The notes under the pieces are model-generated. The model searched no databases and had not been told where the DNA came from. It saw only the letters and a list, made by a program, of their open reading frames with translations. Positions 1 through 64,000 of a stretch of 64,000 nucleotides of DNA are shown here, in pieces. Position 1 is the first letter of the stretch. Every line of letters starts with the position of its first letter. Source of the stretch: Acidobacteriota bacterium (lineage in GTDB: Bacteria > Acidobacteriota > UBA6911 > RPQK01 > JAJDTT01); NCBI GenBank assembly GCA_028874215.1, contig JAPPLF010000108.1, positions 67,730-131,729 of the forward strand. Reading direction: 5' to 3'. The translations under genes were made by a program, and so were the position numbers.

Positions 1-1
1 G

Positions 2-1219
2 CCCGATTATCTCCAGGCCATGAATGATCGGGCTCGAGCGCGGGGTCTGGAGTTCTTCGCCTCGCTACGGATGAACGACTGTCACGAGAGCCCGGTCTGG
101 AAATCGATGGATACCCTCAGCCGGTACCGGAAGGAGCATCCCCAGTTCCTGTTGGGAGATGCGGTCCATCCCGGCTTCAGCACCGGATTCGATTTCGCCC
201 ATGCCCCGGTCCGGGAGCGCCGCTACCGGATCGTCGAGGAGCTGGCGACTCGCTATCGCCTCGACGGTATCGAGCTGGACTTTCTGCGGCATCCGGCCTA
301 CTTCAAGCCGGATGAGGCCTACCGCAACCGGCATCTCATCACCGGCCTGGTCCGCCGGGTCCGGGCGCTGTTGGATCGGCTCCGGGAGGAGACGGGCCGG
401 AGGGTCCGGCTCGCGGTTCGAGTCGCCACGCCCATGGAGATCTCGCTGCGGATGGGCCTGGACGTGGAGACCTGGATCCGGGAGGGACTGCCCGACCTGG
501 TCATCGCCGCCACGCCTCGCGGCTTCGAGTTGAGCCTTCCCTTGGAGCAGTACGTGGAAGCGGTTCGGGACCGGCCCATCACCCTGCTGGCCCAAATGGG
601 CTGGCACCAGCCGGTGAAGGAAGCCCGCGGCGCCGCCTTGAATTTCTGGGACCAGGGGGCCCACGGCATCTATCTCTTCAACTGGTACTCGCGAAAGGAC
701 CGGCATCACGAGTCCTTGCGCGAAATCGGCGACCCCGGCGTTCTGCGGAGGCGGGACAAGGTCTATCCGGTCCATACCCAGGAGGGCGATCTCTGGGCCG
801 GCACCCACCCTCCCGCACAACTTCCCTTGAGCTTGTCCACCGCGTCTCAGGGGGACGGGGCGGACGTCCGGCTCAGGATCGGGGACGACCTGGCCGCGGA
901 CGCCGCGGATGGACGTCTCCGGAGCGCCCGGCTGCGGATGCGGTTCAAGAAGCTTCATTCCGACGACAGGATGGAAGTGGCGCTGAACGGAATTCCCCTG
1001 GCGCCTGAGACCGGAAAGCGCAGGATCGACGATGCCAACATGTACGTCTGGAAGTACTGGATCGAGTATGAGTTGCCGGTTCCACCGCTGCGGGCGGGAG
1101 TCAACCGTTTTCTAATCCGGCTCGCTCACCGGAACCCCGGTCTGGACGGGCCGGTCACCTTGGCGGAGATGAAGGTGGAGTTGGACTACCGGGACGGCGA
1201 CGATAGCCGAACCGTCTGA
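2..1219 (+). CDS. TIM-barrel glycoside-hydrolase-like protein, 5' end cut by window
   Basis: The reading frame is open from base 2, before the first ATG at base 20, so the true start probably lies outside the window. The visible part is about 400 residues. The motif DGIELDFLRHP resembles the end of a barrel strand in family-10-like glycosyl hydrolases, and GLDVETWIREG and FWDQGAHGIYL recur in the genes at 2535 and 6185. A C-terminal beta domain of about 140 residues follows the barrel, as in those relatives. The enzymatic activity is unknown; polysaccharide processing is only an inference from fold and context. The next gene starts 69 nt downstream on the same strand, so co-transcription is likely. 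Whether it carries an export signal cannot be seen. Confidence 0.75.
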   Translation, partial: PDYLQAMNDRARARGLEFFASLRMNDCHESPVWKSMDTLSRYRKEHPQFLLGDAVHPGFSTGFDFAHAPVRERRYRIVEELATRYRLDGIELDFLRHPAYFKPDEAYRNRHLITGLVRRVRALLDRLREETGRRVRLAVRVATPMEISLRMGLDVETWIREGLPDLVIAATPRGFELSLPLEQYVEAVRDRPITLLAQMGWHQPVKEARGAALNFWDQGAHGIYLFNWYSRKDRHHESLREIGDPGVLRRRDKVYPVHTQEGDLWAGTHPPAQLPLSLSTASQGDGADVRLRIGDDLAADAADGRLRSARLRMRFKKLHSDDRMEVALNGIPLAPETGKRRIDDANMYVWKYWIEYELPVPPLRAGVNRFLIRLAHRNPGLDGPVTLAEMKVELDYRDGDDSRTV

Positions 1220-1288
1220 GACGTGAGAGGGTAGTTGTCGCGGCCATCTTCTCTCGGAGTCCGCGAACGAGCGGCAAGGAGATCGATC

Positions 1289-2509
1289 ATGATTCGAAGG
1301 GATTTTCTGAAGACCGCGGCGGGGACTGCCGCCGCTCTCGGTTCGGGGTCCGCCTCCGCGGCTGCGGCCGAGACGGCGGCACCGACCTATCGAGCCGGCG
1401 TCATCGGCCTGGGCTGGACCGGCGTCCTCTACGATCTGGCCGGCCGAGGTGGGCTGCACCGGCAGGGAACCTATTGGGATCCCGCCTACGACATGGAGGG
1501 AAACCGCCCCACGCCCGGCGAGATCGACGTTCACCGGAAGTTCTACCACCACGATCACCCGGGGAACGAGGGTCTGCCCGTCTCCTACTCGGAAGCGCTT
1601 CACTCCCGTCCCGAAGTGGAACTGGTGGCGGGAGCGGAACGGGACCGGAGACGGCTGGCGATCTTCGGGGAGCGCTATGGAATCGAAGCCCTCTACACCG
1701 ACGCCATCGAGATGTTCCGCCGCGAACGGCTGGACATCGTCGCGGTCTGCACCAACGTCAAGGGCCGTTCCTTTCTGACCTGCGCCGCGGTGGAGCACGG
1801 GGCCAAGGCGGTGATCACGGAGAAGCCCATGGTCTTGACCCTGGAGGAGGCGGACCGGATGGTCCAGGCTTGTGCCGACCGGGGGGTTCCGCTGGTGGCC
1901 GGGGCCATTACCACGGTCCATCCCTCTTTCGAGAAGGCGAAGCAGATGGTTCTGGACGGGACCATCGGAGAGGTGGTCTCCATTGAGGCCGGCTTCTACC
2001 TCTCCCAGCATCAGAACTGGACCTACTTCATCGACAGTCCGCCGGCCTGGGTGAGCGGCATCGGCGACGGCCCACGCCTGGAAAACGGCAGCGACGAATT
2101 TCGTGGTCAGGGGATGATGGTGACCCGGAAGGGTCAGGTGGTCCACTTTCGGCCCGGCGGTCCCATGATCCGGGTCAGTGGATCGAAGGGGGAGATCAGC
2201 TTCGACCGCAGGGGAAGAGGATGGAGAATCTGGCGGGACGTCAAATCTCTGTCCGGCCCGACGCGGCGAGTCGAAGTCCCCTGGCCCGATCCCAAGTTCG
2301 TGGGTTCCTATGGAGCCGTCAACTGCCTCGACGATGCCCTGAGGTGCCTGGCCGGAGACCTGGACGAACCCAAGAACTCGGGCCGGCGCGTGGCTCAGGC
2401 CATGGAGGTGGAGATCGCCCTCAAATTGTCCTCGGCTCGTGGCGGAGAGCGGGTGGAACTACCTCTGGCCGACCGGTCTCTGGGCCTGAACTACGCCTGG
2501 TTCCGTTGA
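1289..2509 (+). CDS. Tat-exported Gfo/Idh/MocA family oxidoreductase
   Basis: This 406-residue NAD(P)-dependent dehydrogenase-like protein begins MIRRDFLKTAAG, a twin-arginine signal, so it is probably exported folded with its cofactor. The Rossmann motif GLGWTG follows at about residue 38, and the family EKP motif lies near residue 170, where the lysine normally takes part in catalysis. I chose the ATG at 1289 over an upstream TTG at 1235 because AAGGAG lies 8 nt before it and the Tat signal then sits at the N-terminus. The substrate is unknown; relatives act on inositols, sugars or their oxidised forms. The gene lies between two TIM-barrel paralogues in a tight same-strand array. Confidence 0.88.
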   Translation: MIRRDFLKTAAGTAAALGSGSASAAAAETAAPTYRAGVIGLGWTGVLYDLAGRGGLHRQGTYWDPAYDMEGNRPTPGEIDVHRKFYHHDHPGNEGLPVSYSEALHSRPEVELVAGAERDRRRLAIFGERYGIEALYTDAIEMFRRERLDIVAVCTNVKGRSFLTCAAVEHGAKAVITEKPMVLTLEEADRMVQACADRGVPLVAGAITTVHPSFEKAKQMVLDGTIGEVVSIEAGFYLSQHQNWTYFIDSPPAWVSGIGDGPRLENGSDEFRGQGMMVTRKGQVVHFRPGGPMIRVSGSKGEISFDRRGRGWRIWRDVKSLSGPTRRVEVPWPDPKFVGSYGAVNCLDDALRCLAGDLDEPKNSGRRVAQAMEVEIALKLSSARGGERVELPLADRSLGLNYAWFR

Positions 2510-2534
2510 GCGAAAGGGAGTTTGGCAACCGGGG

Positions 2535-4238
2535 ATGAAACGCAGGCGTTTCTTTCTGACCGCCCTGACCGCAGGACTCTCCTCGCGCCTGGCCAAGGCT
2601 CGAGGCGAAACGGCTCGCAAGAGCCGTACCTCGCCGGGCTCTCCGATCCCCCGGATCATGTTCACCCACGACAGCCGCCACCCGGCCGTCTACATGTACG
2701 AACCGCCCATGGAGCGGGAGGAGTTCGAGGCGGCGGTGGACGAGCTGGCGGGGACGCCCGTGGACGCCCTGATGTTCGGCCTGGCCGACGGCCGGACCTT
2801 CTTTCACGACACCAAGGTGGGGGAGATCTGGGGGGACCCGATCCGGAAGTGGCCCCACCTCATCTTTCGGCGGGCGCGCCAGAACGTCAAGATGATGCTG
2901 GACCGGGGCCAGGACCCGCTCCGGATCGTCTGCGAACGGGCCCGGGCCAAGGGCATGCGGTTGTACCCGACGCTGTTGGTCAATCAGTGGTTGTTCGGGG
3001 ATTCTCCCCAAGATGACGTCAGGGCATCCAGCTTCCGCTGGAAGAACCGGCATCTGGAAATCGGCGCCGCCGGGGACCTGGAGGAATTCCCAGGGAAGAC
3101 TCATCTGGATTTCAAGCATGAAGCGGTCCGGGAAGAGCGGTTGGCCGTGATTCGGGAGGTGTTGAACAACTACCCCGTCGATGGATTCGAACTCCATCTC
3201 AATTACGCCGGACCCTTCTTTTTTCACCCGGATCGGGTCGCGGCCGGCCGCAAGATCATGTCGTCCTGGGTGTCTCAGGTCCACCAGGCGGTGAAGGCCA
3301 GCGGTGCGGAACGGGAGCTGGTGATTACGGTTCCGGTCGACCTGGAACGCGCCTATTCCCGGGGACTGGACGTGCGGCAGTGGATCCGCGACGGAAGCGT
3401 CGACGTCCTGGTGGGTGCGTCCCACAACTCCATGGATCATGTGGCCGACTTCCGGCCCCTGGTCCAAGCCGCCCGGGGCTCCTCTTGCCGGGTCTACGCG
3501 GGTCTCAACGGGCAGGTCTACTCCGACCGGCTTCAGAACTCCGACATCACCGTCGCGCGGGCGGGCGCCTGCAACTACTGGGCCCAGGGAGTGGACGGGC
3601 TCTACCTGGACCAGTGGTACGCCCGCTGGCCTTACCAGGCATCCTTCTACGAGCAGCTCCGGGAGGCGCCCCATCCGGACGTGATGGCCGCCAAGGACAA
3701 GTTCTACTTCGTGCCGACCCGGGCCGGGACCCGGCTTCGCTCCCACGAGCCACCGTTGCCCCTTCCGCGGAAGCTGGAGGTGGGACGGGCGGTGGCAGTC
3801 GATTTGGAGATCGCGGACGACCTGCCCCGGTGGGATCGCGCCGGCCGCGTCCACGAGGTTCTGCTTCGCCTGCGTATCGCCGGGACCACCGAGCTGGATC
3901 GTTGGCGGTTCACCCTCAACGGCCGGCGTCTGCCCGAGGAGCGGATGAGAAAGATCAACCAGATCTACACCATGAGGTCCCCCAGGAGGCAAAGAGTCGC
4001 CGGCTACTGGTTCGTTTTTCGTCCGGACCGGGAACAATGGCCGCGGCAGGGAAGGAATCGGATCGAGGTCACCCTCCTGGAGCGGGATCCGGACGTGACA
4101 CCGCCCGTCGAGCTCCGGGACGTGGAACTGGAGGTCCGGTACCTGCGGGGGAAGAATTCCTGGAGGGGCCGGGATCCGGACGATCTGGGCAGAAACGAGA
4201 CCATCGTCCGCCTGGGGCCGGGAGCCCGATTGGTATGA
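2535..4238 (+). CDS. Tat-signal TIM-barrel protein, paralogue of the genes at 2 and 6185
   Basis: This 567-residue protein starts MKRRRFFLTALTAG, a twin-arginine-type signal, so it is probably exported. The catalytic-type domain spans about residues 40-390, with DGFELHLNYAGPFFF, GLDVRQWIRDG and CNYWAQGVDGLYLDQW. A C-terminal beta domain (about 395-567) contains DLPRWDRAGRVHEVLLRLRI, nearly the same as in the gene at 6185. I do not recognise a named activity; the fold suggests a glycoside hydrolase or related carbohydrate enzyme. It starts 25 nt after the oxidoreductase gene and ends 25 nt before the cupin lipoprotein gene, consistent with one operon. Confidence 0.8.
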   Translation: MKRRRFFLTALTAGLSSRLAKARGETARKSRTSPGSPIPRIMFTHDSRHPAVYMYEPPMEREEFEAAVDELAGTPVDALMFGLADGRTFFHDTKVGEIWGDPIRKWPHLIFRRARQNVKMMLDRGQDPLRIVCERARAKGMRLYPTLLVNQWLFGDSPQDDVRASSFRWKNRHLEIGAAGDLEEFPGKTHLDFKHEAVREERLAVIREVLNNYPVDGFELHLNYAGPFFFHPDRVAAGRKIMSSWVSQVHQAVKASGAERELVITVPVDLERAYSRGLDVRQWIRDGSVDVLVGASHNSMDHVADFRPLVQAARGSSCRVYAGLNGQVYSDRLQNSDITVARAGACNYWAQGVDGLYLDQWYARWPYQASFYEQLREAPHPDVMAAKDKFYFVPTRAGTRLRSHEPPLPLPRKLEVGRAVAVDLEIADDLPRWDRAGRVHEVLLRLRIAGTTELDRWRFTLNGRRLPEERMRKINQIYTMRSPRRQRVAGYWFVFRPDREQWPRQGRNRIEVTLLERDPDVTPPVELRDVELEVRYLRGKNSWRGRDPDDLGRNETIVRLGPGARLV

Positions 4239-4263
4239 CCGTGTTGGATGGGGAGAAGAGAAC

Positions 4264-6162
4264 ATGAGGAATTCGCTTTTCGGGAAATGGCTTGGGCCCG
4301 CGGCGGCTGCGGCGCTGGTGCTATTGCTCGCCGCCGGCTGCCGGATGGGGGAACCCTGGACCGAGGATAACGCCCGGGTGATCCAGGAAAACGGAGTCCA
4401 GGGAAGGGAGCGGGAGGTTCCCGATCTGGGCGTTCGCTCCAACCTGGACTGGGACAAGGTCTATCCCGATGGGACGCTTCCCAAGCTGGAGTTGGCTCCC
4501 GGGGTCACGGCCCGGGCGGCGTGGGGCCAGGGGACCCTCTACGAATACGTGACCTTGGAGCCGGGCGCCGTCTATCCGGAAGAGACGTTGGACGTGGAGG
4601 CGATCACTACGGTCCGGGCCGGCGGCATGACCCTGCGGGTGGATGACCAGGATCGAACGTTGGCCAGGAACGACGTGATCTACCTGGCCGAGGGGACCCG
4701 GCGCCGGCTGGAGGCGGGCGCCGAGGGCGCGGAGCTGGTCGAAATCTTTTCGCCGCTGAGAACCGACCACCTGGAGTTGGCCGGTGTCGAGGTCGAACCC
4801 GCCGAGATGCCGGATCAGGGGGTGATGCCTTCGTTGGAGGCGGGAAAGGTCTACAACATGGGGCAGATTCAGCTCACGCCTCTGATCCCCGCCGACAAGA
4901 GCCTTTCCTACCCGCGCAGCAAGGCGAATTCACGGCTCATCTGGGGCAAGAACGCCATGCTCAGCTTCATCACCCTGGATCCGTCGGCGTACTTCCCCTT
5001 GCACATCCATCCCGAGGACCAACTGATGATGGTGCTTCGAGGGAACGTGGTGCAGACCATGGTCGATCTCAACTTGCCGGTGGACGGGCAGGCCCGGCAT
5101 GCCCTCTTCGTTCCGGGAGGAATGGTGCATGCCGGAGAGTCGGGGGAGTTCGGAGCCGACGTCCTGGATGCCTTCTGGCCGGTGAGGCCCGACTATCTGG
5201 AGGCGGCCAACCGCCAGAGCGCCCGTTATCAAGAAGTGATCGCCCCCGGAAGCGAGCCGGAGCGGGTGGCCACCGGCTTTACGTTCCTGGAGGGTCCCAC
5301 CTGGATGGATGGGCGGCTCTATTTTTCCGACATGTATTTCGCCGATCCGGCGGGAGGCGACTGGACCGGAGATCCCAAGCGGAGCCGCCTGATCCGCATG
5401 GAGCCGAACGGTGAGACCAGGGTGCTCTCCCGCGGCCGGCAGACCAACGGAACCATTGCCTCCCGGCGCGGCAACCTCATCGTCTGCGACATGTTCGGAC
5501 ACCGGGTCGTGGAGGTCCATCCCCGGACCGGGAGGGTCATCCGCAACGTGCTCAGACGGGTCAACGGCAAGCCGGTGGACGGCCCCAACGACCTGGTCAT
5601 GGACGCCAAGGGGGGCATCTATGTCTCCGATCCCCAGTTCACGCTGGAGGCGAAGAAGAGTCAGCCCGGCGCCCAGGTCTACTACGTCCCGCGGAGAGGA
5701 CGCGCCCGGGTGGTGGTGCCCGCCGGGGAGTTCGCCATGCCCAACGGCGTGGAGGTCTCGCCGGACGGCAAGACTTTCTACCTGAACAACACCTGGAAGA
5801 GCCCGGGTGAGAACTTCGTCTGGGCCTACGATATCCAGGAGGACGGATCGCTTGCCAACAAGCGCAAGTTTGCCATGCTCAACCTGACTCCCGATGTGAT
5901 GGACGCCGCCGATCCGGAAGACCGGGTCAATACTCAAGCCGACGGGATGGCGGTGGACATGGAGGGCCGAATCTACGTCGGAACGCTCTCCGGCGTTCAG
6001 ATCTTCGATAAGACCGGCCTCTACGTCGGGACCATCCACACCCCCGAGCTGCCGGTGGTGAGCTGCACCTTCGGAGGCGACAACTACGACGAGCTCTACA
6101 TGGTCAGCCCCAATTCCGTCTGGAGGATACCGACCAGGGTTCAAGGCTTCCGGCATCCGTAG
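4264..6162 (+). CDS. Lipoprotein fusing two cupin domains to an SMP-30/gluconolactonase domain
   Basis: This 632-residue protein has a lipoprotein signal ending LLAAGC (acylated Cys26). Residues about 55-165 form a cupin fold with no visible His cluster, so its metal site looks degenerate. Residues about 200-310 form a second cupin with the metal-ligand pattern HIHPEDQ and a later His in MVHAGE. From about 325 to the end is a six-bladed SMP-30/LRE-type propeller; FLEGPTW, GPNDLVMD and QADGMAVD carry the Glu, Asn and Asp expected to bind the divalent metal of lactonases. It is likely anchored in the envelope, where it could sense or hydrolyse sugar lactones. It lies between two TIM-barrel genes with gaps of 25 and 22 nt. 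Confidence 0.85.
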   Translation: MRNSLFGKWLGPAAAAALVLLLAAGCRMGEPWTEDNARVIQENGVQGREREVPDLGVRSNLDWDKVYPDGTLPKLELAPGVTARAAWGQGTLYEYVTLEPGAVYPEETLDVEAITTVRAGGMTLRVDDQDRTLARNDVIYLAEGTRRRLEAGAEGAELVEIFSPLRTDHLELAGVEVEPAEMPDQGVMPSLEAGKVYNMGQIQLTPLIPADKSLSYPRSKANSRLIWGKNAMLSFITLDPSAYFPLHIHPEDQLMMVLRGNVVQTMVDLNLPVDGQARHALFVPGGMVHAGESGEFGADVLDAFWPVRPDYLEAANRQSARYQEVIAPGSEPERVATGFTFLEGPTWMDGRLYFSDMYFADPAGGDWTGDPKRSRLIRMEPNGETRVLSRGRQTNGTIASRRGNLIVCDMFGHRVVEVHPRTGRVIRNVLRRVNGKPVDGPNDLVMDAKGGIYVSDPQFTLEAKKSQPGAQVYYVPRRGRARVVVPAGEFAMPNGVEVSPDGKTFYLNNTWKSPGENFVWAYDIQEDGSLANKRKFAMLNLTPDVMDAADPEDRVNTQADGMAVDMEGRIYVGTLSGVQIFDKTGLYVGTIHTPELPVVSCTFGGDNYDELYMVSPNSVWRIPTRVQGFRHP

Positions 6163-6184
6163 CTTCGGGGGCGCAAGAAACACC

Positions 6185-7771
6185 ATGAAGAAGCCGCGCA
6201 TCTACTTCCACAACGACGGCCGCCATCCGCTGATCTACATGCACGAGCCTCCCATGCAGAAGGAGGAGTACGAAGCCGCCGTGGACGAATTGTTGGGAAC
6301 TCCCGTCGAAGCACTGGTCTTCTCCTTGGGCGAGGGGCGGACCATGCTCCACGACACGAAGGCCGGCGAGCTCTGGGGGCACAACGTGGAGAAGTGGCCC
6401 CATCTGATCTGGCGGCGGGCGCATCAGAACGCCCGCATGATGATCGATGCCGGAGATGATCCGCTTCGAGTCGTCGCCGACCGGGCCCGGAGCGAGAACA
6501 TCCGCTTCTATCCCTCCCTCAACGTGCAGTGGCCGGCCGTCAAACGGGGGGAGGGGACCGTCTGGGTTCGAGTCTCCGACTTTCGCTGGAACAACAAACA
6601 CCTGGAAATCGGTGCCGAGGGGGACGTGGACCCCGGGTATCCCGGTTTCGGGTGTCTGGATTTTCGGCATCCGGAGGCGCGGGACGAACGCTTCGCCATC
6701 GTGGAGGAGACGGTCCGGCGGTATCCGGTGGACGGCTTCGAGCTCAGCCTCAACAGTTTTCCCTATTTCTTCGCTCCGCACCGGATCGACGAGGGACGCC
6801 CCATTCTCACCGAGTGGGTAAGGCGGGTTTCCGAGACCGTCCGAGGCAGCGGCGCGGTTCGGGAGCTGCTGGTGAAAGTGCCCACCAACCTGGCCGGCGG
6901 CTACTCTTTGGGATTGGACGTCGAGGAGTGGATTCGCCAGGGGCTGGTGGATGTCCTGGTGGTTCAGGACCAGCCGGGCGTGGTCAACCAGATGGCCGAC
7001 TTCCGTCCCCTGGTGAAGGCCGCCCGAGGAACGGGCACCCGGATCGTCGCGGCGATCCAGAGCAGGGTCGAGACCGACCGGCTGGATGTGGAGACCATCG
7101 AGATGCTCCGGGCCACGGCCTGCAACTACTGGGCTCAGGGGATCGACGGAATGTACCTGGACCGGGGCTGGTTCCTGGACTGGCCGTATGAGGCTCCTTT
7201 CTACCAGAAGCTGCGGGAGTTGCCCTATCCGCACGTGATGGAGACCCGCGACAAGCATTACCACCTGCTGACCCAGCCGGGCCGGGGGGCCGAAGACACG
7301 GTCCTTCAGACGCGGGCTCCGCTCCCGGCCGAACTGGAGGTGGGCCGGCCGGTCAACCTCGATTTCACCATCAGCGACGATCTGCCCCGTTGGGATTCGG
7401 TGGGACGGGTCCATCGGGTTCTGCTGAGGATTCGGGTGAGGCAGACGACCGAGCTGGATCGCTGGCGGTTTCGACTCAACGGGCGGGAGCTTCCTGAAGA
7501 TTCTCTCCGGAAAATCAATCATATGTACAAGATGCACGCCCCGCGGCAGCGGATCTCAGGCTATTGGTTCGTCTTCACGCTGGAGCGCGGCCACTGGCCC
7601 AAGAACGGGGCCAACCGAATGGAGATCACTCTGTTGGAGCGGGACCCGGAGGTGACCAAACCGATCAGGGTCCGCGATCTGGAGTTGGAGACCCGGTACC
7701 TGATGGGAAAGAACTTCCACCGGGAATACGTGGACCCGGACCTGGGTCCCTATGAATTCTCCACCGCGTAG
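6185..7771 (+). CDS. TIM-barrel protein without export signal, third paralogue
   Basis: This 528-residue protein begins directly with MKKPRIYFHNDGRHP and lacks the Tat leader of its closest relative at 2535, so it appears cytoplasmic. The barrel (about 1-345) contains DGFELSLNSFPYFF, GLDVEEWIRQG and CNYWAQGIDGMYLDRGW. The C-terminal beta domain (about 350-528) contains DLPRWDSVGRVHRVLLRIRV. It is the last gene of the plus-strand array, and its stop codon TAG lies inside a hairpin repeat that also forms a terminator. The different location from its paralogue suggests action on the same or similar substrates outside and inside the cell. The reaction is unknown. Confidence 0.8.
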   Translation: MKKPRIYFHNDGRHPLIYMHEPPMQKEEYEAAVDELLGTPVEALVFSLGEGRTMLHDTKAGELWGHNVEKWPHLIWRRAHQNARMMIDAGDDPLRVVADRARSENIRFYPSLNVQWPAVKRGEGTVWVRVSDFRWNNKHLEIGAEGDVDPGYPGFGCLDFRHPEARDERFAIVEETVRRYPVDGFELSLNSFPYFFAPHRIDEGRPILTEWVRRVSETVRGSGAVRELLVKVPTNLAGGYSLGLDVEEWIRQGLVDVLVVQDQPGVVNQMADFRPLVKAARGTGTRIVAAIQSRVETDRLDVETIEMLRATACNYWAQGIDGMYLDRGWFLDWPYEAPFYQKLRELPYPHVMETRDKHYHLLTQPGRGAEDTVLQTRAPLPAELEVGRPVNLDFTISDDLPRWDSVGRVHRVLLRIRVRQTTELDRWRFRLNGRELPEDSLRKINHMYKMHAPRQRISGYWFVFTLERGHWPKNGANRMEITLLERDPEVTKPIRVRDLELETRYLMGKNFHREYVDPDLGPYEFSTA

Positions 7772-7806
7772 GAGAGGGGACATTCCTGTCCCCGGTCTTC
7801 TTTTTT
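7768..7806 (+). terminator. Hairpin repeat copy A acting as terminator
   Basis: The sequence GTAGGAG is followed by the perfect 7-bp hairpin GGGGACA-TTCC-TGTCCCC (7777-7793) and then, after a short gap, TTTTTT (7801-7806). This is a plausible intrinsic terminator. The stop codon of the upstream gene (TAG, 7769-7771) is part of the element. An almost identical element in the opposite orientation lies at 30163-30189, where it does the same for a minus-strand gene. Confidence 0.7.
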
Positions 7807-7841
7807 GTGCAGGTCGGCGGTGGGGAAGTGTAAAAGGGGGA

Positions 7842-8729
7842 TTATCGAGACTCCACCACGACCGTATCCAGCTTGTCCTTTTCCCGGGCGACCCCGATGA
7901 TCATCAGTTCCAGGGAAGAGTCCGGGCCGCCGGCGATGGAGTGAGCTTCGCCCAGGAGGACAGGAACAGCGTCTCCATCCGCTACCGGGGCGGTTTCTTC
8001 CCGGTCCCCTATGCCGAGGCGGAAAGTTCCGGTCCCGGCCATCACGTAGAACACTTCCTCCACACCCTGGTGCCGGTGCTTCCCCAACGAGGTTCCCGGA
8101 GGAAGGAGCAGGTGGTCCACGTAGGCCCAATTGGTTCGGAACACCTCCGGTGAGAGCGCCCGCCGGTAAAGGACGGTTCCGGTCCCGCCGAGGAGCCTGT
8201 CCGTGGCCTTGAGCAGCCGGCGGTCCAGCCGCATGGTCATGAAGACGGGCACCGGATCTTTGGGCGCGCCGACCCGGTCGTCCCCCAGATCGAAGGCATC
8301 GTACTTTCGCTTGACCGAGGAGACGGCGATGTTCATCCACTCGGTGGGCCGGTCCGTCGGATTGTAGATGCCGTGGGAGCTTCCCTGGGTGCAAGGCGCA
8401 CCGGCCGGACCTTGAAGCGTGGAGGTCCTTCCGTCGATGGTGAACTCGGCCTCGTTGTCGAAGATGACGTACATCTCCTCCATCCGGTTGTGGAAGTGGT
8501 GGCCGATACCGCCGCCGGGATGCAGCACGCCCCGGTGGACGAACAGGAGATTGGTGGACAAGGCGTCCCGTCCCAGGAGGGTCATGTAGGCCATCTCACC
8601 GGCGCCGCCGTGAACGGCCTTGATGGTCCTCAGCGTCTCGGGCGCCGTGTGTCCGATCCGTTCCGCAAGCGGCTTTTTCTGGGCTGTGGCCGAAGTGAAG
8701 AACAGCAGCATGAGGAGAACGACTTTCAT
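7842..8729 (-). CDS. Secreted bicupin protein
   Basis: This 295-residue protein begins [17 protein letters not shown], a cleavable signal peptide; I chose that start (8729) over an upstream in-frame codon at 8828 for this reason. Two cupin barrels follow. The first has [10 protein letters not shown] with a later His in GSSHGI; the second has [10 protein letters not shown] with EAHS. Both therefore keep His/His/Glu/His-type metal ligands, unlike the first cupin of the lipoprotein at 4264. Bicupins include dioxygenases, decarboxylases and isomerases, so the reaction cannot be named. It is transcribed towards the TIM-barrel array, whose terminator lies about 35 bp away. Confidence 0.8.
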
Positions 8730-8821
8730 AGGCCTATCCAGGTTGGCGGCACCGGCGCCGGACCGCAGCAACCCACGCGGGAGGTCGATCAGAGTAACCC
8801 CGTCAGGAGATGCCGCCGGCA

Positions 8822-9328
8822 TCACCACCCGCGGCGGTTTCCCTCCAGGACGATTCGACGATAGACGGCGGGCGGCAACTGAAAGTCGCGGAAGACCTTC
8901 AGCTTGTAGCGGTCGTTCAATAAATTCTTGAGGCTGATGTTCCGCTTCAGGTTCCTGTCCCGGGGCCGCCTCCGGTCGGCCTCGTCCCGGGCCCTCTGTT
9001 CAGCCTTTTTCCATGCCATGAAGATGTCGCGGCGAACCGAGCTGTCCGATGGAAGATCCGCGACGAAAGCAACGGGGCGCGCCACCGACTTGTGCACGTA
9101 GCGGGTCGCCGCCGAGAAGAGATGAATGGCGTACCAGTTGCCTTTTTCGTCCTCCAATTGGAAGACGTCGTGGCGTGCCGCCTTGGCCACGATTCCGGCG
9201 CCGCGGCGGGGCGCGTTACGGATATTGGCGATTCGGGTCCTGATCTCGACGTAATGGGCCGCACTCAGCAGCGGTCCACTCAGAAAGAGCAGGATCAATC
9301 CGAGGCAGACCGACGGCGCGGGTCTCAT
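8822..9328 (-). CDS. Secreted SH3-like domain protein
   Basis: This 168-residue protein starts with a signal peptide ([18 protein letters not shown], cleavage near Ala24). Residues about 25-85 ([14 protein letters not shown], then [19 protein letters not shown]) match the bacterial SH3 pattern of binding modules, often for cell-wall peptides. The rest is very basic and probably helical ([15 protein letters not shown]). It probably works in the periplasm at the cell wall. The small basic gene at 9336 ends 7 nt upstream of this start, so the two probably share a transcript. Confidence 0.65.
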
Positions 9329-9335
9329 TCGCCCG

Positions 9336-9653
9336 CTAGTCTCCCGAACGGAAATTGGCGTCGGAAGAGGATTCCGCTTCCTGGGAGTCGGCGGACGGTT
9401 TTCTGATTCGAGGCTTCATATGGGTTCCGGACCCCGGACCCATGGGCTTGAGCTTCGACACCTCGTGAAAATGAAAACCGATGGTCTCAGGCTCGGCCTC
9501 CTCGAGATCCGGATCTTCGCCGAAGTCGTAGCGCTCTACCGGAGCCAGACCTTTCTTCCGTTCGAAACGCCGCTGGCGCTTCAGGTTGGCCTTCTCCATT
9601 CTGCGCAACTCTTTTTGCCGCTTGAGGTAGGACTGTCGAGACTTCCTGGCCAT
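9336..9653 (-). CDS. Small basic coiled protein, unknown function
   Basis: This 105-residue protein begins MARKSRQSYLKRQKELRR. The first 40 residues are extremely rich in Lys and Arg and probably helical; the rest is acidic and Pro/Ser-rich. The ATG at 9653 is supported by GGAGG 8 nt upstream; a longer in-frame version from 9683 has no such site. Similar short basic proteins beginning MARKSR are widespread and uncharacterised, and nucleic-acid or ribosome binding is a guess from charge alone. It is followed after 7 nt by the SH3 protein gene. Confidence 0.6.
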   Translation of the reverse strand: MARKSRQSYLKRQKELRRMEKANLKRQRRFERKKGLAPVERYDFGEDPDLEEAEPETIGFHFHEVSKLKPMGPGSGTHMKPRIRKPSADSQEAESSSDANFRSGD

Positions 9654-9819
9654 ACGGAGAACCTCCGGGGGATTGAACACCAAGGGTTTCGAGAGTTCCG
9701 CCCGGCGAGCTTAAACTCTACATGGAACCTTGAAAATATTCCAGCGAGCGGCTTCCGGCCGCCCGCCCTTTTGGTTGAAATCCTTTCCGATGACTGTCAA
9801 GTTTGGTAGTCAGATCACC

Positions 9820-11967
9820 ATGTCACACATCCGGCGGCTCCTCCCGGCCACCCTCCTCCTGGCGATTTCAGGCTTGGCTCTGGCGCAGGAACGGCGTGTT
9901 CCCGAACGTGGATACACGGACTGGCGAGTGTACGGAGGCACGGCCGAAAGCATCCGCTACTCGGCATTGACCCAGATCCATCGTGGAAACGTTCAACGGC
10001 TGGAGTTGGCCTGGACGCACGACACGGGAGATGCCACGGAAGACTCGGAGATGCCGTGCAATCCCATCGTCATCGACGATGTTCTCTATGCCTTGACGCC
10101 GACACTGCGAATCTTCGCTCTGGAGGCGGCCACCGGCAGGTTGATCTGGCGAGTCGAGCTGCCCGGAGAATTCACGCGCGCCCAGAGGCGCCTCCGGGGA
10201 TTGGCTTGGTGGGGGGATGAACGGGAGGGGCGCATTTTCGCCACCAAGGGGCCGTACCTCTATGCCCTGGACGCCCGCAACGGCCGGCTGATACCAGGGT
10301 TCGGCGATTCGGGGCGGGTCGATCTCAGAGTCGGCTTGGGGCGTCCGACCGAGACTCTTCGAATCTGGGCCAGAACGCCGGGCGTGGTCTACGGGGACCT
10401 CCTGATCCAGGGCAGCGTCATGAGCGAGGGTCTCCCGGCACCGCCCGGCGACGTCCGCGCCTACGACGTGCGTTCCGGCGAGCTGCGCTGGTCTTTCCAC
10501 ACGATTCCCCGTCCGGGAGAGATTGGCTACGAGACCTGGCCGGAGGACGCTTGGAAATATGCCGGAGCCGCCAACAGTTGGGCGGGCATGAGCGTGGATT
10601 TGCAAAGGGGAATGGTCTTCATCCCCACGGGGTCGGCCTCCTTCGACTTCTACGGCGCCAATCGCCACGGCGACAATCTCTTTGCCAATTCCCTCATCGC
10701 GCTCCGGGCCGCGACCGGAGAGCGCGTCTGGCATTTCCAGTTCGTCCGCCACGATCTCTGGGATCGGGACATTCCGGCTCAGCCCTCGCTGGTCACGGTG
10801 AAGCGGGACGGGCGGCTGGTGGACGCGGTGGCGCAGACCACGAAGTCGGGTCACGTCTTCGTATTCGACCGGGAGCGGGGAACTCCCCTGTTCCCCATCG
10901 AGTACCGGCCGGCGCCGGAAACCGACGTCGTGGGGGAACGGGTCGCCGCCACCCAGCCCTTCCCCCTGAAGCCGCCTCCGTTTGCGCGGCAGCGGCTGAC
11001 CGAGGAGATGGTCACGCGCCGTACTCCGGAGGCGCATGAAGCCGTCCTGAAGTGGTTGAGGAGCCTGCGAAACGAAGGACCCTTCACCCCTCCCAGCCTC
11101 CAGGGGACGGTCATCTTCCCCGGGTTCGACGGTGGAGCGAATTGGGGAGGGGCCGCCTTCGATCCCGAGACCGGACTGCTCTACGTGAATGCCAACGAAA
11201 TGGCGTGGGTCCTGCGATTGGTGGAGACCTCCCGGCCCGATCAACCGTTCGGCGGACAGCAACTGTACCTGGACCGGTGCGCCGGCTGCCACCGGGCGGA
11301 CCTCCGGGGGACTCCGCCCGAATTCCCGTCTCTTGTCCACCTGAGAAATCACTCGAACGAGCAGGAGGTCGTCCGCATGATCCGCGAGGGCGGGGGCCGG
11401 ATGCCCGGTTTCCACCAGTTGGAACCGGACGAGCTCCAGGCGGTGGCTCGCTATCTCCTGAAGGGCGAGGATGCTCCTCTGAGCAGAAAGGGGAGGAAAA
11501 CCCGGGACCCGGTCCTCCGTTACCGGCACGCCGGCTACGACAAGCTGTTGGACCCGGACGGATATCCGGGCGTCGAGCCCCCTTGGGGCACGCTGACGGC
11601 CGTCGATCTGGACCGGGGAGAAATCGCCTGGCAGATTCCGTTGGGAGAATTCCCCGAATTGGCCGCCCAGGGGCTCCGAAACACGGGGACCGAGAACTAC
11701 GGCGGGCCGGTGGTCACCGCCGGCGGCCTCGTCTTCATCGGGGCCACCAACCATGACAGCAAATTCCGGGCCTTCGACAAGGCCACGGGCCGCCTGTTGT
11801 GGGAGGCCGGCCTTCCGGCTGGAGGGAATGCCACTCCCGCCGTGTATCAGGCCGGGGGACGCCAGTTCGTGGTCATCGCCGCCGGAGGCGGCAAATCGGG
11901 GGCGCCGTCGGGGGGCAGCTATCTGGCGTTCGCCCTGCCGGATGGGGAAACTGAAAACGATCCCTGA
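9820..11967 (+). CDS. PQQ-dependent dehydrogenase with cytochrome c domain inserted in the propeller
   Basis: This 715-residue periplasmic quinoprotein has a signal peptide [23 protein letters not shown]; the ATG at 9820 was chosen for that reason (alternatives at 9730 and 9790). The N-terminal propeller (about 30-480) has tryptophan-rich repeats such as [13 protein letters not shown] cytochrome c insert follows, with heme motif CAGCH at about residue 486 and a probable axial Met in GRMPGFH. The last propeller blades (about 600-710) close with [12 protein letters not shown] and an AGGGG-like stretch. The family oxidises sugars or alcohols and passes electrons through heme to the respiratory chain. 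The substrate is unknown. Confidence 0.9.
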
Positions 11968-12060
11968 AACGAAAACGGTCGCGGCCCTCCGGTCGGTTGC
12001 CGATCTGAGCCGACTCGCCAATGGCAGGCTCCCAGCTTCTTGTGTGAGTCCGGCAATTTC

Positions 12061-13212
12061 ATGTGGAGACTGAATTCGATCGTCGCATCGGCATGGCTTC
12101 TGACCTGTTCTCAGGTGACGGCGGCAGAGCTCACCCGGTTTCCCATCGGCGGCAGTGGTATTCCCAGTGCGATCCGGGTCGGCAGAGCGGGACTGGCGCA
12201 CACTGGAATGATTGTCGGAGCCGAGGCAGGACAGGGGGCGTCCGGTATTTCCCGGATCGCCGCGCAGGTCGAGGCCATTGCCCGGCATTACGGGTCGACG
12301 CTTGCAGACGTGGCCAAATTGAACCTCTACGTCGCCGAACCCCAACCTGGTCTGATCCGCCGGATCGAAACTGAAATCGAGCAGGCATGGTCCCGCGAAG
12401 CCTGCCCCGCCCTCACGCTGATTCCATCGCCGATTCCGGGTGGCGCGTCCGTCGCCGCGGACGCCGTCATCGCCGTGCCCATGAATGATGGCGCGGTCAC
12501 CCGATTCGGCAACAAGGCATCCGTGATGCCGCCGGGCCGCGACATACTCTACGTATCCGGCCGCGTGGGTTCCGGCGCCCTGGCGGAAGCCACGACGGAG
12601 ACCATGCGGCAACTCTTCGACGTGCTGGCGCACCTGGGGAGCACCCGGGCCGACGTGGTGCAGGTCAAGGCCTTCATTCAACCCATGTCCCATTGGGAGA
12701 CCGTCCAACTTGAAATCGACCGAGCCTTCGGGAACGTCTCCTCGCCGCCGGTGGTCTACGTCGCGTGGACGTCCCCGTCACGCGCCACCGAGATCGAATT
12801 GATCGCGGCAGCGCCCGATCGGCAGAAGAAGGAAATGACCGTCAGCTACATCACGCCTCCCGGTGACCAGGCGTCCCCGGTCTACAGTCGTGTGGCGCGG
12901 GTCCACGCCGGCGAATTGATCTACATCGGTGGCATCGTGGCCAGCCTTGTAGATACGCCGGAAAGCGAAGTCCGTTCGGTCCTCGATGAGTTGAAGCGCG
13001 TTGCTGAGGCGGCCGGGTCGAACCTCAATCACTTGGCCAAGGCGACCTATTACGTCTCCGGCAGGCCGGCGTCGCAGATGCTGAACCAATTGCGGCCCGA
13101 GTACTATCAGCCGACCCGGCCGCCGGCCGCATCCAAGATCTCCGTGGCAACCATCGGCATCCCGGACCGCACCCTGTTGGTGGATATGGTCGCGGTGCCG
13201 GCGGGCCAGTGA
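12061..13212 (+). CDS. Secreted protein with three RidA/YjgF-type domains
   Basis: This 383-residue protein starts MWRLNSIVASAWLLTCSQVTA, a signal peptide. Three consecutive RidA-like units are visible: about 25-120 (GISRIAAQVEAIARHYG, DVAKLNLYV), about 145-240 (ILYVSGRVGSGALAEATTETMRQLF, DVVQVKAFI) and about 260-383 (LIYIGGIVAS, NHLAKATYYVSG). Ordinary RidA is a single 130-residue cytoplasmic enamine/imine deaminase that forms trimers, so this looks like a covalent pseudo-trimer placed in the periplasm. Which units keep the catalytic Arg was not resolved. It follows the PQQ dehydrogenase by 93 nt on the same strand. Confidence 0.78.
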   Translation: MWRLNSIVASAWLLTCSQVTAAELTRFPIGGSGIPSAIRVGRAGLAHTGMIVGAEAGQGASGISRIAAQVEAIARHYGSTLADVAKLNLYVAEPQPGLIRRIETEIEQAWSREACPALTLIPSPIPGGASVAADAVIAVPMNDGAVTRFGNKASVMPPGRDILYVSGRVGSGALAEATTETMRQLFDVLAHLGSTRADVVQVKAFIQPMSHWETVQLEIDRAFGNVSSPPVVYVAWTSPSRATEIELIAAAPDRQKKEMTVSYITPPGDQASPVYSRVARVHAGELIYIGGIVASLVDTPESEVRSVLDELKRVAEAAGSNLNHLAKATYYVSGRPASQMLNQLRPEYYQPTRPPAASKISVATIGIPDRTLLVDMVAVPAGQ

Positions 13213-13228
13213 AACAAGTGAGACCGGT

Positions 13229-13441
13229 TTAGCCGGCAGATCCCTTGGCCCGGGAATCCCTCTCCCGGTTTGCCGCTTCGATAGAGGGAAAGTACTGAAC
13301 ACCTTTCGGCGCTACGGGTCGCGCCAAGCGGCGGGAAAACTCCCATAGCCGCCGGATGCGGTGGGCGAGGCGAGGATGATTCGAGTCGGACCATAGGGCA
13401 CGGCGCGCGTCGTCATGGTCCTTGAATTTGGTGACCGGCAC
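13229..13441 (-). CDS. Small partner protein of nucleotidyltransferase cassette
   Basis: This 70-residue protein starts with GTG at 13441, preceded by GGAGG with 6 nt spacing; the longer frame from 13468 has no such site. It reads MPVTKFKDHDDARRALW, then RLAHRIRRLWEFSRRLA and FPSIEAANRERD. To my recollection this pattern matches short proteins found next to small nucleotidyltransferases in toxin-antitoxin-like cassettes. It overlaps the frameshifted tail of the nucleotidyltransferase frame and would be translated from the same message. A role as antitoxin or modulator is inference. Confidence 0.6.
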   Translation of the reverse strand: MPVTKFKDHDDARRALWSDSNHPRLAHRIRRLWEFSRRLARPVAPKGVQYFPSIEAANRERDSRAKGSAG

Positions 13442-13911
13442 ACTGGTCCTCCAAGCTGAACTTTTCACTTAACGCCGCTGCGTCAGCCTTGTCAATTGGA
13501 CGAACCGTCCCTTTCTTCCATTCGGTGGAGTGTCGCAGCCGTGGCCAGGCGAATCTTGACCCCTTCCAACTCGACCACCTCGACATCGAGATCGTCGAAT
13601 GCGAATTCGGTACCCAGCCGAGACAACAAGTCGATGGCAAAATCTCCATTTGGAGGGCCATAGCGGATGACGGGGTATGCGTCAGCCATCTCACAGGCCT
13701 TGATTTCTTCGATTTGAGGGTCGTTCCAGACCGCCCTCAGCGCGGCCTTGAAGCGTTCCACGTTCCCGTCTTGCAGCCGAACGAAAAAGTTAATGTCTTC
13801 GGTAGCCCGGATGATCCCGTGGAGGTTGAGTGCGGCTCCCCCGACCAACACGTATTCGACCCGGTGCGCCTCGAGTTCTCGCAGAAGTTGGAGGAACCGG
13901 TCGAAATTCAT
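13413..13911 (-). pseudogene. Nucleotidyltransferase-fold protein (AbiEii-like) with apparent C-terminal frameshift
   Basis: The in-frame product (13911 to 13492) is 139 residues. MNFDRFLQLLRELEAHRVEYVLVGG is followed by RATEDINFFV, the GG...(D/E)x(D/N) pattern of small nucleotidyltransferases. IRYGPPNGDFAIDLLSRLG and VKIRLATAATLHRM are also typical. The frame ends MEERDGSSN, but one base out of frame the DNA continues KKGTVRPIDKADAAALSEKF, the usual family ending, to a stop at 13413. One extra G just after the ATG of HRM explains this. It could be a real inactivating mutation, programmed shifting or a sequencing error. The small partner gene follows. Confidence 0.65.
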
Positions 13912-13991
13912 GGATGTCCTGCGAAAAGAGTAGCATGACCCGGCTATGGTAACTTGAGGATCTCCCGGTCCATTTTGGGGGAAGGGTTCCG

Positions 13992-15641
13992 TTGTTGCGA
14001 AAGAGAAGGGTTCAATTCGATCGCCGGCGATTCCTTGCCGGCACGGCGGGCGCCATGGGACCGGCCGTCTTCGGACGATTGCCGCTCCCTCTGATGGCGA
14101 GTCAAAGTGTTCCGCCCCCGGCTCCGGATTGGGACGCCGGCAGGGTGCGCCATCTCCTTCCCACGGTCAGCGATTCCCGGATGCTGGTGAAGGTCTCGTT
14201 CAACGGTCCGTTGCCGGACACGCCCAAGCTGCGCATCGGATCTGCCGAGTTTGCGGGCCGGATGAACGACACGGCAGGCGTTTTCTGGCAGTTCTACGCC
14301 ATCGGTCTCGAGCCGAATACTCCGTATTCCCTCTCCCTTGCGGGTGGTGACGGACGGGCGCTGTGCGAACCGTGGAAGCTTTCGACATTTCCGGCGCCCC
14401 ATACCCTCCCCGAGCGGTTCCGGCTGCTCTTTTTCACCTGTGCGGGCGGTCCGGGCGGGAGCTATTCGGGGATCGGCAAACGGAGCGGGTTTCTCCCCGC
14501 CGCCATCCGCAATCGGCTGCTTCGGCGCGCGTTGTCTCTCCGGCCGCATGCCGCCGTGGCCAATGGCGACCACATGTATTGGGATCTCCACACCTGGTTG
14601 GGGGACGGCGTCGGGGAACTCAGTCCCGGCGGACGGGAGTCCAACTTCGATTTTTCGGCTTCCCCGTTCGGCGGCAGCAACGAAGCGGCGCTGAAGGCGG
14701 CGGCCGGGCCGCAGATCGTGCCGGTGTACGGCGTGGACTTCAGGTCGACGCCGGTGTTCTTTTTGCAGGACGACCACGACCACTGGGAGAATGACGCCGC
14801 CAGCGACGAGCTGGTCAATTTCCCCATCCCCTGGTTCCAGCTCCAGTTGGCACGGGCGACCCAGCAGCTCTACTATCCGGAGTTTCTTCCCGACGTCCGG
14901 CGTCCGGCGGGATTGCCCTGGTCGGGAGTTGGAGACCGGGGCGACCTGTCCGAGAGCTTCGGGACCATCCGCTACGGGAGGCTCGCCGAGGTTCTGCTCT
15001 ACGACGTGCGCCGGACGCTGAGTCTGGCAGGACCTACCGCAGTCTTCGTCGAACGTCAGGTTGAGCAATGGTTGCTGGAGCGCACCGGCTCCAACGAAGT
15101 GCGGCATCTGATCCACGCTCCCTCGAACCCCTTCGGGTGGAGTGCGGGCAAATGGGGAGAATGGTATCCGGACGTGCTGGACCGGGAGGCGGGCGCCCTG
15201 ACGACGGCGGTTCCGAAACCCTATTGGCAGTCGGGATGGCTCAAGCAACACGACCGGTTGGTCAGGGCGATCGCCGCCCAGCCCTCGCGGGTTCCCCTGG
15301 TGGTCAGTGGAGACCTCCATGCCATCGGCGTGGGGCGGATGCATCGCGCCGGGAAATTCGAGCTGAAGGACAATCCGTTGACCGCGGTCCTGAGCGGCCC
15401 CATCGGCACTTCGATCCGAGGCTTTCCGTCGGTCGTCCGCGGCATTGGCGCCACACCGCCGGCACACCTGGACCTGGAGGAGACGGTCCCGCCGGTGGAG
15501 GAGCACGGTTTCACACTGGCGGACTTTCTGGGCGACCGGATCATGCTGCGGCAGTACAAGTGGGACGTGAACAGTCAGCCGCTGGAGGCCATCGACAGCC
15601 TGGAGCCGTTCCAAACGACGGAGCTGGGAGTCGGTCGCTGA
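13992..15641 (+). CDS. PhoD-like metallophosphatase with Tat signal
   Basis: This 549-residue protein has a Tat signal (FDRRRFLAGTAG near residue 10). A short N-terminal beta domain (about 50-135) precedes a metallophosphoesterase domain with ANGDHMYWD, the metal-binding DDHDHWEND and SGDLHAIG. PhoD enzymes are exported phosphodiesterases/alkaline phosphatases using Fe and Ca, though many homologues in this group have unproven substrates. The start is a TTG (13992 or 13995) about 5 nt after GGGAAGGG; no later start keeps the Tat signal. The nucleotidyltransferase gene is divergent upstream and an NHL gene converges downstream. Confidence 0.85.
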   Translation: MLRKRRVQFDRRRFLAGTAGAMGPAVFGRLPLPLMASQSVPPPAPDWDAGRVRHLLPTVSDSRMLVKVSFNGPLPDTPKLRIGSAEFAGRMNDTAGVFWQFYAIGLEPNTPYSLSLAGGDGRALCEPWKLSTFPAPHTLPERFRLLFFTCAGGPGGSYSGIGKRSGFLPAAIRNRLLRRALSLRPHAAVANGDHMYWDLHTWLGDGVGELSPGGRESNFDFSASPFGGSNEAALKAAAGPQIVPVYGVDFRSTPVFFLQDDHDHWENDAASDELVNFPIPWFQLQLARATQQLYYPEFLPDVRRPAGLPWSGVGDRGDLSESFGTIRYGRLAEVLLYDVRRTLSLAGPTAVFVERQVEQWLLERTGSNEVRHLIHAPSNPFGWSAGKWGEWYPDVLDREAGALTTAVPKPYWQSGWLKQHDRLVRAIAAQPSRVPLVVSGDLHAIGVGRMHRAGKFELKDNPLTAVLSGPIGTSIRGFPSVVRGIGATPPAHLDLEETVPPVEEHGFTLADFLGDRIMLRQYKWDVNSQPLEAIDSLEPFQTTELGVGR

Positions 15642-15676
15642 CCCGGAATCGGTGGTTGACAACCCCCGTTCCCAGG

Positions 15677-16708
15677 CTACCAGTGGACCCGGAACTTGAG
15701 GATCTGGTGTCCCGCCTGAATGAAGACCAGCCCCTCGTCCGCCCGGCTGACGGCCACGGCGTGGTGGCGGCCTCCCAAGTGGTCGAACAGCCCCTCGGCG
15801 TCGTCTGCCGTGATGGTGGCCAGGAGATCTCCGTTCTGGCTCAGAATCCACAAGAATCGGTGCTGAGGGCCGACGGGAACCACCGGGCCGATTCCGCCGA
15901 CGTCGGGGGGACAGTGGAAACCGGCGGCGTAGATGTTCTCCCGGCTGTCGACGCAGATTTGGCGAGGCTGAAAAATCACGCCGTCGCCGATGGATCTTTG
16001 GAAGTTTCCCTGGAGGTCGAACACCTGGATGCGGTTGTTCTCGGTATCGGAGGCATAGAGGTCACCGCTGGCGGGGCCCACCGCCAAGCCGTACGGACCC
16101 TCGGGAGAGGTGGCGCCGCGGCCGGTCTCGTGTCCGTAGCGGCCCCTCAACGGTGATCTTCCGGCGAATTGGCCGGCTCTCTCGCCATGTCCGCCGAACG
16201 CCGCCACGAAACGGCCGCGATGATCGAACTTTTGAATCCGGTTGTTTCCGCCCAGATAGGTGTGGGTGTCGCTGACGTAGATGTGCCCGTCGGCGTCGAA
16301 GGCCAGGCCGTTGGGACCGGCCCCGCCGAACTGACCGGGACCGTTGCCGTAGCTGCCGAACATCATCCGGAAGGAACCGCCGGAATCGAATTTCTGCACC
16401 CGGTTGTTCCAGGAGTCGCCGATGAAGAGGTTGTCGTCCGCATCGACTCCGATCCCCCGGAACATGAAGAACTGCCCCGGTGCGGTGCCGTGGCGGGGTC
16501 TCCCGTCCGATCCGACGGCTCCCAGCGACCACAACGGTTCACCGTCCGGGCTGATCCGCTGAACGCGATGGTTGGTTTCGTCGGCGACCAGGATCCGGCC
16601 GCGGCTGTCGGACGCGAGCCCTTCGGGGTTGTGGAACTGACCCGGCAGGCGGCCGCCCTGCTTGGGTCCGAAGGCGTTCAGGAGTTCGATTCCTGGGCCC
16701 GTCACCAT
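15677..16708 (-). CDS. NHL-repeat beta-propeller protein (second of pair)
   Basis: This 343-residue protein is made of NHL repeats: GQFHNPEGLASDSRGRILVADETNHRV-type units recur about five to six times, each with the pattern hydrophobic-D-G-x-(I/L)-(Y/L)-V-(A/S)-D-(T/S). That predicts one six-bladed propeller, probably a binding scaffold. No signal peptide or catalytic motif is visible. The ATG at 16708 overlaps the last codons of the upstream NHL gene by 7 nt, so translation is probably coupled. The closing IQAGHQILKFRVHW matches the end of its neighbour, pointing to tandem duplication. Confidence 0.75.
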   Translation of the reverse strand: MVTGPGIELLNAFGPKQGGRLPGQFHNPEGLASDSRGRILVADETNHRVQRISPDGEPLWSLGAVGSDGRPRHGTAPGQFFMFRGIGVDADDNLFIGDSWNNRVQKFDSGGSFRMMFGSYGNGPGQFGGAGPNGLAFDADGHIYVSDTHTYLGGNNRIQKFDHRGRFVAAFGGHGERAGQFAGRSPLRGRYGHETGRGATSPEGPYGLAVGPASGDLYASDTENNRIQVFDLQGNFQRSIGDGVIFQPRQICVDSRENIYAAGFHCPPDVGGIGPVVPVGPQHRFLWILSQNGDLLATITADDAEGLFDHLGGRHHAVAVSRADEGLVFIQAGHQILKFRVHW

Positions 16709-17790
16709 TCCACCCGGTAGCTGAAGATCAGATGATCGCCCTGCACGTAGACGATGCTCTCATCCAACCGGTCCACAGCCAGACCGTATCCGTGCGCGTG
16801 CAGGCCGGCGCCGTAACGGTGCCGCATCTGGTCGTGGGTCTCGGTCAGGCCGATCCTGCCCAGAGGAGTCCCATAGGCCGAAAACACCGATACCCAGCGG
16901 GCTTCGGCCTCCAACCTCCATTGGCCGGGACGGTTCAGGTCGTGGACCGCCATCGGCGGTTCGTGCATGTGGACTCCCGAGACGTAGACCCGCCCGCTGC
17001 CGTCCACCGCCACTTGGCGCGGTCGAAAGATCTCGCCGGCGCCGATATGAACGGGAGGAACGGTGGGTCCCCGGAATCCGATCACCCGATCGTTGTCGCA
17101 GTCGGCAACGAAGACCATACCGCCTCGGAGGTGCTCTTCCGCCAGGTGGCCGGCTTGGGTGTTGACGGCGATGCCGGCGGGTCCGATGGGACCCGGACCG
17201 ATTCCGGGCCCGTGATCGAAGCCGTACTGGCGAATGGGAGCCGCGCCGCCGAACTGCCGGGGCCCGGTGCCGTAGCTTCCGAAGTGCTCCAGGTAATCTC
17301 CGGCGGGAGTGAAGATCTGGACCCTGTGGTTGCCGCCTTCGGCGGTATGGCTGTCGCTGACCAGCACCCGGCCCTGCTCGTCGACGGCGATCCCCAGAGG
17401 TCCATCTCCACCGAATTGTCCCGGCGCGTTTCCCCAGCTCCCGAACAGAGTCAGCAGGCCGCCCTCCGGCGAGAATTTCTGGACCCGGCAGTTCCGGCTG
17501 TCGGCGACGTAGACGTTGTTCCGGGGGTCCACCGCGATGGCTTGGGGACTGTCGAATTCCGACTGGGCCGTGCCGCGCCGGGGCCTCCCGGACGAGTCCT
17601 GTGCACCGACGGACCAGAGCCGGCGGCCGTTCCGGTCCAGCTTCACGATTCGGTGATTACCGGTGTCGGCGACCAGGAGGTTCCCTTCATGGTCCGAAGC
17701 CAGGGCTGACGGATTTCTGAATGCCGACTCGCCATGACCACCGTCATGGATACCCCAGGTTGCCAGAAGAATGACCTTGGGCCTATCCAC
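16702..17790 (-). CDS. NHL-repeat beta-propeller protein (first of pair)
   Basis: This 362-residue paralogue of the next gene has the same repeats (NLLVADTGNHRIVKLDRNG, NVYVADSRNCRVQKFSPEG) and the same ending (VQGDHLIFSYRVEW). A longer insertion with VSGVHMHEPPMAVHDLN lies in the last third. No export signal is seen; the start MDRPKVILLATWG is the only good candidate. The two products could form a heteromeric platform or bind related ligands. The function is unknown. Confidence 0.72.
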   Translation of the reverse strand: MDRPKVILLATWGIHDGGHGESAFRNPSALASDHEGNLLVADTGNHRIVKLDRNGRRLWSVGAQDSSGRPRRGTAQSEFDSPQAIAVDPRNNVYVADSRNCRVQKFSPEGGLLTLFGSWGNAPGQFGGDGPLGIAVDEQGRVLVSDSHTAEGGNHRVQIFTPAGDYLEHFGSYGTGPRQFGGAAPIRQYGFDHGPGIGPGPIGPAGIAVNTQAGHLAEEHLRGGMVFVADCDNDRVIGFRGPTVPPVHIGAGEIFRPRQVAVDGSGRVYVSGVHMHEPPMAVHDLNRPGQWRLEAEARWVSVFSAYGTPLGRIGLTETHDQMRHRYGAGLHAHGYGLAVDRLDESIVYVQGDHLIFSYRVEW

Positions 17791-17876
17791 GCCGTTTTCT
17801 CGCGAGTGGGATGAACCTGTTGCCTGAACCGGCTCCAGGCCACCGAGTCGTTACTCCGTCTCCATCACGACCCTGG

Positions 17877-18092
17877 TCAGTAATTCCTGTTGTGACACAG
17901 AGAAAGTCGATTCAGATAGAGTTGCTGAAATTCTTCTTCGGACAGATCGGGAAACCTGCGACGTAAACCGTCACGAAAAAGTTGCCGGACATTGTCGGAG
18001 ATTTCAAACGCCTTGGCCAGCCGCTGCCGGGCGGTCATACGGCGCAAAACGGCCAAGTAGATCCTGTGATCAGGCTGTGGTTTCAAAGCCAC
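17877..18092 (-). CDS. Small conserved protein ending HNRNY, orphan cassette partner
   Basis: This 71-residue protein reads MTARQRLAKAFEISDNVRQLF from residue 19 and ends SLCHNRNY. From memory, short proteins with this sequence pattern usually sit just upstream of a nucleotidyltransferase-fold gene; here the next gene is an unrelated NHL protein, so it looks orphaned. I chose the GTG at 18092 rather than GTG 18110 because TAGACT lies 8 nt upstream of it, the spacing seen at several other genes in this window. Function unknown. Confidence 0.55.
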   Translation of the reverse strand: MALKPQPDHRIYLAVLRRMTARQRLAKAFEISDNVRQLFRDGLRRRFPDLSEEEFQQLYLNRLSLCHNRNY

Positions 18093-18329
18093 CGGCGCCG
18101 AGTCTAGCACAGCGAAACCAGGGCCATACGAATATCGAATTCAAGTGGGGCAGGGAGGGATGCCGCCGTTTTGTTGGTGCCGGGAGTTGGAGTCGGCAAC
18201 TGGATCGAAGGGGATTTCGCTGTACTATACGGAACGGTCAAGTTCGAGGGAACGGAAACCTTGGGAGATGCACCTTGTGTCGCGATACCCATCGTCGGAG
18301 CTTCGGGTGCCGGGAACTGGAGAAACGCC

Positions 18330-19514
18330 ATGCCTATTCTGATTTGCATCTTGGCCTTCTTGCTGATGCCGCTTTCGGCATTCGCCTCGGACCACAACAC
18401 CCTCACCTCGGAGGAGGCCGCGGCGGGATGGATCCTGCTCTGGGACGGCAAGACCGAGTACGGCTGGGAATGGCATGGGGACGCCCGCTGGAAGGTGGAC
18501 GACGGAGTGCTCCGATCCGACGGCGGCGGGTATGGGTGGCTGGGCACGACCAGCATGTTCGGCGACTTCGAGCTCAGCCTGGAATTTCGCACCGCAGAGG
18601 ACGGGAACAGCGGCATCTTTCTCCGCTCCGCCCGCAGGGGGCCGCCCCACGAGACCGGGTACGAACTCCAGGTCTACAACCGGCAGCCGCAGGGCTACAA
18701 CACAGGCAGCCTGGTCTTCTATGTGAAAGCGGAACCCGCCCGGTTCGAGGGTGGCCAGTGGAACCGGTACGAGGTTCGCGCCGTGGGGAGCCGTTTCGTC
18801 GTGAAGCTCAACGGGAAGCAGGTGCTGGACGCCAATGACTCGTCGCATGCCGTGGGCGTGATCGGGCTGCAGTACAACGTGGACAAGCCCATCGAGTATC
18901 GCAATATCAAGCTCAAGCCGCTGGGGTTGAGCCCGCTCTTCAATGGACAGGATCTGAGTGGTTGGCGGAAGGTCGATCGCCCCAACCGGGACGACGTGCA
19001 TGAATGGTCGGTGAGGGACGGGATCCTCCACGTGGAGAAGGGCGCCGGACAACTGGAGACCGAGAAGGAACTCAAGAACCTGGTGCTGCAACTGGCGATC
19101 CGGACCAACCCGCCCCACGCCGGCCACCATCCCAACAGCGGCGTCTTCTTCCGGGGGGAGAAGGGGGTCTTCTGGAGCGGGTACGAGTCCCAGATCCGAA
19201 ACGAGTTCCGCAACGGCGATCGCACGCAACCCCATGACTTCGGCACGGGGGGACTCTATTTCTACGTGCCGGCCCGCGAAGTCATTCCCGAAGATGGAGA
19301 GTTCTTCTACAAGACGGTCATCGCCCATGGCCGCCATCTGGCGGTCTGGGTCAACGGCGTCCAGACCAGTGACTGGGAAGACCCGCGGCCGCCCGGCAAC
19401 AATGCCCGGCGCCAAGCCCGGCTGGTTCCCGGTGTGGTCAGCCTTCAGGCCCACGATCCCACCACGAACCTGGACTTCAAGAACATCCGGGCCGTCGAGC
19501 TGCCGGAGCGTTGA
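18330..19514 (+). CDS. Secreted protein with two DUF1080 (3-keto-disaccharide hydrolase-like) domains
   Basis: This 394-residue protein has a signal peptide MPILICILAFLLMPLSAFA; the ATG at 18330 has GGAG 7 nt upstream, which rejects a longer frame from 18171. The first DUF1080 jellyroll (about 25-205) contains GWILLWDGKTEYGWEW and GNSGIFLRS. The second (about 210-394) contains LFNGQDLSGWRKV and NSGVFFRG. Members of this family bind or hydrolyse glycosides, some with 3-keto sugars; the tandem arrangement suggests one binding and one catalytic unit, which is inference. It converges on the ComA-like gene with a hairpin between them. Confidence 0.85.
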   Translation: MPILICILAFLLMPLSAFASDHNTLTSEEAAAGWILLWDGKTEYGWEWHGDARWKVDDGVLRSDGGGYGWLGTTSMFGDFELSLEFRTAEDGNSGIFLRSARRGPPHETGYELQVYNRQPQGYNTGSLVFYVKAEPARFEGGQWNRYEVRAVGSRFVVKLNGKQVLDANDSSHAVGVIGLQYNVDKPIEYRNIKLKPLGLSPLFNGQDLSGWRKVDRPNRDDVHEWSVRDGILHVEKGAGQLETEKELKNLVLQLAIRTNPPHAGHHPNSGVFFRGEKGVFWSGYESQIRNEFRNGDRTQPHDFGTGGLYFYVPAREVIPEDGEFFYKTVIAHGRHLAVWVNGVQTSDWEDPRPPGNNARRQARLVPGVVSLQAHDPTTNLDFKNIRAVELPER

Positions 19515-19537
19515 CCGGCGTCACGTGCGCCGGTTTC
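19514..19537. terminator. Hairpin between convergent genes
   Basis: A 7-bp perfect stem ACCGGCG / CGCCGGT with a 7-nt loop (TCACGTG) lies directly at the stop of the DUF1080 gene and before the end of the convergent ComA-like gene. Only three T residues follow, so intrinsic termination is possible but not strong. Confidence 0.4.
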
Positions 19538-20327
19538 AGGACGCCGGTCCCTTGCCGGCGTTGATGCCGAGTTCTCGCCGATAAGCCTCGAGCGACAGCA
19601 GGTCGTCCGGCATCACGTTCCCCACGTTCACTTCGGGGCCGAATCGATCCACCAGGTCGCGCCGCATCCGATGGATGTGGTGCGACGCGACACCGGGGAT
19701 CCAGGGTCCGGGGAGTTCGAACATGACACGATCGAGACCGACGGCCGCCACCGTTTCGTCGACCTCGCGACAGGTCGCGTCATCGGCGTGAACCAGCTCC
19801 GCGGCCTCCAGCAGGATGATGCTGGCGCCGGCGTCCAGGCAGGCCCTGGCGTCGTCGGGAAAGCTGGGACCGTGGGAGAGGCCCTCCTTCTTGCCGACCT
19901 CCCCCAGGACGCCCATCCCGAATCCGGACACGGCTTCCTCGATGACCCGGACCTTCCATTCCAAAGGGACGTCGGCCACGTTGTTGGAGACTTCGATCCA
20001 GCGGTATCCGGCCCTTCGGCAGGCCGGAAGGTAGAGATCGGCTTTCCCGTGGACCTGGGCGTACTCGAGATACTGGCCGCCGGGGAAAGCCTCGATCCGG
20101 TGAGCCCGGTAGGCCTCGATCTTCTCGACCAGGACTGCACCCGTGAGCAGACGCGACAGACCGACGGCGATCTTGGCGAAGTCGATGTAGGGCGCCGCGG
20201 TGGCGGCCAGGTCGTTCTGGTGGCCGGCGCCAAGGCCCCAATCCACGACCATGGTCAGACCCGACGACCGGGGCTTCCGGCTGCGCGGAGCGCCGTCCAA
20301 GCCGGCGAATATGTGCCGTTCGTTCAT
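19536..20327 (-). CDS. Phosphosulfolactate synthase (ComA) family protein
   Basis: This 263-residue protein matches the ComA family, which adds sulfite to phosphoenolpyruvate to give phosphosulfolactate. Family-like segments are RKPRSSGLTMVVDWGLG (about 18-34), APYIDFAKIAVGLSRL, FPGGQYLEYAQVHG, IEVSNNVADVPLEWKVRVI and GVLGEVGKKEG. The family feeds coenzyme M synthesis in archaea and sulfolactate formation in some bacteria. No comB or comC candidate lies nearby. The gene starts 16 nt after the flavoprotein gene, so both probably lie in one operon. The exact reaction here is inferred. Confidence 0.75.
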   Translation of the reverse strand: MNERHIFAGLDGAPRSRKPRSSGLTMVVDWGLGAGHQNDLAATAAPYIDFAKIAVGLSRLLTGAVLVEKIEAYRAHRIEAFPGGQYLEYAQVHGKADLYLPACRRAGYRWIEVSNNVADVPLEWKVRVIEEAVSGFGMGVLGEVGKKEGLSHGPSFPDDARACLDAGASIILLEAAELVHADDATCREVDETVAAVGLDRVMFELPGPWIPGVASHHIHRMRRDLVDRFGPEVNVGNVMPDDLLSLEAYRRELGINAGKGPAS

Positions 20328-20343
20328 CCGGACCCGGCTGGCG

Positions 20344-22812
20344 TCATCGAGTCAGTTTTCGGTTCTTGGGATCGTAACGGGGAATGGACACCACCGTCGC
20401 TGCGCATGGCTCCTCGAAATAGTCGATTTCCAGGCGGCTTCCCGGCAGAGAGGCCTCTGTGGGGAGATAGCTGAACGCCAGGTTCTCCTGAACCGTATAG
20501 CCGTAACCGGCACTGGTGACGTAGCCCACAGTGCTTGCCTCGAAGCGGACCGGCTCGGCTCCCATGAGCACCGTATCGGGGTCTTCCAGCCGGAGGCAGC
20601 ACCATTTCCGCCTCACCCCTTCGGTTTCGATCCTTTCCAGCGCGGCCTTTCCCAGAAAGTCCTTCTTGTCCATGCTCACGGCGAAACCGAGACCCGCTTC
20701 CAGTGGGTTGTATTCCGTGTGGACGTCGGCGCCCCACAGCCGGTAGCCTTTTTCCAGTCTCAGGCTCTCGAAAGCTCCTCCTCCCGCTGCCGCCGCTCCC
20801 AGGGATTGACCCGCCTCCCAGAGCGTGTCCCACAAATGCAATCCGTATTCCGTCGGAACGTAGAGTTCCCATCCAAGTTCTCCCACGTAGGAGATACGGA
20901 GAGCGACCACCGGCACGTGGCGCACGTAGATCCGCTGGGCCGTCAGGTAGGGAAAGGCCTGGTTCGACAGGTCGTTCTCGCTGACGGATTGGACCAGCTC
21001 CCGGGCGGCGGGACCCCAGACTCCCAGGCAGCACCATGCCGACGTCAGGTCCCGGATCTGGACCCGGCTCTTCCGGTCCAGATGGAGGCGGAGCCAGGCC
21101 AGATCGCGCATACCCGTCCCGGCTCCCGTGATGACCCAGAAGCGGTCCTCCTCCAACCGGGTGATGGTGAGATCGGCCTCCATCCCGCCGCGGCGGTTCA
21201 GCAGGGAGGTGTAGGTGATTCGGCCGGGAGGCCGGTCCATCCGGTTGGCGGCCAGGTGTTGGAGGGAGGCCAGGGCGCCCGGACCCGCGACCTCCAGCTT
21301 GGTGAAGGGGGTCAGATCGAACAGGCAGACCCGCTCCCGGGCGGCGCGATGCTCGGCGCCGATGAGGGGGGACCAGTAACGGGCGCTCCAGCCCTGTCGT
21401 CCGAGTCCTCCCTCAGGGGCCGGGAGGCGCTTGCTGGCGGCGAACCACTGGGGCCGTTCCCAGCCGGCGTTCTCGAACATCTCCCCTCCCAGTTCCTCCA
21501 GGCGCGGGTGAAAGGGGCTCAGTCGTAGCCGGCGCGGACGCTCGATCTGTTGGTTGGGGTGGATGACGTCGTAGACTTCGCGGTACTGCGTTCGTCCTCG
21601 AGCCAGGACATAGGGCCGGCTGGGGACATGGGCGTGGAAGCGATTGCAGTCCAGGTCGCGCAGGTCCAACGGGGGAAGACCCTCCACCATGTACTGGGCG
21701 ATGGCCCGGCCCACGCCGCCGCCGTGAGTCAGCCACACTCCCTCCGCCAGCCAGAAGCCCTCGAGATGGGCGGATTGTCCCAGCAATGACTGGCCGTCGG
21801 GGGTGAAGGCGAAGATCCCGTTGAGGCGGAAGGGGAACGATGCCTCCCGCAGGCAGGGGAACAGTTCCCTGGAGTCGGCCAAGGCGTTGTCGAAGTGGTG
21901 GGACGGAAAAGGACGGAGCGCCGGTTGGGGAGCACCCGACGGATCCGGACCCAATGACTCGACGTCCACCGGCAGCGGCTCGTGCCGGTAGGAGCCCACG
22001 CCATAGCGGTCGAAGTCCTGCCGGGAGTACATGGAGCGATCCTGGTGCCGGAGGATCGGTTGTGTGACCTCGTCGCCGGCTCCGGCTAGCGCGGGCAGGG
22101 GACCGGTCCGGGCGTAAAGGTGCTGCATGGGCTGCATGGGGACGGGAACCCCCGCCATCCTGCCGACTCGCGGGCCCCAGATTCCCGCGCAGAGAAGAAC
22201 CTTCCCGGCTTCAATGCGGCCTTGGCTGCAGACCACTGCCGTCACCCTGCCATCGCGTGATTCGATGGAGGTGACCCTGGCGTCGGGCATGAAGAGCGCG
22301 CCCCGGCTCCCGGCCTCCCGGGCCAGGGCCTTCAAGATGCGGACCCCCTTTCCCAGACCGTCGGAAGGGACGTGGTAACCGCTGTATATCCGCCGGGAAT
22401 CGATCTGGGGAACGAGGCATCCGACCTCTTCCGGAGTCAGGATCCGGGCCGGCAATCCCCAGGAGCGGGCCAGACCGGCACGCCGCTTCAGGTCCCGGTG
22501 CCGCTTCAGGCTGCCGGCGACTTCGATGCTTCCCACCGGATAGAAGCAGGAAGCTTCCGATTGGGAACCCAGTTCGCGGTAGAGCCGGACGGTCCACTGG
22601 GCCAGCTTGCAGACGGTCCGGGAAGGATTGGTCTGGAAGACCAGTCCGGGAGCGTGGGAGGTGGACCCAAGGACCTGAAACAGAGGCCCCTGATCCAGAA
22701 CGACCACATCGTCCCAACCGTAACGGGTCAGGTAGTAGGCGGCGCTGGAGCCCACGACGCCGGCCCCGATAATGACCAACCGGGCTTGGCGGGGGAGTCT
22801 TGGGGGATCCAT
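20344..22812 (-). CDS. FAD-dependent dimethylglycine/sarcosine dehydrogenase-like protein with GcvT domain
   Basis: This 822-residue multidomain flavoprotein has a DAO-type FAD domain (about 12-375) starting with VIIGAGVVGSSAAYYL. GSTSHAPGL follows near residue 50, whose His53 sits where dimethylglycine dehydrogenase covalently binds FAD. A short middle domain (about 380-435) leads to a folate-binding GcvT-like domain (about 440-710, with LFDLTPFTKLEVAG and YVGELGWELYVP) and a GcvT C-terminal barrel (about 720-815). Such enzymes oxidatively demethylate N-methyl amines and pass the carbon unit to tetrahydrofolate. The partner ComA-like gene makes an N-methylated sulfonate a possible substrate, but this is speculative. 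Confidence 0.82.
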   Translation of the reverse strand: MDPPRLPRQARLVIIGAGVVGSSAAYYLTRYGWDDVVVLDQGPLFQVLGSTSHAPGLVFQTNPSRTVCKLAQWTVRLYRELGSQSEASCFYPVGSIEVAGSLKRHRDLKRRAGLARSWGLPARILTPEEVGCLVPQIDSRRIYSGYHVPSDGLGKGVRILKALAREAGSRGALFMPDARVTSIESRDGRVTAVVCSQGRIEAGKVLLCAGIWGPRVGRMAGVPVPMQPMQHLYARTGPLPALAGAGDEVTQPILRHQDRSMYSRQDFDRYGVGSYRHEPLPVDVESLGPDPSGAPQPALRPFPSHHFDNALADSRELFPCLREASFPFRLNGIFAFTPDGQSLLGQSAHLEGFWLAEGVWLTHGGGVGRAIAQYMVEGLPPLDLRDLDCNRFHAHVPSRPYVLARGRTQYREVYDVIHPNQQIERPRRLRLSPFHPRLEELGGEMFENAGWERPQWFAASKRLPAPEGGLGRQGWSARYWSPLIGAEHRAARERVCLFDLTPFTKLEVAGPGALASLQHLAANRMDRPPGRITYTSLLNRRGGMEADLTITRLEEDRFWVITGAGTGMRDLAWLRLHLDRKSRVQIRDLTSAWCCLGVWGPAARELVQSVSENDLSNQAFPYLTAQRIYVRHVPVVALRISYVGELGWELYVPTEYGLHLWDTLWEAGQSLGAAAAGGGAFESLRLEKGYRLWGADVHTEYNPLEAGLGFAVSMDKKDFLGKAALERIETEGVRRKWCCLRLEDPDTVLMGAEPVRFEASTVGYVTSAGYGYTVQENLAFSYLPTEASLPGSRLEIDYFEEPCAATVVSIPRYDPKNRKLTR

Positions 22813-22938
22813 GAATGCGTGCGTCCTTGGAGGCGGAGCCTCCGTCCGGCCCGGATTCTATCGTCCTGGAAGTGACCGGAACAACACCCGCTGATCGTTC
22901 GCCGCCGTTGTCGGCGGGAAGGGAGATCCGGTCGACTG

Positions 22939-22967
22939 CCGTGACGACTTTTGCCACGGGCTGTTAA
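22939..22967. repeat. Dyad element copy 1 upstream of the symporter gene
   Basis: Arms CCGTGAC and GCCACGG, complementary at six of seven positions, flank the loop GACTTTT; three bases later comes GTTAA. The same 21-base dyad, three-base gap and GTTAA occur at 54504-54532 just upstream of fabH. It lies between the divergent flavoprotein and symporter genes, 31 nt before the symporter start. It may be an operator or a structured RNA element. Confidence 0.55.
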
Positions 22968-22998
22968 AGTTGCCCCTCTCCTACGGGAACCGAATCGG

Positions 22999-24498
22999 AT
23001 GATCCTCTCCTTCGTCCTCTATCTGGTGGTCCTCTTGGGGCTGGGCCTCTATGCGTCCCGTTTCATCAAGAGCCTGAAGGGGTTCCTGCTGGCCGACCGC
23101 TCCATGGGGCCGTTCGTCACCGCACTGTCTGCCGAAGCCTCCGCCATGAGCGGTTGGCTGCTGATCGCAATCCCCGCTCGCGCGTTCACCTACGGACTCG
23201 CCGCCATCTGGGTGGGATTGGCCTGTGTCATGGGGGACGCGGTGAGTTGGCTGTCGGTCTCCAAGCGGTTGCGGCGGCAGACGGAGCGGCTGCGGGCCCT
23301 GACCTTGCCCGAGTACTTTGAAAAGAGGTTCGCCAAGGAAGGAGGGTACGCCGTTCAACTGGTAGCCACCCTGGGAATCATGGTCTTCATGCTCATCTAC
23401 CTCTGGGCCCAATTCGTGGCCGCGGGCAAGGCCATGTCGGCCATTCTGGACTACGTCGATTACCCGGAAGCCACGCTGCTGGCTGCCATCATCATCATCG
23501 TGTACACGCTGCTGGGAGGATTCCGGGCCGTTGCCTGGACCGACTTCCTTCAAGGATTCATGATGCTGCTGGCCCTCACCATGCTGCCCCTGATCTGCCT
23601 GGCGAAAGTGGGCGGCTGGAATGCGCTCATGGGGCACCTTTCCCAGGTCTCCTCCGAGATGCCCGGAACCGCCAGTTCCAACCTGGATCACTGGTTCGCG
23701 GGGCTGACGGGGCTGGTGCTGTTCACCTTTCTCTTCGAGGACGCCGGAGTGGGGGTCGGCTATGTGGGTCAGCCTCACATCAGCGCCCGCTACATGGCGG
23801 TGCGGAAGGTCGCCCACCTGAAGACGGCTTTCATGGTGTCCGTCTGCTGGAACCTGCTGGCCGTTTCGGGAGCCGTGCTTCTGGGGCTGACCGCCCACTA
23901 TTGGTATCGATTCGCCGCCGCAGAGACGGTGCAGTCCCGCCTGGATTCCGCCCTGATCTTCAACGTGGAGCAGGTTCTGCCCATGATGGCTCGCCAGGTT
24001 CTGGATCCCTGGGTCGCCGGAATCCTGGTCTCGGCCACGCTGGCCGCCATCATGTCCTCGGCCGACAGCTTCCTGCTTTCCGCCGCCAGCTCCATGACCC
24101 GGGACGTCTACCAGCGCATCTTCCGGCAACAGGCATCGGAACGGGAACTGCTCAAGATATCGAGAGTGGTGACCATCGGACTGGGAACGGGCGCTCTGAC
24201 ACTGGCTCTCTCCACCGATCCCTGGGATCCGGAGGCCACCGTCTATCAGCTCGTCCTGTACGCCTGGGGTGGACTCTCCGCTTGCTTCACCGCGCCCCTG
24301 GTCATGGCCCTCTTCTATCGGAAAATGACGCGAGCCGGGTGTCTGGCGGGCATTCTGATCGGCGCCGGGACCAGCTTGGTCTGGCGCAACATCGAGGCCC
24401 TTTCCTCCGTCGCCTACGAATTGATCCCCTCGGTGATCGTCTCAGGCTGCACCATTTGGGTCGTCTCACGACTGACCTGGAACGGTGACCCCAAGTAG
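22999..24498 (+). CDS. Sodium:solute symporter (SSS family, PutP-like)
   Basis: This 499-residue polytopic membrane protein has about 13 hydrophobic segments. The core SSS signature region includes GPFVTALSAEASAMSGWLL, LLGGFRAVAWTDFLQGFMM and ILVSATLAAIMSSADSFLL, where the Ser/Asp cluster normally contributes to the sodium site. The ATG at 22999 places the first membrane segment at the N-terminus; an upstream start at 22951 would add charged residues. It most resembles proline/organic-acid symporters. Because it diverges from the flavoprotein/ComA-like operon, it may import that pathway's substrate. Confidence 0.88.
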   Translation: MILSFVLYLVVLLGLGLYASRFIKSLKGFLLADRSMGPFVTALSAEASAMSGWLLIAIPARAFTYGLAAIWVGLACVMGDAVSWLSVSKRLRRQTERLRALTLPEYFEKRFAKEGGYAVQLVATLGIMVFMLIYLWAQFVAAGKAMSAILDYVDYPEATLLAAIIIIVYTLLGGFRAVAWTDFLQGFMMLLALTMLPLICLAKVGGWNALMGHLSQVSSEMPGTASSNLDHWFAGLTGLVLFTFLFEDAGVGVGYVGQPHISARYMAVRKVAHLKTAFMVSVCWNLLAVSGAVLLGLTAHYWYRFAAAETVQSRLDSALIFNVEQVLPMMARQVLDPWVAGILVSATLAAIMSSADSFLLSAASSMTRDVYQRIFRQQASERELLKISRVVTIGLGTGALTLALSTDPWDPEATVYQLVLYAWGGLSACFTAPLVMALFYRKMTRAGCLAGILIGAGTSLVWRNIEALSSVAYELIPSVIVSGCTIWVVSRLTWNGDPK

Positions 24499-24510
24499 CG
24501 CTGAACCGGA

Positions 24511-25428
24511 CTAACCCGATTTTTCGACCCGGGCCCCCTGCGTGTCCAGGTCCAAGACCCGGAACTGGGCGCGGGTCCCTGCCGCCGCCAGAGTGCGGAC
24601 CATCCAGGCGCCGACCTCCGCTTCCCGGTCGGCCACCAGGGCGATCACGGTGGAGCCCGAACCGCTGATGAAGGTGCCCAGGAGCGAGGCGCTCCAGTCG
24701 CTTTCCGGGGGAGGTCCGGCCAGCACCTCATCAAGTCCCGGCACGAGGCTCGCCCGGTATGACTGGTGGATCCGATCCAACGTCGCTTCCCGCAGAAGGC
24801 GGGCCTCGCCGGTGTGAAGGGCATGCACCAACAGAGAGGCGCGCTGGATGTTGAACACAGCGGTGGCCAGATCGTAGGACCGGGGCAGGATGGCGCGGGC
24901 TTCGGGTGTGGAGATGGCCTGATCCGGTACGGCCACGACGAATCGGCAGCGCAGGGCGGAACGCAATCGCAGGGAATGCACCCGGGAACCGGATGTCCAG
25001 GAAAGGACCCATCCGCCCAGCAGGCTGGCGGCCAGGTTGTCGGGATGGCCTTCCAGGGGAAAGGCGATCCGGAGGGCGTCGCCGTCGGAAAAGCGTTCCC
25101 CCGTGATCTGCTCCGCGATCTTGATTCCCGCGATGATGGCGGCGCCGCTGCTGCCCAGCCCGCGGGTGAGGGGGATGGGGTTGCCGATGCTGAGGCGAAT
25201 CCCGGGCAGCCCGGCGCCCAAGTTGGAGAACGCGGTCCTCAGGGAGCGGTCCAGGACGTTTTCTTCAAGGGGCAGGCTCCAATCCGGAGGCCACTCCACT
25301 CCGACTCCCTCGATGGGCTCCACTCCGATGGTCAGGTAAAGGCTCAGGGCTGCCGAGAGAGTATCGAACCCGGGTCCCAGATTGCTGGTGCTGGCCGGAA
25401 CGCGGACCTGGAAAGGATCCCAGCTCAT
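24511..25428 (-). CDS. thrB: Homoserine kinase
   Basis: This 305-residue GHMP kinase phosphorylates homoserine in threonine synthesis. It starts VRVPASTSNLGPGFDTL, the typical N-terminal motif, and has the ATP-binding loop PLTRGLGSSGAAI at about residue 90 and the C-terminal ISGSGSTVIAL. The length is normal. Its ATG overlaps the TGA of aroDE in an ATGA arrangement (25425-25428), so translation is coupled. It is the last gene of pgsA-aroDE-thrB. Confidence 0.93.
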   Translation of the reverse strand: MSWDPFQVRVPASTSNLGPGFDTLSAALSLYLTIGVEPIEGVGVEWPPDWSLPLEENVLDRSLRTAFSNLGAGLPGIRLSIGNPIPLTRGLGSSGAAIIAGIKIAEQITGERFSDGDALRIAFPLEGHPDNLAASLLGGWVLSWTSGSRVHSLRLRSALRCRFVVAVPDQAISTPEARAILPRSYDLATAVFNIQRASLLVHALHTGEARLLREATLDRIHQSYRASLVPGLDEVLAGPPPESDWSASLLGTFISGSGSTVIALVADREAEVGAWMVRTLAAAGTRAQFRVLDLDTQGARVEKSG

Positions 25429-26888
25429 CCGACGCTCGCCAGATCCTGCGGGTGGCTCCGGACCAATTCCAGCATGGAGTCCCGATCAGGCTCCCGGCCC
25501 GTCCAGGCCGAGAACTGGAGCGCCGCCTGCTCCACGAACATCTCCATTCCCGAAATGGTTCCAATGCCCTTTCGGGTCGCGAGCGCCAGGAGCTTCGTCT
25601 CCTCCGGCTGGTAGACCAAGTCATAGACCCACTCGAACCGCAGGTCCTGCTCGGCCAGCAGGGAGGCGTCCTCGTCCGGGGATTGGCCCACCGGGGTGGT
25701 GTTGACGCAGAGAAAAGCGGAAGCGGGGAGGTCCGGAAGGACGGTATGGGGACAGCCGTACGAGCGCGCAAACCGTCCGACCCGTTCCGGACTGCGTCCG
25801 GCCACCGTTACCCGCGCTCCCCGGGCGATCAAGGCCTCGGCCACCGTGTGGGCGACACCGCCGTTTCCCAGGATCAGCGCTTCTCTGCCGCGGATGGAGG
25901 CCCGGGAAAGAAGCGGCCGCAGGAACCCGCGATAGTCGGTGTTCAGGCCCTCCCACCGGCCGTCGTTGCGCACCAGCGTGTTGATTGCGGGCGCTGCGGC
26001 AGTGTCTCGGGATGCCAGGGCGGCGGCATCCTGCTTGAACGGCAACGTCACGCTGAACCCCTTGAAGGAGAGCCGGCTGCCCTCCAGGTAACGGAACCAC
26101 GGCTCCAGCTCGTCCAGCCGAATCGGAAGGTAGAGCTGGCGGTCCAGCCCATGCCGCTTGAAGAGCCGGTTGTGGATCCAGGGAGACCGGGAGTGGGCCA
26201 CCGGATTCCCCAGAACGGCATACAGATCGGGAGGCTGATTCCAGGAGTCGAGCCGGTAGAGGTCCACGGCGGTTTCCAGGCTGAACTGGCCTGGAGCCGT
26301 TCCCTCGCCCTCTTCCTCCGCCACGAAGGTCCAGGCGTTCCCCAGGAAAGCACCCAGGGCCCGGGAGGGCTGGCCGAAGTCCCCCATGCCCAGGAGCACG
26401 TAGGCTGCCCCCTGGGGGACCGATTCCATCCAGCTCAACAGGGTCACCAACTCCCGGGTGGAGGAGACCATCACGGCGATCTTGACCACGTCGCCTTCCA
26501 GGGCGTCGAGTCTGGAGTAGAGCCGGTTCAGATCTCCGGGAAAGGAGTCGAAGGAGTGGAAAGACCGGATCAGGCGTGTCGTGCCGGGAAACGGCGGGAG
26601 TTCCTGGACGTCATGTTCGACGTCGACCCAATGGAATCCGCTCCGTGCGGCCTCCAGGAGCAGGTTCAATCGATCGGCTTCCGGCCCCGTGTAGCCGCCC
26701 CCTTCGCGCGGGGGACGGCAAGTGGCGATGAACTCGGTCCCGGTGTCGGCCGGCAGGGGCGGGACCTGAGGTTGCGCGAGGCTGTCCAGGCGGCATTCGA
26801 TGAGGGCCACCCGGCCCGCATATCGATGAATCTTGTCCAACAGGCGTGCCGGTGATTCCTCGCCCAGGGCAAGACAGAGTTTGGGCAT
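25425..26888 (-). CDS. aroDE: Bifunctional 3-dehydroquinate dehydratase / shikimate dehydrogenase
   Basis: This 487-residue protein fuses two consecutive steps of aromatic amino-acid synthesis. The N-terminal type I dehydroquinase (about 1-215) has VALIECRLDSL, TCRPPREGG and the probable Schiff-base lysine in DVVKIAVMVSS. The C-terminal AroE (about 225-480) has LGNPVAHSRSPWIHN, the catalytic lysine in GFSVTLPFKQD, GLNTDYRGF and NADP motif GNGGVAHTV. The ATG at 26888 is preferred; a GTG at 26903 overlapping the pgsA stop is possible. Such fusions are known from plants and some bacteria. Confidence 0.92.
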   Translation of the reverse strand: MPKLCLALGEESPARLLDKIHRYAGRVALIECRLDSLAQPQVPPLPADTGTEFIATCRPPREGGGYTGPEADRLNLLLEAARSGFHWVDVEHDVQELPPFPGTTRLIRSFHSFDSFPGDLNRLYSRLDALEGDVVKIAVMVSSTRELVTLLSWMESVPQGAAYVLLGMGDFGQPSRALGAFLGNAWTFVAEEEGEGTAPGQFSLETAVDLYRLDSWNQPPDLYAVLGNPVAHSRSPWIHNRLFKRHGLDRQLYLPIRLDELEPWFRYLEGSRLSFKGFSVTLPFKQDAAALASRDTAAAPAINTLVRNDGRWEGLNTDYRGFLRPLLSRASIRGREALILGNGGVAHTVAEALIARGARVTVAGRSPERVGRFARSYGCPHTVLPDLPASAFLCVNTTPVGQSPDEDASLLAEQDLRFEWVYDLVYQPEETKLLALATRKGIGTISGMEMFVEQAALQFSAWTGREPDRDSMLELVRSHPQDLASVG

Positions 26889-26899
26889 GGGGGTCCAAG

Positions 26900-27466
26900 T
26901 CACCCGTTCACGGCCGGACCGGAGTCGCCGCCGCCGTCGATTCGGCCCCAGAACCTGTGGAAGTACTCGACCATGGAAGCGCAGGCCAGAATCACCACCA
27001 CCCAGAGCAGGTATTGTCCGGCGCTGGCCAGCCAGGCGGAATCCCGTTGTCCCAGAATCAGGCAGCTCACGCAAAGCACCTGGGTCCACATCTTGGCCTT
27101 TCCCAATGGGGAAGCGTCGATGGTGACGCCTTGAGCCGAGGCGATGCTTCGGAGTCCGGTTACGGCAAGCTCGCGGCCGATGACCAGGATCACCATCCAA
27201 GCGGAGGCAACTCCCCACTCCACCAGCGCGACCAGGGCCGCCGATATGAGCACTTTGTCCGCCACCGGATCCAGGAGCTTGCCCAGTGTGGTCACCTGCA
27301 GCCGTTTACGCGCCAGATAGCCGTCGAAATAGTCGGTCGCCGACGCGGCGAGGAACACGATGAATCCCCACAATTCCCGGTCCTTGAACTTCCCCGTCAG
27401 CAGCACGACGAGAAGCAGGGGCACCAGAAAAATTCGCGTAACCGTGAGGCCGTTCGGCAGGTTCAT
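26900..27466 (-). CDS. pgsA: CDP-diacylglycerol-glycerol-3-phosphate 3-phosphatidyltransferase
   Basis: This 188-residue inner-membrane enzyme makes phosphatidylglycerol phosphate from CDP-diacylglycerol. The CDP-alcohol phosphotransferase motif is complete: DYFDGYLARKRLQVTTLGKLLDPVADK-type spacing of Asp/Gly/Arg/Gly/Asp/Asp at about residues 45-72. It starts MNLPNGLTVTRIFLVPLLL, as usual, and has five to six membrane segments. It opens the operon leading into aroDE and thrB. Confidence 0.93.
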   Translation of the reverse strand: MNLPNGLTVTRIFLVPLLLVVLLTGKFKDRELWGFIVFLAASATDYFDGYLARKRLQVTTLGKLLDPVADKVLISAALVALVEWGVASAWMVILVIGRELAVTGLRSIASAQGVTIDASPLGKAKMWTQVLCVSCLILGQRDSAWLASAGQYLLWVVVILACASMVEYFHRFWGRIDGGGDSGPAVNG

Positions 27467-27720
27467 GGGTCGCTAAAGTAACACAATCTCCGAAAGAGTC
27501 ACAAACGCTTCCGGGGGGCTCTGAAGCCGCTTGCCAGCTCTGTTCAACGATGCGCCCGCAATGCGCGTCCTGGCCGCCTGCCGGGGCCGGGTTGGCCAAG
27601 CTTGCGGCGAAATTGAAACTATTTCGAGTATCCGCTGTCTAAATTTCGCTTGAAGGGATTGACAGGGAGCGCAGGAATTTCGTCAAATGGGCGGCCCGGA
27701 GATCGGAGAGAGGTTCCGGA

Positions 27721-28191
27721 ATGAGTCGAGTCGGGAAAATTGTCCTGATTTTGTCCGCCACACTGGCGCTTGGCGCCTCCGCCGGGATCGGTCTGCTGAC
27801 GGATCCCGCGGCGGGAGGACTGCTGGGAAGTGACCGGCGGGACCCGGCTTTCCCGGAGCGGTTCGTGGGACCGCGTGATTCCGGATATCGCGTCTTTGTC
27901 GCCACCGCCTACTGCCTCAAGGGGGTGACCCGTTCCGGCGTCCGCGTCAAACGGGGCATCGTAGCCGCCGATCCATCCAGAATTCCGCTGGGATCGGTCA
28001 TCCAGGTGAGGGCCGGCAGCTACAGCGGGATCTACAGGGTTCTGGACACCGGTTCCGCAATCAAGGGCGAAATCATCGACATCTACGTTCCCGACTACCA
28101 TGAAGCCAAGCGTTTCGGCAGACAGCGGGTCCAGGTCCGTGTCCTGCGCCACGGCTGGGATCGGGAAATTCCCACGAAAACGCTGGGCTAG
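27721..28191 (+). CDS. Secreted 3D-domain protein (RlpA/MltA-like fold)
   Basis: This 156-residue protein has an N-terminal signal or anchor (VGKIVLILSATLALGASAGIG). Residues about 57-147 form a 3D domain: FVATAYCLKGVTRSG, GIVAADPSRIPLGSVI and YRVLDTGSAIKGEIIDIYV keep the three Asp residues that name it. The fold is that of a double-psi barrel found in lytic transglycosylases and wall-remodelling proteins, so a peptidoglycan role is likely. GGAGAGAGG precedes the ATG. A weak promoter (TTGACA at 27659, then GTCAAA after 17 nt) could serve it. Confidence 0.8.
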   Translation: MSRVGKIVLILSATLALGASAGIGLLTDPAAGGLLGSDRRDPAFPERFVGPRDSGYRVFVATAYCLKGVTRSGVRVKRGIVAADPSRIPLGSVIQVRAGSYSGIYRVLDTGSAIKGEIIDIYVPDYHEAKRFGRQRVQVRVLRHGWDREIPTKTLG

Positions 28192-28228
28192 CGACCCTCC
28201 AGGCACCAGGTCCTCCCCCACCGGTTGC

Positions 28229-28234
28229 TATAAT
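28229..28234 (+). promoter_or_regulatory. Near-leaderless -10 box for uvrC
   Basis: A perfect TATAAT is followed after 8 nt by the uvrC ATG, so transcription would begin at or next to the start codon. No Shine-Dalgarno sequence is present upstream of the ATG, and no convincing -35 box is seen. The same GCTATAATTCCG context occurs before ileS. Confidence 0.6.
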
Positions 28235-28242
28235 TCCGCTTG

Positions 28243-30063
28243 ATGAACCAGGAGGTTCTGGAGGCCCGGCTCGGGCACCTTCCCGACAAGTGCGGCGTCT
28301 ACCTGTTCCGGGATGCCGAGCAGCGCATCCTCTACATCGGCAAGGGCAAGAGCCTCAGGCACCGGGTGCGTTCCTACTTCCAATCCAGCCGCTCCTGGGA
28401 CCAGAAGACGGAGGTCCTGAAGCGGCAGATCCGCGATCTCGAATTCATCGTCACCGACACCGAAGTGGAAGCTCTCATCCTGGAGAGCAACCTGGTCCGC
28501 AAACACAAGCCCAAGTTCAATGTGAACCTGAAGGACGACAAATCCTTCCTGCTGGTGAAGCTGACGGTGAACGAAGACTTTCCCCGGGTCCTGCTCACGC
28601 GGCGGAAGCTGCGAGACGGAGCCCTCTACTTCGGGCCATTCCTGCCGGCCTCTCTTGCCCGCAACACAATCAAGATCATCAATCGCCACTTCCTGCTCCG
28701 AACCTGCGACATGGAGATCGACGGCCGGCTGGACCGTCCCTGTCTCGAGTACTACATCAAACGTTGCCTGGGTCCCTGCGTGGCGGGCCTCTGCTCCCAG
28801 TCCCGGTACACCGCGGCGGTCAGGGACGTGATCCTTCTGCTGGAGGGAAAGAACGAAGAGCTGCTTCGGAACCTGACTCGCCGGATGCTCGCCGCCTCCG
28901 AGAAACAGCAGTACGAGACGGCGGCCTTCTACCGCGATCGCATCCGCATGGTCCGGGAGCTCAACGAGAAGCAAAAGATGATTCTGAGCGGGCCGTCCGA
29001 TGTGGACATCTTCGCCTACTACCGGGAGGGGCCCCGTTTGGCCCTCCAACTCTTCACCATGCGGAACGCCAGAATCGTCGGGAAACGGGAATTCTATTGG
29101 GAGGACCTGGAGTATTTTCATCCCGCTCGTTTTCTCCGGGATGCTCTCCAGCAGTACTACCTGAACTCAGGCTTCGTTCCCGGGGAGATCTATCTTCCCG
29201 CCGAGGCGGAAGACCAGGAGCTGATTCGGAGCTGGCTCGACAAGAGGCGAGCCGAGGGACAACGGCGGCAGGTGCGCATCCTGGTGCCTCGGAGGGGGCA
29301 CAAGCACGATCTCCTGCTGCTGGTCGAACGCAATGCCAAGGTGGCATTCGAGCGCCGTTTCAAAGTCTTGAGGACCGCCCGGTTGAAGGTCTTGGAGGAA
29401 CTCCGGATTCTCCTGGACCTGGAGGAGACTCCCGCCCGCATCGAGGCCTTTGACGTCTCCAACATCCAGGGAGACGAGACGGTCGCTTCCATGGTGGTCT
29501 GCCTGGACGGGCGCATGGAGCGTGGAGAGTACCGGAAATACCGGATCAGGACCGTGTCCGGCCCCGACGACTATTCGGCCATGCAGGAAGCCGTCCGCCG
29601 GAGATACCGGCGTTTGCTGGACGAAAAACAGACCCTTCCCCAGTTGATCCTCATCGACGGCGGTAAGGGACAGCTGCACAGCGCATATCAGGCACTGTCG
29701 GAGCTGGGGGTCGAAGACACCCCGCTGATCAGCTTGGCGAAGCGGGAGGAGCACGTTTTCGTCAAGGGTCGGGAGGAGGCCGTCATCCTGGACCGGGGCT
29801 CACCCCTGTTGCATCTGATTCAGGAGATCCGGGACGAAGCGCATCGTTTCGCGGTCAGCTACCATCGCAAGCGCCGCTCGATTCGGGATTTCGGTTCCGA
29901 GCTGGACCAGATCCGCGGTATCGGCGAGAAACGGAAGAAACGGTTGTTGCGAAATTTCGGCAGCGTCAACCGGATCCGGCGGGCCACCACCGAAGAACTG
30001 GTCCCCTTCCTGGGAGAAAAGCTGGCCGTCCGCGTCAAGGAGAGCCTGTCCGGAACACGCTGA
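28243..30063 (+). CDS. uvrC: Excinuclease ABC subunit C
   Basis: This 606-residue nuclease makes both incisions in nucleotide excision repair together with UvrB. Its GIY-YIG domain is at about 14-95 (CGVYLFRDAEQRILYIGKGK), the UVR motif near 200-235 (EKQQYETAAFYRDRIRM) and the RNase H-like 5' nuclease near 395-540 (IEAFDVSNIQG). A helix-hairpin-helix pair is at the end (IRGIGEKRKKRLLRNFG). It is full length. The ATG at 28243 is chosen; an in-frame TTG just before it would add one residue. Confidence 0.96.
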   Translation: MNQEVLEARLGHLPDKCGVYLFRDAEQRILYIGKGKSLRHRVRSYFQSSRSWDQKTEVLKRQIRDLEFIVTDTEVEALILESNLVRKHKPKFNVNLKDDKSFLLVKLTVNEDFPRVLLTRRKLRDGALYFGPFLPASLARNTIKIINRHFLLRTCDMEIDGRLDRPCLEYYIKRCLGPCVAGLCSQSRYTAAVRDVILLLEGKNEELLRNLTRRMLAASEKQQYETAAFYRDRIRMVRELNEKQKMILSGPSDVDIFAYYREGPRLALQLFTMRNARIVGKREFYWEDLEYFHPARFLRDALQQYYLNSGFVPGEIYLPAEAEDQELIRSWLDKRRAEGQRRQVRILVPRRGHKHDLLLLVERNAKVAFERRFKVLRTARLKVLEELRILLDLEETPARIEAFDVSNIQGDETVASMVVCLDGRMERGEYRKYRIRTVSGPDDYSAMQEAVRRRYRRLLDEKQTLPQLILIDGGKGQLHSAYQALSELGVEDTPLISLAKREEHVFVKGREEAVILDRGSPLLHLIQEIRDEAHRFAVSYHRKRRSIRDFGSELDQIRGIGEKRKKRLLRNFGSVNRIRRATTEELVPFLGEKLAVRVKESLSGTR

Positions 30064-30069
30064 GGGGAG

Positions 30070-30089
30070 CGGCGGCTTTCTTGCCGCCG
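30070..30089 (+). terminator. GC-rich hairpin after uvrC
   Basis: A perfect 7-bp stem CGGCGGC / GCCGCCG with loop TTTCTT begins 7 nt after the uvrC stop. No T-run follows, so it may slow or protect the transcript end rather than terminate on its own. Confidence 0.4.
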
Positions 30090-30152
30090 AACGCCAGAGT
30101 AACGGTCAAGCGCCGAGGGAACGAAAATAGAAGAGACCCCCGATGGAATGCG

Positions 30153-30189
30153 GAGAAAAAACGGGGGACAGGAATGTCCCCCCTCCTAC
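30153..30189 (-). terminator. Hairpin repeat copy B acting as terminator of yjjX
   Basis: Read on the minus strand, GTAGGAG is followed by a GGGGGACA-TTCC-TGTCCCCC hairpin and then GTTTTTTC, an intrinsic terminator. The TAG stop of yjjX (30186-30188) is inside the element. Apart from one extra pair in the stem, it matches the copy at 7768-7793. Confidence 0.7.
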
Positions 30190-30761
30190 CCGTACACGTG
30201 GGCGTTGTAGAAGGGGGCGAACGCCGCGGTGAGAGCCAGGGCGTACGACTGGTCCCGGTTCAGGAGTTCCTGGCTCAGGAGCATCCAGCCTTCCTGTCCG
30301 GATTGCAGTTGCCGAGCCCGGCAAAACCGGTCGATGACGATCTCCAGCTCGATGCCTCGATCGATCACCGGATCGGCGATTTGAGGCGGAACCGATATCC
30401 CGTTGCCGTGGCCGAAATAGCCGTTGAGACCGTCGGACACGTAGACCCAACTTTCCAGGACGACCTGCCGCCGTGCCCCCGAGGAAGCGATCACGTTAAA
30501 TCCTTCCTCCAGCCCGACGTAGAAGTCGGCCTCGCTCCATTCCCGCTTCAACTGCATGATGAGATGATCCACGCGGCTCAGCGCGCTCCAGGAAAGGTCT
30601 GCCGAGGTCGTGGGGATTTTTGGGGCGTCGGTGGGGACGTCGTAGCAGAGAAAGTCGACGCCATCGTCGATCCCGCGAGACAATCTGTCCTCAAGCCGTT
30701 CCCAGATCTGTTTTACGGCATTCACCTTGGCGGGCCGAGTGCTCCCGACGGCAACTCTCAT
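30186..30761 (-). CDS. yjjX: Inosine/xanthosine triphosphatase (YjjX/DUF84 family)
   Basis: This 191-residue protein starts MRVAVGSTRPAKVNAV, the family's nucleotide-binding N-terminus, and has ADFYVGLEEGF with the acidic pair that binds metal, plus GHGNGISVPP later. The family removes non-canonical ITP and XTP from the nucleotide pool. TAGACT lies 8 nt before the ATG, matching other genes here. The stop codon is provided by the hairpin repeat. It lies 186 nt downstream of suhB. Confidence 0.82.
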   Translation of the reverse strand: MRVAVGSTRPAKVNAVKQIWERLEDRLSRGIDDGVDFLCYDVPTDAPKIPTTSADLSWSALSRVDHLIMQLKREWSEADFYVGLEEGFNVIASSGARRQVVLESWVYVSDGLNGYFGHGNGISVPPQIADPVIDRGIELEIVIDRFCRARQLQSGQEGWMLLSQELLNRDQSYALALTAAFAPFYNAHVYG

Positions 30762-30946
30762 CTCAATTCAGTCTAGCAGCCCATGGCGACTTTTTGCGAA
30801 CCGGACGACCGGCCGGTAGCGACCGTATCCGGGCCGCGCGACCGTCGCGATTCCGCCTCGCACAGAATGCCGGTCTCGAGTCGGATCAGGCCACCGGCCG
30901 GGTCGCCTCGGCAACTCCTGGTCCACGCTTCACTCGTCCGGCCGGA

Positions 30947-31720
30947 TCATTCGGGCCGCAGCATTTCGACCAGATCCTGGTGGATCCGGCCATTGCTGGC
31001 CAGCACCGTTCTTTCCTCCAAATGGAACGGTGAACCGTTCAGATTGCTGACCGTTCCTCCGGCCTCCTCCACCACCAACCAGCCGGCCGCCATGTCCCAG
31101 GGACTCAAGCTCAACTCCCAGTAGCCGTCGAAACGCCCACAGGCGACGTAGCAGAGGTCGAGTGCCGCCGATCCATCCCGGCGCACCGCCTGGACCTTGC
31201 GGGACACTCGCGTGAACAGTTTCAGGTTCGTCTCCATCTCCCGGTAATCGTAGGAGAATCCGGTGGCGAGAAAGCCGTTTCGCAAATCGGCTTGTTCGGA
31301 CACGCGGATAGACTTGCCGTTGAGTTGCGCACCGCCGCCCACCGTCGCCGAAAAGAGCTCTTCCGCCACCGGATCGTAGACGATTCCCGCCTGGATCCGG
31401 CCTTCGACCCGATAGGCCACGGAAACGCTGAAGAAGGGGTAGCGGTGCGAATAGTTGGTGGTGCCGTCCAACGGATCGACCACCCATTGCCGCTCGCCCG
31501 CTCCATGAACGCCTGATTCCTCCGCCAGAATGGAATCGTGGGGGAAGTGGCGCCGGATGATGTCGATGATGGCGGTCTCGGCGGCGAGATCGGCTTCCGT
31601 CACCAGGTTTCTGGGTCCCTTGGCGGATACCTCCACTCCGGAGTCCAGGTATTTCAGCAGGATCCGGCCACCCTCCAGTGCGGCTTCCCTGGCCACCGGC
31701 AGGATCTCACTCGTTCCCAT
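30947..31720 (-). CDS. suhB: Inositol monophosphatase family protein (SuhB-like)
   Basis: This 257-residue Mg-dependent phosphatase has all three family motifs: AEESG at about residue 68, VVDPLDGTTNYSH at about 80-92 and SPWDMAAGWLVVEEAGG at about 205-221. It probably dephosphorylates inositol-1-phosphate or a similar sugar phosphate; SuhB in enterobacteria also acts in rRNA transcription. The ATG shares one base with the TGA of ispF, so translation is coupled; a GTG one codon earlier is an alternative. Confidence 0.88.
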   Translation of the reverse strand: MGTSEILPVAREAALEGGRILLKYLDSGVEVSAKGPRNLVTEADLAAETAIIDIIRRHFPHDSILAEESGVHGAGERQWVVDPLDGTTNYSHRYPFFSVSVAYRVEGRIQAGIVYDPVAEELFSATVGGGAQLNGKSIRVSEQADLRNGFLATGFSYDYREMETNLKLFTRVSRKVQAVRRDGSAALDLCYVACGRFDGYWELSLSPWDMAAGWLVVEEAGGTVSNLNGSPFHLEERTVLASNGRIHQDLVEMLRPE

Positions 31721-32217
31721 CACGCTTCCCGTTGGGATCGGACCAGCAGGACGACCGCCTGAACGGCGATCCCCTCGCCCCGGCCGATCGGACCGCAGCC
31801 CTCCATTGTGGTCGCCTTGAGACCGATCCGTCCCGTCTCCACCGAAAGCAGCCTCGCCAGATTGGCTTTCATGGCGTCCACGTGGGGCTGGATCCGGGGG
31901 GCTTCCGCCAGCACCGTGATGTCCAGGTTGACGAGGGCGAATCCCTTGTCCCGGACTCGCCCATACGCCTTCTGCAAGAGCACCCGGCTGGAGCTGTCGC
32001 GGTATGCCGGATCGGTATCGGGGAACCAGGTCCCGATGTCCCTGAGCCCGGCAGCCCCCAGGAGGGCGTCGATCACCGCATGGAGCAGAGCGTCGGCGTC
32101 CGAGTGCCCGCGCAACCCCAGGGGGTGCGGGATCCGGACCCCACCCAGCAGGAGGCGCCGGTCCTGGCCGAAGGGGTGAAAATCGAATCCCAGGCCGACA
32201 CGAAATCCATCCGTCAT
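31720..32217 (-). CDS. ispF: 2-C-methyl-D-erythritol 2,4-cyclodiphosphate synthase
   Basis: This 165-residue enzyme of the MEP isoprenoid pathway has the zinc ligands in GLGFDFHPFG near the start and in HSDADALLHAVIDALLGA, and the conserved KATTMEGCGPIGRGEGI near the end. Homologues are trimeric. The ATG at 32217 begins at the conserved N-terminus; longer upstream frames are spurious. It lies 64 nt after ispD, which supplies the previous intermediate's precursor, and overlaps suhB by one base. Confidence 0.94.
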   Translation of the reverse strand: MTDGFRVGLGFDFHPFGQDRRLLLGGVRIPHPLGLRGHSDADALLHAVIDALLGAAGLRDIGTWFPDTDPAYRDSSSRVLLQKAYGRVRDKGFALVNLDITVLAEAPRIQPHVDAMKANLARLLSVETGRIGLKATTMEGCGPIGRGEGIAVQAVVLLVRSQREA

Positions 32218-32281
32218 GCCTGCACTCCGTACCCTGGTTCCCCTGAATCCGTTCTCAAACCATCTGGAAACGGGCGGACGC

Positions 32282-32926
32282 TCACAGATCCCCCTCGAAT
32301 GTGACCTTGAGGTTCCTGGGATCTCCCTCCACCGCCTGAACCTCCGCTCCGATGCGCTCCACCAGGGAGGACTCGTCGGTCCCGTAGAAGTGGTCCCGTC
32401 CGGCTTGCCGGAGGGCCTCGTTGAGGATTTCGGCCGGAAATCCCTGCGGCGTCTGGGCGAGACCCAGGCGCTCACGCTCCAGGGTTCCCTCCACCCGCCC
32501 CGAAACCACCTCCTTCACCGTGTCCCGAATCTTCAGGACCGGAACCGCGGCCTTCCCCCGGCGCACCGTCCGGATCACCCGGGATATCAGCCGGGCATCG
32601 ACGTAGGGCCGGGCCGCATCGTGGACCAGGACGATCTCCACGCCGGGAGAGAGCAGTTGGAGACCCCGGGACACGGTGTCCTGCCGGTGGCGGCCACCCG
32701 CGGCCACGCGCCACTCCCGGCCTTTGACAGCGCCGGCCGACAACTCTCGCCGGACCGTCTCGATCCAGTCTTCCGGCACCAGTATCACCGCCTCGTCCAG
32801 GAAAGGCAGGAAGGGGTTCAAGGCCAGCCGGTACAGGCGCTCGCCCCCCATCCTCAAAAACTGCTTCGGGGTCGGGGAGCCGAATCGGGAGCCGCTGCCG
32901 GCAGCCGCCAGAATCAGTCCGATCAA
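32282..32926 (-). CDS. ispD: 2-C-methyl-D-erythritol 4-phosphate cytidylyltransferase
   Basis: This 214-residue enzyme activates methylerythritol phosphate with CTP. It has the CTP-binding loop LILAAAGSGSRFG, then PKQF, VHDAARPYV and TPQGF. I chose a TTG start at 32926 that overlaps the radA stop (TTGA) because it begins right at the conserved strand; a GTG at 32962 inside radA is possible. No good ribosome-binding site precedes either, so coupling to radA translation is likely. Confidence 0.92.
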   Translation of the reverse strand: MIGLILAAAGSGSRFGSPTPKQFLRMGGERLYRLALNPFLPFLDEAVILVPEDWIETVRRELSAGAVKGREWRVAAGGRHRQDTVSRGLQLLSPGVEIVLVHDAARPYVDARLISRVIRTVRRGKAAVPVLKIRDTVKEVVSGRVEGTLERERLGLAQTPQGFPAEILNEALRQAGRDHFYGTDESSLVERIGAEVQAVEGDPRNLKVTFEGDL

Positions 32927-34290
32927 GGCCCGATTCCCGGGAGAGCGATCGCCTGGAGGCACTGGCCGACCGTGGCCACGCCCCGCAGGGAGACCCCGCG
33001 AACCGTCTCACTCAGAGGCAGGCTGTTGGCGGGCAGGATCAGGTTTCGAAAGCCCATCATCGACGCTTCCTTGACCCGATTCTGCGGGAAGCTGACGGCC
33101 CGGATCTCGCCTGCGAGGCCGACTTCTCCGAAGACCACCGTCGATTCGGGAAGCGGGTGGTTTCCCAGGCTCGACACGATGGCCGCGACGATGGCCAGGT
33201 CCACTCCCGGCTCGGTCAGGGAGAATCCGCCGGCGACGTTGATGTAGACGTCGCTGCCCAGAAGATCCAGTCCCAGGCGCTTCTCCAGCATGGCCAGGAG
33301 CAATGCCACCCGGTTGGCATCGATTCCGTCCGTCATCCTCCTGGCGGCGCTGAAGCCACTCTGGCTGACCAGCGCCTGGACTTCCACGAGAACCGGCCTC
33401 GAACCTTCCATGGTGCAGGTGACGGCGGATCCCGAAACCCGCTCGCTGCGCTGGGACAGGAACAGCCGGGAAGGATTCTCGACACAGCGAAGTCCCCGGC
33501 TGGACATTTCGAAGATTCCCAATTCGTTGGACGGACCGAATCGGTTCTTGACCGCCCGGACGATCTTTTCGTTCCGGTGGCGAGTCCCCTCGAAATAGAG
33601 CACCACGTCCACGATGTGCTCCAGCGCCTTGGGTCCGGCCAGGGCCCCGTCTTTCGTGATATGCCCGATGAGAAGGACCGGAACGCCTTCCCTCTTGGCG
33701 AAGACCAGAAGCTCGGCGGCGCAGTCCCGTATCTGGCTGACGCTTCCCGGGATGGATTCGGTCGCCTCGCTGAACACGGTCTGGATCGAGTCCACGATCA
33801 CCACCGACGGCCGGAGGCTCTCGATCTGCTCAAGGATTCGCTCCAGGCAGGTCTCTCCCAGCAAGTAGAGGCGCGTTCCCTTGACCTGCAATCGGTCACC
33901 GCGCAGTCGAATCTGCTCGACAGACTCCTCCCCCGCCACATAGAGGACGGGACGGCCCCGGTTCGAGAGGCTCTCGGCCACTTGAAGCAGGAGGGTCGAC
34001 TTGCCGATACCCGGCTCTCCTCCCAAAAGAATCAGGGAACCGGGCACGATTCCTCCGCCCAGGGTCCGGTCGACCTCCGGGTTGCCCGTGTTCATTCGTT
34101 GCAGCCCGCGGCCCTGAATCTCCGCATACGCGTGCGCGGGCACGGCCGGCCTGGACTTGCCCGAAGTGGAGACCTTTTCCTCCACCAGGGCGTTCCAGTC
34201 ACCGCAGGAGGGGCAACGGCCGAACCACTTGGGACTCTGGAATCCGCACTCGCTGCAGACGTGCAAGTGCTTGAGCGGGGCTGGGACCAT
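32923..34290 (-). CDS. radA: DNA repair protein RadA (Sms)
   Basis: This 455-residue RecA-like protein promotes branch migration in recombination repair. It has an N-terminal zinc finger (CSECGFQSPKWFGRCPSC), Walker A GEPGIGKST at about residue 91, the RadA-specific KNRFG motif and a C-terminal Lon-like domain (about 280-455) with DVYINVAGG. Length is normal. The hexamer TAGAAT lies 7 nt before its ATG, suggesting an own near-leaderless promoter in addition to read-through from dnaB 27 nt upstream. Confidence 0.95.
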   Translation of the reverse strand: MVPAPLKHLHVCSECGFQSPKWFGRCPSCGDWNALVEEKVSTSGKSRPAVPAHAYAEIQGRGLQRMNTGNPEVDRTLGGGIVPGSLILLGGEPGIGKSTLLLQVAESLSNRGRPVLYVAGEESVEQIRLRGDRLQVKGTRLYLLGETCLERILEQIESLRPSVVIVDSIQTVFSEATESIPGSVSQIRDCAAELLVFAKREGVPVLLIGHITKDGALAGPKALEHIVDVVLYFEGTRHRNEKIVRAVKNRFGPSNELGIFEMSSRGLRCVENPSRLFLSQRSERVSGSAVTCTMEGSRPVLVEVQALVSQSGFSAARRMTDGIDANRVALLLAMLEKRLGLDLLGSDVYINVAGGFSLTEPGVDLAIVAAIVSSLGNHPLPESTVVFGEVGLAGEIRAVSFPQNRVKEASMMGFRNLILPANSLPLSETVRGVSLRGVATVGQCLQAIALPGIGP

Positions 34291-34297
34291 TGCGGAA

Positions 34298-34303
34298 ATT
34301 CTA
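34298..34303 (-). promoter_or_regulatory. Near-leaderless -10 box for radA
   Basis: TAGAAT on the minus strand ends 7 nt before the radA ATG. No Shine-Dalgarno sequence lies between them. A -35 box is not evident. Confidence 0.45.
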
Positions 34304-34317
34304 TCAGCAACCCGTGG

Positions 34318-35715
34318 CTAAAACGGCGCCGCTTCCGATCCGGCAGGCTCGCTCCCGCTTAAAGCCGTCTCCGGAGTATAGAACCGCGTAAACTTTTCGA
34401 GGAACACCAGCTTCACGGTCCCGGTAGGCCCATTCCGCTGCTTGCCGACGATAATCTCCGTATAACGATCGTCCTCGTCCAAATCCTCGTCTTTCTTATA
34501 GTAGGACTCCCGGTAAATGAACATGACCACATCGGCGTCCTGTTCGATCGAACCGGACTCTCGCAGGTCCGAGAGTTGAGGACGGTGGTTCCCACGTCTC
34601 TGCTCCGGGGCCCGGCTCAACTGGGAAATGGCGATCAGAGGCACGCTCAACTCCTTGGCAAGCGCCTTCAGCGAGCGGCTGATGGTTGAAATTTCCTGCT
34701 GCCGATTCTCGTGCCGACGGCGCCCGGAAAGCTCTCCCGACATCAGTTGGAGATAATCCACGATGAGCAGATCCAGCCCCTGTTCCGACGCCAGCCGGCG
34801 GGCCTTGGAACGCATCTCCAACAGGGAAATGCCGGGAGTGTCGTCGATGAAGAGCCGGGCCTCGGAAAGGCGGCTCACCGCACCTGCCAGATCGGTCCAT
34901 TCTCTCTTGGAAAGGAAGCCGGAGCGCATCTTGTGGCTGTCCACCCGGGCTTCGGAGCAGAGAAGCCGCAAGGCCAATTGTTGAGAAGTCATCTCAAGAC
35001 TGAACACTCCAGCTACCTTCTGCTTCTTGACCGCAACATACTGAGCGATGTTCAGAGCCAAACTGGTCTTTCCCAAACCGGGCCGCGCCGCGATGATGAT
35101 GAGATCGGAGTTCTGAAGGCCTGACAACATCCCGTCCAACTGGGTAAAACCGGTGGGGACTCCGGTGACCTCATCCTGTCGCGAATGTAGATTTTCCACA
35201 TGCTTGTAGGCTGACGACAGGAGTTCCTGCAGAGGAGCGAAACCGGTGCGGGATCTCTCCTGGCCGATCTGGAAGATGGCTTTCTCCGCCTCCTCCAGGA
35301 GGAGGCCGGGATCCTCTTCATCGGAGAAACTGCGATTCAGAATGTCGTTGGCGGAGTGGACCAGCTTTCGCAGGACGGCCTTCTCCTTGACGATGCGTGC
35401 GTAGTCCTCGATGTTGGCGACACGGGGGACGCCGTCCACCAGGGAGGCGATATAGGCAACGCCTCCCACCGCGTCCAGGTCGGTCCGCCGTGTCAATTCC
35501 TCCCGCAGGGTCAGGATGTCGACGGCCTTGGAGGCTCCGGCCAGTGTGACGATGGTGTCGAAGATGCGGCGATGGCTTTCCAGGTAGAAGTCTTCGCTGA
35601 CCAGCAACTCGGCGGCCTGGTCGAATATCCGGTTGTCCAGCAGCACCGCCCCCAGGACGGCCCGTTCCGCTTCGGCGCTGTGGGGGAGAGTCTTCTCCAG
35701 GGAGGAGGAATTCAT
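34318..35715 (-). CDS. dnaB: Replicative DNA helicase
   Basis: This 465-residue hexameric helicase unwinds DNA at the fork. It has an N-terminal DnaB domain (about 10-115, [16 protein letters not shown]), then the RecA-like motor with Walker [10 protein letters not shown] at about 210, Walker [11 protein letters not shown] and the DNA-binding [12 protein letters not shown]. The C-terminal KQRNGPTG is conserved. Full length, with no intein. The start is supported by the near-leaderless TATAAT; the ribosomal genes rplI, rpsR and rpsF lie just upstream. Confidence 0.96.
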
Positions 35716-35723
35716 GTGGCCGG

Positions 35724-35729
35724 ATTATA
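35724..35729 (-). promoter_or_regulatory. Near-leaderless -10 box for dnaB
   Basis: A perfect TATAAT on the minus strand is separated from the dnaB ATG by only 8 nt (CCGGCCAC), with no Shine-Dalgarno sequence. The arrangement equals that of uvrC. Confidence 0.6.
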
Positions 35730-35810
35730 TTGGGCTAGGCCCCGGATTCGGAAGGTGAATAACGAGCCGCCCGCGACTGTCGCGGCTCCGGACGTTCAGG
35801 ACGCCCCTCG

Positions 35811-36380
35811 TCAGCCGGAATCCGAGTCGGGAGTTTCGACTTCGGCTGCCTTCATCTCGTCGACCAGGAACTCCAACTCGGCCACCAACCGGTTGGACTC
35901 GTCATCCTGCCGTTTCAGCCGCTCGACCGGATCGTCTTCCTCCGGAACGATGGAAACCAGGAGTTGGGCCGTGACCTCGGCGTGGCAGCGGATGTCCAAC
36001 CGGTAGTTGCCGATGCTCTTGATGGGGTGCTCCAGCAGGATCTTGCGGCGATCCACTTCGATCCCGTTGGCCGAGAGCAGGTCGGAGACATCCCTCGATG
36101 TCACCGAGCCGAACAGCACTCCCGTGTCTCCCGCCCGCCGGCTCAACACCGCATGGTGGCGCGAGAATTCTTCGGCCAGGAGTTCGGCTTCCGCCTTGTG
36201 TTTGGCCTGCCTTCGGGCCTGGGCCAGCCTCTGCGACTCCACCAGCTTCCGGTTGGCCGGAGTCGAAAGCAGCGCCAGCCCCTTGGGCAGCAAATAGTTT
36301 CGTCCGTAGCCCTTGGCCACGCGGACCACATCGCCGCGCCGCCCGAGATGCTCGACGTCCCCCACCAGAATCAGTTCCAT
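35811..36380 (-). CDS. rplI: Ribosomal protein bL9 with C-terminal extension
   Basis: This 189-residue large-subunit protein has the canonical N-terminal domain (MELILVGDVEHLGRRGDVVRVAKGYGRNYL), the long connecting helix and the C-terminal rRNA-binding domain (GVLFGSVTSRDV). It is about 40 residues longer than usual (around 148). The extra tail is highly charged and probably helical (EEDDPVERLKRQDDESNRLVAELEFLVDEM). It lies 36 nt after rpsR. Confidence 0.95.
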   Translation of the reverse strand: MELILVGDVEHLGRRGDVVRVAKGYGRNYLLPKGLALLSTPANRKLVESQRLAQARRQAKHKAEAELLAEEFSRHHAVLSRRAGDTGVLFGSVTSRDVSDLLSANGIEVDRRKILLEHPIKSIGNYRLDIRCHAEVTAQLLVSIVPEEDDPVERLKRQDDESNRLVAELEFLVDEMKAAEVETPDSDSG

Positions 36381-36416
36381 GGTCGTGCCCCTCAGTGGAA
36401 TAACAGTGGGCGGAGA

Positions 36417-36629
36417 TCAATCCGAGACGTAGGGAAGGAGGGCCAGGTGGCGAGCCCGCTTCAAGGCCCGCTTCAACTTCCGCTGACACGGCGCACAGAC
36501 GCCACTGAGCCGGCGGGGCGAAATCTTGGCCCGTTCCGGCACGTACTGATTCAGCATCCGCACGTCCTTGTAATCGATGTATTCCATCTTGTCGGCGCAG
36601 AACTTGCAATACCTGCGTCTTCTAGGCAT
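36417..36629 (-). CDS. rpsR: Ribosomal protein bS18
   Basis: This 70-residue small-subunit protein pairs with bS6 in the platform. It begins [20 protein letters not shown] and keeps two CxxC pairs (CKFC and CAPC), so it is probably the zinc-binding type. Its ATG overlaps the end of rpsF by 8 nt, giving coupled, near-stoichiometric synthesis. Confidence 0.95.
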
Positions 36630-37020
36630 GGCTCGCTTCCCGGGACGCGGACCCTTGGGCCGGTGCGGGTGCCTCCGGCTCGGTCTTGCGTCGTTCCTTT
36701 CTCTTTTTTCTGCCTTCGGCGCGCTTACGCTCCAAGTCGACGCGAATGGCGAGGAAACGGATGATGGAGTCGCTGACCCTGACCCGGCGTTCCAGTTCCC
36801 GCAACGCGACGTTGGAGTCCGCCAGGACGGTGAAAATGACGTATTGGCCGTCCGTATGTTTCTTGACCGGAAAGGCCAAGCGCCGCCGGCCCCACCGATC
36901 CACGTTGGCCACCTCCGCCCCACGTTCCTCGGCGGCCTGCCGTAGGCTGTCGATGATGGCCTGGGTCTGCTCCTCGTCCAGCGTTGGAGCCAGAATGAAA
37001 ACCGCCTCGTATTCCCTCAT
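36622..37020 (-). CDS. rpsF: Ribosomal protein bS6
   Basis: This 132-residue protein begins [18 protein letters not shown] and has [16 protein letters not shown] and YVIFTVLA, all typical. The body ends near residue 95; a basic then Glu/Ala/Pro-rich tail of about 35 residues follows, common but variable in the family. GGAGG lies 13 nt before the ATG, an unusually long spacing. A hairpin in the short leader may be an autoregulatory site. Confidence 0.94.
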
Positions 37021-37036
37021 TCGACTGCTCGATCCT

Positions 37037-37075
37037 CCGTGGCCGGAACCACAGTTTTGCAAGTTGTTCAGTTTA
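37037..37075 (-). promoter_or_regulatory. rpsF promoter and leader hairpin
   Basis: An extended -10 element (TGC then TAAACT, 37070-37075) lies about 50 nt before rpsF. The transcript would contain a hairpin CUGUGG-UUCCGG-CCACGG (37037-37054). Leaders of rpsF often bind the bS6:bS18 complex for feedback control. Whether this hairpin is that motif is not proven. Confidence 0.35.
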
Positions 37076-37124
37076 GCACAGCGCCCGTCTCTGCTGACAG
37101 TTCGGGCCAAGTTCACTGGGGCCG

Positions 37125-39164
37125 TTAGACCAACAACGGCGCGATCACCAGCGCGACGATGGACATGAGCTTCACCAGGATGTTCATGGACGGACCGCTC
37201 GTGTCCTTGAACGGGTCTCCCACGGTGTCGCCCACCACCGCCGCCTTGTGGGCTTCCGAGCCTTTGCCTCCCAGAATGCCCTCCTCGATCATCTTCTTGG
37301 CGTTATCCCAGGCCCCTCCCGCGTTGGCCATGAAGAGCGCCAGCAGCACCCCCACCAGCATCGACCCAGCCAGCATTCCCCCCAGAGAATGCGGTCCCAG
37401 CACGAAACCGACGATGACCGGGGCCGCCACGGCGGTGATGCCCGGAGCCACCATCTCCTTCAGAGCGGCCCGGGTGGAGATGTCGATGCACCGGGTCGTG
37501 TCCGGCTCGGCCTCGCCCTCCATGAGTCCCGGAATCTCCCGGAACTGGCGCCGCACCTCCTCCACCATCCTGAAGGCCGCGCGTCCCACCGAAGACATGG
37601 TGAGGTTCCCGATGAAGAAGGGGAGGGTTCCCCCGATGAAGAAGCCGACCACCACCCGGGGATCGATGAGATCCAATTGAAGCTGTTTCCCGGGCAGACT
37701 CTGGGCCACAGTCTGGGAATAGGCCGAAAACAGCGCCAGAGCGGTGAGCGCCGCCGAGCCGATGGCGAACCCCTTGCCGATGGCGGCAGTCGTGTTGCCC
37801 AGGGAATCCAGGCTGTCGGTGATCTTCCGGACGTCGGGACCCAGGCCGCTCATCTCGGAGATCCCGCCGGCGTTGTCCGCTATGGGGCCGTAGGCGTCGA
37901 CCGACATGGTTACTCCCACCGTCGCCAGCATGCCCACCGCGGCGATCCCGATTCCGTAGAGGCCGGCGAAGTTGTAGGCGACCATGATGGTCCCGGCGAT
38001 GGTCAGTATGGGGAGGGCCGTCGACTCCATCCCCACGGCCAGGCCCGAGATGATGTTGGTGGCGACGCCCGTCTTGCACGATTCGGCGATGCGGCGGACC
38101 GGATTGCCCGAGGTGTACCACTCGGTAAGCAACCCGATGAGGACTCCCGCGACGGCCCCCAGCAGGACCGCGTAAAAGACGCCCGCTTCCAGATCCAGGG
38201 CGCGTACCGCGAACCAGGTCCCCGCCAGGAGAAGCAGGGCGCTCACATACGTGGCATTGCGCAGAACCGCAGCCGGGCTGAGATTGCGGAGCACTCGAAT
38301 GGAAACCACACCGATGAGGGAGGCGATCAGGCCGATGGCGATGACCACCAGGGGAAACAGCATGTAGCGGCTCTTGTCGGCGTCCCCGATGATGAGTATC
38401 TGAGTGGTCCCCGCCGCGGCGATGGCGATCGTGGCGATCACCGAGCCGACGTAACTCTCGAAAATATCCGCGCCCATGCCTGCCGTGTCTCCGACGCAAT
38501 CGCCCACATTGTCGGCGATGGTGGCCGGGTTTCTCGGGTCGTCCTCGGGAATTCCCGCTTCCACCTTGCCCACCAGATCGGCTCCCACGTCCGCCGTCTT
38601 CGTATAAATTCCGCCGCCCACTCTGGCGAAAAGGGCGATGGAGCTGGCGCCCATGGCAAAACCGTTGATGTCGCGCTCGGAAATGAAGCCGTTGCTGTAG
38701 AGCAGGTAGGCGATGCAGATTCCCAACATGCCGAGGCTGGCGACCGAAAGACCCATCACGGCCCCTCCGGAAAAGGCCACGTTCAGGGCGTCGCCGATCC
38801 CGGAAGTGGAGGCGGCCTGGGTGGTGCGGACGTTGGCGCGGGTCGCCGCCTTCATACCGAAGAAACCGGCGATCATGGAGAGGAACGCTCCGGCCAGAAA
38901 GGCCATTCCGGTACCCGCCGAAAGACTCCACCAGAGCAGAAGGAAGACCACCACGACAAAGACGGCCAGAATCCCGTACTCGCGGCGCAGAAACACCATG
39001 GCGCCGTCATGGATGGCGTCGGAGATGCGCGCCATCGTCTTGTTCTGGATGTCTATCTTGTTGATGAACCGGTATATCAGGCCGGCTGCAAGGAGTCCGG
39101 CCAAGGCCACCGCGCCCACCGCGGGGACCAGTTCTCCAGCAGAAAGAAAGTTCGCATAGACCAT
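37125..39164 (-). CDS. hppA: Membrane-bound ion-translocating pyrophosphatase, probably potassium-dependent type
   Basis: This 679-residue, roughly 16-helix protein couples pyrophosphate hydrolysis to ion pumping. The catalytic sequences [35 protein letters not shown] and [11 protein letters not shown] are intact (these span about 38570-38440). The segment [12 protein letters not shown] has Ala where potassium-independent enzymes have Lys, which marks the potassium-dependent class. Whether it pumps protons, sodium or both cannot be decided by eye. It starts 14 nt after pth and would recycle pyrophosphate from the neighbouring biosynthetic enzymes. Confidence 0.94.
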
Positions 39165-39178
39165 CGAAAACCCGCCTT

Positions 39179-39769
39179 TCAGTTCAGTGGCCGGAGGTTT
39201 TCGTGCCTCCAACCATTGACCAGGTCCATGGCCCGCAAATGGCCATGGGTCAGTATCGTGTCGACCGCCAGGACCGCACGGTCCAGCACGGCGTCCAGTA
39301 TCAACCGCTCACCCGCCGTGAAGGGGGAGAGCAGATAATCGGTCAGATCCCCTTCCACCGCGTCGCCGCCCACTCCGATTCGCAGCCGGGGAATCTGTTT
39401 CGTTCCTACCATCCGAATGATCGAGTCCATGCCCTTCTGTCCGCCCGAGCTGCCGGAACGCCGGACCCGCAACCGTCCCAAGGGCAACTGTGCCTCGTCG
39501 TAGACCACAAGGAGCTCCTCCGGATCGGCGCCATAGTGAACAAGCAGCGAGCGAACCGCGATGCCGCTGAGGTTCATGTAGGTTTGCGGCTTGGCCAGAA
39601 TCAGCGATCCGCTCTCGCGCTCGACCCGGCAGACGCGCGAACGTCCGGCGGCGGAACCGAACCGGGCGGCGCTCATAGCGGCCAGGCGGTCGACCAGCAT
39701 GAACCCCGAGTTGTGTCGGGTCGCTCGGTACCGGCGGCCCGGGTTGCCCAACCCAACGACCAGAAGCAC
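39179..39769 (-). CDS. pth: Peptidyl-tRNA hydrolase
   Basis: This 196-residue enzyme releases peptides from dropped-off peptidyl-tRNA. The N-terminal [18 protein letters not shown] contains the catalytic Asn and His, and [10 protein letters not shown] and [11 protein letters not shown] follow. The usual GGHNG-type loop reads GSSGGQKG, so the conserved His and Asn there are Gln and Lys; related variants occur in other bacteria and activity is probably kept. It lies 5 nt after rplY and 14 nt before hppA. Confidence 0.93.
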
Positions 39770-39774
39770 CAGCG

Positions 39775-40431
39775 CTATTCTCCGGGTTGGCTTCCTTCCG
39801 GCTGACCTCCTCCCGCGACCTCCGGTTCAGCGGTTTCCTCGTCGAGCATGAGATCAGCCTCGTCTGTCTCGACCAGGGGAGCTGCTATCGTCAGGATGGT
39901 CAGGTCCGGATCGGAGAGAATCTCCACCTTTTCCTGATCCACATCCAGTTGTTCCACCCGCACCGAGTCTCCAATTTCCAGGTCGGTCACATTGATTCGA
40001 ATGTGATCGGGCAGGTCCCCGGGGAGGCACTCCAAATGGATTTCTCGCACTACCAGGTCCAGAATTCCCCCGTGCATCTTGACACCGGAGGCCGTCCCCA
40101 CGATCTCCACCGGTACGTCGAAGACCATGGTCCGGTCCATGGAGATGGCTATGAAGTCGGCATGGAGAAGTTCCTCTCCTACCGGGTCACGCTGGAACTC
40201 GCGGATCAGGACGTCTTTCTCCTGGTCCTGGTACTTCAACGTGAAAATCGTGTTGTGGCCCGTATCGGAGTGCAGGATCCGGTCCAGGTCTTTGGGATCG
40301 ACGGAGACGGCGACCGGCAACACATTGCGGCCGTAGACGATTCCAGGCAACCGTCCTGCGGCGCGTAGCCTCCGGTTGGCGTTCTTTCCGAATTCCCGAC
40401 GTATCTGCGACTCCACCGTCAATCGAGGCAT
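39775..40431 (-). CDS. rplY: Ribosomal protein bL25 (Ctc/TL5 long form)
   Basis: This 218-residue 5S rRNA-binding protein has the N-terminal bL25 domain (REFGKNANRRLRAAGRLPGIVYG, IFTLKYQDQEKDVLIREFQRDP) and the C-terminal TL5 domain (GGILDLVVREIHLECLPGDLPDHI). A short acidic tail follows. GGAGG 2-3 nt before AA-ATG supports the start at 40431. It is placed between prs and pth, the usual neighbours. Confidence 0.95.
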   Translation of the reverse strand: MPRLTVESQIRREFGKNANRRLRAAGRLPGIVYGRNVLPVAVSVDPKDLDRILHSDTGHNTIFTLKYQDQEKDVLIREFQRDPVGEELLHADFIAISMDRTMVFDVPVEIVGTASGVKMHGGILDLVVREIHLECLPGDLPDHIRINVTDLEIGDSVRVEQLDVDQEKVEILSDPDLTILTIAAPLVETDEADLMLDEETAEPEVAGGGQPEGSQPGE

Positions 40432-40512
40432 TTCCTCCAACTCCTCTTTCCTGTGTTCGAGCTGCCCTGAGAAAACGGACCAACCCGCGCAACTCGGTTT
40501 CCGCATTCAGGA

Positions 40513-41454
40513 TCAGTTGACAAAGAGCCGGCTCACCGAGGTTTCCTCGTGGATCGACCGGATCGCCTCGCCCAACAGGCCGGCGACGCTCAAGGTCTGT
40601 ATCTTGGGAATCCGCTTTTCCGGACTGATCCAAACCGTATTGGTGACGACAATTCCTTCGAAGTGAGACTCGCGAAGGCGCTTCACGGCCGGCCCCGAAA
40701 GGACGGCGTGGGTGGCGGCGGCGAAGAGTCTCCGGGCTCCCTGCTTTCTCAGGGCGTCCGTGGCCTGCACCAGGGTCCCCGCCGTGTCGACCATGTCGTC
40801 GATGATGACCACGTCCCGGCCGTCGACGTCGCCCACGATGCGCATGACCTCAGCCGTGTTCACACCGACGCGGCGCTTGTCGATGACGGCCAGATTGGCG
40901 CCCATCCTGCGGGCGTAGAAGCGAGCCCGCTCCACGCCTCCGGCATCGGGCGACACGACCGTGGGCCGGATCAACGACATCTTGTTCTTCAAATGGGAGA
41001 GGATGACCGGAGTGGCGAAGAGGTGGTCCACCGGCAGGTTGAAAAAACCCTGGATCTGTCCCACGTGCAGGTCCATGGAAAGGAGCCGGTGGGTCCCGGC
41101 CGCCGTCAGGAGATCCGCCACCAGCTTGGCCGAGATGGGCACTCGCGGTTTGTCCTTTCGGTCCTGGCGGGCGTAGCCGTAATAGGGAACAACGGCCGTG
41201 ACTCGCCGTGCCGAGGAACGCCGAAAGGCATCCAGCATGATCAGTAGTTCCATCAGGTTCTCGCCCACCGGCGGGCAGGTGGGCTGAACCACGAAGACGT
41301 CCTTTCCTCTGACGTTCTCGAGAATCTGGAAATTCACCTCGCCGTCGCTGAATCGGGTCAGGTTCGCCCGGCCCAGAGGTTCTCCCAGATGTTGGCAGAT
41401 CTCTTCCGTGAGAGGGGCGTTGGCGCTGCCTGTAAAGATCTTCAAACTGGACAT
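40513..41454 (-). CDS. prs: Ribose-phosphate pyrophosphokinase
   Basis: This 313-residue enzyme makes PRPP from ribose-5-phosphate and ATP. It has FSDGEVNFQILENVRGKDVFVVQ, YYGYARQDRKDKPR, DLHVGQIQGFF and the PRPP loop DVVIIDDMVDTAGTL. The start MSSLKIFTGSANAPL is typical, and a longer frame from 41493 is not. The ispE gene is 56 nt upstream and rplY 81 nt downstream. Confidence 0.96.
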   Translation of the reverse strand: MSSLKIFTGSANAPLTEEICQHLGEPLGRANLTRFSDGEVNFQILENVRGKDVFVVQPTCPPVGENLMELLIMLDAFRRSSARRVTAVVPYYGYARQDRKDKPRVPISAKLVADLLTAAGTHRLLSMDLHVGQIQGFFNLPVDHLFATPVILSHLKNKMSLIRPTVVSPDAGGVERARFYARRMGANLAVIDKRRVGVNTAEVMRIVGDVDGRDVVIIDDMVDTAGTLVQATDALRKQGARRLFAAATHAVLSGPAVKRLRESHFEGIVVTNTVWISPEKRIPKIQTLSVAGLLGEAIRSIHEETSVSRLFVN

Positions 41455-41510
41455 GGAATCAACCCCGTGCCGACGTGCTTGCGGATCCCGCACGATCGGA
41501 TCCGAAGTGG

Positions 41511-42437
41511 TCAGACCGGAACTTCGAGCCCCGATTCTCTCAGTATTTTTCTATAGCGTCTTCTGGAAAGAGTGGAGCAGAACAACAGTTCTCCGCCCCC
41601 CTGGAAGGCGGATGGGTCTTTCCCCCGCGGGGGCCGCTTCCGGCACCCCAAGCCCATGAGCGTCGAGCCGCTCCCACAAACCATGACTCTCTCGCAACCC
41701 AAGGCGATGAGGGCTTTTCTCGCCTCCTCGAGAAAGCCGTAGCGCTGGAACAGCAGCGTTTCGAAGTCGTTCTCCAGATGAGCCCAATTCAGGCCGTCTC
41801 TGAAGCGTGAGAAGCGATGGATTGTATTCTGCGTCCAGGACCTTGTCAACCTTTCGGCCCCCGCCCAAACGCCCCAATTCCGCATGGAATACACTGACTT
41901 CGTGGAGAGGCCGCGGCCCGGATAAAGTAGCATCATGTCCACCGGGCGCCCTAGATCAGGCAAGGGCGTGATGAGTTCTCCCCGGCCTTCTCCCAACGCG
42001 GACCCTCCGCGAAGGAAGAACGCGACATCGGAGCCCAACTCTGACGCCAATGCAGTCAGGCCGGAGAGGCTCAATCCGCAATCCCACAACTGGTTCAATG
42101 CCAGCAGGGTCGCCGCCGCATTCCCCGATCCGCCGCCGAGTCCGGCCCCCAGGGGTATTCTCTTGGTCAGGGTCATTTCCGCTCCGGCGGACACGCCCGC
42201 CCTCCGCTTCAGCAGCCGGGCGGCGCGGCAGACCAGGTTCTCCGGCCCCGCCGGCGCGGCGCGGCCATGAACCCGAATTCGAATCTCCGGATCCGTGGTG
42301 ACCCGCAGCATCAACTCGTCCCTCAGGTCCAGCATCTGAAAGACGGTTCGCAACTCGTGAAAGCCGTCCTCCCGAAGACCCAGAATCTTCAGGATCCAGT
42401 TGGTCTTGGCAAAGGAGGGGAGAGCGAGTGAGGACAA
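41511..42437 (-). CDS. ispE: 4-diphosphocytidyl-2-C-methyl-D-erythritol kinase
   Basis: This 308-residue GHMP kinase catalyses the ATP step between IspD and IspF in the MEP pathway. It has SFAKTNWILKILGLREDGFHEL at the N-terminus, the ATP loop PLGAGLGGGSGNAAATL at about 95-110 and ELGSDVAFFLRGGSALGEGRG with the catalytic Asp. It begins with TTG; no ATG is available before the conserved start and no clear ribosome-binding site is seen. The C-terminal 20 residues (SRRRYRKILRESGLEVPV) are basic. Confidence 0.92.
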   Translation of the reverse strand: MSSLALPSFAKTNWILKILGLREDGFHELRTVFQMLDLRDELMLRVTTDPEIRIRVHGRAAPAGPENLVCRAARLLKRRAGVSAGAEMTLTKRIPLGAGLGGGSGNAAATLLALNQLWDCGLSLSGLTALASELGSDVAFFLRGGSALGEGRGELITPLPDLGRPVDMMLLYPGRGLSTKSVYSMRNWGVWAGAERLTRSWTQNTIHRFSRFRDGLNWAHLENDFETLLFQRYGFLEEARKALIALGCERVMVCGSGSTLMGLGCRKRPPRGKDPSAFQGGGELLFCSTLSRRRYRKILRESGLEVPV

Positions 42438-42499
42438 TGCGCCGAGTCAGACCGAAAAATGAGCGCGCGGGGTGGAGTTCCCGCGACGGTTGAACGAGA

Positions 42500-44422
42500 T
42501 CACGGGGCTTGCGACGAGAGGCGCTGCTTCACGTCGGCCACCTTCCGTTGAAGTCGATGGAATTCCTCGTCGGTGGCCACGCGCACACCGCGCTCGTAAT
42601 ACTGAAGTGCGGTTTCGAGCTGACCGAGCTCGATGTAGAGGTCTCCCAGGTGGTCGAGAATCGTCGGGTCCTCCGTCAGTTGGGCCGCCCGTTTCAGATT
42701 GACCTCGGCCTCATCGAGGCGATGCAGCTTGAAGTAGACCCATCCCAGACTGTCCAGATAGGCTCCGTTGTACGGATCCATTTCCGTCGCTTTCCTGATG
42801 TAGGTCAACGCCTCCTGGAGACGGATTCCCCGGTCCGCCCACATGTAACCCAAGTAGTTGAGAACCCCGGCATGGTCTGGATTCGACTCGAGAATCCTCA
42901 TGAATTCGGCTTCGGCGTCGGGAAGTTTCTCCTGCCTTTCGTAGACGGACGCCAGTCGAAACGAGAGCGGTTCACTGTCCGGCTTGAGACCGAGGCCTTT
43001 CTTGATGGCGTTTTCGGCTTTCCGGTAGTTCTTGTGATCCATGTAGAGTTGGCTGATGATGCGGTAGTACGTCTCGGGATCCTTCTCAGGGCTCAGCCTG
43101 GACTGCACGAGTTCGACTCCCTCCGACAGCCGGTCGTTTGCCGAGAGCATCTGGGCTCGCGTCGCGAGGGCGTCCGGATCGCGCGGATGGTCGTGGAGCA
43201 ACTCCCCGGCCAGGGAAAGCGCCTCATCCAGCTTTCCCGCATCTTTCAGGGCGTAAATGAGCATGGCCTTGAATCGGGGTTCGCCGGGCCGGCCCTTCAG
43301 CAACTCCCGAAACAGCCCGATGGCCTCCGTGTATTGGCGTGATTCCTGGTGGACGTGGGCCAGCGTGACCTGGACCTGTTCTCGAAACTCCCACTCTCCC
43401 CGCGACCTCGGGCTGTCCAGAGCGGAAAGAAGATGCTGCAAACGCCCGGTGGCGCTCTCCCGTTCCCCCTGTATGGCCTCGAGTCGGGACAATTCCAGGG
43501 TCGCTTCCCTCTGCTTCGGATTGTTTTCCAGGACTCGGCCGAACACCTCCGTGGCCTCTTCAAACTCGCGGACCCGCATGAGAGCCCGGCCCAATTCAAC
43601 CGCCAATGCCGGATCCTGCACGTTCCGGGACGTTCCCTTCCTCAGCAGTTCGACAGCTTGTTCGTGGCGCCCCTGTTGCGCCAGGAGCCTTCCGGTCTTG
43701 GTCAGGAGATCGGGGTCCGCCAGGAGCTGAGGGGCCGACAGATAGATTTCCACGGCCCGGTCCGGCCGGCCGGTCTGTACGTACAAGCGTCCCAGGTCGC
43801 CAATGACTTCGAAATGACCCTTCTGGATGCTCAGCGCTTTCTCCAACGCCTGGATGGCCCCGGCCAGGTCACCCAGCTCCTCCAGGTTTTTGGCATGTTG
43901 GTAGTGGGCCTCCACCAGACCCGGCCGCAACTCGACCAGACGCGCCAGGAAGGGCGCCGCCTTCCGGTGTTCGCCGCGCAGCCGATGGAGATTCCCCAAC
44001 TGATAGAGGGCCTCGGCATGGTCGGGATCCAGCTCGATGACTTTGTTCAGTTTCTCGATTGCCTTTTCCGAAAGCCCGCTTTGACCGCCGTGGTAGCTGG
44101 AATAGAGCTGGCCCAGGAAGTAATGGGCCGCGACGCTGTTTGGATCCTTCCGGATGGCCTGCTGGATCTCGCTGACGGCCTTCGTGACGTCGCCTGATCT
44201 GACCAGGATGTGGGCGTACTCGATCCGGAGCTGGATACTGTCCGGATCGAGTTCCAGCGCCTTCTCGAATTCGGTTTTGGAGAGGCCGAAGTCCTTGTTC
44301 CCCGAGTGGAGCGTGCCCAGGGCGAAATGATAGTAGGCCTGGGCCTGCCGGCTTGGGGGCGTCGGGACCGGCTCGACCGCCGCAACGGTTCCGAGAATGA
44401 CTCCGATTACCAATCCGGTCAT
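42500..44422 (-). CDS. Secreted TPR-repeat protein
   Basis: This 640-residue protein has a signal peptide (MTGLVIGVILGTVAAVEP) and about 14-16 tetratricopeptide repeats covering nearly its whole length, for example DPDHAEALYQLGNLHRLRGEHRKAAPFLARL. A short basic C-terminus follows (EEFHRLQRKVADVKQRL). No catalytic domain is present, so it is most likely a periplasmic scaffold. The upstream in-frame start at 44488 was rejected because it would bury the signal peptide. A possible -10 (TACTAT) lies about 40 nt upstream. Confidence 0.85.
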   Translation of the reverse strand: MTGLVIGVILGTVAAVEPVPTPPSRQAQAYYHFALGTLHSGNKDFGLSKTEFEKALELDPDSIQLRIEYAHILVRSGDVTKAVSEIQQAIRKDPNSVAAHYFLGQLYSSYHGGQSGLSEKAIEKLNKVIELDPDHAEALYQLGNLHRLRGEHRKAAPFLARLVELRPGLVEAHYQHAKNLEELGDLAGAIQALEKALSIQKGHFEVIGDLGRLYVQTGRPDRAVEIYLSAPQLLADPDLLTKTGRLLAQQGRHEQAVELLRKGTSRNVQDPALAVELGRALMRVREFEEATEVFGRVLENNPKQREATLELSRLEAIQGERESATGRLQHLLSALDSPRSRGEWEFREQVQVTLAHVHQESRQYTEAIGLFRELLKGRPGEPRFKAMLIYALKDAGKLDEALSLAGELLHDHPRDPDALATRAQMLSANDRLSEGVELVQSRLSPEKDPETYYRIISQLYMDHKNYRKAENAIKKGLGLKPDSEPLSFRLASVYERQEKLPDAEAEFMRILESNPDHAGVLNYLGYMWADRGIRLQEALTYIRKATEMDPYNGAYLDSLGWVYFKLHRLDEAEVNLKRAAQLTEDPTILDHLGDLYIELGQLETALQYYERGVRVATDEEFHRLQRKVADVKQRLSSQAP

Positions 44423-44578
44423 AACGATTCGTGGGCTATTGGCAAGAAAAATCAGGCTGATAGTACCCAACTCCGGGCGGGACGACAACCGTCCGGGAGA
44501 GAAGCGAGGAGCGGGAAACGTGATGCGGGAAGGACGGGTGTAGAGGATGGAACGATAAGCCCGGAAACTGTTTCGGCG

Positions 44579-47491
44579 TCAATCGATGACCTGCGGAGGG
44601 ATGATCGATACCTTTTCGAGATCTTCCGTAAAGATGAGTTCCATCACCACGATCGGCTGATCGGACGACACGGCGATGTAGCCGCCGATGGCTGCCGGCA
44701 GACCGGAGAAGATCTCGTGAGCCATCCCGATCCGGCGATGGCCGCTTTCCAAGGTCAGGGTCTCTTCCTCGCCAAGCGGGTTTCCGCTCGTTGATCGGGC
44801 CGTTAGCTTCACCGTTGCCGCCGGGCCGGGTCCGGGATAGATAAACGCCAGACCTGTCCTGTACTTCTCGACTCCCCCGTGGGCAATGTAGGGCAGGATG
44901 TACTCTTTGGCCGGCGCCGACACGGCCGGAGTGCTGATCATGCCCTTGCCGGAAAAGAGCTGCAATTCGGCGCTGCCCACCAGCCCCGGCTGAGAGCCGA
45001 CGATCTGAATCCAGCCGGACACCAAGTCTCCCGTGTCCGTGAGGTTCGGAAAAATGGAGGCCAATTCCATGCGCAGGCCTTCGCCGGGCGCCAGCTCCAG
45101 CTCCGGCGCAACCTCCACCGATTTCCCTTCGTTGTCCATCAGGGTGAGCTGGACCGTCATCTCCTCGGTGCCCTGGTGCACCAGGTTGACGTGGGTCTTA
45201 TTGCCTCCGAAGGTCACCGCCTGGGGCAGATAGAGGGTCTCGGCGGGGACGACTCCCGGGGCCTCCACCACCAGTCCCTCCACCATGGCCATGCGCTCCT
45301 CGTCGTACCAGCGCTGGAAGGCCATGATCCCCTGCTCGCTCTCCACGGTGATGTAGGCGCCGTCGTATCCGTTGTCGGCCAGGGGCCGGCAGGTCGCCTG
45401 CTCGGGGTCCTCGCAAGCGGCCAGGCTGTCATCGCGGCACGGCTCCCCGTTGTCCGAGCAGGTCCCGCGCTGACAGTAGAAGTTGTCCCGGAAAACCCCG
45501 CCGGTGGAAAAGCACTCGAAGGCGAGACCTTGAAAGAAACCGATCTCGTCTCCCAGTGCGCCCCGCAACACCAAACCGCCGAGGGTGGGCCGGGTATCCT
45601 CGAGAGCCACTGCTCCGTCGGCCGTGTGAAGCCGCACGGAGACGTCCGTGCTGTTGGAGTTGGGATTGAGAACATAGACTTCGGTGGTGAAGCCGTCCAT
45701 GACCCGGACTTCGGGAAGAACGACTTTCTGCGCCGTATTGGAATATAGGGAGGCCGCGTCCAGACGGCGCCGTTCCCCGCGATCCCCGACCCTGAAAAAT
45801 CCCCGGGCCTGGGATTGGTCATCGTCCAGCAGCATCCATCCTTCCATGAACTGGTTGCGTTCGGCGCTGACCACCTGCCGAACCGTGGTGGACAACTGCC
45901 CCCGGGGAGCAATGGTCAGGTTGGTGGGATTCTCTCCGAACTCCACGATGTCTTCGGTGTCGTTCAAGTCCTGAAATCGGATCCCTCCCACGTTGGATCC
46001 CCGGGCCATGATGTCGCTGGTCCGGGAAGAGAGGTTGGTCACGTTCACCGCGGTGAACCATCCCTGGGAACTCAACAGGTAGGGGAGGAACAGGCGGCGG
46101 CTCGGGCGCAGCAGCTCGATGGTGCCGAGGTTGAAATTCACCGCGGTCATCGCCTCTCCGTCAGGACTTACGGCCACGTCCAGAGGCGCGCCCGGAACCT
46201 CCGGCCGCAGGTCCTCGCTGAAGCCCCGCAATTTCTGTCCCACCAATATGGGTTGCAGGAGCTCGCCCGTATTCAATTTGAATTGCAGGAGGACGTCGTC
46301 CATGGGAGCGCCCAGCATCATGGTGGCTCCGTCGAGGAAGACCGGACGGCTGGAGTCGCGAAAATCGGATGTCCGCGGTTGGAAAGTGACGACCTCCAGG
46401 CTGTCCGCATCGATGGTCCCGTTCTCGTCGGGGACGGGAATCGGGATCAACTGCAGGTTCAGATTGCTGAGCAGCACGAACGACGTGCCATCCGGCGCCG
46501 GCACGATCTCCACCGGAACGCCACCCACGTCGAAAACCTTCACCACCTGTCCTGTCTGAATGTCGAACAGGGTGGCGCGATCGCTCCCCAGCTCGGCCAG
46601 CGTCTGCAGGGCCCCCAGTTGGCGGTCCGCCACCAGCCCGTACCGGCCGTCCGGAGAGATGGCGGCACCCGCACCCACCTGGAAGTCATGGGGGATCGCC
46701 TCTTGATCCGTTTCCGGAATGATGGTCGTCACCACGGAGAAGGAAGCGGTGTCCACGATGGTGATGGCGTCCCTTTCTTCGGCGGGAGTCACCAGTGTCG
46801 AACCGACCGTGACGACAAAAAACCGGCTTCCGTCGGGAGTCATTCGGAGCGTCGTCGGACGGGTTCCGCCCGGCATCTGGAGCCTGGGTTCCACTTCCTG
46901 GAGTGTCGTCGTGTCGAAACGCAGGATCTCGTCGGTCCCGGACGAGGCCACGATGCCAATGGTCCCATCTCCCGAGAAGACCATGTTGTTGGCGACGGAG
47001 AAGAATACCTCCATCGTCAGGATCTGAACCTCCAGGGTGTCCACGTCGATGGCCGCGATCGCTCCCTGAACCGGCTGTGTCTCTGCCTGGGACGCGTCGG
47101 ACCTGAAGGCATCGGCCCGGCCGTTTTCGTTGATGAACGTGCACAGGACCGCGACCCGGTCCCCGCCGGGCATGAGGGCGATGTGACCCGGGCTCTCCGG
47201 AACGTCCACGAGGCCCAGAATCTCGCCGCTCTTGGGATTGAAGGCCAGAACCTTGTTCGAGAAGGTGTAGCTGACGAAGGCCTTGCTCGAGTCCGGAGTA
47301 AAGACCACGTTGGGGGAGAAATTGAGATCGGTCTGGTTGGCCCCGAGTATCAGGGGTACCTCGTTGGGATCGAAACGCAGCGGGTCCTCGGACTGGCTCG
47401 GATCCAGCGTCATGAATACCCGCTGACCGTGGAGCGCAGGCCCCCCCAGGCTCAGCAGGACGAACAGAAGAATCACAAGCTGGCGGCGCAT
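44579..47491 (-). CDS. Large secreted YVTN-type beta-propeller protein with cysteine-rich insert
   Basis: This 970-residue protein has a signal peptide (MRRQLVILLFVLLSLGGPALHGQ). Residues about 40-440 carry propeller repeats of the YVTN type (NVVFTPDSSKAFVSYTFSNKVLAFNPKSG). The second half looks like beta-sandwich domains (FTAVNVTNLSSRTSDIM, EVYVLNPNSNSTDVSVRL, VNLVHQGTEEMTVQLTL). A six-cysteine insert (spacing 12-4-6-7-7) is encoded near 45390-45520. No enzyme motif is visible; adhesion or envelope scaffolding is inference. CATAAT lies 9 nt before the ATG. Confidence 0.8.
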   Translation of the reverse strand: MRRQLVILLFVLLSLGGPALHGQRVFMTLDPSQSEDPLRFDPNEVPLILGANQTDLNFSPNVVFTPDSSKAFVSYTFSNKVLAFNPKSGEILGLVDVPESPGHIALMPGGDRVAVLCTFINENGRADAFRSDASQAETQPVQGAIAAIDVDTLEVQILTMEVFFSVANNMVFSGDGTIGIVASSGTDEILRFDTTTLQEVEPRLQMPGGTRPTTLRMTPDGSRFFVVTVGSTLVTPAEERDAITIVDTASFSVVTTIIPETDQEAIPHDFQVGAGAAISPDGRYGLVADRQLGALQTLAELGSDRATLFDIQTGQVVKVFDVGGVPVEIVPAPDGTSFVLLSNLNLQLIPIPVPDENGTIDADSLEVVTFQPRTSDFRDSSRPVFLDGATMMLGAPMDDVLLQFKLNTGELLQPILVGQKLRGFSEDLRPEVPGAPLDVAVSPDGEAMTAVNFNLGTIELLRPSRRLFLPYLLSSQGWFTAVNVTNLSSRTSDIMARGSNVGGIRFQDLNDTEDIVEFGENPTNLTIAPRGQLSTTVRQVVSAERNQFMEGWMLLDDDQSQARGFFRVGDRGERRRLDAASLYSNTAQKVVLPEVRVMDGFTTEVYVLNPNSNSTDVSVRLHTADGAVALEDTRPTLGGLVLRGALGDEIGFFQGLAFECFSTGGVFRDNFYCQRGTCSDNGEPCRDDSLAACEDPEQATCRPLADNGYDGAYITVESEQGIMAFQRWYDEERMAMVEGLVVEAPGVVPAETLYLPQAVTFGGNKTHVNLVHQGTEEMTVQLTLMDNEGKSVEVAPELELAPGEGLRMELASIFPNLTDTGDLVSGWIQIVGSQPGLVGSAELQLFSGKGMISTPAVSAPAKEYILPYIAHGGVEKYRTGLAFIYPGPGPAATVKLTARSTSGNPLGEEETLTLESGHRRIGMAHEIFSGLPAAIGGYIAVSSDQPIVVMELIFTEDLEKVSIIPPQVID

Positions 47492-47500
47492 CACTGGTCC

Positions 47501-47506
47501 ATTATG
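47501..47506 (-). promoter_or_regulatory. Near-leaderless -10 box for the propeller gene
   Basis: CATAAT on the minus strand ends 9 nt before the ATG at 47491 (spacer GGACCAGTG). No Shine-Dalgarno sequence is seen. Confidence 0.4.
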
Positions 47507-47547
47507 ATATTCCGGCCGGAACCGGCCGTTCAATCCGTTCACCCGGC

Positions 47548-47934
47548 TCAAGTGGAACGATCTCCCGGGCGGGGACGGAGCACTTGGAAATCCAGACCTC
47601 GGACCAGGGACCGGTTCCAGAACCGGTTGACCTTCGAGATCAGCGCCGGAGTCATACCCCGGAGCACCCCTTCCCATTCGGAGTCGTGTACGCCGATCTC
47701 CAAGACGCGTCCGCGGAGACGCAGAGGTTGGGTCGATGCGGCCAACGGTGCCCCGACGATCCGAGGCCAGAACTCGCGCAGGAAGATCACGGCTACCTTC
47801 TCGTCCCGGACCACCTCCTGCAGCCAGGGAAGAAAGAGAGCCCCGACCGTCCTCATCGGCGCCGTCCGCGGGCTTCGAAACGGAACCGGTGGCTCCTGGC
47901 CCGGGACTCGATTTCCTCGATCCCTTAGTTTCAT
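47548..47934 (-). CDS. dciA: DciA/DUF721 family protein, probable DnaB loader
   Basis: This 128-residue protein carries a DUF721 domain over its last 100 residues: FWPRIVGAPLAASTQPLRLRGRVLEIGVHDSEWEGVL. DciA is the ancestral partner that helps load the replicative helicase in bacteria without DnaC or DnaI, and no such loader is seen here. The first 27 residues are basic and poorly conserved-looking, so a start at 47856 is possible. TAGACT lies 9 nt before the ATG (6 nt before an in-frame GTG). Confidence 0.72.
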   Translation of the reverse strand: MKLRDRGNRVPGQEPPVPFRSPRTAPMRTVGALFLPWLQEVVRDEKVAVIFLREFWPRIVGAPLAASTQPLRLRGRVLEIGVHDSEWEGVLRGMTPALISKVNRFWNRSLVRGLDFQVLRPRPGDRST

Positions 47935-47943
47935 CACCGCATC

Positions 47944-47949
47944 AGTCTA
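47944..47949 (-). promoter_or_regulatory. Near-leaderless -10-like box for dciA
   Basis: TAGACT in the context GCTAGACT lies 6-9 nt before the start codons of dciA. The same GCTAGACT occurs before yjjX (30770-30775) and before the small gene at 17877-18092 (18101-18106). Confidence 0.4.
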
Positions 47950-48086
47950 GCAAAACGAACTCCCGCCATGTCCTGATCATTGCGAGTCCGCGCCAGGCAC
48001 GCCCGGCCGTCGTCCTGCATCCGGGCTGAGCCGGTTCGGCTCCCGCCACCGGCTTCGAGTAGGAGGGAGCTTTGCGCATCCTCGAC

Positions 48087-48115
48087 TTGACATTGGGCGG
48101 AAGCCTCCCTTACAT
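48087..48115 (+). promoter_or_regulatory. Sigma-70-type promoter for the HNH gene
   Basis: TTGACA (48087-48092), a 17-nt spacer and TTACAT (48110-48115) form a near-consensus promoter 29 nt before the GTG start. A palindrome ATATCGATAT overlaps the expected transcription start and could be an operator. Confidence 0.6.
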
Positions 48116-48144
48116 ATCGATATCGGCCCGCGCCCCGTTGACAA

Positions 48145-48672
48145 GTGGAACACACTCTCGTACTCAACGCCACCTACGAACCTCTGCAGATCATCGGTTG
48201 GAAACGTGCCGTCCGCATGGTCTTCCAGGAGAAGGTCGAGGTGGTGGCCGAATATGACCGCGAGATCCGCAGTGTCTCGAACCGGATCCGCCTCCCCTCG
48301 GTCTTGCGCCTGCTTCACTACGTCAAGCTCCGGCACGGGTGCCACCGGATCAAATTCAGCCGTGAAAACCTGTACGCTCGCGACAACTACCGTTGCCAGT
48401 ATTGCGGCACCAAGGCGCCCCTGAGCCAGCTCACCTACGATCATGTGATCCCCGTGGCCCAAGGGGGGATCAAGAGCTGGGAGAACATCGTCACCTGCTG
48501 CATCCAATGCAACCGGAAGAAGGGAAACCGGTCACCGGCGCAGGCCAACCTGCGCCTTTTGAGAATCCCCAAGGCCCCCTCTGGTTTTCCCTATCGCGTC
48601 CGTCTCCTTTTTCGCCAGCCGGCCGTTCCCGAGAGTTGGAAGGACTACATCTTCTGGTCCGGGGGAACCTGA
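48145..48672 (+). CDS. HNH endonuclease family protein
   Basis: This 175-residue protein starts with GTG (VEHTLVLNATYEPLQIIGW). A C-terminal HNH domain contains CQYCG, LTYDHVIPVAQGG and NIVTCCIQCNRKKG, so both zinc-binding CxxC pairs and the catalytic His are present. This standalone family is widespread on bacterial chromosomes, and its role in DNA metabolism is not established. Its TGA overlaps the next gene's ATG, so translation is coupled. Confidence 0.87.
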   Translation: MEHTLVLNATYEPLQIIGWKRAVRMVFQEKVEVVAEYDREIRSVSNRIRLPSVLRLLHYVKLRHGCHRIKFSRENLYARDNYRCQYCGTKAPLSQLTYDHVIPVAQGGIKSWENIVTCCIQCNRKKGNRSPAQANLRLLRIPKAPSGFPYRVRLLFRQPAVPESWKDYIFWSGGT

Positions 48673-49367
48673 TGGACGGGTCTCTGGTGATCTTCTCCCG
48701 GTTTCCCCGATTGGGCCGGGTGAAGACCAGACTGGAGCCGGCGCTGGGTAAGCGGGGTTGCCTGGAACTTCACCGGGCGCTGCTTCTGGACACCGTGGAA
48801 CGAACGCGATTCCTGAGCCGGCGCCACTACCTGTATCTGAGCGGCTCCACCGCCCGGGAACGGGCCCGGTTCGCCGCAGCGTGGCGCCTGCCCGCGGATC
48901 TGATCATCCGCCGACAGACGGGAGCCGACCTGGGAGAGAGATTGTGTAAGGCCTGCCGGCAGATCGCCGCGGAATCGAAGGAAAAGCCGGTGGTCTTTCT
49001 GGGGGCCGACTCCCCTACGGTGCCGCGGAAGTACATTCGCCGAGCCCTGGATCGACTTGCGAGGCGGCCCGTCGTCGTGGGACCGGCCGAGGACGGGGGG
49101 TACTATCTCATCGGTCTTTCCCGCCCCAGGCCGGAACTCTTCTCGAATCTGGATTGGGGGACCGGCAAGGTCCTGGAGCAGACACTTCAGAGGTTGCGGC
49201 CGGACCAATATACGTTGCTGCCCTACTGGTTCGACGTGGACGACGGCGGCGACCTGGCCCGGCTCCACAGGGAGGTCGAGGCGGCGGGGCCGGACGTCTT
49301 CCGGCACACGCGCCGTTGCCTGCGGGCGCTGGTCCACGACCCGGTTTCCCAATCGGTTTTCCGGTGA
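48672..49367 (+). CDS. DUF2064 / TIGR04282-type glycosyltransferase-like protein
   Basis: This 231-residue GT-A-fold protein starts with DGSLVIFSRFPRLGRVKTRLEPALG, the nucleotide-binding N-terminus of this family. It then has VVFLGADSPTVPRKYI with the Asp of the metal-binding motif, and VVGPAEDGGYYLIGL. Some members are linked to arsenosugar synthesis, but no arsenic genes are near, so a general nucleotidyl- or glycosyl-transfer role is all that can be said. The start overlaps the HNH stop (TGATG). Confidence 0.8.
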   Translation: MDGSLVIFSRFPRLGRVKTRLEPALGKRGCLELHRALLLDTVERTRFLSRRHYLYLSGSTARERARFAAAWRLPADLIIRRQTGADLGERLCKACRQIAAESKEKPVVFLGADSPTVPRKYIRRALDRLARRPVVVGPAEDGGYYLIGLSRPRPELFSNLDWGTGKVLEQTLQRLRPDQYTLLPYWFDVDDGGDLARLHREVEAAGPDVFRHTRRCLRALVHDPVSQSVFR

Positions 49368-49498
49368 TCCTTTTAAGGGAGATTCGCGTCTCAAGAAAGG
49401 TGCGCTCGATCTGGCTCGGTTGACCAGAAGCGGCCACCTTGACTAACATTGCATCAGGCGTGCGCCCGGAAAAAGCGTGAAGGGGTGTTGAGGCGGCG

Positions 49499-50338
49499 GT
49501 GAAGGATTTCCTGGAACGGCTGTTGGGTTTGAAGGTCCCCGAGGCCCAATTGGAGGGACCGCGAGACCCCTATAACATCTACGAATGGGATCTTGACGAC
49601 CGGAGGCCGTTGGTGGTCGCCGCCATACTGGCGATCCTCTTTCACGCCGTTCTCCTTTTGATGATCTTCCCCTCGTTCGGCAAGACGGTCCTGATCCCGA
49701 CCCAGCAGGTGCTGGTGCTCAAGAATCTGGCGAAACCCGCGGCCCTCGCCGGGGGCGGCGACCTGCCCAAGGCGACACCGCCCAAGCCCGAGCCGGTGAA
49801 ACCGAAGCCCAAGCCGATTCTGGTTCCCATTCCCGATCCGACTCCCAGAGAACCCGAACCCATCCGCAAGGAGGAACTGGAAAACGTCCCCCAGGTCATC
49901 AAGCAGATCGTAGCGGAATTGAACCTGGACGACATTGAGGCTCCGCCAGGGCGTCCCGGCCGGGGAGGGCAGGGTGAGAGCCAGGGCGAGGGCACGGGAA
50001 CCGGCCCCCTTGCCGGTTCGGGACCCGCGGCTGGAGACGGCAGCGGCATCTATCGATACGGGAGCGGAGTCACCAACCCGGTTCCCATCGTTAAAACGAC
50101 TCCCAGCTACACCGACGCCGCCATCAAAGCCAAGGTTCAGGGTGTGGTCTGGCTTCAGGCCATCATCCGGAAGGATGGCAACGTCGACAGCTTCAAGGTC
50201 ATTCGAGGATTGGGCCACGGTTTGGAGGAACAGGCCATCCAGGAGATCGCCACCAACTGGCGTTTTCGGCCCGGAATGCTCAACGGGAGCCCGGTCGACG
50301 TCCTGGCCACCATCGAAGTCCAGTTCAACCTGAGGTAG
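49499..50338 (+). CDS. TonB-family energy transducer
   Basis: This 279-residue protein starts with GTG. A cytoplasmic N-terminus of about 37 residues precedes one membrane helix (LVVAAILAILFHAVLLLMIF). A proline-rich span follows (about 92-125, KPEPVKPKPKPILVPIPDP), then a glycine-rich linker and a C-terminal TonB domain (about 200-279: TDAAIKAKVQGVVWLQAII). It should transmit membrane energy to outer-membrane receptors. No ExbB/ExbD genes or receptors are next to it. Confidence 0.9.
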   Translation: MKDFLERLLGLKVPEAQLEGPRDPYNIYEWDLDDRRPLVVAAILAILFHAVLLLMIFPSFGKTVLIPTQQVLVLKNLAKPAALAGGGDLPKATPPKPEPVKPKPKPILVPIPDPTPREPEPIRKEELENVPQVIKQIVAELNLDDIEAPPGRPGRGGQGESQGEGTGTGPLAGSGPAAGDGSGIYRYGSGVTNPVPIVKTTPSYTDAAIKAKVQGVVWLQAIIRKDGNVDSFKVIRGLGHGLEEQAIQEIATNWRFRPGMLNGSPVDVLATIEVQFNLR

Positions 50339-50413
50339 ACGACGGCTCCGGCGTCGAACCTTTCGAGAATGAGGGCAACTACACAGGGTTGCCCCGACAC
50401 CATCGCATCCCGC

Positions 50414-50419
50414 TATAAT
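50414..50419 (+). promoter_or_regulatory. Near-leaderless -10 box for ileS
   Basis: A perfect TATAAT is followed after 10 nt by the GTG start of ileS, with no Shine-Dalgarno sequence between them. TTGCCC about 19 nt further upstream could be a weak -35. The surrounding GCTATAATTCCG is identical to that before uvrC. Confidence 0.55.
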
Positions 50420-50429
50420 TCCGGCTCTT

Positions 50430-53201
50430 GTGGCTGAAGTACTCGACCTGAAAGGAACCATCAACCTTCCCAGAACCCGTTTCCGGATGAAGGCGAATCT
50501 GCCCGTTCTGGAGCCGCGGATTCTCAAGTCGTGGGAAGAGTCGGGGATCTACGCGAGAATCCGCTCGGCGCGAGAGGGAAAGCCTCTCTTCATCCTTCAC
50601 GACGGCCCTCCCTACGCCAATGGGCATCTCCACGTGGGACACGCCCTGAACAAGATCCTCAAGGACTTCATTGTCCGTTCCAAGACCATGGAGGGTTACG
50701 ATTGTCCCTACGTGCCGGGGTGGGACTGTCACGGGCTGCCCATCGAGATTCAGGTCATGAACCGAAAGCGGGCCGACCTGGAGCCGCTGGAGGTGCGCCG
50801 GCGATGCCGGCGGCACGCCGACAAGTTCGTGCGCATCCAGGGGAATGAATTCCGCCGCCTGGGGGTCACGGGGGACTGGACCGCGCCCTATCTGACCATG
50901 AGCCATTCCTATGAAGCCGAGACGGCCCGGCTGTTGGGTGATTTCGTCCGCCGGGGAAGCGTCTACAAGGGTCTCAAGCCGGTTCATTGGTGCATTCACT
51001 GCGAGACGGCATTGGCCGAAGCCGAAGTGGAGTATTCGGAACATGTCAGCCCATCGGTCTACGTCCGGTTTCCCGTGACGGGAGGACTCCATGGACTGGA
51101 CGCCGGAGCCCGCCCCGTCTCGGTGCTGATCTGGACCACGACGCCTTGGACCCTGCCCGCCAACATGGGGCTCTGCTTTCATCCCGACTTCGAATACGCG
51201 TTGGTGGAGGCCCGGGACGAGGTCTTCATCCTGGCTGCCGATCTGGTCCCCCGCGTTTCCAAGGAGTGCGATCTGGGCGACTACCGGATTCTGGGACGCC
51301 TGCGGGGCGCTGCCCTCGGCGGTCTCGAGTGCCGGCACCCATGGATACCGCGCCGGTCCGCGGTCGTATTCGGGACTCACGTCACGCTGGACCAGGGCAC
51401 CGGCGTGGTCCATACGGCACCCGGACACGGAGAAGAGGACTACCGCCTGGGGGTCGACAACGGTCTCGAAGTGTATTGTCCGGTGGACGATTCGGGCCGG
51501 TTCCTGCCGGAGGTGGATCACTTCGGTGGCATGCCCGTGTTCGAGGCCAACCCTTCCATCAACGCCCTTATGGCCCGGGAAGGCCATCTGGTCCGGGAAG
51601 AGCCGTTCCGGCACAGCTATCCTCATTGCTGGCGCTGTCACAACCCGGTCATTTTTCGCGCCACGGCGCAGTGGTTCATCAGCATGGACCGGGAAGACCT
51701 TCGCGGCCGGGCCCTGCGCGAGATCGCCAGGGTGAAGTGGCTTCCGTCCTGGGGCCGGGAGCGGATCCACAACATGATCGCCACCCGGCCGGACTGGTGT
51801 ATCAGCCGGCAGAGAACCTGGGGTGTTCCGATCATCGCCTTCTACTGCAGGGCCTGCGGCAAGATCCTTTTGGAGAGCGGCATCATCGAGCATGTTTCGC
51901 GCATCTTCGAGCGGGAGGGAGCCGACGCCTGGTACCGGAGGCCCGCGTCAGAGCTTCTTCCGAAGAACACCCGTTGCGCCTGTGGAAGCGAAGAATTCGA
52001 GAAAGAAAAAGACATATTGGATGTCTGGTTCGACTCGGGGGTCAGCCATCACGTGCTGCGGGAAACGCCGGGACTCGATTGGCCCGCGGATCTCTACCTG
52101 GAGGGTGGAGATCAGTTCCGGGGCTGGTTTCACAGTTCCTTGCTGGTCGGCGTCGGCGTCAGCGACGGAGCTCCCTACCGGTCGGTCCTGTGCCATGGAT
52201 GGACGCTGGATGCCGAGGGGAAAGCCATGTCCAAGTCCCGGGGCAACGTCATTTCTCCCCAGGACATCACCAAGCGGGACGGCGCCGAGATCTTGCGCCT
52301 CTGGGTTGCGTCCATCGACTACACCGAAGACGTCCGTCTGGGGGAAGAGATACTTTCCCGACTCCGGGACGCCTACCGCAAGCTGCGAAATACGAGCCGC
52401 TTCCTCTTGGGCAACCTTCACGACTTCTCTCCGGAAATGGCAGTGCCGGACGAGGAACTGCTGGAGTTGGATCGTTGGGCTCTGGCCCATACCGCCGCCA
52501 CGGCACGGCGGGTGGAGGAGGCCTACCGGAATTTCGAGTTTCACACCGTCTACCACTCCCTGTACCACTTCTGTGTGGTGGGGCTTTCCAGCTTTTATCT
52601 CGACGTTCTGAAGGATCGCCTCTACGTCTCGGCGGCCGATTCCACGGAACGAAGGTCGGCCCAGACGGCCCTGTTCCGGATCGCGGACGCATTGGTCCGG
52701 CTGCTGGCTCCGGTCCTGCCCTTTACCACCACCCAGATCTGGGAAGAACTCCACGGCCGGAACCCTCCCGCCGAGTCGGTCCACATGGCCGAGTTCTCCC
52801 GGGAGCTGGACCGTCATGAGGACCCCGAGCTCCTGGAGCGGTGGGAGCCGCTCCTGCGGATCCGCCACCAGGTCAGCAAGTCACTGGAGGAATGCCGCCA
52901 GCAGAAGCTCATCGGGAACTCCTTGGAGGCGTCGGTCAGGATCGAGGCCGGCGCGGAGACTTGCCGGTACCTCAGCCGGTATGCGGACGATCTGGCCACC
53001 GTCTTCATCGTCTCCGAGGTCGAGATCGGACTGAGGGAGGACCTGGCGGGGGATGAGACGCGGATCGAGGTGACCCGAACCCAGGCAAAGAAATGCGCGC
53101 GGTGCTGGAACCATCGGCGCTCGGTGGGGACCGATGCCGATCTGCCGCATGTCTGCTCCCGTTGCCGCGCGGTGCTGGAACGGATCGGTGCCCTCGATTG
53201 A
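50430..53201 (+). CDS. ileS: Isoleucyl-tRNA synthetase
   Basis: This 923-residue class I synthetase charges tRNA-Ile. The ATP-binding HIGH-type motif reads HLHVGH at about residue 66 and KMSKS reads KAMSKS at about 597. The editing domain has IWTTTPWTLPANMG. A C-terminal zinc finger (CARCWNHR and CSRC) shows it is the bacterial type with IleRS C-terminal domain. It starts with GTG. The lspA-lolA gene follows 58 nt later; ileS-lspA adjacency is common. Confidence 0.96.
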   Translation: MAEVLDLKGTINLPRTRFRMKANLPVLEPRILKSWEESGIYARIRSAREGKPLFILHDGPPYANGHLHVGHALNKILKDFIVRSKTMEGYDCPYVPGWDCHGLPIEIQVMNRKRADLEPLEVRRRCRRHADKFVRIQGNEFRRLGVTGDWTAPYLTMSHSYEAETARLLGDFVRRGSVYKGLKPVHWCIHCETALAEAEVEYSEHVSPSVYVRFPVTGGLHGLDAGARPVSVLIWTTTPWTLPANMGLCFHPDFEYALVEARDEVFILAADLVPRVSKECDLGDYRILGRLRGAALGGLECRHPWIPRRSAVVFGTHVTLDQGTGVVHTAPGHGEEDYRLGVDNGLEVYCPVDDSGRFLPEVDHFGGMPVFEANPSINALMAREGHLVREEPFRHSYPHCWRCHNPVIFRATAQWFISMDREDLRGRALREIARVKWLPSWGRERIHNMIATRPDWCISRQRTWGVPIIAFYCRACGKILLESGIIEHVSRIFEREGADAWYRRPASELLPKNTRCACGSEEFEKEKDILDVWFDSGVSHHVLRETPGLDWPADLYLEGGDQFRGWFHSSLLVGVGVSDGAPYRSVLCHGWTLDAEGKAMSKSRGNVISPQDITKRDGAEILRLWVASIDYTEDVRLGEEILSRLRDAYRKLRNTSRFLLGNLHDFSPEMAVPDEELLELDRWALAHTAATARRVEEAYRNFEFHTVYHSLYHFCVVGLSSFYLDVLKDRLYVSAADSTERRSAQTALFRIADALVRLLAPVLPFTTTQIWEELHGRNPPAESVHMAEFSRELDRHEDPELLERWEPLLRIRHQVSKSLEECRQQKLIGNSLEASVRIEAGAETCRYLSRYADDLATVFIVSEVEIGLREDLAGDETRIEVTRTQAKKCARCWNHRRSVGTDADLPHVCSRCRAVLERIGALD

Positions 53202-53259
53202 TGCCGGGAGCGATGGGAGAGGATATCCTTCGGAGGCCTTTGGCGCGGTGGAGAAGACG

Positions 53260-54549
53260 ATGAAACTCGTGGCGCTGGGAGTGGCGGCGACGGTGCTGGC
53301 GCTGGATCTCCTCACCAAGTGGTGGGTCAAGAGCACGCCTTGGCTGCACTACCACAAGGTGGTCGATGGATTCTTCGCCATCCACTTCGTCCGCAATGAG
53401 GGCATTGCCTTCGGCCTGTTCCATTCCAATCCGTCGGCGTGGAAACCGGTGATCCTTTCCGTCCTGGCCGTCGCGGCGGCGGTCATGGTGTTGTATTACA
53501 TCTGGACCAGCCCTCCCGAGGAAAGAGGCGTCCAACTGCTCATGGGGCTCCTGTTGGGAGGGATCCTGGGGAATTTCTGCGACCGGCTGTGGCGTGGGTA
53601 TGTCGTCGATTTTTTGGATTTTCATTGGCAGGACCGTTTCGCCTGGCCAACCTTCAATCTGGCTGATGCCGCAATCACCTGCGGAGTCGCGGTGATTCTC
53701 TACCAGGGCTTTTTCGGAGCGGGCAGCGGAGACCGGGCATCGAGCCGGCCCAGCCGGAAAAACTCCGGCTCTTTGGGCGCGTTTCTCCTGGCGGGACTGC
53801 TCTCGGCGCCCCTGTTGGGAGAATCGGCCTCTCCCGGCGCGCTGGAAATCGTGGACCGGGTCCAGGCCCGGTACGATCGGGTCGAAAGCTTCTCCGCCGA
53901 TTTCCGGCAGGTCTTCCAATCGCAGGGGGTCTTTTTCGAAAGCGACTGGGGCGAGGGGGTCCTGCTGATGAAGCGCCCTGGAAAAATGTACTGGGAGTAC
54001 CGGCGCCCCACCAGGAAGCTGTTCGTGGCCGACGGCAAGCAGACCTTCTTCTACGTCCCCGCCGAGAACCAGGTGACGATCGCCGACCTGGACCCGGAGA
54101 CTGCGGATACGCCGCTGCTTTTCCTGCTGGGACCCAAACGGATACGGGACGATTTCATGGTGGAGTTCGAAACCGGGGAAGGACCGTTGGAGGAATCCAA
54201 CCTGCTCCTGCGGTTGACGCCCGTTCAGGCCCGGCCTGAATTCAGCTATCTGCTCTTGGAACTGTCCTCCCGGACCTGGCTCATCCAGAGATTGTCCGTA
54301 ATCGAGCCCATCGGTAATCGCAACGACTACATCTTCAGCCGTTTCCGGGAGAACGTCAGGATTCGGGACAAACAGTTCCGCCTGGAGTTGCCGGATGGAG
54401 TGGAGATCATCCGAATCGGATCCGGCGCCGGCCGGAGGCCGGACGGGGAGCCGGGCCGGTTTCTTCATCGCAGCGGGATCGAGACCGCGCTGGAGTTCAC
54501 AGTCCGTGACGACTTTTGCCACGGTCGGTTAAGGAGAGTGCCGAGTTGA
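53260..54549 (+). CDS. lspA-lolA: Fused lipoprotein signal peptidase II and LolA-type lipoprotein carrier
   Basis: This single 429-residue frame combines two proteins. Residues 1-152 are LspA: four hydrophobic segments, VRNEGIAFGLF, GNFCDRLWRGYVVDFLDF and WPTFNLADAAI, with the expected catalytic aspartates D117 and D136. A basic linker (158-169, DRASSRPSRKNS) precedes a fifth hydrophobic segment (171-187) that looks like a LolA signal sequence. Residues about 194-385 are LolA-like: IVDRVQARYDRVESFSADFRQ and GKMYWEYRRPTRKLFVADG. Positive-inside topology would put LspA's C-terminus in the cytoplasm and LolA in the periplasm. The last 45 residues are unlike LolA and run through the dyad repeat. 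No ATG or ribosome-binding site suggests a separate LolA start. Confidence 0.88.
   Translation: MKLVALGVAATVLALDLLTKWWVKSTPWLHYHKVVDGFFAIHFVRNEGIAFGLFHSNPSAWKPVILSVLAVAAAVMVLYYIWTSPPEERGVQLLMGLLLGGILGNFCDRLWRGYVVDFLDFHWQDRFAWPTFNLADAAITCGVAVILYQGFFGAGSGDRASSRPSRKNSGSLGAFLLAGLLSAPLLGESASPGALEIVDRVQARYDRVESFSADFRQVFQSQGVFFESDWGEGVLLMKRPGKMYWEYRRPTRKLFVADGKQTFFYVPAENQVTIADLDPETADTPLLFLLGPKRIRDDFMVEFETGEGPLEESNLLLRLTPVQARPEFSYLLLELSSRTWLIQRLSVIEPIGNRNDYIFSRFRENVRIRDKQFRLELPDGVEIIRIGSGAGRRPDGEPGRFLHRSGIETALEFTVRDDFCHGRLRRVPS
54504..54532. repeat. Dyad element copy 2, upstream of fabH
   Basis: CCGTGAC, loop GACTTTT, GCCACGG, a three-base gap and GTTAA match the copy at 22939-22967. Here it lies inside the 3' end of lspA-lolA and directly abuts the ribosome-binding site (AAGGAG, 54531-54536) of fabH, so a hairpin could affect fabH translation. 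Confidence 0.55.
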
Positions 54550-55550
54550 GCGAAATTCGGGCGAACATAACGGCCGTGGGGATGTACGTTCCGGAGAAGC
54601 GCGTCACCAACCACGACTTGAGCCGGGTACTGGAAACTTCCGACAAGTGGATCCGAGAGCGAACCGGGATCTCGGAGCGCCGAATCGTCGGCAAGGACGA
54701 GGCGAACAGCGATCTCTCGGTTCGAGCCATCCGAGACGCTCTGGAAGGCACGCCACATCGTCCTGAAGACATCGATCTCATCATCGTCACCACCGTCACG
54801 CCGGACATGATGTTCCCTTCGACCGCTTGCCGGATCCAGGAGAAGATCGGGGCCACCAACGCGTGGGGGTTCGATCTTTCCGGGGCCTGCTCCGGATTCC
54901 TTTTCGGCCTCTCGACGGCTGCGCAGTTCATTCGGACGGGGACCCACAAGAAGGTCCTTGTGGTGGGAACCGATGTGATGAGCTCCATCATCGACTTCGA
55001 GGACCGGGCCACCTGCGTGCTCTTCGGAGACGGCGCCGGGGCGGTCCTCCTTGAGCCCACCGAAGAGGAGGATGTCGGCATCCTGGACGCGACCCTGGGA
55101 TGCGACGGGTCAGGAGGCAAGTTCCTGTACATGCCGGCCGGAGGGAGCCAACGCCCGGCAAGCCATGAAACCGTGGACAAGCGGATGCACTATGTCCATC
55201 AGGACGGGAGGAACGTCTTCAAGTTCGCGGTTCGGGTCATGTGCGACACTTCCGTCGGATTGCTCCGGCGAAACGGCATTCCCACCGATCAGCTTTCGCT
55301 GTTCGTCCCCCATCAGGCCAACATGCGAATCATCAAGTCTTCCATGTCGCGCCTGAAACTGGGCGAGGAACAGGTTGCCGTCAACATCGACCGCTACGCC
55401 AACACCACGGCGGCGACCATCCCCACCTGTCTGGCGGAAGCTCACCGGCAGGGACGACTGAAGAAACGGGACAAAGTCCTCATGGTCTCCTTCGGAGCGG
55501 GATTCACCTGGGGAGGCATCCTGCTCGGCTGGGGAATGGATCCGCCGTAA
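54546..55550 (+). CDS. fabH: 3-oxoacyl-ACP synthase III
   Basis: This 334-residue enzyme starts fatty-acid synthesis by condensing acetyl-CoA (or a branched primer) with malonyl-ACP. The catalytic triad is visible: Cys in SGACSGF, His in VPHQANMRI and Asn in YANTTAATIP. It starts with TTG at 54546 overlapping the previous stop codon; AAGGAG lies 9 nt upstream, while a start at 54516 would lie within the repeat. No other fab genes are adjacent. Confidence 0.95.
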   Translation: MSEIRANITAVGMYVPEKRVTNHDLSRVLETSDKWIRERTGISERRIVGKDEANSDLSVRAIRDALEGTPHRPEDIDLIIVTTVTPDMMFPSTACRIQEKIGATNAWGFDLSGACSGFLFGLSTAAQFIRTGTHKKVLVVGTDVMSSIIDFEDRATCVLFGDGAGAVLLEPTEEEDVGILDATLGCDGSGGKFLYMPAGGSQRPASHETVDKRMHYVHQDGRNVFKFAVRVMCDTSVGLLRRNGIPTDQLSLFVPHQANMRIIKSSMSRLKLGEEQVAVNIDRYANTTAATIPTCLAEAHRQGRLKKRDKVLMVSFGAGFTWGGILLGWGMDPP

Positions 55551-55601
55551 CTCGGAATACTTGGCGGGAGCCTCGTCAAAGAGACACTCCGGCCGGCGGC
55601 G

Positions 55602-56126
55602 TCAGATGAAGAGTTCCTCTTCGGGCGACTTGGTTGTGGTCTTTTTCTCTCGCCGCCCCAACAGAAACGACAGTCCCGACTGGATCCCCTTGAAGAAGGA
55701 ACCGATTTCCAGAATGGGTTTCAAGACGTCCTTCTGAATTACTTCGCTGGTCTGCTCGAACTTCTCGACCGTGTCGGTGACCAGTCCGTCCACTCTCTGG
55801 GCCTGTTCATGCCCCAGACGGATCACGTCCTTCACCAACACGTCCACCTCTTCGGTGGTTCTCCGGAAGGCGCCCATCACGAAGCGGACGTTGTCGTTGA
55901 ACTCGTTGCCGAGTTGCCGCACCGGCTCCAGGCTCTCGGACACCTGGGTCAACTTGGCGCTGACGGAATCGACGGCGGCTTGAAGGTTCCGGGTCTCCTT
56001 TTGCAGCTCCTCGGCCACCTTTCGAACCGTCTTGGCCGCCCGCCACACGGAGAGGGCCTGCAGGCTCATGGAGAGGGCGGTAATGCCGATGAACAGGATC
56101 AACAGGAGTTCAGCGCTCACGTGCAT
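55602..56126 (-). CDS. DUF948-type membrane-anchored coiled-coil protein
   Basis: This 174-residue protein has one N-terminal membrane helix (LLLILFIGITALSMSLQALSVW) followed by a long coiled coil (about 30-135) rich in heptads, as in DUF948 proteins. It ends in a charged tail. A cell-envelope or general-stress role is likely by analogy. The YtxH-like gene lies 78 nt upstream on the same strand; the two families often occur together. Confidence 0.75.
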   Translation of the reverse strand: MHVSAELLLILFIGITALSMSLQALSVWRAAKTVRKVAEELQKETRNLQAAVDSVSAKLTQVSESLEPVRQLGNEFNDNVRFVMGAFRRTTEEVDVLVKDVIRLGHEQAQRVDGLVTDTVEKFEQTSEVIQKDVLKPILEIGSFFKGIQSGLSFLLGRREKKTTTKSPEEELFI

Positions 56127-56204
56127 TCCCCGCGGTTGCGACTGGATTGCCGGAGGGCAGGCGCGCCCTCCCCGGAATCGGGAAGCTTGGCTTCTGTCCG
56201 GACC

Positions 56205-56540
56205 TCAGTCGGCGGACTCTTCCTGCGTCCGCGACTCGCCCCGATAGGTGCGTCGCGCGGCATCCAGGACGACTCCGAGTTGCTCCTTCTTCTTCCGGAG
56301 GCTCTCCCGTTCCCGGTTCAGGGTCTCACCGGCCCGGCCGGCAAGCTCTCGCCCCTTTTCCTCCAATGTGTCCCTGCCGTCCCGGAGCCTCCGGCCGACC
56401 CTGTCGGCACCCTCCCGGGCCTTGCCTTCCAACAGCTCCCGAGTCTGTTCACCCGATTGGGGAGCCAGCAGCAGCGCCGCACAGGCACCCACAAAGCTGC
56501 CGATGAGAAAATAGACCAGCTTGTCTCCACTTGAGGCCAT
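56205..56540 (-). CDS. YtxH-like general stress protein
   Basis: This 111-residue protein begins GDKLVYFLIGSFVGACAALLLAPQSGEQTRELL, the YtxH signature of one membrane helix followed by LLAP-SG. The rest is a charged amphipathic helix. The family is linked to stress in Firmicutes but uncharacterised in most bacteria. It probably forms an operon with the DUF948 gene. Confidence 0.78.
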   Translation of the reverse strand: MASSGDKLVYFLIGSFVGACAALLLAPQSGEQTRELLEGKAREGADRVGRRLRDGRDTLEEKGRELAGRAGETLNRERESLRKKKEQLGVVLDAARRTYRGESRTQEESAD

Positions 56541-56689
56541 AGCTGTTACTCCTTCCCGTCCCGGCCAGGATTCATCCGTTCAAGGTTATCATAGCCATGA
56601 CGGGGCGTGGCGAACTCGGGCCGCGGCCCGGTTTGTGGAGGCGGACGGGTCTCGGGTAGAATACCCGGCTGTCAGGGAAGGATGCTGCG

Positions 56690-56932
56690 GTGATCAAGGA
56701 TTTGCTGCCGAGACAGGTCGTGTGCAACGAAAAAAACGCCAAGGGCAAGGCCTGCCACGGCAAGTTGAAGCGATATTATCCGTTTGCCGGATACTACAAC
56801 GAGCCCGATGAATCGCTCCGGCAGGAAATCGAGAGCGAGTTCGGAAAGAAAAAAACCTTGGTGCTGATCAAGTGCGAGGAGTGCGCCGTCGTCTTCCGGC
56901 TGCCGGTGGAATTGAAGGTCAAGTTCGGCTGA
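56690..56932 (+). CDS. Small cysteine-pair protein, unknown function
   Basis: This 80-residue protein has Cys residues at VVCNEKNAKGKACHGK and KCEECAVVF, which could form a zinc site joining N- and C-terminal halves. The start is GTG at 56690, 8 nt after GGAAGG. TAGAAT lies 27 nt upstream as a possible -10. I do not recognise a family, though the coding pattern is clear. A regulatory or RNA-binding role is speculation. Confidence 0.55.
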   Translation: MIKDLLPRQVVCNEKNAKGKACHGKLKRYYPFAGYYNEPDESLRQEIESEFGKKKTLVLIKCEECAVVFRLPVELKVKFG

Positions 56933-57041
56933 ACGGAGTCCGGACCCCGCACCCAATTACTGCGTAGTACCGTTTCTGCCTCTATCAACCGGGACTGCTG
57001 GCCGGGTCTGCCGCCGGCCCGTGGCTTCATTCGCGCTCCAG

Positions 57042-57656
57042 ATGAAGATCTACACCGATTTCGACGGAACCATCACCGATCGCGACTCCATCGTCCTGCT
57101 GGTTCAGGAATTCGGAGGGGGCGACGGCTATCGGCGAGACCTGCTGTCCGAATTCGAGAACGGCACGCTGTCGGCAGCCGAGGTGATTGCCGAGGAGATC
57201 GCCTCGGTTGACGCCTCCTGGGAAGAGGTCGCCGCCTGCCTCAAGGAAATGGTCCGAGTCGATCCTACGTTTCCCGGATTCGTGAACTGGTGCCGAGAAT
57301 CATCGATTCCCCTCTGCGTCGTCAGCTCGGGGCTGGAGCAGATCATCGCCTTCATGATCGGAGACCTGGGGGTTCCGGTCGTGGCGCATACGGCCCGGAT
57401 TGAGGGCCGGAGTTGGCGCTACCATCGGCGGCCGGAGTCGGAGAAGGAGTTGGTGGTGCGGGCGGCCAGCGAGGCCGATGAGGTCGCCTTCATAGGCGAC
57501 GGCATATCGGACATCTGTGTTCTTCCCTATGTGGATCGCGTCTTCGCAAAACGCTACCTGGCGAAGTATTGCCGGAAGCGGGGCTTCGACTTTTTCCCCT
57601 ACGATACCTTCCGGGAGGTCCGGAACCGGTTGCAGGACGAGTTGCAGGCGGACTGA
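57042..57656 (+). CDS. HAD-superfamily phosphatase (MtnX/SerB-like)
   Basis: This 204-residue phosphatase has the nucleophile motif TDFDGTITDRDS at the very start, VVSSGLEQII as motif II, and FIGDGISDICVLPYVDRVFAK as the C-terminal metal motif. It most resembles MtnX (methionine salvage) and phosphoserine phosphatases; no methionine-salvage genes are nearby to decide. An upstream GTG at 57021 would add seven residues. It converges with the deacetylase gene, 2 nt apart. Confidence 0.82.
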   Translation: MKIYTDFDGTITDRDSIVLLVQEFGGGDGYRRDLLSEFENGTLSAAEVIAEEIASVDASWEEVAACLKEMVRVDPTFPGFVNWCRESSIPLCVVSSGLEQIIAFMIGDLGVPVVAHTARIEGRSWRYHRRPESEKELVVRAASEADEVAFIGDGISDICVLPYVDRVFAKRYLAKYCRKRGFDFFPYDTFREVRNRLQDELQAD

Positions 57657-57658
57657 TT

Positions 57659-58687
57659 TCAGACCGGCCAATACGGGTTCAGGACGGGACGGATCTGATC
57701 CATATAGGGCCCTGAATTGGGACTGGATTCCAGTTCGGGACCCGCTTCCGGCGGATCCAGGCCGGCGGCCACCGTCGTCTCCACCGACGCCGCCAGGGCC
57801 TTCAGGTTGTAGCCCCCTTCCAGCACGTAGAGAATCTTGCCGCCGCAGATTTTCGCTGCCGCACGGTTCAGGTCCACTGCCATCCCGGCATAGCCCCGCT
57901 CATTCAACAGCATGCCGGCCAGGGGATCATCCCGGTGGGCGTCGAATCCCGCTGAGACCAGGATCAACCCGGGTTCGTAGCTGGCCAGGATGGGCAGCAC
58001 CATGCCGGCCAGCAGGGAGGAATAGAAGCCGTTGGTCTGACCGGCGGGAATTGGGAAATTGACCGTCATCCCCTTGCCCTTTCCCACGCCCACTTCGGTG
58101 TAGTAGCCGGTTCCCGGGTAAAGCGGGTGCTGGTGCAGGGAGACGTACAGGACGTCGTCCCGGTGGTAGAAGGCGGCCTGGGTGCCATTGCCGTGGTGGA
58201 CGTCGAAGTCGACGATGGCCACGCGCCGAACCAGGCCCTGGTCCAAGGCCCACTGGGCGCCCACGGCCACGTTGTTGAAGAGGCAGAAACCCATGGCCTT
58301 CCCCGGTTCGGCGTGGTGGCCGGGCGGCCTGATGGCCGCGAACCCGGAGTCGAGGTCTCCTCGAAAGAGAAGGTCGATCATTCGAATGACGCTCCCCGCT
58401 GCCAACAGCGCCACGTCGTGCGAGGCTCCGCCCGAATAGGTGTCCCAGTCCAGGGGATGGAGCGGCTGAAGCCGCGTTCCCCGGATGTGGGCCAAATGAT
58501 CTCGTGTGTGGACCCGAAGGATGGCTTCCTCGGCGGCCGGAGCGGGGGACACCTTCACCAGCCGTTTGAACGACGCCTGGGCGGACAGTCCCTCTGAGAT
58601 GGCTCGCAGCCGGTCCGGACGCTCGGGATGTTCAGGTGGGACCCGGTGTTCGAGGAAGACCGGATCCAGAACCAGGCCGTAACGCAT
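57659..58687 (-). CDS. Histone deacetylase family protein (AcuC/acetylpolyamine type)
   Basis: This 342-residue zinc hydrolase has RPPGHHAEPGKAMGFCLFNNVA with the catalytic His pair, VDFDVHHGNGTQ and SAGFDAHRDDPLAG with the zinc-binding Asp/His/Asp, and EGGYNLKAL with the transition-state Tyr. Bacterial members deacetylate acetylpolyamines, acetoin-pathway proteins or small amides. The start at 58687 shares one base with the queE stop, so it is translated with queE. The functional reason for this pairing is unclear. Confidence 0.9.
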   Translation of the reverse strand: MRYGLVLDPVFLEHRVPPEHPERPDRLRAISEGLSAQASFKRLVKVSPAPAAEEAILRVHTRDHLAHIRGTRLQPLHPLDWDTYSGGASHDVALLAAGSVIRMIDLLFRGDLDSGFAAIRPPGHHAEPGKAMGFCLFNNVAVGAQWALDQGLVRRVAIVDFDVHHGNGTQAAFYHRDDVLYVSLHQHPLYPGTGYYTEVGVGKGKGMTVNFPIPAGQTNGFYSSLLAGMVLPILASYEPGLILVSAGFDAHRDDPLAGMLLNERGYAGMAVDLNRAAAKICGGKILYVLEGGYNLKALAASVETTVAAGLDPPEAGPELESSPNSGPYMDQIRPVLNPYWPV

Positions 58688-59361
58688 CAGACCCCCTTTG
58701 CCTCGGCTCCCCAGAAGATCTTGTGCAGTTGCACCTGGATGCGGACGGGCAGTCCGTCCTCCAGGATCCAACCGGCCAGCCGGGCCGCGTCCATGCGGTT
58801 CCATTCCGGCGAAAACAGAACCAGGTGCCTCCTGGTCAGCTCCAGTTCCAGGGTCTTTTGCTTGGCCCACTCAAAGTCGCGCCGCGATGAAATCACGAAC
58901 TTGATTTCATCGTGCGGTCTCAGGTGATTCAGGTTCTCCCACCGATTTCTTCCCTCCATGAGGCTGTCCGGACACTTGATGTCGTAAATCAGGACCGCTC
59001 TGGGATCCACCGGACGGATGTCCAGGCTGCCCCCGGTCTCGATCAGGACCCGCTTGCCCGCGTCCAGCAAGCTGCTGATGAGAGTGTGCGCCAGAGGGTG
59101 AAGCAGAGGCTCTCCTCCCGTAATCTCCACCAGGTCGGTGGGATACCGGTCCAATCGGGTTGTGATCTCCGCCAGGGACATGGGGACGCCCCCCTCGAAG
59201 GCGTACTCGGTATCGCAATAGCTGCACCTGAGGTTGCAACCGGTCAGCCGCACGAAGGCGCAGGGCTGTCCGCTGTAGCTGGACTCTCCCTGGATGCTGA
59301 AGAAGATCTCGGTGACGGGGAGAGTCCTGGCCAATCGGTCCGGTGCGGCGGTGCTCGTCAT
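58687..59361 (-). CDS. queE: 7-carboxy-7-deazaguanine synthase
   Basis: This 224-residue radical SAM enzyme forms the deazapurine core of queuosine. It starts EIFFSIQGESSYSG and has the cluster-binding CNLRCSYCDTEYAF, then TGGEPLLH. The Cys-x3-Cys-x2-Cys spacing is that of the common class. The start at 59361 is chosen over 59469 because the extra N-terminus is unlike the family. No queC, queD or queF lies in the window. Confidence 0.93.
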   Translation of the reverse strand: MTSTAAPDRLARTLPVTEIFFSIQGESSYSGQPCAFVRLTGCNLRCSYCDTEYAFEGGVPMSLAEITTRLDRYPTDLVEITGGEPLLHPLAHTLISSLLDAGKRVLIETGGSLDIRPVDPRAVLIYDIKCPDSLMEGRNRWENLNHLRPHDEIKFVISSRRDFEWAKQKTLELELTRRHLVLFSPEWNRMDAARLAGWILEDGLPVRIQVQLHKIFWGAEAKGV

Positions 59362-59514
59362 TGGTGGCGCCCGTAGTATACCTGGGAAGAAGAGGCGAGA
59401 GGAAAAGAGGATACGGGAAGAAGAGAACGGGAGAAGGCTCGGACGGGCTCGTGCAGTGACGGATTTCACCTCCGGCTGCTAGAATCGAATGAAAGAGGTC
59501 AAGGAGACACCGAG

Positions 59515-61272
59515 ATGAAATGGACTGGCCGGGTGGCCGTCGGCATGGTAGCGGTCGCGGCGTTTTCGTACGTTTATCCCCGGGTCGCCCGGGAAATTCG
59601 GGACGAATACGTTCAACGCTTCGAGAACAAGGCGGTCTTTCTCAAGGTCCCGGTTCGGGGACTGCAGCAGGTGATCCATGTCCTGGATACCGGCGCCAAG
59701 CTGGACCGGGGGAACCTGAACCAGCCGGTGAGCTTTAAGGTCGGGGATCAGGTCCGGATCATCGACGTGAATTTCAGGGACAGAACCGTCCGGTTCCGGT
59801 TCTCATCGGTGGGCACGAACCGTGAGGGTTCGTTGGAATTCCGGTTTCCCGCCTCGACTCAACAGACCTTTCCCCAGAGAGAGAACTTCGAAAAAAGCTT
59901 GGCGAGCAGCCTGACCGAAGGGCTTTCCTACAAGGAATTGGAATCCGCCAAGGGAGAGTTCATCCGGGGACAGGTCAAGACTCTGGTCCGCGAATTCGCC
60001 ACCACCACCAACACTTCGGATGAGGTGGTGCTGCGGACCATCGTGGAGGACAGCCCTCAGTACCAGGAACTGGAGCGGGAATTTTCTCAGCTCCAGAAGG
60101 AACACCGGACCCTCGATCGGAACGCGTCCCGTTTGGGACAGGCCAGCCGGGAGCAACGCGTGCAGATCACGGAAATGACGGTCGAACTCGACCGTCTCAG
60201 AACCCAGGTCCGAGAGCTGGAGCGGGACAAGACGCAGTCGGCCAGGACCCGCCGATCTCTGGAAGAGCAGTTGAAGGACACCCAGGTCAAGATGAGCGGG
60301 CTCTTGAGCAGCCTGAACGTCGAAGAGGCCTCGAACGCCGAGCTGGACAACAGGATGCAGTCGTTGAGTGAGGGCATCGAGTCGGCACGCCGGAAGCGGG
60401 AGGAGCTCTCGGAGGAGTTGGCGCAGGCCCGCGCCGACCTGAACGAGCGGGAAGCGGCCAATACGAGGCTCACCGCCGATCTGAAGAAGGTCCAGGGCCG
60501 CAACCGGCGGCTCTCCACGGAACTCCGGAGTCTGACCTCCAACAAGGACAGCATTCAAGCCCAGTTTCTCAAGGCCAAACGGCAGAGCGACGCCATGGAG
60601 ATGGCCTCACGCCTGAGTGCCGGCTTGCGGCTGGAGCGATCGGTCCAGGAGCGGGACGGTCAGCCGTTGGATATTGCCGACCTCTATCTGCTTTCCAAGC
60701 GGGTCGGCCGGCTCCAGATCGAGACTCCGGAACACCCGGGACAGATCTGCCGGGTGAAGTTCCTATTGGAGTCTCCGGATCGGGTGGAATTCCAGGAGGA
60801 AGAGCGGGTCCTGTTTGATTCCCTCGGTGGCACTTTCAAGGTTGAGCCCTCCTGGACCTTCGACAGCGACCGGCTGAGGGCGGTTCTCATGGAGGGGGAG
60901 GTGGCCCGGGAGGCCAAGCCCCGGGAGGAGATCGAGTGGGCCTGGATCCTGGACGGTGAAATCCTGGAACCGGAGCGGGCTCAGTTGCGGGTTGAACTCG
61001 TCAACTCGGACGACCAGAAAATCTCTCTGGATCCCCATGAGTTCTACTTGACGCCGCCGGGCCTCATGTCCTACCTGATCCGGAGCTTTTCTCCCATCTC
61101 CCTGGGGGCGGGGGTGTTCGTGGGTCTGGTTTTCGCCGGGATTGCCGGGGTCTTTCGGAGACGGTCTTCTCGCCGGCCTCCCAGAACTTCCAGGCCTTCC
61201 AAGCGCAGGACGACTCCTCCACCGGATGCGGAAGAGCCGGATCGCGAATACGTGATCCAGAAGAAGCTCTAG
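59515..61272 (+). CDS. Bitopic coiled-coil membrane protein, unknown function
   Basis: This 585-residue protein has an N-terminal hydrophobic segment (VAVGMVAVAAFSYVY) and a beta-rich region (about 45-115). A long coiled coil (about 185-365: QELEREFSQLQKEHRTL, LRTQVRELERDKTQS) leads to a second beta-rich domain (about 385-510). A C-terminal membrane helix (GAGVFVGLVFAGIAGVF) and a very basic Pro/Arg tail close it. Both ends are probably near the inner membrane with the middle in the periplasm. AAGGAG precedes the ATG; TAGAAT lies 29 nt upstream. Function unknown. Confidence 0.72.
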   Translation: MKWTGRVAVGMVAVAAFSYVYPRVAREIRDEYVQRFENKAVFLKVPVRGLQQVIHVLDTGAKLDRGNLNQPVSFKVGDQVRIIDVNFRDRTVRFRFSSVGTNREGSLEFRFPASTQQTFPQRENFEKSLASSLTEGLSYKELESAKGEFIRGQVKTLVREFATTTNTSDEVVLRTIVEDSPQYQELEREFSQLQKEHRTLDRNASRLGQASREQRVQITEMTVELDRLRTQVRELERDKTQSARTRRSLEEQLKDTQVKMSGLLSSLNVEEASNAELDNRMQSLSEGIESARRKREELSEELAQARADLNEREAANTRLTADLKKVQGRNRRLSTELRSLTSNKDSIQAQFLKAKRQSDAMEMASRLSAGLRLERSVQERDGQPLDIADLYLLSKRVGRLQIETPEHPGQICRVKFLLESPDRVEFQEEERVLFDSLGGTFKVEPSWTFDSDRLRAVLMEGEVAREAKPREEIEWAWILDGEILEPERAQLRVELVNSDDQKISLDPHEFYLTPPGLMSYLIRSFSPISLGAGVFVGLVFAGIAGVFRRRSSRRPPRTSRPSKRRTTPPPDAEEPDREYVIQKKL

Positions 61273-61283
61273 TCCGGCGCACT

Positions 61284-61937
61284 ATGATCAACCGAAAGGA
61301 AGCTCGCCGCGTCTTTGAGATCATCCGCCTCTTGGAGCAGGAGTACGGCGAGGCCACCTGCGCACTCCATCACGACGGTGCGTACCAACTCCTGGTGGCC
61401 ACCATTCTTTCCGCCCAGTGCACGGACGCCCGGGTGAACATGGTGACCCCGGCCCTCTTTCGCCGATACCCGGACGCCCACGCAATGGCAGAGGCGGATC
61501 TGGACGAGCTCCAGGAGATCATTCGGAGCACGGGTTTCTTCCGAAACAAGTCCAAGAGCCTTCACGGGTCCGCCACGAAGCTGGTCGACGAGTTCGATGG
61601 AGAAGTCCCATCGAACATGCGGGATCTTCTGAAGCTCCCCGGAGTGGCTCGCAAGACGGCCAACGTGGTGTTGGGAACCGCTTACGGCATCGCCTCAGGG
61701 GTGGTGGTGGATACCCACGTGGGTCGTCTCTCACGGCGTTTGGGGCTGACCCACCAGAAGACGCCGGTGAAGGTGGAGAAGGACCTGATGGGCATGATCC
61801 CCCGGGACGAGTGGATCAACTTCGCGCATCGGCTGATCCACCATGGGAGACGCGTCTGTCAGGCTCGGCGTCCCCGATGCGAAGAGTGCGCGTTCGCCGA
61901 CCTCTGCCCGAGAGTCGGAGTGACTGCCCCGAAATAA
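61284..61937 (+). CDS. nth: Endonuclease III
   Basis: This 217-residue base-excision glycosylase/AP lyase has the helix-hairpin-helix with catalytic Lys (LPGVARKTANVVLG), the catalytic Asp in VDTHVGRLSRRLG, and four C-terminal Cys (CQARRPRCEECAFADLC) for an iron-sulfur cluster in the usual 6-2-5 spacing. It starts 11 nt after the coiled-coil gene and converges on thiD. Confidence 0.95.
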   Translation: MINRKEARRVFEIIRLLEQEYGEATCALHHDGAYQLLVATILSAQCTDARVNMVTPALFRRYPDAHAMAEADLDELQEIIRSTGFFRNKSKSLHGSATKLVDEFDGEVPSNMRDLLKLPGVARKTANVVLGTAYGIASGVVVDTHVGRLSRRLGLTHQKTPVKVEKDLMGMIPRDEWINFAHRLIHHGRRVCQARRPRCEECAFADLCPRVGVTAPK

Positions 61938-61945
61938 GAGAACAT

Positions 61946-61962
61946 GAGGAGTGTTCCTCCTC
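61946..61962. terminator. Small hairpin between convergent nth and thiD
   Basis: A 6-bp stem GAGGAG / CTCCTC with loop TGTTC lies in the 48-nt gap between nth and thiD. There is no clear T-run, so this is a weak candidate. Confidence 0.3.
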
Positions 61963-61985
61963 GACTCTTCGACTATCGTTTCCCA

Positions 61986-62786
61986 TCAGTTTCCCAATGC
62001 ATGGAAATGTCCCAGTGGTCCGCTCCCGGTTCCCAGGCGCAGGGAATGGCGGATCGCCTCCGTGACGTAGTCCTTGGCGCGGCGAACCGATTCCTCCAGT
62101 CCGCTTCCCCTGGCCAGATGCGCGGCGATGGCGGAAGCGAAGGTGCAACCGCTGCCGTGGGTGTCCCGGGAGGAGAGGCGAGGCCCCTTCAACCGGACCC
62201 GGCCGGCGCCGGTGAAAAGCAAGTCGGTCGAGCTCTCCGGGTCCCGGAAGTGGCCCCCCTTGATGACGACGGCTCGGGGGCCCATGTCCAGCAGCAGGCG
62301 AGCCGCTTGGACGGCGTCTTCCTCGGAGCGGATCTCTCGTCCGGTCAGCAGCTCCGACTCGTGCCGGTTGGGAGTGAGGACCAGGGTGAGGGGAAAGAGG
62401 AGAGATTTCATCCGTGAAACGGCTTCCCCGCCGGCCAGCGCATGGCCGTATCCGCTCCGGATGACCGGGTCCACCACGATCCGCTCCAGGCGATGGAATC
62501 GGATCCTGTCCGACACCGCTTCCACGGCCTCGGGGGAGGGGATCATCCCGGTCTTGACGGAATCGACTCCCGGGTCCCCGACGGCGGCATCGATCTGGCG
62601 GGCGACATGGTCGGGAGGCAGGGGGAGAATCTCATGCACCCGGCGGGTGTCCTGCACCGTGGACGCCGTGATGGCGCTCATCCCGTGCACTCCCAGCGCC
62701 GCGAAGGTCTTCAGATCGGCCTGGATTCCGGCACAGCCGCCGCTGTCGGAGCCGGAGACCGTGAGTGCGCAGGGAATCGGCCTCAC
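61986..62786 (-). CDS. thiD: Hydroxymethylpyrimidine/phosphomethylpyrimidine kinase
   Basis: This 266-residue ribokinase-fold enzyme phosphorylates HMP and HMP-P in thiamine synthesis. It has LTVSGSDSGGCAGIQADLKTF with the substrate pocket, VVDPVIRSGYGHAL and the anion hole/catalytic motif DTHGSGCTFASAIAAHL. The GTG start at 62786 overlaps the stop of the aminotransferase gene (GTGA) and sits right before the conserved region. No other thi genes are near. Confidence 0.93.
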   Translation of the reverse strand: MRPIPCALTVSGSDSGGCAGIQADLKTFAALGVHGMSAITASTVQDTRRVHEILPLPPDHVARQIDAAVGDPGVDSVKTGMIPSPEAVEAVSDRIRFHRLERIVVDPVIRSGYGHALAGGEAVSRMKSLLFPLTLVLTPNRHESELLTGREIRSEEDAVQAARLLLDMGPRAVVIKGGHFRDPESSTDLLFTGAGRVRLKGPRLSSRDTHGSGCTFASAIAAHLARGSGLEESVRRAKDYVTEAIRHSLRLGTGSGPLGHFHALGN

Positions 62787-64000
62787 CGGGGCCGGTTCCC
62801 GGATCGCCCCCTGCCGCTGCGCAGCCGCAAGAGCCGGCGACGGGCCTCGGCCAACACGTCCATGGTCTTGCAGTAGGCGAAGCGGATGAGTCGTTTTCCC
62901 TGCTGCCTGCCGGGGCGGTAGAAGCTGCTGCCGGGGACGGCCGCGACCCCGTAGTCCCGGACCAGCTCGGCGGCGAAGGCCACGTCGTCCTTGTCGGTCA
63001 CCTGGGAGATGTCGGCCATGATGTAGTAGGCTCCGGCCGGTTTCCAGACCCGGAAACCCAACTGGACCAGCGCCTCCATGAGGAAGTCCCGGCGTTCGAG
63101 ATAGTCTCGGGCCAACTGGTCGTAGTAGCCGGATTCCATCGCCAGAGCCGTGACTCCCGCCTCCTGCAGCGGCGCCGGGGAACCGACCGTCAGGAAGTCG
63201 TGCATCTTCCGGATGGCTCCGGCGAGGTGGCCCGGTGCGATGGTGTATCCGACGCGCCACCCGGTCACGCTGAAGGTCTTGGAGAGGGCGCTGATGGTCA
63301 CCGTCCGCTCTCTCATTCCCGGAAGCAGCGCGATGGGCTGGTGGACGTGCCCATCATAAAGGATGTGTTCGTAGATCTCGTCGGTGAACACATAGAAGTC
63401 GTAGCGGACCGCCAGCTCGGCGATCCGATTCAGCTCGTCGCTGTTGAAGACCTTTCCCGACGGGTTGTTGGGCGAGTTGAGGATGAGGGCCCGCAGCCGG
63501 CCCCGGTCGCAGGCATCGCGGATGGTTCGTTCCAGCACGTCGAAGTCCAGAGCCCAGTCCGACTCCGACTCCAGGGAAACATAGATGGGAGTCGCTCCGG
63601 CGATGATGGAATCGGGACCGTAGTTTTCGTAGAAGGGTTCGAACACCACGACCTGTTCGCCCGGATTGACCAGGGCCAGCATGGTGGAAATCATGCACTC
63701 GGTGGAACCGCAGGCGACCGTCACCTCCACGTCGGGATCGACGTCCCAGCCGTAGACGCGGCGGTACTTTTCGGCCACGGCCCGGCGAAAGGACGGGGCC
63801 CCCCAAGTGACGGCGTATTGATTGATGTCCTCCTGGATCGCCCGGCAAGCGGCATCCTTGACCACCTGAGGTGCGGCAAAATTCGGATAGCCCTGGGCCA
63901 GGTTGATGGCGCCGTGTTCGTATGCCAGACGGGTCATCTCCCGAATCACCGACTCGGTGAATCGGGAGGCCTTCTCACCGATGTATTTGTTCAATTCAAC
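62783..64000 (-). CDS. PLP-dependent class I/II aminotransferase, 5' end at window edge
   Basis: At least 403 residues are visible, from a TTG at 63994; the frame stays open to the window edge, so the true start may lie outside. It has FTESVIREMTRLA, NLAQGYPNF, NSPNNPSGK, the PLP lysine in SALSKTFSVTGWRVGY and the substrate Arg in IRFAYCK. It most resembles kynurenine/glutamine transaminase-type enzymes acting on aromatic or sulfur amino acids. ThiD translation is coupled to its end. Confidence 0.9.
   Translation of the reverse strand, partial: VELNKYIGEKASRFTESVIREMTRLAYEHGAINLAQGYPNFAAPQVVKDAACRAIQEDINQYAVTWGAPSFRRAVAEKYRRVYGWDVDPDVEVTVACGSTECMISTMLALVNPGEQVVVFEPFYENYGPDSIIAGATPIYVSLESESDWALDFDVLERTIRDACDRGRLRALILNSPNNPSGKVFNSDELNRIAELAVRYDFYVFTDEIYEHILYDGHVHQPIALLPGMRERTVTISALSKTFSVTGWRVGYTIAPGHLAGAIRKMHDFLTVGSPAPLQEAGVTALAMESGYYDQLARDYLERRDFLMEALVQLGFRVWKPAGAYYIMADISQVTDKDDVAFAAELVRDYGVAAVPGSSFYRPGRQQGKRLIRFAYCKTMDVLAEARRRLLRLRSGRGRSGNRPR

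Follow-up and report, generated by a model that had tools for sequence, protein, structure and literature searches.

Introduction

LspA (signal peptidase II) cleaves diacylated prolipoproteins and is inhibited by globomycin, and its solved structures have established that its C-terminus is cytoplasmic. In model diderm bacteria, LspA and the lipoprotein carrier LolA are each essential and act at separate steps. Outside this pathway, the FbcH cytochrome b/c1 polyprotein of Bradyrhizobium japonicum provides a case in which cleavage of a single translation product has been demonstrated experimentally. The established order of action in the lipoprotein pathway is LspA, Lnt, LolCDE, and then LolA (PMC10865981, PMC11784454), with LolA being recruited by the hook of LolC/LolF (PMC10865981). 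A bifunctional LolA that itself delivers cargo to the outer membrane has been reviewed for Caulobacter (PMC11784454).

Here, we examined a gene in a 64,000-nucleotide stretch of DNA from an uncultured Acidobacteriota bacterium (assembly GCA_028874215.1, contig JAPPLF010000108.1), hereafter the window, for which a sequence-only reading had proposed that LspA and LolA are encoded in frame as one protein. Both halves belong to known families, and the joined architecture is seemingly undescribed. We know of no description of an LspA-LolA fusion, and a literature search covering open-licence papers found none, in agreement with what that reading had stated.

Results

A single gene encodes complete LspA and LolA domains

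The fused gene, lspA::lolA, lies at 53260-54549 on the plus strand, with GGAGA approximately 9 nt 5' of its ATG. From this ATG to the TGA at 54547-54549, the frame runs without an internal stop and translates into 429 residues, and both domains score above their family cut-offs, as expected from the uninterrupted LspA-LolA frame first recognized in the sequence.

The LspA domain comprises residues 1-155 (53260-53724, +). Residues 9-152 match Pfam Peptidase_A8 (PF01252; E 4e-38, 131 bits against a cut-off of 25), the NCBIfam lspA model (TIGR00077) is matched with 113 bits against a cut-off of 74, and together the two delimit a complete LspA at residues 7-153, over the curated cut-offs. Compared with the PDB, this half had LspA structure 5dir as its best match (E 1e-9, TM-score 0.83 on the target), and the AlphaFold2 model places four membrane helices at residues 2-25, 62-83, 89-112, and 134-155. 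D117 (53608-53610, +) and D136 (53665-53667, +) are the catalytic aspartates and align with D124 and D143 of Pseudomonas aeruginosa LspA (9emz/5dir). D136 is kept in all of the fused proteins described below, and D117 in all of those covering that position. The modelled helices and aligned aspartates bear out the earlier description of a complete LspA with four membrane segments and both catalytic residues. From its family and these residues, the fused domain is predicted to possess the prolipoprotein-cleaving activity of LspA.

The LolA domain comprises residues 196-386 (53845-54417, +). Pfam LolA (PF03548) matches residues 207-375 (E 1e-25) and the NCBIfam lolA equivalog (TIGR00547) is matched with 124 bits against a cut-off of 112, which together mark a complete LolA at residues 196-384. 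The best PDB match of this half was LolA 2w7q (E 1e-15, TM-score 0.80 on the target), and the LolA fold of an open beta-barrel with a helical lid was matched in the predicted structure. Arg 239 (53974-53976, +) aligns with the Arg of the KRP motif, R43 of Escherichia coli LolA, and this motif is kept in all fused LolA domains.

Between the two domains are a hydrophilic basic linker, GSGDRASSRPSRKNSGS (residues 156-171; 53725-53772, +), and a signal-peptide-like segment, LGAFLLAGLLSAPLLGESAS (residues 172-191; 53773-53832, +). The linker is the putative n-region of an internal signal peptide, for which the segment supplies an h-region and candidate signal peptidase I sites. The AlphaFold2 model is confident for LolA and of low confidence for the linker, with a short helix at residues 172-180.

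Beyond LolA is a non-conserved tail of 43 residues (387-429; 54418-54546, +) reaching the start of fabH. It is disordered in the AlphaFold2 model, mostly missing in one close relative (G003), and absent from the fused proteins of two further families (f4 and f6), consistent with the sequence-only reading that some 45 C-terminal residues are unrelated to LolA. The upstream neighbor is ileS (50430-53201, +), identified from sequence, with relatives at 50-97% identity. The downstream neighbor is a fabH-like gene (beta-ketoacyl-ACP synthase III; 54546-55550, +), whose likely TTG start overlaps the stop of the fusion as TTGA, suggesting translational coupling. In G003, an in-frame deletion has altered the length of the region encoding the tail (54418-54549), and the stop still overlaps the likely fabH TTG.

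The fusion is conserved in three families

In the window, all three frames are open through the G+C-rich linker, and therefore, an open frame alone is weak evidence for a fusion. The same single-frame fusion was, however, found in nine genomes from three families of one order, with no stop between the domains: four from a genus of family f1 (G000-G003, G000 being the genome of the window), three from f4 (G006, G009, and G012), and two from f6 (G008 and G011). In G012, the gene is in two contig-end pieces. Fused proteins from the genus are 84-95% identical to the window protein, and those from the other families 44-51%. The linker ranges from 23 to 78 residues among the fused proteins, and its length always changes by whole codons. 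The dN/dS ratio is mostly 0.08-0.20 in both domains, signifying purifying selection, and 0.26-0.76 in the linker, which is fast-evolving yet below 1.

In G009, one 5.13-Mb contig makes up the genome and carries the fusion, and contig joining errors are thus not the explanation. All of the genomes are metagenome assemblies or similar, which might have led one to suspect an assembly or sequencing artefact, or else a recent accidental fusion in one strain. We reject this as having a negligible probability, since the same architecture recurs across nine genomes and three families at the identities given above, once within the 5.13-Mb contig, and since artefacts are expected to break frames rather than to join them repeatedly. 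Judged by comparative conservation, the LspA-LolA fusion is genuine and conserved. The sequence-only reading had proposed searching related genomes for the same architecture and considered that homologues might always be split at this point; the nine fused genomes answer the former and contradict the latter.

One further apparent fusion, in G033, was rejected, as the match runs through a TAA and the genes are split. The genes of G022 and G037 are likewise split, with stops between the domains. Among the matches listed for 396 genomes of the phylum, where a match to both domains would be expected near the top, no fusion was seen outside the order. In a scan of 84,980 species, which relies on exact matches to short peptides and is non-exhaustive, matches to both domains occurred only in Acidobacteriota.

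The fusion is the sole LspA and the sole canonical LolA

Each fused genome has the fusion as its only LspA, the two hits in G012 being two ends of one gene, and as its only strong or canonical LolA. Being the sole source of both, the fusion must perform both essential jobs. Most genomes have a second, divergent LolA-like gene, of which the G000 copy scores 44 bits against the LolA cut-off of 112. This paralogue is also present in split relatives, and it is therefore older than the fusion rather than a compensating novelty. In G000, the paralogue (contig C61, locus L160, 1179-1886, -) adjoins a gene for a LolD-like ATPase (L160, 337-1047, +), and the two may form a second Lol-like export set. 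The same locus has a gene resembling CDP-alcohol phosphatidyltransferases. In the f4 genomes, a weak match to a LolCE-like permease lies about 1 kb from the paralogue.

LolCE-like permeases were detected in 18 of 18 genomes of the order, all under the curated cut-off (the best, in G000, reaching 322 of 362 bits), and signal peptidase I in 17 of the 18. LolB was sought in these 18 genomes and not found, and LolA would thus presumably deliver its cargo to the outer membrane.

An internal segment resembles a LolA signal peptide

The C-terminus of LspA is cytoplasmic and LolA works in the periplasm; therefore, a fifth export segment is required. The sequence-only reading had likened the fifth hydrophobic segment to a LolA signal peptide, and its hydropathy indeed equals that of the signal peptides on the separate LolA proteins of relatives: the hydrophobic core is 12-15 residues long, with a 12-residue mean hydropathy of 2.0-2.4 as compared to 1.5-3.2 in the split proteins. 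In the window protein, the 15 residues before the core have a net charge of +3. A basic stretch precedes the core throughout f1, while the charge of the n-region falls to +1 in f4 and to 0 or -1 in f6. By a permissive -3/-1 rule, a cleavage site after the core was present in seven of the eight fused proteins scored, with a background of 0.06 per residue, and none was present in G006. G009 was left out of this set and reads AGG|AE and GGA|EM. The segment in the G006 model is a 20-residue helix ending within 5 residues of LolA, and in the models, some 5-10 residues separate the segment from the first helix of LolA.

Together, these features agree with the topology that the earlier reading had found coherent, in which four LspA helices and a cytoplasmic C-terminus would be followed by a fifth, signal-peptide-like crossing and a periplasmic LolA. 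The orientation of LspA is taken from known LspA biology, and from it we infer the topology of the fifth segment.

LolA appears to be made as part of the fusion

The sequence-only reading had also raised the prospect that LolA starts independently at a TTG, corresponding to 53773-53775. If LolA were also made separately from such an internal start, the fusion would be partly cosmetic. All four f1 genomes retain this TTG, which speaks for the idea, but no clear ribosome site precedes it, and the product starting there would be without a basic n-region. A search of every fused linker for a conserved in-frame ATG, GTG, or TTG with a ribosome site yielded none that is general. The start is not conserved across the families; in G012, the single candidate is a TTG that falls within the hydrophobic core, and in G008, an ATG in LspA helix 4 is followed by no further in-frame start until a TTG that is itself part of the core. 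With no usable start just before the core in these two genomes, an independent start of LolA is implausible for the group as a whole, and separate synthesis of LolA seems improbable overall. In the absence of a general internal start codon, we consider LolA to be made as part of the fusion.

Separate neighboring genes in relatives are the expected precursor

The lspA and lolA genes of two other families of the order (f2 and f5), and of most of the remaining class, are separate but lie side by side in the same orientation, usually behind ileS. Each gene of such split pairs has its own start and stop, lolA has its own signal peptide, and some pairs overlap by ATGA. In f2 and f5, fabH is 3' of the pair, as in the window; these two families and most of the class also have ileS 5' of lspA. 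This arrangement is the expected precursor state, and the split pairs of relatives thus indicate that the fusion arose from a pre-existing neighbor pair.

Beyond the class, lspA and lolA mostly occupy separate contigs. In G052, from a different class, the two genes are adjacent and unfused (contig C82, 37588-38714, with 90 bp between the matches), which means that the pairing either has a greater age or has arisen on two occasions. A TonB-like gene (49499-50338 of the window) precedes ileS in the window and directly precedes lspA::lolA in f4 and f6 (loci L125, L127, L128, and L130); from this difference, ileS has moved in or out of the locus. In G005, from family f3 of the same order (90% complete), LspA and canonical LolA are both missing, although the genome has the LolA-like paralogue; the linked pair may fall in an assembly gap.

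In an rpoB tree, a single origin for the three fused families was not rejected (p-AU 0.499), the base of the order being weakly resolved. The fused families were not one clade in the best tree, and a tree of LspA plus LolA was equally undecided. Phylogenetically, a single fusion, a fusion followed by a split, and two to three fusions would all remain compatible with these trees.

Discussion

The fusion product is probably, in our view, a polyprotein from which LolA is exported by the internal signal and then freed, most likely by signal peptidase I. The ancestral adjacent lspA and lolA would have become one gene when the stop of lspA and the start of lolA were lost in frame. LspA would insert with its four helices, leaving its C-terminus in the cytoplasm, and the former LolA signal peptide, now internal, would serve as a fifth export signal carrying LolA to the periplasm. 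A cut behind this segment, by signal peptidase I or some other envelope protease, would leave an ordinary membrane-bound LspA and an ordinary soluble LolA, synthesized at a fixed ratio of 1:1. Cleavage, the release of soluble LolA, and any benefit of the fusion would follow from this scheme. Release is favored because a tether of 5-10 residues is too short to cross the periplasm and LolB was not found. Against cleavage are the G006 protein, which is without a site by the -3/-1 rule and whose 20-residue helix would also suit a permanent anchor, and the weak n-regions of f4 and f6.

These same points lend some weight to an uncut fusion, which we regard as unlikely yet the foremost competitor. 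LolA would then be fixed to the periplasmic side of the inner membrane, next to LspA and LolCDE, where it would take up lipoproteins and pass them to another carrier, perhaps the divergent LolA-like paralogue. In the G006 model, the fifth helix leads directly into LolA; cleavage sites and n-regions are weak in f4 and f6; most genomes have the second LolA-like gene, which in G000 lies beside the LolD-like ATPase; and the fusion has been conserved over the long term though it could easily be reversed. However, LolA would sit too close to the membrane to span the periplasm, the paralogue scores well under the LolA cut-off and occurs in split relatives too, and nothing indicates transfer from one LolA to another. 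A never-cut fusion that combines trimming and chaperone loading in one inner-membrane assembly, its cargo being carried by, for example, the LolA-like paralogue, is a slightly more doubtful proposition.

It had been suggested from the sequence that a tethered or later cleaved LolA could receive lipoproteins at the processing site. Later cleavage is the part that fits better. A direct hand-off of freshly trimmed lipoproteins from LspA to a tethered LolA would have proximity alone in its favor, and we consider it very improbable, as in the known pathway Lnt and LolCDE intervene between the two steps, it is the LolC/LolF hook that recruits LolA (PMC10865981), and each of the 18 genomes has LolCE-like proteins, though below the curated cut-off.

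By either route, one conserved gene makes two essential pathway proteins as a single chain, which shows that an internal signal can serve for LolA export. The fusion thereby makes testable the question of whether LolA must be free to work. If the product is cut, an essential envelope pathway contains a natural polyprotein whose two parts are made at a fixed ratio. If it is uncut, the current view, in which LolA shuttles freely, would need a second version, and the lipoprotein pathway would have a new layout. This is also a lineage where an antibiotic hitting LspA could disturb the supply of LolA.

Among described systems, the fused LspA domain shares with the LspA family (PF01252, MEROPS A8; 5dir, 6ryo) its full length, four helices, and both catalytic aspartates, and the fused protein differs from known LspA in that its C-terminus is extended by an export signal and another protein of the pathway. 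With known LolA (TIGR00547; 2w7q, 1iwl), the fused domain shares the full-length fold, the KRP Arg, and an equivalog score over the cut-off, whereas it is without its own start codon and its signal peptide is inside a larger protein. The separate neighboring lspA and lolA genes of other families of the class have the same gene order and encode the closest relatives of both domains; they differ in that lspA ends in a stop and lolA begins with a start codon and an N-terminal signal peptide of its own. FbcH, although made of unrelated proteins, has the plan proposed here of a polytopic membrane protein, an internal signal peptide, and a periplasmic domain, with separation following export; the cleavage shown for FbcH is what we infer for LspA-LolA.
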